Source of the DNA: a virus
Strand: one strand, 5' to 3'
Virus record (IMG/VR): IMGVR_UViG_3300025120_000612
Location: 1 to 22,631 of that record
Length of the DNA stretch: 22,631 nucleotides
A program made the translations under genes and the position numbers. Positions within the stretch are counted from its first letter, which is position 1. Every line of letters begins with the position of its first letter. Shown piece by piece: positions 1 to 22,631 of the stretch. The notes beneath the pieces were generated by a model. It did no database searches. It saw nothing but the letters and a program-made list of their open reading frames with translations, and was not told the origin of the DNA.

Positions 1-98
1 TTTTTGAGATCATTGTATTTGACGGTGAGCCAACCGTGTTCGGTGCTCATGTAGTTAACACGATTTAATTTTTCTTTGTCCTTATCTCTATAGCCCAC
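1..98 (-). CDS. Partial gene at left edge, possible phage endonuclease
   Basis: This open frame starts at a GTG at 98-96 and runs off the left edge, so only about 32 residues are visible. The start shares one base with the TAG stop of the upstream 48-residue gene, and a GGAAAG ribosome-binding sequence lies about 8 bases before it. An in-frame ATG further in (residue 17) is the alternative start. The visible N-terminus begins GYRDKDKEKLNRVNY followed by a tryptophan-containing segment (HGWLTVKYNDL). Charged N-termini of this kind occur in phage HNH or endonuclease VII-like proteins, but no catalytic residues are in view, so the function is a guess. That it is the next gene of the same operon is well supported by the overlap. 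Confidence 0.5.
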   Translation of the reverse strand, partial: MGYRDKDKEKLNRVNYMSTEHGWLTVKYNDLK

Positions 99-244
99 TA
101 ACGTTTCTTTCCTTGACCTCTATATTTTTTGAAACTTCGGCGCTTGTGTTTGTTCTTTGGCCGTGAGCGTATACTACTACCTATGCTTGTTCGTTTCTTT
201 GGCCCTGCTTCGTGAGCTCTGTGTGATTTAGCTAATTTAGCCAT
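98..244 (-). CDS. Tiny, highly basic protein of 48 residues
   Basis: An ATG at 244-242 opens a 48-codon frame ending at TAG (100-98). The product starts MAKLAKSHRAHEAGPKKR and ends in the basic run KYRGQGKKR. It has 11 Lys and 8 Arg but a single acidic residue (Glu12), so it should bind nucleic acid or another polyanion. The start lies inside the end of the upstream 65-residue gene (8-base overlap), and its own stop overlaps the GTG of the next gene, which fits a real operon member. I recall similar short basic proteins ending in a KYRGQG-type tail from marine phage annotations, but I cannot name a function. No membrane segment or cysteine is present. Confidence 0.65.
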   Translation of the reverse strand: MAKLAKSHRAHEAGPKKRTSIGSSIRSRPKNKHKRRSFKKYRGQGKKR

Positions 245-434
245 CTATATTCACTCCACTCATTCTTGCAAAAAACTCTTTGCTTTCCGCATTGCGTTCT
301 CTTGCATGCTCTATACGTTTCTCATTCAAAGATTTTAAGTGTTGCAACCATGTAGATTGTGCGTCGACCGGCAATCTTGGGTCCTCTAATAACTTTTCAA
401 TTCTTTGTATCCTTGCAAATAAAGTGGTGTTCAT
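237..434 (-). CDS. Small hypothetical protein, 65 residues, helical
   Basis: The chosen start is the ATG at 434-432, which shares one base with the TGA of the upstream gene (TGATG) and has AGGAG five bases upstream. A GTG one codon earlier would sit too close to that site. The product (MNTTLFARIQRIEKLLEDP onward) is rich in charged residues and looks mostly helical, with a possible short coiled coil over the first half and a basic and acidic second half (NEKRIEHARERNAESKEF). I do not recognise a family. It sits between the 71-residue hypothetical and the basic 48-residue protein and is probably translated by coupling to the former. Confidence 0.6.
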   Translation of the reverse strand: MNTTLFARIQRIEKLLEDPRLPVDAQSTWLQHLKSLNEKRIEHARERNAESKEFFARMSGVNIDG

Positions 435-649
435 CACAGCTCCTGAATTACAATTACTAATCTATATTTTTCTTTGGCTCCAATAATAGTGGTTGGTACC
501 AAATCTATTTTACGAATATCAAATGACGTGTTTGGCTTAGAACCAAAACCCATAGGGACCGCCAGCGATATCCTAGCATTCGCACCTTCCGGGCTTTCGC
601 AAAACTTTTCCAACCTCGCCACTAATTCTTTTGTTGTCCATTTAATCAT
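434..649 (-). CDS. Small hypothetical protein, 71 residues
   Basis: The ATG at 649-647 follows AGGAG at a spacing of about six bases and lies one base after the stop of the exonuclease gene. The N-terminus (MIKWTTKELVARLEKFCESPEG) looks like a helix, followed by a segment with alternating hydrophobic residues (DIRKIDLVPTTIIG, then YRLVIVIQEL) that suggests a small alpha/beta or beta fold ending right at the C-terminus. No catalytic or metal-binding motif is visible; there is one cysteine (Cys17). I do not recognise the family. Its place directly downstream of the exonuclease suggests an early or replication-associated role, by context only. Confidence 0.6.
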   Translation of the reverse strand: MIKWTTKELVARLEKFCESPEGANARISLAVPMGFGSKPNTSFDIRKIDLVPTTIIGAKEKYRLVIVIQEL

Positions 650-650
650 T

Positions 651-1361
651 TTATTCTCCTAAATTATAATATTTCTCACATCTTTTCAACCACTTATACT
701 TATAATCATCTAACCGTTGGCCGTCGATCGTAAACACTTGTAGATTTAATCCTCTCGATGCCATGAGGATAGCTCCAACTTCCATCTTAGTATTATACAG
801 CGCATCATGGGCCATCATGTATGCCGCTAGCTGAGTAAAGTAATCTTCAATCCACTCAATCTTTTTAGGTTTATTGGTTTGTTTAAAATCAATCACTGCT
901 GGTTTATCATTCCACACACCGGTGCAGTCTGCCGTGCCACCATAGAACGTTGGGTAGTATAACGTGACTTCAGTTCCCCAATACTCGTCCATAGAAGGCA
1001 GTGCGCCACTAATGATTAGTTTTGCCATACGTTTACCAATGATGCCAATGTTTGTTTGATCGTCGTAGCCAATTCCTTGAATGTGATTCTCAAGAAATTT
1101 ATGCATAGCTGTACCCACAGAAGCTGCTTGATGCATAACAGCATCTGCCTCTGCGTCACCAACTCGGTCTCTCCATCTTTTAAGACCAGCTAAATCTTTC
1201 TTGTCTTTTGTAGCCCCAATGATTGTTGTGACTGATGGAAGAAACTTTCCTTCGCCTTCGTAATGACGTTTGCCGTTAATCGTTTTACGTTTTACGTCTC
1301 CGTAAGGATATTTGTTTGTAAGTAAAGATTTAGGTTCTTCGTTATTTTTTTGCATGTCCAT
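651..1361 (-). CDS. PD-(D/E)XK (RecB/Cas4-like) exonuclease
   Basis: A 236-residue nuclease of the PD-(D/E)XK superfamily, similar to the exonucleases of podoviruses that degrade host DNA and process replication intermediates. Visible motifs in order: LPSVTTII (41-48), a helix with His87 (SVGTAMHKFLE), Glu131 in GTEVTLYY, the metal-binding Asp145 in GGTADCTG, the core motif VIDFKQTNK (Asp158, Lys160), and Gln177 in the QLAAYMM helix. This set matches RecB/Cas4-type nucleases. The four cysteines of the Cas4 iron-sulfur cluster are not present. Its start overlaps the RHH-like gene by 20 bases. An ATG two codons later is a possible alternative start, and neither has a strong ribosome-binding site. 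The family assignment is confident; substrate polarity cannot be told from sequence. Confidence 0.85.
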   Translation of the reverse strand: MDMQKNNEEPKSLLTNKYPYGDVKRKTINGKRHYEGEGKFLPSVTTIIGATKDKKDLAGLKRWRDRVGDAEADAVMHQAASVGTAMHKFLENHIQGIGYDDQTNIGIIGKRMAKLIISGALPSMDEYWGTEVTLYYPTFYGGTADCTGVWNDKPAVIDFKQTNKPKKIEWIEDYFTQLAAYMMAHDALYNTKMEVGAILMASRGLNLQVFTIDGQRLDDYKYKWLKRCEKYYNLGE

Positions 1362-1524
1362 TGAGCTTTAACTTTTTTACTTTTTCTTTTGCTAAATGTT
1401 CAATGAGTTTGGCCAATGAAAAGCTGACACCTAAGTCCTCTGATAATTGTTCCTTGATTAAATTTAATTCTTTGTAAGCTTCTTTCGAAATAGAAACAGA
1501 CGAGTATTTACTGATGTCGGGCAT
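1342..1524 (-). CDS. Ribbon-helix-helix-like small protein
   Basis: A 60-residue protein beginning MPDISKYSSVSISKEAYKEL. The arrangement of a short strand (SSVSIS) followed by two helices (KEAYKELNLIKEQLSE and SLAKLIEHLAKEKV) separated by a Gly/Ser turn fits a CopG/Arc type ribbon-helix-helix DNA-binding fold, which works as a dimer on short palindromic operators. Two adjacent ATGs exist at 1527 and 1524; the second is better spaced from the upstream GAAGG. It lies in the operon driven from 1715-1778, next to short palindromes there, so autoregulation is a reasonable inference. The similarity is at the level of fold pattern only; a structural adaptor for the adjacent nuclease cannot be excluded. 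Confidence 0.6.
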   Translation of the reverse strand: MPDISKYSSVSISKEAYKELNLIKEQLSEDLGVSFSLAKLIEHLAKEKVKKLKLNGHAKK

Positions 1525-1549
1525 CATTACCTTCTTTCTTTGTTATGTT

Positions 1550-1714
1550 TTATATTGCGATTTCTCGACCGGTCTCTTGGACAAAAGATACCCTAAGACT
1601 GTTAATCGTTTGTTGAAGTTGTTCAATCCTTTGTTTCAAAAGTTTGTTCTCTTCATGTAAACGACTTGTCTCAAAATCGTCGCCAAATACAAATGGCATT
1701 AGATTATCTTCCAT
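1550..1714 (-). CDS. Small coiled-coil protein, 54 residues
   Basis: ATG at 1714-1712 preceded by a strong GGAGG about seven bases upstream; TAA at 1552-1550. The product starts MEDNLMPFVFGDDFETSR and then forms an amphipathic segment (HEENKLLKQRIEQLQQTI, residues 20-37) with leucine and isoleucine at heptad-like spacing, so a short dimeric coiled coil is likely. The first 15 residues are acidic and hydrophobic. It is the first gene of the leftward transcription unit starting from the divergent promoter region, with 22 bases before the RHH-like gene. I do not recognise a family; position suggests an early protein, perhaps acting by binding a host factor. Confidence 0.65.
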   Translation of the reverse strand: MEDNLMPFVFGDDFETSRLHEENKLLKQRIEQLQQTINSLRVSFVQETGREIAI

Positions 1715-1745
1715 ATAGATTCCTCCATATTTTATTATAATGTAC

Positions 1746-1778
1746 TACTATATATAGTATTTTACTATTGACTGTCAA
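1746..1778. promoter_or_regulatory. Palindromes over the divergent promoters, candidate operators
   Basis: Two perfect palindromes are visible: TACTATATATAGTA at 1746-1759, covering the leftward -10 box, and TTGACTGTCAA at 1768-1778, which contains both -35 boxes. Further TACTA or TAGTA half-sites occur at 1743-1747, 1755-1759 and 1763-1767. Clustered short half-sites of this type are what RHH repressors recognise, and a RHH-like gene lies two genes downstream on the left. Operator function is inferred, and AT-rich palindromes can arise by chance. Confidence 0.4.
1751..1778 (-). promoter_or_regulatory. Leftward sigma70-like promoter
   Basis: Read on the minus strand, a perfect -35 box TTGACA (1778-1773) is followed after 16 bases by TATATA (1756-1751). 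Transcription would start near 1744, about 30 bases before the ATG at 1714, leaving room for the GGAGG site. A TATAAT at 1739-1734 is an alternative -10 but has no good -35 partner. The -35 box overlaps that of the rightward promoter. Confidence 0.55.
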
Positions 1779-1797
1779 CTAAATAGTGTTATATAAT
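1768..1797 (+). promoter_or_regulatory. Rightward sigma70-like promoter
   Basis: TTGACT (1768-1773), an 18-base spacer, then a perfect TATAAT (1792-1797). Transcription would begin near 1804, and a GAGGAG ribosome-binding site (1815-1820) precedes the ATG at 1825. The same architecture recurs before the SNF2 helicase at 9826-9855. Confidence 0.7.
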
Positions 1798-1824
1798 CAA
1801 TTAATTAACAGAAAGAGGAGAAAT

Positions 1825-1995
1825 ATGGCGCATACAATAACAAAATATGATATTTTTAATGCACAAGATCATTACAGAAGAGTAATGAGACTGCCAGAAT
1901 TTAAGCAGTTAAAACTTTGTCAAAAAAAATCAGTTATTAATTTAAGAAATAAATGGAACAATTACAACAGATGGGAAAACACTATAAATGAGTAG
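1825..1995 (+). CDS. Small hypothetical protein, 56 residues, basic
   Basis: The start is the ATG at 1825-1827, five bases after GAGGAG. An upstream in-frame ATG at 1786 lies inside the promoter and is rejected. The product (MAHTITKYDIFNAQDHYRRV onward) is helical and basic, rich in Lys, Arg, Asn and aromatic residues, with no cysteine pair and no membrane segment. I do not recognise a family. It is the first gene behind the rightward promoter and overlaps the TSCPD gene by 8 bases, so the two form a short operon transcribed against the flanking replication genes. A small DNA- or protein-binding early protein is plausible but not shown. Confidence 0.65.
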   Translation: MAHTITKYDIFNAQDHYRRVMRLPEFKQLKLCQKKSVINLRNKWNNYNRWENTINE

Positions 1996-2353
1996 AACAG
2001 AACTAGATAATCGTAGACCATCATACGCATTTCAAATCACAGATAGCAATGGAACTCCTTACAGGCTGGCCGTATCTTTTCAAAATGATGAAGTAAAAGA
2101 AATATGGGTGAGTGGTGGAGGAAAAGTTGGCACAGAAAAGTTTGATATCTTAACAGAATTTGGCAGACTAATTTCCGTTGCTCTTCAGCACGGTGTGCCT
2201 TTTGAAGAACTATATTCGTGTGCCACTTATCACACTGACGGTAGGCCGTCGACCATTATTGGGGAAGTATTTAATGCTGTTAATTTTAAAGAGTCTCAGT
2301 CTTCTGGATCGAATTCGGGTTCAAATTCAATATCAAACTCTAGATCAGTTTGA
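1988..2353 (+). CDS. Stand-alone TSCPD-domain protein
   Basis: A 121-residue protein. Residues about 10-100 match the TSCPD domain pattern known from the C-terminus of vitamin B12-dependent (class II) ribonucleotide reductases: a basic RRP start, a strand around YRLAVSF, KEIWVSGGGKVGTEKFD, then the helix GRLISVALQHGVPFEEL and a DGRPSTIIG segment. The residues TSCPD themselves are not present. No ribonucleotide reductase gene is in the window, so whether it assists deoxynucleotide synthesis or has another role is open. The last 17 residues are a Ser/Gly/Asn-rich tail whose DNA also codes, on the other strand, for the acidic end of the zinc-ribbon protein. The family call rests on remembered pattern similarity. 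Confidence 0.65.
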   Translation: MSRTELDNRRPSYAFQITDSNGTPYRLAVSFQNDEVKEIWVSGGGKVGTEKFDILTEFGRLISVALQHGVPFEELYSCATYHTDGRPSTIIGEVFNAVNFKESQSSGSNSGSNSISNSRSV

Positions 2354-2565
2354 TCATCTTCTTGCATCTCTTCTAATTGCTTTTTAAATTTTGTAACAGT
2401 ATCCGAAACTGCTAACGGTACGTATATTAGTTTACCGTTTTTAAATTGTTTGAATTGTTCTTTACAAAGTTTACAGAAAAAAGTGTCCTCCACTATTTGT
2501 TTCATGGTTGTCATTGATTGACAGCTAGGGCACAAACATATGTTTACAACATTATCTTCCGTCAT
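2296..2565 (-). CDS. Zinc-ribbon protein with acidic tail
   Basis: An 89-residue protein with two CxxC knuckles, CPSC at 12-15 and CKLC at 31-34, spaced as in a zinc ribbon; Cys10 is extra. The middle (residues 40-68) is a strand followed by a helix (TVTKFKKQLEEMQ), and the C-terminus from about 69 is strongly acidic (EFDIEFEPEFDPED). Zinc ribbon plus acidic tail suggests binding to a nucleic-acid-handling protein or RNA polymerase, but the partner is unknown. It lies directly after the DNA polymerase gene: ATG and the polymerase TGA overlap in ATGA, and GGGGAG lies about eight bases before the start. Its last 58 bases overlap the convergent TSCPD gene. Confidence 0.65.
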   Translation of the reverse strand: MTEDNVVNICLCPSCQSMTTMKQIVEDTFFCKLCKEQFKQFKNGKLIYVPLAVSDTVTKFKKQLEEMQEDDQTDLEFDIEFEPEFDPED

Positions 2566-4424
2566 TTTGCATCTCCCCAGTTATCAGCTATAGCATAGTC
2601 AACCTTACTAGGTATGTGTAATTCTACACACGTTTCCATTTTTTCTTTTATATTGAGTGCCTCGCTTTTGTCTTCAACAGATATGTTTAGTTCGTCATGC
2701 ACTTGTATATGAGGAATAATACCATCTTGCTCGTACAAGTCTACCATTGCTTTCTTTGTTTGGTCCGCCGCAGACCCTTGAATTAACTTGTTTAATGCCT
2801 TGTATGTGCCTGCTCTTTTGTAATGTGTTATCTCTTTTTTTCTCACAGCTTCTTTTGCATCTTCTTCTGTCTTATAAAAACCTTTTTCATTAAACTCTCG
2901 TGGCTCATAAAATGGGAAACGACAATGTCGCCCTAACAGTGTCTTAATCTTGCCTCTAAGAGAAGCCGTATCCATGACTTTGTATGTCAACTGCTTCACG
3001 AACGGCACTTTATTTTGATAGATAGATATTATCTCCTCTGCTTCCTCAAGATTAATACCTAACTCGTGCATCAATTTATTTTTTCCCATGCCGTAAAACA
3101 AACCAAGATTAATAGTCTTTGCTTGTTTACGATCAATCTGAGCAATATCTGCCGCCATCTGGTGAAAATCTGCATCGCCTTTTCTGTATGCGCTTACTAT
3201 AGAATTTACATCTAAATTATCACAATAAGCATAGTGAACAACCATTCTAGGTTCTTGCTGTGAGTAATCAAATGTTCCCCATTTTTTTCCTTCTTCTGGA
3301 ATAAACAAAGAACGAATCAATTTTTTAATCTTAGGATTTTTTGCAGGAATTTGTTGTAGGTTTGGATTGCTGTAACTAAATCGTCCCGTCACAGTTCCGC
3401 CATCGTCTGAGCGCATCTGATGTATCTCTGAATGAATTCTACCTTCATGCTGGTGTTTTAGAATGGTGTCAATAAAAGTTGTGTTAGCTTTATTGATCTC
3501 TCTTGCTTCCACAATTTTTTGTGCTATCTCATGCTCATTGCTTGTTAAAAAGTTTTTAGTAAAACTTGGCGCACCACTTTTTGGTGTACGAGGGTAAACA
3601 ATATTTAATTTATCAAAAGCTTTTGCAATGGAAGCTGCAGCCCATATTTCTATGTCCATACCACACATCTTTTTTATTTCTAACATCAATTGTTTTTCGT
3701 GTTTTGATAATTGTTTTTTCGCAAGTGTTGCACGTTCAAGATCAACTCTTACTCCGTTTGCTCTCATGTCAATTAAACAAGGTTGTAACCTGGTTTCCAA
3801 GTCATAGATATCGTGTAGATCTTGATCTTCTATTTCTTTTTGATTGTATAAATATAGATCATAAGTCAACCGTGCATCATGCTCTGCATATTCTCCAACA
3901 TGCATGGAAGGTAGTTTGTACATTTCTTTTTTAGGGTCAACACCAAACTCTTTTGCTGCTTTTAATAATAAATCTTCATTCTTAACTTGCTTAAGTTTTT
4001 CTTTTGCTAAACTGTTTAATGTGAAACTGTATCTGTTCTCATCAATCAACGCACTTGATATCATTGTGTCGTGTATTTTACCGTTGACCGTTATTCCTAA
4101 ACTTCTCAACCATCCTAAATCGTACGACGCATTATGAAAAACTTTATCACAATCAAGTTTAGCTACAGTCTTAAACCAGTCTAACACCTTCTTTTTATTG
4201 AGGTTTCCGCGTCCATGAGCTATAGGATAGTAGCTCTGCCAATCAGCAGTTGCCACAGCAATACCAGTTACATAACCATTGCCAGTTGCCCAACCAGAGC
4301 CGTGTGTAGTCAAGTCTCGATCACATGTTTCTAAGTCAATAGCAATTAGTTTTTCGTTAGATAAGTCAGGGTAGTAATTTTTTGCCGACCATTCTGTAGG
4401 AGCTATGTATTCAAATTTATTCAT
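2562..4424 (-). CDS. Family A DNA polymerase with 3'-5' exonuclease, Leu762 type
   Basis: A 620-residue phage replicative polymerase of the Pol I/T7 gp5 family. The proofreading domain has Exo I AIDLET (Asp30, Glu32), Exo II FHNASYD (Asn98, Asp102) and Exo III YAEHD (Tyr179, Asp183). The polymerase domain has TGRFSYSNPNLQQIP (346-360), motif A FDYSQQEPR (Asp386, Glu391), motif B with Arg432, Lys436, Leu440 and Tyr444, IQGSAAD (548-554), and motif C VHDEL (575-579, Asp577). The i, i+4 spacing shows that Leu440 corresponds to E. coli Phe762, the residue governing nucleotide discrimination; marine virioplankton polymerases often carry Leu there. No 5'-nuclease domain is present, as usual in phages. 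Start: ATG at 4424 with GGGAG eight bases upstream, one base after the previous stop. Confidence 0.95.
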   Translation of the reverse strand: MNKFEYIAPTEWSAKNYYPDLSNEKLIAIDLETCDRDLTTHGSGWATGNGYVTGIAVATADWQSYYPIAHGRGNLNKKKVLDWFKTVAKLDCDKVFHNASYDLGWLRSLGITVNGKIHDTMISSALIDENRYSFTLNSLAKEKLKQVKNEDLLLKAAKEFGVDPKKEMYKLPSMHVGEYAEHDARLTYDLYLYNQKEIEDQDLHDIYDLETRLQPCLIDMRANGVRVDLERATLAKKQLSKHEKQLMLEIKKMCGMDIEIWAAASIAKAFDKLNIVYPRTPKSGAPSFTKNFLTSNEHEIAQKIVEAREINKANTTFIDTILKHQHEGRIHSEIHQMRSDDGGTVTGRFSYSNPNLQQIPAKNPKIKKLIRSLFIPEEGKKWGTFDYSQQEPRMVVHYAYCDNLDVNSIVSAYRKGDADFHQMAADIAQIDRKQAKTINLGLFYGMGKNKLMHELGINLEEAEEIISIYQNKVPFVKQLTYKVMDTASLRGKIKTLLGRHCRFPFYEPREFNEKGFYKTEEDAKEAVRKKEITHYKRAGTYKALNKLIQGSAADQTKKAMVDLYEQDGIIPHIQVHDELNISVEDKSEALNIKEKMETCVELHIPSKVDYAIADNWGDAK

Positions 4425-4425
4425 G

Positions 4426-4794
4426 TCAACAGCTCCCTTCTGAAGTGACAGTTTCTAGTGGTTTAAATTTTCTTCTCGTATGTTTAATTTTCTCAATGGC
4501 TGCCGACACATTTGATCTGTATATTTTACTCCAAGCCCAACCATTACCTTTTTTAGTTTCGATGTTGTAATGTCGAAACACAATACATTTTTTAGGCATC
4601 CAAATATCTACTACATCAAAAGAAGTTTCTCCTTTAAGCTCAGGGTCTTTAAATATTTTGTTTGGAATAGAAATTAATATGGCTTTATTTGTTGCTTTAA
4701 TTACTTGACACTCAGGTATCCAAGTGTGATATATAGAATCATTGTAATCACCAATTTGTAATTGATAGTCTTCGGTTAAGTAAAATTTATTCAC
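4426..4794 (-). CDS. Hypothetical protein, about 122 residues
   Basis: Located between the DUF3310 gene and the polymerase. There is no ATG near the beginning: the frame opens with TTG (4815), and a GTG at 4794 gives an N-terminus MNKFYLTEDYQLQIGD. I prefer the GTG, which overlaps the end of the DUF3310 gene by 8 bases; the ribosome-binding site is weak for both. The protein appears mostly beta in its first two thirds (YQLQIGDYNDSIYHTW, AILISIPNKIF, SFDVVDIWMPKKCIVFRHYN) and basic at the end (KIKHTRRKFK). Cysteines at about residues 29 and 74 show no paired motif. No family is recognised; its position suggests a replication accessory role. Confidence 0.6.
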   Translation of the reverse strand: MNKFYLTEDYQLQIGDYNDSIYHTWIPECQVIKATNKAILISIPNKIFKDPELKGETSFDVVDIWMPKKCIVFRHYNIETKKGNGWAWSKIYRSNVSAAIEKIKHTRRKFKPLETVTSEGSC

Positions 4795-5023
4795 TGTATG
4801 GATAGTCTCTTTCAATAATCATTTCTATGTAGTGTATCGCTTTCTCTAAATCTTGTTTTCCACTTCCTTTAAATGGGTGTCTCATAATATACTTGATTGC
4901 ATTACCTTCAGCAAACAATAGTTTATTTTTATTAATAAAGTCTGCAGGTTGTATAGGAAACTTATTATAATGGTTACCGCCTATTTGTTTATCGTAGGCA
5001 GATTGTTTCTTTTTAAAAATCAT
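4787..5023 (-). CDS. DUF3310 protein (T7 gp1.7-like family)
   Basis: A 78-residue protein carrying the DUF3310 signature: YDKQIGGNHYNKFPIQPADF at residues 9-28, then LLFAEGNAIKYIMRHPFKGSGKQDLEKAIHYIE from about 35. This short domain is common in phage early regions and is shared with T7 gp1.7, a nucleotide kinase. Whether this short version has kinase activity cannot be said, and no P-loop is visible. Start ATG at 5023 overlaps the helicase stop (ATGA), with AGG about eight bases upstream. Its neighbours are the SF1 helicase upstream and a hypothetical downstream, so a nucleotide-metabolism or replication role fits. Confidence 0.8.
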   Translation of the reverse strand: MIFKKKQSAYDKQIGGNHYNKFPIQPADFINKNKLLFAEGNAIKYIMRHPFKGSGKQDLEKAIHYIEMIIERDYPYSE

Positions 5024-6519
5024 AAAGCAAACCTAAAATGCATCGTTGTTTGAGGAAGTAAAACATGAAGCTCATTCTTTGCACGTGTTGAGCCAACGTA
5101 AAAAACACGTTGTTCGTCGTCAGAGTCTTTCTGATACGCTGTATATGTCTTTATGTTCATGTCTGTCGCAAGTAATACATTATCACATTCGCCACCTTTT
5201 GCACCATGAATAGTAGAAAGTTTTATCCTAGGTTTCTTCTTTATATCTTCTCTCCCTAGTCCAAGGCGAAGTAAATACGCTCTATCTTTAATATTAATTT
5301 TATCTAATGCTTGACTCCATTCTCCTACACTAAAAGGCCCCAACAATACTTTTAATGTTTCCATATCATATAAATGTTTGTCGTTCATAATAAGTATCTT
5401 TTCTAATGTTTCTTCTGTGGAATTCTTATAATGAAATATTTTTTTAATTGTTTTCTTGTCTATCATTTCTCCATCGGACAGACTGTTCCAACCTATAATC
5501 GCGTCGAACATTCTTTGTGCTATAGGCCTTACAGTTTTTTTGAATTCTTGTTTCTCGTACCAAAGACCCTGATTACGACACTCTTCTTCTAGCTTACTTA
5601 AAATAAATTTATCTCTTCCTAGTATCAGCCAGTTGCCTTCAAGCAAATCAACGCTCTCAACGTTCTGATGGTACTTCACAAGACCTTCTTCTTCCGTAGG
5701 CTCCCATTCTTTTTCAATTCTATTTTTTGTAATTTTTATAATACTTTGAGCAAACTCTTGTACTTGTTTTTTTACCCTGTAGGACTTTGGCAAAACAATT
5801 TCTTCTGCTGGATAATCTATGAATCGTTCGACATCCGCGCCAAGCCACCTGTATATAGCTTGGTCATCGTCTCCTGCTAAATATAACTTCTTAGCTGTAG
5901 AAGCAAAATGCTCTACCATGGACCACTGCAAAGGAGTCAAGTCTTGAGCCTCGTCAATGAAGACAACATCAAGAGCTGGCAGCAAGTTATTATTGACCGC
6001 CTCATAACACATATCACAATAATCTATATAACCATTTACTTCTTTATATTGATCGTAAGCTTCAGAAAAATATTGTAAAAATCTCCAGTCCACAACAGAA
6101 GAATCAACATACTTTTTATAATGTTCTTGTAATGAAATACCACGAGCTCTGGCTAAATTGTGATGAGTCAAGTATACGTTGTCCGTCATTCCTGTTTCTT
6201 TGTCCACAGCAAGTTTTGCTTTTAAACCAATCTTATCTGCAAAAGAAATGTACTGAGACTTTTCCATAACAGCTTTGCCATCTAAATCAATCGAGTGATA
6301 GCCACAAGAATGCAAAGTAGAGAACCATTTAAAATCTCTTGCATCCAACTCAAACTTCACTACAGCACGGTCTCTTGCTTCGTGTGCCGCTTTTCTTGTA
6401 AAAGAAAAATAACCAATCTTATCTATCTCATTTTTTTCTAGCTCTTCTTCTACATAGTTTAAAAGAGTTGTGGTCTTGCCGGTACCAGGAGGACCTAGTA
6501 GTTTTATAACTTTACACAT
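5020..6519 (-). CDS. UvrD/Rep-like SF1 DNA helicase
   Basis: A 499-residue ATPase with the full set of superfamily 1 motifs: Walker A GPPGTGKTT (9-17), motif Ia SFTRKAAHEARDR (39-51), TLHS (68-71), motif II IDEAQD (188-193), motif III AGDDDQAIYRW (215-225), motif IV SYR (246-248), motif V TIHGAKGGECDNV (436-448) and motif VI YVGSTRAK (474-481). It is shorter than cellular UvrD or Rep (about 670-720 residues), so the accessory 1B/2B subdomains must be reduced. It should unwind DNA with ATP at forks or in repair. Because no DnaB or T7 gp4-type helicase is in view, it may be a fork helicase here. The start overlaps the primase stop (TAATG), so primase and helicase are translationally coupled. 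Confidence 0.9.
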   Translation of the reverse strand: MCKVIKLLGPPGTGKTTTLLNYVEEELEKNEIDKIGYFSFTRKAAHEARDRAVVKFELDARDFKWFSTLHSCGYHSIDLDGKAVMEKSQYISFADKIGLKAKLAVDKETGMTDNVYLTHHNLARARGISLQEHYKKYVDSSVVDWRFLQYFSEAYDQYKEVNGYIDYCDMCYEAVNNNLLPALDVVFIDEAQDLTPLQWSMVEHFASTAKKLYLAGDDDQAIYRWLGADVERFIDYPAEEIVLPKSYRVKKQVQEFAQSIIKITKNRIEKEWEPTEEEGLVKYHQNVESVDLLEGNWLILGRDKFILSKLEEECRNQGLWYEKQEFKKTVRPIAQRMFDAIIGWNSLSDGEMIDKKTIKKIFHYKNSTEETLEKILIMNDKHLYDMETLKVLLGPFSVGEWSQALDKINIKDRAYLLRLGLGREDIKKKPRIKLSTIHGAKGGECDNVLLATDMNIKTYTAYQKDSDDEQRVFYVGSTRAKNELHVLLPQTTMHFRFAL

Positions 6520-8060
6520 TAAGCTTCATACTCTTTCTTGTCTGTCATGTCTGGAATCTTTGTTTCAACGTCGTCCATCTCATCTAAAAATTCGGGTACT
6601 GACCATACTTTCATCTTAATCTTTTTTCCTCCGGCAGCATCCATGTTCACACTGGTTATGTTTCCCCCAATGTCTCTAAGAGTCCTTGCTATTTTCGGTC
6701 TATTAAAAGCTATAAATTTTTTCTTTTTTAAATGTTCTTCTAAATCTAATAACAAAAAATGATGCTTTCTGTTTTGATTCGCTTCTCTGTTTAACCAAGG
6801 CTTTCCTAACTTTAGTTCTTCTTTGGTTTCAGCAGCACCTTTACTAGTGCACCATTCTTTTAGATAATCAAGAAACTCTTCTTTCTTTGTAATACCTATC
6901 TCAGAAACATCATTTGAGTGAACAACCAGTTCTCTTATTTTCTCTACCCATCTAGGTGCCGGTAATGCACTAGGAACCATTTTTAATTGTTCTGTACATG
7001 CTTTTTGAAAACGACTTTGAATTAATAAATCGTCAGTAGTTAATTCTAAAGAACCTCCGCCCTCTAAACTCATAAACCACAACGGAGGATCAGACCCATA
7101 TCTGTCTAATCCCGTTGGCTCAAAATCTAAATCAATTTTGCCTTTACCATACTTCCTTTTGTAACATTGTTTTTTATTACAGTTTGATGTCAAAGGTTCT
7201 TTGTTACACCCATAGTCATATTCTTTTTTAGTAATAGAATTAACTATAATATCAATTTCTTTTTCATCTAATGGTGGGTCACATATGTCTTCGTTGACCG
7301 TTAACAGTTTTAATTTAATCTTTTTCTCTCCAGACTTTTGATAGTAAACAGCAATATTTGTCATTGTCTCATTGCGACCGCCTTCAGGTATGCCGTTTGA
7401 ATACATTGTATTTAAGCAAGGAGGACCATCTACAAAAAAATCTTCTAATTTTATATACTCCTTATTCACGTTTTCTTGAGCGTAGATATCATACAATGTG
7501 TAGAACTGTTCTATGCTGCAAGGATTACCGTCATCATCTAAAGCATGACGTTGGCTGTCCTCAGCGTTAAAGTAAGGTAAGTTTAAATAGTTTCCTGTTT
7601 GACCCTTATCCAATAATAATTTTACTTGTTTTGGAAAAATCTCAGAGCCTGCACAGCCTAAAAAAGAAGAGTATTCTTTTAATTTAGACTGCACAAGACC
7701 CGCTTTCACAGGGACAGTGAAAAAGATGAAGACATGAGCGCCACCGCTTTTTGATTTACATACAATCAAAGGTAGTCCATGTTTTCTAATTTTTGTAATT
7801 AATTCTAAATGACTAAAGCCATTGTATACGTCGATGTCAATACAGCCCCATCGACATTCATTATTCTTATCAATAGGTATTATTCCTAAACTTGCTTTAC
7901 CACTTAAATGATCTTCCCACAAAGATTCTGGTAAGCCCTCTGGCTGTCTTATTATTTGATTCTTTCCTTGTAGTTTACCTGCATCGTTTTTATCTTCAGG
8001 TATAAATTTTCCGTAAGCAATATTAAGCCCACTAAATATCTCTATAAATTTCTTTTTCAT
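6519..8060 (-). CDS. Archaeo-eukaryotic-type (TOTE-like) DNA primase
   Basis: A 513-residue protein whose first ~200 residues carry the AEP primase pattern seen in TOTE-type primases: CIDIDVY (Asp75, Asp77 as metal ligands), SKSGGAHVFIF (103-113, with SGGxH and His109), EIFPKQ (140-145) and NYLNLPYF (157-164). A second part (about 210-305) has PPCLNTM, PEGGRNETM and a PPLDEKEIDIIVNSITKKEY element like primase C-terminal domains, with Cys215, Cys285, Cys294 and Cys299 able to form a metal or Fe-S site. The remaining ~200 residues are lysine-rich, carry no helicase motif, and resemble C-terminal regions of other marine phage primases as I recall them. ATG at 8060 has AAAGGGA upstream. It likely makes primers for the family A polymerase two genes further down. 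Confidence 0.85.
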   Translation of the reverse strand: MKKKFIEIFSGLNIAYGKFIPEDKNDAGKLQGKNQIIRQPEGLPESLWEDHLSGKASLGIIPIDKNNECRWGCIDIDVYNGFSHLELITKIRKHGLPLIVCKSKSGGAHVFIFFTVPVKAGLVQSKLKEYSSFLGCAGSEIFPKQVKLLLDKGQTGNYLNLPYFNAEDSQRHALDDDGNPCSIEQFYTLYDIYAQENVNKEYIKLEDFFVDGPPCLNTMYSNGIPEGGRNETMTNIAVYYQKSGEKKIKLKLLTVNEDICDPPLDEKEIDIIVNSITKKEYDYGCNKEPLTSNCNKKQCYKRKYGKGKIDLDFEPTGLDRYGSDPPLWFMSLEGGGSLELTTDDLLIQSRFQKACTEQLKMVPSALPAPRWVEKIRELVVHSNDVSEIGITKKEEFLDYLKEWCTSKGAAETKEELKLGKPWLNREANQNRKHHFLLLDLEEHLKKKKFIAFNRPKIARTLRDIGGNITSVNMDAAGGKKIKMKVWSVPEFLDEMDDVETKIPDMTDKKEYEA

Positions 8061-8074
8061 TTTGTCCCTTTATG

Positions 8075-8098
8075 TAAAAGGGCGGCTTGCGCCGCCCT
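8075..8098 (-). terminator. Intrinsic terminator between SSB candidate and primase
   Basis: An 8-base-pair perfect stem AGGGCGGC / GCCGCCCT (8079-8086 with 8091-8098) closes a TTGC tetraloop and is followed on the minus strand by TTTTACAT. It is by far the most GC-rich short element nearby. It lies 7 bases after the stop of the 259-residue gene and 18 bases before the primase ATG. The U-tract is short, so partial termination is likely. Confidence 0.75.
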
Positions 8099-8105
8099 AG
8101 TTTTC

Positions 8106-8885
8106 TTAGTATGAGCTTGAAGTAGCAGCTTGTGCTTCTTCCTCATGAGACACCTTGACCGCATCCTTGCCTACCGCTTGAGAGAACAATTTTGCTGCAT
8201 CATAAATGCCTTTTGTACTGACGGGACCAATCTTTTGAATGTCCCAACCAAACCAAGTCCCTTTTGAATTAGACTGTGGTACGGTCTTTAGCTTATAGAT
8301 GTGACTATAAGAAGGAGGTGTAAACGGTCCGTTCTTACCTTGCATCTTTAAGCCAAGCATCATGGAGTTCCACTTACGTGAAACCTTTCTTTGTGTAGCC
8401 TTCATGGTAATAAGAGCTTGCTCATAACCGCCCTCACTTACAACCAAGACATAATGATTCGCAGTTTCGTCAATGACGTTACCGTTAGGCAATCTGTTTT
8501 GATAGTTAGAGTCTCTCGGTGCTTGACTTAAATCAAACTCCGCTCCATGTATTGCTACGGGTGCACCGCTACCTTTTCCGCGCTCGCCCCACTCTATAAA
8601 CTCACGTTTATAGTGGCAAGGTATTATATCAATACCTTGTTCTCCATCATACAAACTACCAGACACAGTATTGTAAATCATGCCTGGCTCTGAGCCTTCT
8701 ACATAATTATTACTTGTCTTGTTGCATTGTGGAGAGAGTTGACTCAACACTTTCAAAAATGGAAGTGCTAAATCGTCCGTGGAACTTACGTTCTCAAGGC
8801 CGCTCTGTGTTTCCGAATCTGCTAAAAACATATCAGTGTCCATAGCTACTACTTCGTTTTTCGTTGTTTTTGTTACTTTATTCAT
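8106..8885 (-). CDS. Conserved phage protein, possible ssDNA-binding protein
   Basis: A 259-residue protein. After a polar N-terminus it has LALPFLKVLSQLSPQ (39-53), then a domain rich in strands and aromatic residues (GIDIIPCHYKREFIEWGERG, NHYVLVVSEGGYEQALITM, RKWNSMMLGLKMQG, GTWFGWDIQKIG), ending in a short acidic, low-complexity tail (SHEEEAQAATSSSY). This layout, a beta-rich core with aromatics and a disordered acidic tail ending in an aromatic residue, is like phage SSBs such as T7 gp2.5, and the gene sits just upstream of primase, helicase and polymerase. The SSB call is inference from context and composition. AAGGA lies about nine bases before the ATG, and the terminator directly follows its stop. 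Confidence 0.55.
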   Translation of the reverse strand: MNKVTKTTKNEVVAMDTDMFLADSETQSGLENVSSTDDLALPFLKVLSQLSPQCNKTSNNYVEGSEPGMIYNTVSGSLYDGEQGIDIIPCHYKREFIEWGERGKGSGAPVAIHGAEFDLSQAPRDSNYQNRLPNGNVIDETANHYVLVVSEGGYEQALITMKATQRKVSRKWNSMMLGLKMQGKNGPFTPPSYSHIYKLKTVPQSNSKGTWFGWDIQKIGPVSTKGIYDAAKLFSQAVGKDAVKVSHEEEAQAATSSSY

Positions 8886-8887
8886 TG

Positions 8888-9472
8888 TTATTTTTTCCTT
8901 GTTACTTTTGCTTGCCTACCAACAAACGTTTTAAATATATCTTCAGGTGGTAGCTCTGCACCTTTTTCGTGCAGTTCCCGAAGAGTTGCTTTAAGGGTCA
9001 TGGGCTCAACTTTTAAATCTTGTTGAACCTCATACCCATTGGCGGTGGCTAACTTGGAAAACTCCAATGCCTTTCCGTCTTCGTTACGACCAAACCTAGC
9101 TGATATTTCATTCTTGATGATATCACCTAAGTTATTGTCACGAAGCCATTGATATGCCGTTGCCCGTTGATCTGGGTCTTTTGGCACACTAATTCCGTAA
9201 AAGTTTTTAATTTCTATTGCACTTCCATCATTTAATTTTAATTGTGTCAAGTTCTTTTCTCTCATTAACTGAGGTATTTTTTCGTTCCTGATACTTACAA
9301 TTTGTTCTTTTATATGCTTCAATTGATTCTCGAGGGTGAGTGCTTCGTTCTCAAGATCGACCAAATTTTGACAACAATCTGCGATACTAAGGAGACCCGA
9401 GTCATTCACTCTCTCCAATTGATCGTTCTCAAAGTTTATCAGTTCGCCGTCGTAGTCCAGTTCATTCATCAT
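8888..9472 (-). CDS. Conserved phage protein with coiled-coil N-terminus
   Basis: A 194-residue protein. Residues about 28-72 form a long coiled coil (LVDLENEALTLENQLKHIKE and on). A compact domain follows with KIPQLMREKNLTQLKLNDGS, AIEIKNFYGISVPKDPDQRA, AYQWLRDNNLGDIIKNEISARFG and a C-terminal PMTLKATLRELHEKGAELPPEDIF...FVGRQAKV. I recall proteins of this pattern next to SSB-type genes in many tailed phages, annotated without function. It is not a recognisable enzyme. Two adjacent ATGs exist (9472, 9469) after GAAAGAAG. The start overlaps the end of the upstream gene, and two bases separate its stop from the next ATG, so it may cooperate with the SSB candidate. Confidence 0.7.
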   Translation of the reverse strand: MMNELDYDGELINFENDQLERVNDSGLLSIADCCQNLVDLENEALTLENQLKHIKEQIVSIRNEKIPQLMREKNLTQLKLNDGSAIEIKNFYGISVPKDPDQRATAYQWLRDNNLGDIIKNEISARFGRNEDGKALEFSKLATANGYEVQQDLKVEPMTLKATLRELHEKGAELPPEDIFKTFVGRQAKVTRKK

Positions 9473-9815
9473 CTTCTTTCTTCTCCTTGTTATAAAGGTC
9501 TATAGACAAAGGATAATATTTACCCGCCATTCTATCCCACTTTAGCAACTTAAACTTACCATGGTTTCTTTCCGAAGCCACGACAGCTGCAACAGCAATA
9601 ACTGCTGGGTCGCCAACAAGTAACAAATAATCTTCATCATTATAGCCTTCTAGTTTCTTTCTTAGTGAATGTATAAATGAGCCTGCACTATATATCAACT
9701 GAGCTCGCTCTGAAAACAGAAACTCAACTTCACCAAAAGGCAACGCTTTCATCACGTTATACTTTGGCATGCCTTGCGCCGTTCCTGGTGGCTCTTGAAT
9801 ACAATATACAGTCAT
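9462..9815 (-). CDS. Hypothetical protein, 117 residues, first gene of replication operon
   Basis: I place the start at the ATG at 9815-9813 (MTVYCIQEPPGTAQGMPKYN), preceded by AAGAAAG. The frame could open ten codons earlier at 9845, but that ATG lies upstream of the likely -10 box of the leftward promoter. The product has a proline-rich start, alternating strands and helices (EVEFLFSERAQLIYSAGSFI), the hydrophobic segment YLLLVGDPAVIAVAAVVASE (about 63-82), and a charged C-terminus (KEKKEDDE). The hydrophobic segment reads as a buried strand-loop-helix rather than a membrane anchor. No family recognised. As the first gene of the operon it may be an early accessory protein. Confidence 0.65.
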   Translation of the reverse strand: MTVYCIQEPPGTAQGMPKYNVMKALPFGEVEFLFSERAQLIYSAGSFIHSLRKKLEGYNDEDYLLLVGDPAVIAVAAVVASERNHGKFKLLKWDRMAGKYYPLSIDLYNKEKKEDDE

Positions 9816-9825
9816 AAATACTTTC

Positions 9826-9855
9826 TTGACATTTAATATAATCATCTTATATAAT
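9826..9855 (+). promoter_or_regulatory. Rightward sigma70-like promoter of the SNF2 gene
   Basis: Perfect TTGACA (9826-9831), an 18-base spacer and perfect TATAAT (9850-9855). Transcription would begin near 9862, leaving a leader of about 45 bases that ends in a strong GGGAGGAGG ribosome-binding site before the ATG at 9908. Confidence 0.75.
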
Positions 9856-9862
9856 AAATCAA
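9835..9862 (-). promoter_or_regulatory. Leftward promoter of the replication operon, interleaved
   Basis: On the minus strand TTGATT (9862-9857) is followed after 16 bases by TATATT (9840-9835), giving a start near 9828 and a short leader before the ATG at 9815. It lies almost entirely within the rightward promoter, so only one could be occupied at a time. The boxes are imperfect and the region is very AT-rich. Confidence 0.45.
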
Positions 9863-9907
9863 GAAAGAAAAGTAATTAATTTAATAAAGAAATAATAGGG
9901 AGGAGGG

Positions 9908-11374
9908 ATGGCACAAACCATGGACTATCGCTTTAAAACAAAACCGTATCAGCATCAAATTGATGCATTAAAAGTGTCGTATAAAAAGAAAAACTTTGCT
10001 CTTTTTTGTGAAATGGGCACAGGTAAATCAAAAATACTACTAGATAATATTGCCATGTTATACGATGAAGGCAAAATAGCTGGTGCAATTATTGTAGCTC
10101 CAAAAGGTGTTTACAAAAACTGGATAGAACAAGAGATACCTACTCATCTACCAGATCATGTTGAATGTAGAACCTTTCAATGGACTGCTCCAAGCTCTCG
10201 TTCTAAGCAAGATCAAGAACTGTTAGATCAATTATTTGTGACTACTAGAGATCCTTCACTAACTTTGTTTGTAATGAATATAGAAGCGTTCTCTTCTAAA
10301 CCTGGAATGGAAGCCGCAGAAAAGTTTTTGATGGCCTACAAGTCAATGATGGCTATTGATGAAAGCACTACCATTAAGACTCCATCTGCCAAAAGGACTA
10401 AGAATATAGTGGCCGTTAGCCGTTATGCGTATTACAAAAGAATTATGACAGGAAGCCCTGTCACTAAAAGCCCATTGGATTTGTATGCACAATGTGAGTT
10501 CTTAGATGAGGATTTACTAGGACACAGTTCATACTACACATTTAGAGCACGCTATGCCAATATGCAGACAATTAACGTTGGTGGTCGTTCGGTAAACATT
10601 GTTCGTCCTAACAATAGTTACCGTAACCTTGGCGAGTTGTCTGATATCGTCAGTAAGTTTTCATATAGAATCTTAAAAGAAGATTGTCTTGATCTACCAG
10701 ATAAAGTTTTTGAGAAACGAATGGTTGAACTGACACCAGAACAAAATAAAGCATACACAACTATGCGGCAGATTGCTCTTGCAGAACTGAATGGTAAAGT
10801 TTGTTCGACTGTAAATGTGTTGACACAACTTTTAAGACTACATCAAATTACTTGCGGCCATTTAAAAACAGATGACAAAACAATTGTTCAGTTAAAAAAC
10901 AATCGACTGACTGAATTAATGTCTTTATTAGAAGAGACAGAAGGTAAAGTTATAATCTGGGCAACTTACGTTGCAGACATAGAAAATATCGTAAAGTCTT
11001 TAAAAAAAGCTTACGGAGAAGCCTCTACAGTAGCATACTACGGTGCAGTGGATGCAAGGGTCCGCCAAAAGCAAATCACTCTGTTTCAGGATAAAAACGG
11101 CCCTACGCGCTATTTCGTTGGAAACCCGTCTACAGGAGGGTACGGAATCACCCTTACAGCGGCTAGTACGGTAGTATACTACTCTAACAGCTATGATTTA
11201 GAAAAAAGACTGCAATCAGAAGATCGAGCACACAGAATTGGTCAAACAAATAAAGTGACGTACATTGATTTGATGTGTGAGAAAACTGTTGATGAGAAAA
11301 TTGTCAAAGCATTAAGAAATAAAATTAATGTTGCTAATGAAATTCTTGGTGAAGATTTAAAAGATTGGATTTAG
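9908..11374 (+). CDS. SNF2-family SF2 helicase/ATPase
   Basis: A 488-residue DNA-dependent ATPase. Motifs: PYQHQIDAL (13-21, Q-like region), Walker A EMGTGKSK (35-42), Ia IIVAPKGV (61-68), II IDEST (150-154), III TGSP (181-184), LTPEQNKAY (275-283), IV VIIWATY (348-354), V GGYGITLTAAS (410-420) and VI QSEDRAHRIGQ (436-446). The DE-ST box and EDRAHRIGQ are typical of SNF2-like proteins. No nuclease or DNA-binding add-on domain is visible, so it is a minimal SNF2 core as in other phages, probably remodelling recombination or fork structures. It is the only gene on this strand in the middle of the window, with its own strong promoter and ribosome-binding site, and it ends in a TTAG tetranucleotide shared with the stop of the converging gene. 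Confidence 0.9.
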   Translation: MAQTMDYRFKTKPYQHQIDALKVSYKKKNFALFCEMGTGKSKILLDNIAMLYDEGKIAGAIIVAPKGVYKNWIEQEIPTHLPDHVECRTFQWTAPSSRSKQDQELLDQLFVTTRDPSLTLFVMNIEAFSSKPGMEAAEKFLMAYKSMMAIDESTTIKTPSAKRTKNIVAVSRYAYYKRIMTGSPVTKSPLDLYAQCEFLDEDLLGHSSYYTFRARYANMQTINVGGRSVNIVRPNNSYRNLGELSDIVSKFSYRILKEDCLDLPDKVFEKRMVELTPEQNKAYTTMRQIALAELNGKVCSTVNVLTQLLRLHQITCGHLKTDDKTIVQLKNNRLTELMSLLEETEGKVIIWATYVADIENIVKSLKKAYGEASTVAYYGAVDARVRQKQITLFQDKNGPTRYFVGNPSTGGYGITLTAASTVVYYSNSYDLEKRLQSEDRAHRIGQTNKVTYIDLMCEKTVDEKIVKALRNKINVANEILGEDLKDWI

Positions 11375-11595
11375 AGTATTTGTTTGAAAGCAAAGATAAC
11401 ACCAAGCAACATTCCAATAGCTCCAAACGATGCCGCAGCTCCCATGAACCATGTCATCATCTGACGTAACTCAAAGGTGTGTTTGTTTATAGTGTTTTGT
11501 TGTGCCTGCAAAATGTCTAGTTTTTCTTCAAAGATTTCATAGCGCAATTGACATTCGGCTAAGTGTGTTTCTAGTGCTGCTTTTGTCTGTTCCAT
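11371..11595 (-). CDS. Small coiled-coil membrane protein, holin-like candidate
   Basis: A 74-residue protein: residues 1-45 are a charged amphipathic helix (ETHLAECQLRYEIFEEKLDI onward) likely to form a coiled coil, and residues about 49-70 (WFMGAAASFGAIGMLLGVIF) are a single membrane-spanning segment followed by the short tail AFKQIL. This layout resembles XhlA-like haemolysin and other single-span phage membrane proteins that act with holins. It lies last in the virion operon with a TAATG overlap to the large internal protein. No endolysin or spanin is in the window to confirm a lysis role. It could equally be a virion-associated membrane protein. Confidence 0.6.
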   Translation of the reverse strand: MEQTKAALETHLAECQLRYEIFEEKLDILQAQQNTINKHTFELRQMMTWFMGAAASFGAIGMLLGVIFAFKQIL

Positions 11596-14500
11596 TATAA
11601 TCTTTCCGCAAAATTTAATCCGGTATATTTGTCACGAATATCTCTCATTCTTTCCAAATCTATAAACTCTCTTAATTTAATGTTTCTATCTCTTAAATTT
11701 TTAACTAATCTAGTATCTCTAAACAACCTAGAATAATCATCTGGTACAAAACGGCCGCTTAAAATAATATTTAAATCTCTTTTTGTAAATCTTGTTTTAC
11801 CTATATTTTTCAAAATGTATTTTTTTTCATATCCTAATTTTATAGCATCTTCAAACACTTTTCTTATTTCAACAAAATTTTGATATTTATTACTAAGAAG
11901 ATCTTCATATTCTCTATAAACAGTTTCAGCATTTAAGTTCCCTCTTCCAAATTTACTTGTCAACAGCCTTTTGGCTTCCCTTTGATCAGTGAGATATTTG
12001 TTAACATTAAATCCTATGGACTTCCCAACATCAGTTTCATTGATTCTTATGCCTGCAATCAAAGCCAGTGCTTCATCAGATGCATTAAATTTTTCTTTAT
12101 AAACACCTCTTTCTCCCATAACACCTCTTGACATGTTTGTGACTTGAGTAAAAACTCCCGGAGTCAGTCCACTTAAAAAATGAAAAACTGATTTAACCGC
12201 TTGGTCAGAAAAATCTTCTTCTGAACTAAATATTTTTCTTCCTGTTTTTGTTCTGCCTCCTCTTATAGTTATATCTGCTAATTTTTCAGTAATAATTGCT
12301 TCACTAACAAAAGGAGATATTAAACTCGTAAAAGATCCAGGACCTGTCTCATCTCCAAAAAAAGCTTTAAACATTATGTCATCTAACTCTCTTCCTTCCA
12401 ATCTTCCTTTATTTATTTGACCCATAGCAGCGTAATAAGGCGCACTTAAAACATCATAAGGACTTTGATAAGCAAAATTTATAAATTTAACATTTACTTT
12501 TTCTCCGTCTACTGTTTTAGATACAGGAACAAGCGGACCTGACCTATTCCATGGAGCAACAAAAGATTCTCGTAAAGCGTTTATTTGCTCCTCGTCTATA
12601 TCAACTAAATGCATAGCCGTTTCTTGTGCAACTTTTCCTGTAGCTAAAGCTGAAGAAAAACCAATTAACTTTTTAGCTCCTGACTGACGTACAAATTCAT
12701 TGCTTGATTGCATTTCTCTAAGACCAAATTTTATTAGATTAAAGCTTGTTCGATACATCTCTGCTGGAAAAGAAATAAAATTTCCAAGAGGTAATCTTCT
12801 TAAATTTTGTATAATAGAAGGCACGTAAGCATAGTTAGGGTATGTGTTTTTAATTGTTTCTGCTGCTATTTCTCTAATTGCTTCTTCTCTAGTTTTAATA
12901 GATCTTCCATCTGGCATATACTCATTAAACTGTCTTCCAAAAACTTCTCTGTAATAGTCTTTAGCATCTTTTATGTGAGTAGATTCGTCTCCTAATTTAG
13001 CCGTGTTGCTTCTAATTATGTTTAATAGTTTAGATTTTTCAAACTCATAGCCAAATATTTTCCATACATCATCTCCACCTTGATATATTTTTGTAGCATT
13101 ACTTAAAATAGAACTATCCTGAAGTGTTTTTAAAATGTTTTCTGTTGTGCCTAATTTACCTGTTTCTTTGGTGCTTCTGATTATATCATCTACTAAAGAT
13201 TTCACTTCATTTGTTATGATGTTTGAGTTTGTTATTCCCATTCTTCTGAACTCTTCTCCTTTAACAGCAAGTCGCTCAACATCAATAACTCCTTTAGGAC
13301 CAACTACATCCTCAAACACAAATTTCATAGCATCTCTAAGACTTGCCCCGCGACCAAAATGGCCGTTGGCTAATGCAAACATTGCAGCAGACTCTACATT
13401 TCTAATTTGAGTTGTTGGACTAAGTACAGTTTTACTTAACTGTGATATTCCTTTAGTTGCAAGAAACGCTTTATATATTGAACTTTGCAGTAATATATCT
13501 GTGCCTAGCACTTGTCCTTTTAAAGCATCAGCTATTTCAGGAGTTGTCCATTTGTTCAAAAGATTTTTTCCTAAAATTTGATCTACGCCGTCTAAATACT
13601 TTTCATCTATTTGAACTAGTTTTAAATTTTTAATTGGTCCAACGGTTGTGTTTGATCTAAATATGGCTTGCGCTAATTCTTCTGAGTCTGCTGTAATTAT
13701 CTGACCTTTTTTTGCAAGGGTCGTCAACAGCTCATCAAAAGTTTCTTTTTTACCAACAATTGACCCCATATATGCAACCGTGTCTAAAATTTGAGCTCTG
13801 TTATCTACCGAACCACCCATTATTTTTCTGACTACTTCTGGCAAGTCTTCCATTTTATCTATTGTTGATATAGTTTTTCCTTTTACTTTTTTTAAAAATT
13901 TTTTGGGAATAGATCCAATTTTAGCTATTTCAGCAGAAGTTACTTTAAACAAGTTCTCAACACTTGTTTCTGATGAAGCTTTATCTATTAAGCTGTCTAC
14001 GGCATCATCTGCACGTTGCGAAATTGTTTGAAATTGTTCTCTTGTAATCGGTCCTATTTTGCCACCGGAATAAATTTTAGAATTGGACAACATTTCTCTA
14101 AACATTTGAGCAACATTTGCTCTATCTGCATCTTTAACTTTATATTTTGAATTTCTAACGATTTCATAACTTCGATTTAAATATTTTGCTATATCTGTTT
14201 TAAAAAGACCTTGTAGTTCTTTTGAGTCTAAACCAAGACCTTTGACCGTTGTCTGTAGATTTTTCATTTCTAAACGTAGTTTTTTCACCGCTGTTTTTAT
14301 TTCTTTATTACCAAATTGTCTTAAGATTTGTTTATCTAAGGTTTTATTTGTACTAACTAAAAACTCTCCAATTTTACCAAACATGTCGTTTTTGTATATT
14401 ACAGTTTCATCTTTTGCTATTTTTCCAGTGACTCTTGCCACATCGTTAGCCAATCTATCAAGATTATCTAAATGAACACTAACTCCTTTTTTCATACTCT

Positions 14501-15413
14501 CTATCGTAGCTAAACCTCTAGCTAAAACAGGTTGTACTTCAGCATCCGTGTAGCCTCTTGTTCTAAGAGAACCTAATACGTTATCTATTCTTTTAAAAAT
14601 TCTTTCTTTAGTTGACACTGAACCGGTGTTATATAAACCCCAGTCACTATACTGTGGTATACCTAATTTTTCTCCCGCTTTAATTCTTCCTGCACTCAAG
14701 GCTCTAATCGTTTGAGGTATGCCTGATTTTGTACTAGTGATTACTTTGGATAAGGGGTTTACAACAACAGTCTCAGCTACTTTCATAACAGGAGATCCTA
14801 CAACACCCACTGCTTTCGCTGTTCCTTTTATTGCTGGACCTAAAAATGTAGTTACTCCACCAACAACAGGTCCTGCCTCTAATCCAAATAATAATTTTTG
14901 TTGAAGTTGTGCAGCAGCTCTTTCTCTGCCTTCGTATTGAGTTGGATCAAGTTTTTGTATAAATTCATCTGAGTATAGGTTAAAAGCTTGACCAAGAGTA
15001 GCATCACGAGAAGTTGATGCTATAGGTTCAGAAACAACCGCTGGCAAAGCATAATAACCTAATTTAGCAGCCGTTCCTTTTATTCCTCCAGCTTTTGCGA
15101 CTTCTCCAAGTTTTTTTATTTTTGATACTTTACTAGCAATAGACAATGCTCCTGCGTAGGGAACACCAAACTGCGTAACAGTTTCAACAAGTTTACCTAA
15201 ACCATCGTCTACATTTATTTTGGGATATACTTCTTCTAGTTTTTCAAGTAACTCAGTGTCAAAAGCATAATCAGATAATCCTGCTCCTAGCTCAAGAATA
15301 CCTTCTCCTATTTTTAAAGCACCTGATCCTAAACCAACGCCTACTTGTTCATACCAGTCTAAACCTTGAGTGCCTGTATCGCTATAAAAATAATTATCTT
15401 TTTTCTGAGCCAT
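11595..15413 (-). CDS. Giant virion protein, likely internal/DNA-ejection protein
   Basis: At 1272 residues this is the largest gene here. The N-terminus has Gly/Ala-rich hydrophobic stretches (GVGLGSGALKIGEGILELGA near 25-45; AGPVVGGVTTFLGPAIKG near 180-197) that could insert in a membrane. The middle is lysine-rich and helical, and around residue 660-690 there is a conserved-looking LSKTVLSPTTQIRNVESAAM segment, later LRRLPLGNFISFPAEMYRTS. I recall similar segments in large proteins of marine podoviruses, where they are annotated as internal virion or polyvalent proteins. I see no transglycosylase, protease or ADP-ribosyltransferase signature. Position at the end of the virion operon and size fit a protein ejected with DNA, like T7 gp16. 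The start is weakly supported by a ribosome-binding site. Confidence 0.65.
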   Translation of the reverse strand: MAQKKDNYFYSDTGTQGLDWYEQVGVGLGSGALKIGEGILELGAGLSDYAFDTELLEKLEEVYPKINVDDGLGKLVETVTQFGVPYAGALSIASKVSKIKKLGEVAKAGGIKGTAAKLGYYALPAVVSEPIASTSRDATLGQAFNLYSDEFIQKLDPTQYEGRERAAAQLQQKLLFGLEAGPVVGGVTTFLGPAIKGTAKAVGVVGSPVMKVAETVVVNPLSKVITSTKSGIPQTIRALSAGRIKAGEKLGIPQYSDWGLYNTGSVSTKERIFKRIDNVLGSLRTRGYTDAEVQPVLARGLATIESMKKGVSVHLDNLDRLANDVARVTGKIAKDETVIYKNDMFGKIGEFLVSTNKTLDKQILRQFGNKEIKTAVKKLRLEMKNLQTTVKGLGLDSKELQGLFKTDIAKYLNRSYEIVRNSKYKVKDADRANVAQMFREMLSNSKIYSGGKIGPITREQFQTISQRADDAVDSLIDKASSETSVENLFKVTSAEIAKIGSIPKKFLKKVKGKTISTIDKMEDLPEVVRKIMGGSVDNRAQILDTVAYMGSIVGKKETFDELLTTLAKKGQIITADSEELAQAIFRSNTTVGPIKNLKLVQIDEKYLDGVDQILGKNLLNKWTTPEIADALKGQVLGTDILLQSSIYKAFLATKGISQLSKTVLSPTTQIRNVESAAMFALANGHFGRGASLRDAMKFVFEDVVGPKGVIDVERLAVKGEEFRRMGITNSNIITNEVKSLVDDIIRSTKETGKLGTTENILKTLQDSSILSNATKIYQGGDDVWKIFGYEFEKSKLLNIIRSNTAKLGDESTHIKDAKDYYREVFGRQFNEYMPDGRSIKTREEAIREIAAETIKNTYPNYAYVPSIIQNLRRLPLGNFISFPAEMYRTSFNLIKFGLREMQSSNEFVRQSGAKKLIGFSSALATGKVAQETAMHLVDIDEEQINALRESFVAPWNRSGPLVPVSKTVDGEKVNVKFINFAYQSPYDVLSAPYYAAMGQINKGRLEGRELDDIMFKAFFGDETGPGSFTSLISPFVSEAIITEKLADITIRGGRTKTGRKIFSSEEDFSDQAVKSVFHFLSGLTPGVFTQVTNMSRGVMGERGVYKEKFNASDEALALIAGIRINETDVGKSIGFNVNKYLTDQREAKRLLTSKFGRGNLNAETVYREYEDLLSNKYQNFVEIRKVFEDAIKLGYEKKYILKNIGKTRFTKRDLNIILSGRFVPDDYSRLFRDTRLVKNLRDRNIKLREFIDLERMRDIRDKYTGLNFAERL

Positions 15414-15419
15414 AAGTCA

Positions 15420-17363
15420 TTATCTATTTCTCATTCTTATGGCTTGTTCGGTTGGGCTCAAAAGAGCTACTTCAGTAGGGGACAGAGTAGTGCCCGTGCC
15501 CATCTGTGTAGCTACTGTGGGTTGAGCCGGAATCGCAGAAGGCACGGTTATCGGCATTACTGCAGGAGATACTTTTTCTTTTGCAGCACTGAAATCCATT
15601 CTGTCAGCATCAGGTAGTTCTAACCTAACGTCGTATTTAGTATTAAACTCATCTACGTCACCTTGATTATTTATTATTGCAAAATCTTTAAAAGCGTTTG
15701 GACTGTATGCAATTAAACTTACAACATCATCTTGTATAAACTCAGGAAGTTTACTTCTTAATTGAGTGTAATTCATCACAATAGGTGCTTCTTTTTCTTC
15801 AAACATAGGACTTTCTCCTACTAAATCTCCTTCTGCATAACCTACACGGCCTCCAACTTTGTAACCAATTCTTCCGCCATCTTTAAGTTCTTCCGAACGT
15901 TCTTCCGAAAAACCAGAACTTTTAATTACAAAAAGTATATATTCTAAATCTTGATTGTCTAAGAGAATTTTTTCTCCGTCTTGTCCAACTCTTGGAGGTA
16001 CTCCATAAATACTTCTAAACTCATTAGGATCACCGCTCATATTAGTTTCAGTAATCTGTTCTGCAATTTTTAATTTTAAATCTGAATAATCTTTTTGTTT
16101 TTGTGAACCTAACATTATTGCTTTGGTAACTTTTTGATGTTCAACACTTCCGGTTTCATAACCAAAAGTATTTAAATAATAATTGATGTTGTCTATAGCT
16201 GCTGTTGAGTCTCCTCCAAATTTGTTTTCTATTTGTTTCATTTTTACAGCAGCATTTAAATCTTTTTCTCTTCTAATATCATCTTCAACTCTAGAAAATT
16301 TAGTCGCAAGATCGTTTTCTTGTCTTGCAAAACGTTCGGAAACCGCAGCTTCTTCTAACATTAATTTTTCAGCCACAGCAGCATCCGCTCTTGCTAGTCT
16401 TTGATCTTTTGCAGCTAGCGCAGCATCTGTAAAAGCACTTACTCCAGAAGCTATTCTAGATTGCCCTCGTCTTAAATTAGGATCATTAGCAGCCGATAGA
16501 CCAGAAGCAATGGCACTAAGTTTAGCTGCTTTATTTGCTTCTTTATTTATTCTTGCTCTTTCTGCAGAACTTTTATTATTTAATCTTGTTCTTTCAGAAT
16601 CCTGTAGTTCTCTTAGAGCAACAAGTTCAGAATCTAATTTTTCTCGACTAGAGTTAATGTCTTTGTTTGTTTTAAAAAAAGTATTGTAAAGGTTGTTAAA
16701 TTCTTTTTCTGTAGAAACTTTTTTTTCAATTGAAGAGCCATCATAAAAAATAGGTCTTCCTCCAGGTCCTGGATCTTGTTTACTTAATTCTTCAACTCTT
16801 TTTTTTTGAGTGTCTTCTCTTCTTTGTATTTCACCTGTTGTATCTTTTTTTATTTTATCCAAAACAGGCGTAGAACTACTTGTTGGATCTTCGCTCATTG
16901 AATCTATAAAACTTTTTACTTCTGGCCCTAATCGTGTTTTTGTTCCTCGGTCTCTATAAACATTATAAGGACTTTTAGTAACACCCGGTTTACCATAAAG
17001 CTCATCTCCACCAATTCCTAAACCACCAAAATCAATAGTATTAACAATACCGTATCCTCTAGGGTCTCCTAATATTTTAGGAAAAATAGAATCAAACCCT
17101 GCGCTTTTTTTTGCCATTTGTTCTCGTCCTTTAGTAATTCTATCGTATAAATTTAATTTAGACTCTAATCTATCTTTCATGCTATTTGGAATATTCAGCC
17201 CTAGTTTAGGGTTATAATTAGAAAATTGATTACCCCCGTTTTGAAAACCAACTCGGCCGCCGACCCTGTACCCTGGTCTGTATTCCAATCCACTAGCTAT
17301 ACCTGTACTACGATGTTCTCGCTTTGGCACACTAAACATTTTTCTTTTCAAAATATTTTTCAT
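15420..17363 (-). CDS. Virion protein with coiled coils and GGRxGY motifs
   Basis: A 647-residue protein, probably an internal or ejection component. Residues 1-45 are basic and include GYRVGGRVGFQNGG (31-44). Residues about 185-400 are a long charged helical region (SSAERARINKEANKAAKLSA; FARQENDLATKFSRVEDDIR) that should form coiled coils. At about 490-512 the Gly/Arg motif recurs as DGGRIGYKVGGRVGYAEGD, followed by an acidic domain and a Pro/Thr-rich C-terminus. GGR[IV]GY[xx]GG motifs are frequent in marine phage structural proteins; their role is unknown to me. Start ATG at 17363 follows the previous stop by three bases without a clear ribosome-binding site; an ATG at codon 9 is an alternative. 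Function is inferred from operon position. Confidence 0.6.
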   Translation of the reverse strand: MKNILKRKMFSVPKREHRSTGIASGLEYRPGYRVGGRVGFQNGGNQFSNYNPKLGLNIPNSMKDRLESKLNLYDRITKGREQMAKKSAGFDSIFPKILGDPRGYGIVNTIDFGGLGIGGDELYGKPGVTKSPYNVYRDRGTKTRLGPEVKSFIDSMSEDPTSSSTPVLDKIKKDTTGEIQRREDTQKKRVEELSKQDPGPGGRPIFYDGSSIEKKVSTEKEFNNLYNTFFKTNKDINSSREKLDSELVALRELQDSERTRLNNKSSAERARINKEANKAAKLSAIASGLSAANDPNLRRGQSRIASGVSAFTDAALAAKDQRLARADAAVAEKLMLEEAAVSERFARQENDLATKFSRVEDDIRREKDLNAAVKMKQIENKFGGDSTAAIDNINYYLNTFGYETGSVEHQKVTKAIMLGSQKQKDYSDLKLKIAEQITETNMSGDPNEFRSIYGVPPRVGQDGEKILLDNQDLEYILFVIKSSGFSEERSEELKDGGRIGYKVGGRVGYAEGDLVGESPMFEEKEAPIVMNYTQLRSKLPEFIQDDVVSLIAYSPNAFKDFAIINNQGDVDEFNTKYDVRLELPDADRMDFSAAKEKVSPAVMPITVPSAIPAQPTVATQMGTGTTLSPTEVALLSPTEQAIRMRNR

Positions 17364-17366
17364 ATT

Positions 17367-18137
17367 TTAGCTCATCATACTGTAAGCACCAAGTCCAGCT
17401 TGCATACCAGTAAGTATAGGATTTGTTGGTTGATATTGTTGAAAACTAGGCATGCCACTTAGTGCACTTGAGAACTGACCCAACCCATAAAACGGTGTTT
17501 GATACGATGCAAGATTTTGAGCTCCTGTAATTTGTCTTTGTGCTTCGCCAAAGTCAAACAATCCGCCTACATCACCCATCAAACCTCTCTGAGCTGTTGT
17601 GCCTAATTGACCGTAAAGTTGACCAATGCCTGCTTGAGTTTTTGCAGCTTGTTGAGAAGCTTTTAAAGCCGACTCATAACCACTTGCAGTAATACCAGCC
17701 ATAGCTTTAGCCAGTGCATCGCCTTGGCCTCTTGCAAGTTCAGCATCCATCACAGCTCCTCTTGTTCCAGAACCTGCAAAACCTCCTGATTGAATTTGAC
17801 CTTGCGTTGCTTGTGCTTGTTGTTGTCCAAATAAACGATTTAAATCTGTTTCGGTTGTATCTCTTACTTGTTGTAAATATGGATTCATGTAGGAAGTTGC
17901 TGCTTGAGGGCCTGTTGCTTGTAAAGCAGTAGCTAAAGACTGCCCTCCAGCAGTTAGAAATGGTTGGTATGACCCTAAACCTGTCTGCATTAGTTTCTGT
18001 GCTTCGCTCTGCATTGGAGTAAAACCAGGAGCCAGTTGTTGTCCTGTTGGAACATTCTGCGGCTGTATCATTTCTTGATAGCCAGGAATAATATTTGCTG
18101 CGTATTGTTGTTGTTGGAGTTGTTCTAAAGTTGCCAT
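17367..18137 (-). CDS. Virion protein, Gln/Ala/Gly-rich, ejection-protein-like
   Basis: A 256-residue protein rich in Gln, Ala and Gly with few charges. It contains NPYLQQVRDTTETDLNRLFG (about 84-103), QIQSGGFAGSGTRGAVMDAE (113-132) and a helix with QGDALAKAMAGITASGYESA. This pattern of an NPYxxxV helix, then a Gly-rich SGGFAGSG turn, then long amphipathic helices recurs in phage proteins annotated as internal virion or DNA-injection proteins. No enzymatic motif is seen. Start ATG at 18137 shares a base with the stop of the 343-residue gene (TAATG). Together with the two larger genes downstream it probably forms the set of proteins delivered into the host envelope with the DNA. Confidence 0.65.
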   Translation of the reverse strand: MATLEQLQQQQYAANIIPGYQEMIQPQNVPTGQQLAPGFTPMQSEAQKLMQTGLGSYQPFLTAGGQSLATALQATGPQAATSYMNPYLQQVRDTTETDLNRLFGQQQAQATQGQIQSGGFAGSGTRGAVMDAELARGQGDALAKAMAGITASGYESALKASQQAAKTQAGIGQLYGQLGTTAQRGLMGDVGGLFDFGEAQRQITGAQNLASYQTPFYGLGQFSSALSGMPSFQQYQPTNPILTGMQAGLGAYSMMS

Positions 18138-19168
18138 TATGCTTGAGTCTCTAAATTATTCATTAAATCGTACATTCTTTGTGATCCTTTTTCAATACTG
18201 CCACCACCTGCTGCTCGTACAGCGTCGGCCGTCATTACAAATTCGTTTTTAGATAATCTTGCAGGCACGTCATCTGCCCGTTCGTAGGCGCCTACCGGTA
18301 TAAAACCTCCATCACGATAATCCATTTCCATTGCTGGTTCGCCACCGTTTGCGAGCCCTATTATACCACCATTTCTAGCAAATTGTACAGAAGGATTTAC
18401 AAAATTAGAAGACGTGCCTCTTATCTGTGAAAAATATCCAGGCTCTTGTCCCAATGTTAAATCTAAAGAATCGTTTTCCATAGCTTTATTTTCAAGGAAC
18501 GCTAGTGCTGTTGTTGCACCTGAAATACCAAGAGCTATTTTTTTATCAGTAGACAAACTATTAAACCACTCCATAGCCATTTTACTTTTTTCCGCAAACG
18601 GTGCTTTAATAAACTCACCTAAAGTTGTTGATTTTGCTGTTGCTGTTGCTGTGGTGTCTGTTAATGGGCCAGCAATATCGGACATATTAGGTCTTCCCTC
18701 TATAGCGCCAACTGTAGACTCTGCACCAGATACTCCTGTATTCGCTATTTGAGCTTCTTGAGGTTTTAAAAATCTATTTAAATTAGAATCACCTCCAGTA
18801 AAAAATTTAGTTTCACCAGTGCCACCAAAGATAGGATCAGCGCCTCCCGCTGTGCCAAATAATTGACCTCCAGAAAAAGGACTAGTAAAATAACTTCCTA
18901 CGCCTCCGCCTGGTGTTCCACCAAAACCACTTTGTAAACCAGCTCCACCTAACATACGAGCTCCTTGTCCCAAAGCATACGTGCCAAGACCTGACCTTAC
19001 TGAGCTACCAATTCTTCCTGTCTGATCAAAACCACCTAAAGCCGCTAGTCCCGCAGCGGCGACCGGATTAAAAGGAGCTACAAATGGAGCCGCTTTTACA
19101 GCTACTTCTGCCAGCTCATTTGGAATAACTTTACGAATTGCTTTTTTTAATTTGCTTCCTATACCCAT
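18137..19168 (-). CDS. Virion protein with C-terminal ERADDVPARL domain
   Basis: A 343-residue protein. The first 60 residues are hydrophobic and Ala/Pro/Gly-rich (AAPFVAPFNPVAAAGLAALG), followed by a Gly-rich segment to about 125. Near residue 265-275 there is NGGIIGLANGG, and from 284 DGGFIPVGAYERADDVPARL leads to SKNEFVMTADAVRAAGGGSI, then a helix (QRMYDLMNNLE). This C-terminal module is one I have met in many marine phage structural proteins; its function is not known to me. The N-terminus could interact with membranes. GGA lies about seven bases before the ATG at 19168. It is the first of four consecutive large structural proteins and is coupled to the next by TAATG. Confidence 0.65.
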   Translation of the reverse strand: MGIGSKLKKAIRKVIPNELAEVAVKAAPFVAPFNPVAAAGLAALGGFDQTGRIGSSVRSGLGTYALGQGARMLGGAGLQSGFGGTPGGGVGSYFTSPFSGGQLFGTAGGADPIFGGTGETKFFTGGDSNLNRFLKPQEAQIANTGVSGAESTVGAIEGRPNMSDIAGPLTDTTATATAKSTTLGEFIKAPFAEKSKMAMEWFNSLSTDKKIALGISGATTALAFLENKAMENDSLDLTLGQEPGYFSQIRGTSSNFVNPSVQFARNGGIIGLANGGEPAMEMDYRDGGFIPVGAYERADDVPARLSKNEFVMTADAVRAAGGGSIEKGSQRMYDLMNNLETQA

Positions 19169-19210
19169 GATGTATCCAATCTATCGTATTTTATATTGTT
19201 TTCAATCATA

Positions 19211-19879
19211 TTATGACCTTGTTGGAGGGTTTCTTATTTCTAAATACGTAACCATCATATTAAAAGGTTGTTCGGTATTTGTAAACTTTAATATGTCCCC
19301 AGATTCTAGCACAATTGGTACTGTGTACGAGACTTCTGCTGCGTTTGCTACGGTTCCGTTGTCAATAACTTTTGTTGCACTAGCTGAAGAATCCGTAATA
19401 GCAAAAATATTACTGCTGGCACTTGATCCTGATGAATTGTAAAAATTTATAAAACTTGTAATAAGTGTACTACCAGCAGGACACGTCAATATGCTATATG
19501 CCGCATCTTCTGCAGTAACATTGTTCATAACCATTCTATATCTTTGATTCGTACCAGTATCTATTTCTACATAACTAGCAACAATATGTTGATCAGCAAC
19601 ACTTGTTTGCCATAGCAATTGATCATTTTCTTCTAAGACAATTGTAACTCTTAAATGCGTTCGTGCTCCAGCACTAATTGTTCCTGAGTCAAGTGGAAAA
19701 GAACTAGAGCTAACAGAAGAATCTTTAAAAGCTAAAAAGAAAGAAGAGCTACTTCCGTTTTCATTTTGCACAGAAAGGCTTTTCAATAGGATTGTTTTAC
19801 CTGCAGGACAGGTTACAATGTTTTGGCCGCTGCCCGTTGTATCTATTTCGGTGATAACATTTTTAAAAGAAGCTCCCAT
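19211..19879 (-). CDS. Virion protein made of two duplicated beta domains
   Basis: I choose the ATG at 19879-19877, which shares a base with the upstream TGA (TGATG) and has GGGAA upstream; the frame can be extended to a TTG at 19900, giving seven more residues. The 222-residue product consists of two homologous halves: TCPAG occurs at residues 23-27 and 132-136, each followed by a hydrophobic strand, a Ser-rich loop ending in DSS, and IVLE..D.L further on (80-88 and 189-197). The period is 109 residues. Strand-rich, Ser/Thr-rich composition suggests two beta-sandwich domains exposed on the virion, perhaps receptor-binding or tail-decoration. No known family recognised. Confidence 0.7.
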   Translation of the reverse strand: MGASFKNVITEIDTTGSGQNIVTCPAGKTILLKSLSVQNENGSSSSFFLAFKDSSVSSSSFPLDSGTISAGARTHLRVTIVLEENDQLLWQTSVADQHIVASYVEIDTGTNQRYRMVMNNVTAEDAAYSILTCPAGSTLITSFINFYNSSGSSASSNIFAITDSSASATKVIDNGTVANAAEVSYTVPIVLESGDILKFTNTEQPFNMMVTYLEIRNPPTRS

Positions 19880-20139
19880 CAGGTTCCCGTCATGTACCAA
19901 GCAATTTGATCAGTGATTGATATAGAATCATCTTCTGATATTTTATGTGACATTTTTAAAAACTCTCTTTCAACAGCTGCTGCTAGTTGAGTTATGTTTG
20001 AATTAACTTCATTAAGTTGATTTTGAAAACTTGCATTTGCTGCATCTTGTCCTGCCTGTGTTGCATTATTGAATGCCTGTTCAAAAGTTTGTTGAAACAA
20101 AGTTGTTGTTGGTAATCTGCTAAATCTATTTCCTGACAT
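19879..20139 (-). CDS. Small helical virion-operon protein, 86 residues
   Basis: ATG at 20139 preceded by a strong AGGAGGG and overlapping the stop of the 40-residue gene by one base. The protein (MSGNRFSRLPTTTLFQQTFE onward) has a Gln/Asn/Ala-rich amphipathic region, residues about 15-60, with hydrophobic positions at heptad-like spacing (FNNATQAGQDAANASFQNQL), suggesting a trimeric or dimeric coiled coil, then a charged stretch (VEREFLKMSHKISEDD) and the C-terminus ISITDQIAWYMTGT. No family recognised. Given its place between the tail stabilisation protein and the duplicated beta-domain protein, it could be a tail adaptor or a chaperone-like assembly factor. Confidence 0.65.
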   Translation of the reverse strand: MSGNRFSRLPTTTLFQQTFEQAFNNATQAGQDAANASFQNQLNEVNSNITQLAAAVEREFLKMSHKISEDDSISITDQIAWYMTGT

Positions 20140-20261
20140 TATTCGCCCTCCTGTTTATATTCAGCACCGCTTTTTTCTAAATCTTCTTTAGCCTTTTTTC
20201 TTATAGCCGCCTGATGTTCGCATGTAAAACTTTTGCAATCAGGACATTCATACTCCATCAT
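20139..20261 (-). CDS. 40-residue Cys/His mini-protein in the tail operon
   Basis: This frame fills the gap between two structural genes. The ATG at 20261 overlaps the TGA of the gp10-like gene (ATGA), a second ATG follows at 20258, and the TAA at 20141-20139 overlaps the next ATG (TAATG). The product begins MMEYECPDCKSFTCEHQAAI and continues as a highly charged helix (RKKAKEDLEKSGAEYKQEGE). Cys6, Cys9, Cys14 and His16 could bind one zinc ion (C-x2-C-x4-C-x-H). The precise overlaps on both sides and full use of the gap argue it is real. Function unknown; a structural or regulatory micro-protein is possible. Confidence 0.7.
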   Translation of the reverse strand: MMEYECPDCKSFTCEHQAAIRKKAKEDLEKSGAEYKQEGE

Positions 20262-21769
20262 GTGTTTCTTCTCCCATCAGGTTGAATATTAAAACGTACA
20301 TCTCCTAGACGCCAATGAGAACTTGTAGCAGCACTTGATACAATCATTGATACTTGTCGCCCTCTAGCTCTTATGCTTTGATGTGTAGTAGAAGTTGCTG
20401 ATGTTATTGTTTCTTCAGTTCGTTGTGTGCCGTTAGGGTAGTCTCTAAACTTTAGAGTTATTGTGACATCACCTACTTGATCTGCAAAATCAGGAATAAC
20501 GTCACTAATAAACATGAGCTCGTCTCCGTCTTGAGGTAGGTCAATATCAGCAGAAGTCACAGTTGCAGTCATAGCAGAAGACTCGTCATCTGTTCCTGAT
20601 TCATGTGTATATATGTATGAGCTTGATGCTGCTACCGAGCTTGCTAAAGGATTGTCGTAAATACCCTCAGGTGCCCACGCTCCTCTTACCAATGTGCCTA
20701 TAGACCAAGTGTTTTCAGCGTAGTTATAAATTACATAGTTTGTAATATCATCACTTGCATCATTTGAACCTGTTGGATAGAACCACCACACTTCATTAAA
20801 TTTTGGATTTAAAGCTGCAAAACATTTTAGTTTTTGTTGTTTGGTTAAGTTGTCAAATACATGTTGTTCAACAGTACAAGGTATGTTTTGCACCTGTCCT
20901 TTGTATGCATAGAAACCATCATTACCCATCCAATACACAACACCATTGTGTTCTACACATGCTTTTGGTCCAACGATACCAGCATTTTCTGCTAGTGTTT
21001 GAAATGCATATACATCAGGCTGTCCTACAAAAGTCATGGAGAAAGCAGTTGTATCAGAAAATAATAATATGTTTCCTTTTGTACGAGCTGCAGCTAGTAA
21101 AGCATTACCGCCTTGAAGTTCGACAGCTCCTGCAAAGTTATCAAGTGTTGCTGTCCATGTATCAATATCTCCTAGATCAGAAAAAGCCACACGCATAGGA
21201 GAATCAGATGTTCCATCATGTGCTCCAAATAAAATAACTTGTCTTGATTGTGGATTCACAATTACACCGTTGGCCGAGGACGGCGCATTTGCGACAACTG
21301 CCGCGTTTGTTGATGCGTCACCTTGATAAGCACTTAGATCAAGTTTGTATAACTTGCCACCTATTTTATTAACACCGATTAAATCTTCTCCAAAAGTATC
21401 CAATGTCCAAATACCGGCATAGGTATACACACCTGAACTGATCGTTGTGTGTTGTGCGCCAGCCGTGTAATTAGAACCAGGAGTAATATCAATATAACTT
21501 CCAGCACCGTCATCATACAAATAAAAATGACTATGTGTACCTATACCAATATATCTTTTGTTGTTTGCTATTTGACCACGAAACGGTAACAACGCTCGAA
21601 CAACTCCACTAGTAATAGCATCACTATCTAGTTTTACCCATCCGCCTATTTTTTCAACGCGTCCTTTTAAAAAACGTACTTTGTCTCCGTCAACAAATTT
21701 ACCTTCTTGAGAATAAACACTGTCATCCTTGAAAATTCCAGGTTGTATTTGCATCTTTGATAAAGGCAT
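20258..21769 (-). CDS. P22 gp10-like phage stabilisation (tail) protein
   Basis: A 503-residue protein matching the phage stabilisation family (P22 gp10, 472 residues), which plugs the portal and forms part of the short tail. The N-terminus is diagnostic: MPLSKMQIQPGIFKDDSVYS, EGKFVDGDKVRFLKGRVEKI, GGWVKL, then RALLPFRGQ, IGIGTHSHFYLY and DITPG (to about residue 97). Later repeats such as RMGND/W.GNDGFYAYKG (about 290-305), EVWWFYP and YNYAENTWSIG fit a beta-propeller-like fold. Start ATG at 21769 shares a base with the upstream TAA; the ribosome-binding site is weak, so translation is probably coupled. This supports a podovirus-like or related short-tail connector design. Confidence 0.85.
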   Translation of the reverse strand: MPLSKMQIQPGIFKDDSVYSQEGKFVDGDKVRFLKGRVEKIGGWVKLDSDAITSGVVRALLPFRGQIANNKRYIGIGTHSHFYLYDDGAGSYIDITPGSNYTAGAQHTTISSGVYTYAGIWTLDTFGEDLIGVNKIGGKLYKLDLSAYQGDASTNAAVVANAPSSANGVIVNPQSRQVILFGAHDGTSDSPMRVAFSDLGDIDTWTATLDNFAGAVELQGGNALLAAARTKGNILLFSDTTAFSMTFVGQPDVYAFQTLAENAGIVGPKACVEHNGVVYWMGNDGFYAYKGQVQNIPCTVEQHVFDNLTKQQKLKCFAALNPKFNEVWWFYPTGSNDASDDITNYVIYNYAENTWSIGTLVRGAWAPEGIYDNPLASSVAASSSYIYTHESGTDDESSAMTATVTSADIDLPQDGDELMFISDVIPDFADQVGDVTITLKFRDYPNGTQRTEETITSATSTTHQSIRARGRQVSMIVSSAATSSHWRLGDVRFNIQPDGRRNT

Positions 21770-22191
21770 TAGGTTAACCTTATCAATGCTGTCGTTGCTG
21801 ATGCCGCTGGTAAAGTTACTGTTAGTGTACCACTTGATACAGATTTTTTTGAACCAAAGTCAATAACTGCAATAGCTTTATTGCTTGCAGATGAGTTGTA
21901 GATTAGAGCTCCTGCTGCGTCAGTAATTGTTGCACTCGTAAAAGATACGTCATCAAAATCAACGTAGGCCGTTGTCCCTGAAGAAGCGACCGCTACGTTT
22001 GCTATCGTTGCACCACCAGCCGTGTACCCTGTACCACTTGATTCATTGGTTGTAGAGTAAGCTGTTGTGCTCGCACCAAGAGTTGCACTTGACGTAAATA
22101 GAGCTAATTTTAATGTGTGACCATCAAGATCATGAGTTCCTTCAAGAAGCTCTTCTTTAAATGATGTGCACATTGCTTGTGTTATTGCCAT
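21769..22191 (-). CDS. Conserved virion structural protein, 140 residues
   Basis: A 140-residue Ser/Thr/Ala-rich protein starting MAITQAMCTSFKEELLEGTH. The pattern KLALFTSSATLGASTTAYST, then TNESSGTGYTAGG, VDFDDVSFTSATITDAAGAL and AIAVIDFGSKKSVSSGTL is one I recognise from a widespread family of small phage virion proteins of beta structure, usually annotated only as structural. A strong AGGAG lies five bases before the ATG at 22191. Its stop overlaps the start of the gp10-like gene. A role as a tail or fibre-associated component is likely from context, but no specific partner can be named. Confidence 0.75.
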   Translation of the reverse strand: MAITQAMCTSFKEELLEGTHDLDGHTLKLALFTSSATLGASTTAYSTTNESSGTGYTAGGATIANVAVASSGTTAYVDFDDVSFTSATITDAAGALIYNSSASNKAIAVIDFGSKKSVSSGTLTVTLPAASATTALIRLT

Positions 22192-22199
22192 AATATCTC

Positions 22200-22304
22200 C
22201 TATGCGGTGCTAATAGTAGACCACGATTCCGTTGTCCCTGTAGAACTTACAGATGACCACGATTCTGTTGTTCCTGAAGCAGAAATAGCTGACCAAAGTT
22301 CGGT
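22200..22304. repeat. 36-base tandem repeats inside the 82-residue gene
   Basis: On the plus strand, GACCACGATTC.GTTGT.CCTG appears at about 22219 and again 36 bases later, with a third more diverged copy (GACCAAAGTTCGGTGAC) after another 36 bases. These encode the TESWS units. The copies differ mainly at bases that leave the core residues unchanged, so the repeat is kept at the protein level. Confidence 0.75.
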
Positions 22305-22448
22305 GACAATGCTACCTGGTGTGCCTCCAAATGATAATACACCAAAAGGTGCTGTTCCAAAAGCAGAAGTTTCAAAACCGTCAACGGTAATTAAAGAGTC
22401 TCTAGCTCCTGCAAAAACGTATACCGGTGCCCAGCTCTCCGTTGCCAT
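22200..22448 (-). CDS. Virion-operon protein with 12-residue tandem repeats
   Basis: An 82-residue protein. The N-terminal half (MATESWAPVYVFAGARDSLI, then a Gly/Phe-rich segment) is followed from residue 49 by three tandem 12-residue units: TELWSAISASGT, TESWSSVSSTGT and TESWSTISTA at the C-terminus. The TESW element also appears at residues 3-6. Regular TESWS repeats suggest a repetitive beta structure, as in fibre shafts or decorating peptides. The start at 22448 overlaps the stop of the upstream 56-residue gene, with GAGG upstream. No family recognised. Confidence 0.65.
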   Translation of the reverse strand: MATESWAPVYVFAGARDSLITVDGFETSAFGTAPFGVLSFGGTPGSIVTELWSAISASGTTESWSSVSSTGTTESWSTISTA

Positions 22449-22618
22449 TACTCAGCCTCTTCTTTTTTTGGCTCTTCTGGTTTAGTTAACTCAGTAATTT
22501 GAGCTTTCAATACAGTTATTTCAGCTTGCAATTTAACATTTAAATCCATTGCTTGATTACGCTGTGCTGTCAATGAACCCATTACTGCGTTTATGTAGTT
22601 TGATGTTTTATCGTCCAT
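22448..22618 (-). CDS. Small coiled-coil protein, 56 residues
   Basis: ATG at 22618-22616 with AAGGAAG upstream; TAA at 22450-22448 shares a base with the ATG of the 82-residue gene. The product starts MDDKTSNYINAVMGSLTAQR; residues about 14-45 form an amphipathic helix (NQAMDLNVKLQAEITVLKAQ) with a leucine/isoleucine heptad pattern, and the C-terminus is a Pro/Glu/Lys tail (KPEEPKKEEAE). A short coiled-coil oligomer with a disordered charged tail is likely, as found among small assembly or scaffolding factors in phage structural operons. No family recognised. Confidence 0.7.
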   Translation of the reverse strand: MDDKTSNYINAVMGSLTAQRNQAMDLNVKLQAEITVLKAQITELTKPEEPKKEEAE

Positions 22619-22631
22619 ATTTCTTCCTTTC

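Follow-up and report, generated by a model that had tools for sequence, protein, structure and literature searches.

Predicted divergent sigma70-type promoters with overlapping -35 boxes and an operator-like dyad in a pelagiphage-like virus

The region described here lies in a 22.6-kb virus record (IMGVR_UViG_3300025120_000612), all 22,631 nt of which were analysed and are referred to below as the window. We consider it reasonably probable that this region combines mutually exclusive divergent promoters of the sigma70 type with a dyad operator, and that the operator is bound, most likely, by a ribbon-helix-helix-like (RHH-like) protein that would thereby regulate its own synthesis. Divergent promoters of this kind are known; the new details are the overlap of the two -35 boxes by one base pair and the relocation of one of the promoters.

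Gene neighbourhood and relatives

The DNA polymerase encoded by the window is 52-56% identical to those of the Pelagibacter phages HTVC027P and HTVC023P and of phage 023Pt_psg01, and because of this identity we call the virus pelagiphage-like, a relative of the viruses that infect the ocean bacterium SAR11; no direct DNA similarity to known phages was found. Nearly all of its long genes are read leftward, the two rightward units being 1825-2353 and 9908-11374. The regulatory region sits between the first of these, comprising a 56-aa gene and a TSCPD gene, and a leftward unit comprising genes for a coiled-coil-like protein (cc54), the RHH-like protein and an exonuclease. The genes concerned are as follows.

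651..1361, - strand: 236-aa PD-(D/E)XK exonuclease-like protein (PHROG 298, E=9e-50)
1342..1527, - strand: 61-aa RHH-like protein, the candidate autoregulator
1550..1714, - strand: 54-aa coiled-coil-like protein (cc54), leading gene of the leftward unit
1825..1995, + strand: 56-aa protein, leading gene of the rightward unit
1988..2353, + strand: 121-aa TSCPD-domain protein (PF12637, E=3.9e-6, 27.5 bits against a cut-off of 22.8)

The cc54 gene is preceded by GGAGG (top strand CCTCC, 1722-1726). On the other side, the 56-aa gene was undetected in many relatives, and the TSCPD protein of the window (1988-2353) stands alone. A tie of this protein to a phage ribonucleotide reductase was considered and dropped, as the large-chain C-terminal domain of that enzyme (PF02867) was not found when 10 records from this group, some of them fragmentary, were scanned. 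The TSCPD gene also overlaps a leftward 89-aa gene tail to tail by 58 bases (window 2296-2353); rightward transcripts would therefore enter the polymerase operon in antisense unless terminated there, and the terminator scan listed none near this overlap.

The exonuclease, RHH-like and TSCPD proteins each served as a query to gather relatives, and the loci so obtained have the same gene order. The RHH-like family led to 53 loci and the TSCPD family to 56, largely on common contigs, and up to the leftward -35 box their intergenic regions collapse to 27 distinct sequences. These split into two layouts, referred to as layout A (n=14, the window included) and layout B (n=13). In three relatives (L026, at 2577-2762 on the - strand, and also L027 and L008) the DNA that separates the rightward promoter from the TSCPD gene includes a stretch resembling manA RNA; the match in L026 (Rfam RF01745, 35.2 bits, E=1e-7) falls below the gathering score of 55.2, and a 20-base core of the stretch recurs exactly in 32 viral-contig stretches.

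Two predicted promoters that share a base pair

The predicted promoter elements of the window are listed below.

1768..1773, + strand: rightward -35 box TTGACT, base pair 1773 being common with the leftward -35 box
1792..1797, + strand: rightward -10 box TATAAT (N18)
1773..1778, - strand: leftward -35 box TTGACA (top strand TGTCAA)
1749..1754, - strand: leftward -10 box at N18, TATATA in the window and mostly TATANT in layout-A relatives

A preliminary description of this DNA had noted that the 11-mer TTGACTGTCAA at 1768-1778 is a perfect odd palindrome, which a string check bears out; TTGACNGTCAA has a single exact match in the window, at this same palindrome. The 11-mer consists of two back-to-back -35 hexamers with one base pair in common, and its symmetry requires no protein. 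Since the -35 boxes overlap, one bound RNA polymerase would be expected from the geometry to exclude the other, in keeping with the earlier proposal that only one promoter could be occupied at a time.

The rightward promoter, TTGACT-N18-TATAAT, agrees with what had been described: it matches the consensus at 11 of 12 positions, leads the 22 sigma70-like sites listed for the first 6 kb and ranks third among about 45,000 window positions with a sigma70 weight matrix. Transcription from it would be expected to start near 1804. Sigma70-type hexamers at a spacing of 16-18 bp occur at the same place in all 14 layout-A sequences, and in each of them the best rightward promoter by the matrix starts at the overlapping -35 box. 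The rightward -10 box of layout A lies 16-18 bp downstream of the 11-mer; in most relatives of this layout it is TATTAT or TAGTAT at N16, usually with TGn ahead, TATTAT after TGn being the form found in most. First by the matrix among all sigma70-like sites of the window is TTGACA-N18-TATAAT at 9826-9855, which lies immediately ahead of the helicase-like rightward gene at 9908 and is likely the promoter of that unit. That the top site precedes the other rightward gene suggests that the virus uses sigma70-type promoters of this kind.

The leftward promoter had been described as TTGACA-N16-TATATA. This site is present (-10 at 1751-1756) but weak: its -10 box lacks a T at position 6, it was missed by the consensus scan and it is only 65th in the window by the weight matrix. 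The relatives indicate that a -10 box at N18 is better placed, as this was the best leftward register in 13 of the 14 layout-A sequences, the window being the exception. There, TATAGT at N20 (1747-1752) scores slightly above TATATA at N18, and the -10 box is weak in every register (N16, N18 and N20). The N18 boxes of the other 13 layout-A sequences are TATAAT, TATAGT, TATACT, TATATT, TATAAG, TATGTT and TATCTT; some leftward -10 boxes of layout B are poor (TACATG, TACATC). The -35 box is TTGACA in all 27 sequences except L028 (TTGACT), and GTCAA stands 19-20 bp from TAGTA in 27/27, in both layouts. Judged by sigma70 hexamers at 16-18 bp, the candidate leftward promoter has a perfect and conserved -35 box and an N18 -10 box that is good in most layout-A relatives and TATATA in the window. 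The two -10 boxes (1792-1797 and 1749-1754) are separate, and one symmetrical -10 box used in both directions was not found.

Across the 14 layout-A sequences, no change is seen in 10 of the 11 columns of the palindrome or in any of the five of the adjoining TACTA; of 188 fourfold-degenerate sites in four neighbouring genes of this set (exo, tscpd, pol and rhh), only 6 are invariant. To judge from this difference, the regulatory region is real and strongly selected. The 11-mer itself is exact in 13 of these 14 sequences and differs by one change in the last (L018, TTGATTGTCAA). Such a well-kept perfect palindrome might be the site of a dimeric protein, its likeness to -35 boxes being secondary. 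We regard this as very improbable: (i) the L018 version is asymmetric yet retains two -35-like boxes; (ii) the TTGAC half is missing from all 13 layout-B sequences, in which GTCAA and the other dyad are retained; and (iii) each half has a -10 box at usable spacing. The palindrome was accordingly rejected as an operator, half of the relatives being without one of its halves, and its conservation as an independent element is not supported (the TTGAC half is missing in 13/27). Read across the alignment, it is a by-product of overlapping -35 boxes, because layout B retains the leftward -35 box only and has its rightward promoter elsewhere.

An operator-like dyad over the leftward -10 box

Two further elements lie to the left of the shared -35 region.

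1738..1764: operator-like dyad TAATGTACTA-N7-TAGTATTTTA, centre 1751
1763..1767, + strand: third TACTA half-site, which abuts the rightward -35 box and is invariant in layout A and absent in layout B

The dyad, which has its centre in the leftward -10 box, pairs TACTA at 1743-1747 with TAGTA at 1755-1759; its family consensus is TAATCTACTA-N7-TAGTAGATTA, 27 bp in length. Over the 27 sequences, mean symmetry peaks at centre 1751 (0.69, against a background of 0.31, sd 0.10), and this peak is common to both layouts. An element of dyad symmetry over the leftward -10 box had been described in the window, with TACTA half-sites that are indeed present at 1743-1747 and 1763-1767, and this much is supported, but its register and extent differ from those first given. 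The second perfect palindrome that had been named, TACTATATATAGTA at 1746-1759, is present but unique to the window (1/27 in that register); its centre, 1752.5, has a mean symmetry of 0.52 over the 27 sequences, and it was set aside as being in the wrong register relative to the conserved centre 1751. The expectation that both palindromes would be conserved in relatives with the same gene order is borne out for the leftward -35 box and the dyad, and fails for the TTGAC half of the 11-mer in layout B and for TACTATATATAGTA.

The arms of the dyad pair in 81.7% of cells across 23 distinct dyads. They also co-vary, 8 cells having changed on both sides against 3.5 in shuffles, a number matched in 1 of 500 shuffles; the covariation score was reached by 0/500, and slid registers scored far lower. 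The shuffle control leaves the relatedness among the sequences in place. When a matrix of the dyad was used to scan eight records, the locus was the top match in 8/8 (scores 19-36) and the next-best sites scored <=13, except for one at 19.9. The latter, at 25158-25184 of G002:C1 (L202 5158-5184), is the only strong off-locus match in the eight records and lies just before a 101-aa open frame. From this conservation, symmetry and near-uniqueness we infer that the dyad is an operator, and it overlaps the promoter of the candidate regulator's own unit. Readings of the dyad as a terminator (it has no G+C-rich stem or T run and was unlisted by the scan) and as two opposed -10 boxes were rejected; in the latter case the left arm has no -35 box at usable spacing, the TTGACA of L009 being 25 bp off.

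An unlikely explanation of these patterns is that both promoters are constitutive and unregulated, in which case compaction would account for the overlap and AT-rich promoter sequence for the dyad. The region is indeed short and AT-rich, promoter-like sites in the first 6 kb are not in excess (22 against 20.3 in shuffles), and the right arm (TAGATT/TATAAT) also serves as the -10 box of layout B. Layout A nevertheless retains the dyad though the right arm is not needed there as a -10 box, the left arm has no -35 box at a suitable spacing, and neither the covariation of the arms nor the near-unique occurrence of the dyad in each genome fits such an origin. An operator within a pair of regulated promoters is the reading we continue with.

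Relocation of the predicted rightward promoter

Layout B keeps the leftward -35 box (top strand TGTCAA) and lacks the TTGAC half; no rightward -10 box stands behind its GTCAA, and the rightward start codon is nearby. Its best rightward promoter, in 13/13 sequences, lies about 33 bp further left and spans the dyad (TTGTAA, TTGTAT or TTGTGT, N17, then TAGATT or TATAAT). In layout B the dyad thus extends over the rightward hexamers and the spacer that separates them; in layout A its place is just upstream of the rightward -35 box. The counterpart of the layout-B site is degraded in layout A, where TTATAA replaces TTGTAA (A for G) in 14/14. In the window its two hexamers read as follows.

1735..1740, + strand: TTATAA, a degenerate hexamer at the place of the rightward -35 box (TTGTAA) of layout B
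1758..1763, + strand: TATTTT, a degenerate hexamer at the place of the rightward -10 box (TAGATT/TATAAT) of layout B

As far as the aligned hexamers tell, the layout difference is reciprocal, every sequence with the overlapping -35 site having the dyad-spanning one in degraded form. Monophyly of layout A was rejected by a tree built on pol, exo, rhh and tscpd, in which L018 (layout A) groups with L019, L024 and L111 (layout B) with a support of 1.0. Since layout A is not one clade, there were at least two changes between A and B, or one change plus recombination. One relative, L212 (G010), has CTACTATATATAGTAG followed by TTGTCAATG at 13130-13190, with ATTGACA about 30 bp further on, which is possibly another divergent promoter pair.

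The RHH-like protein as candidate regulator

The preliminary description had placed an RHH-like gene in the leftward unit. Support comes from its homolog in 023Pt_psg01, which matches Pfam RHH_1 (E=0.0023) with 18.3 bits against a cut-off of 20.5. The window protein gave only sub-threshold Pfam matches (VAPB_antitox, E=0.079), and three members of its family matched CcdA, likewise below threshold (best E=0.029); we take VAPB_antitox and CcdA to be members of the MetJ/Arc-like clan. The protein is conserved, with 18 of 61 columns invariant, among them S10 and S12 around V11. Its monomer model has helices at 15-32 and 38-52 after an unpaired N-terminal stretch that forms no strand; in RHH proteins this stretch becomes a strand in the dimer only. 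A tblastn search against known phages returned nothing at E<=1, so the link to HTVC027P gp21 was drawn by synteny and profile comparison (hhalign, 96.8% probability). Searched by sequence against the PDB, the family and the 023Pt_psg01 homolog returned unrelated weak matches only; Foldseek with the monomer model found nothing at E<=0.001, and NCBIfam and PHROGs scans of the family gave chance-level matches only. On balance, the 61-aa protein is likely RHH-like.

The dyad may also be a real operator of something else, such as a host regulator or a different protein of the phage, for instance cc54. We hold this to be improbable, although the similarity of the window protein to RHH families lies below curated cut-offs and the coiled-coil gene leads the unit and is co-conserved in the near clade. 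Syntenic RHH-like genes follow directly after a regulatory region in HTVC027P and 023Pt_psg01, and the operator is nearly single-copy and stands beside a small gene of DNA-binding type, an arrangement typical of autoregulation. The likely binder of the dyad is thus the RHH-like protein encoded in the leftward unit.

Proposed mechanism and comparison with known systems

We propose that the virus would use two oppositely directed sigma70-type promoters for the host RNA polymerase, the leftward one serving cc54, rhh and the exonuclease gene and the rightward one the 56-aa and TSCPD genes. Bound to the dyad, the RHH-like protein would repress its own leftward operon, and in layout A the rightward promoter would thereby be released. 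For layout B, with its rightward promoter spanning the dyad, we would expect this protein to shut off both promoters. A more tentative and rather doubtful extension is that re-siting of the rightward promoter in the window lineage left the operator directly upstream of it instead of inside it, turning an RHH-like co-repressor of both operons into a reciprocal switch that would turn off the leftward operon and favour, or even activate, rightward transcription. The re-sited geometry puts the dyad centre near -53 and the third TACTA half-site near -39 of the predicted rightward start.

A close functional parallel is offered by acrA/acrR and soxS/soxR of E. coli, for which polymerase competition and effects of the regulator on both directions have been measured (PMC12825309). 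Like the window, these loci have divergent units with a regulator gene on one side, and one bound RNA polymerase blocks the other, as predicted here (PMC12825309). The repressor AcrR acts in both directions, as predicted for layout B, whereas SoxR acts oppositely on the two directions, as predicted for layout A (PMC12825309). The E. coli pairs share a symmetrical -10 box, in contrast to the separate -10 boxes, one-base-pair -35 overlap and predicted starts about 60 bp apart of the window. Their regulators belong to the TetR and MerR families, and the candidate of the window is RHH-like.

RHH autorepressors of phages and plasmids (Arc and Mnt of P22, CopG) bind palindromic operators at their own promoters. 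The window resembles these systems in having a very small protein of strand-helix-helix pattern and an operator-like dyad on its own promoter; it differs in that the family is only distantly related and a candidate for DNA binding, and in that the predicted operator has a sequence and a 27-bp size of its own. Closer to the window, HTVC027P (gp20/gp21) and 023Pt_psg01 also have an RHH-like gene that begins a unit. In HTVC027P a small gene diverges from the RHH-like gene, and TTGACA-N17-AATAAT points towards the latter; the -35 box of this site touches the start codon of the divergent gene, which, unlike that of the window, is not annotated as TSCPD. The neighbour of the 023Pt_psg01 gene does not diverge from it. 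By eye, the 27-bp dyad of the consensus was not seen in this comparison. Our literature search found no promoter described for such viruses and, by phrase match, no divergent promoters with overlapping -35 boxes; the main text of an RNA-seq paper on HTVC027P (PMC12753301) gives no starts for the region.

With its two predicted promoters, a single operator-like dyad and a candidate regulator, the region is a small module that lends itself to testing. Its relatives provide a natural experiment in which one promoter has moved while the other promoter and the dyad have stayed.
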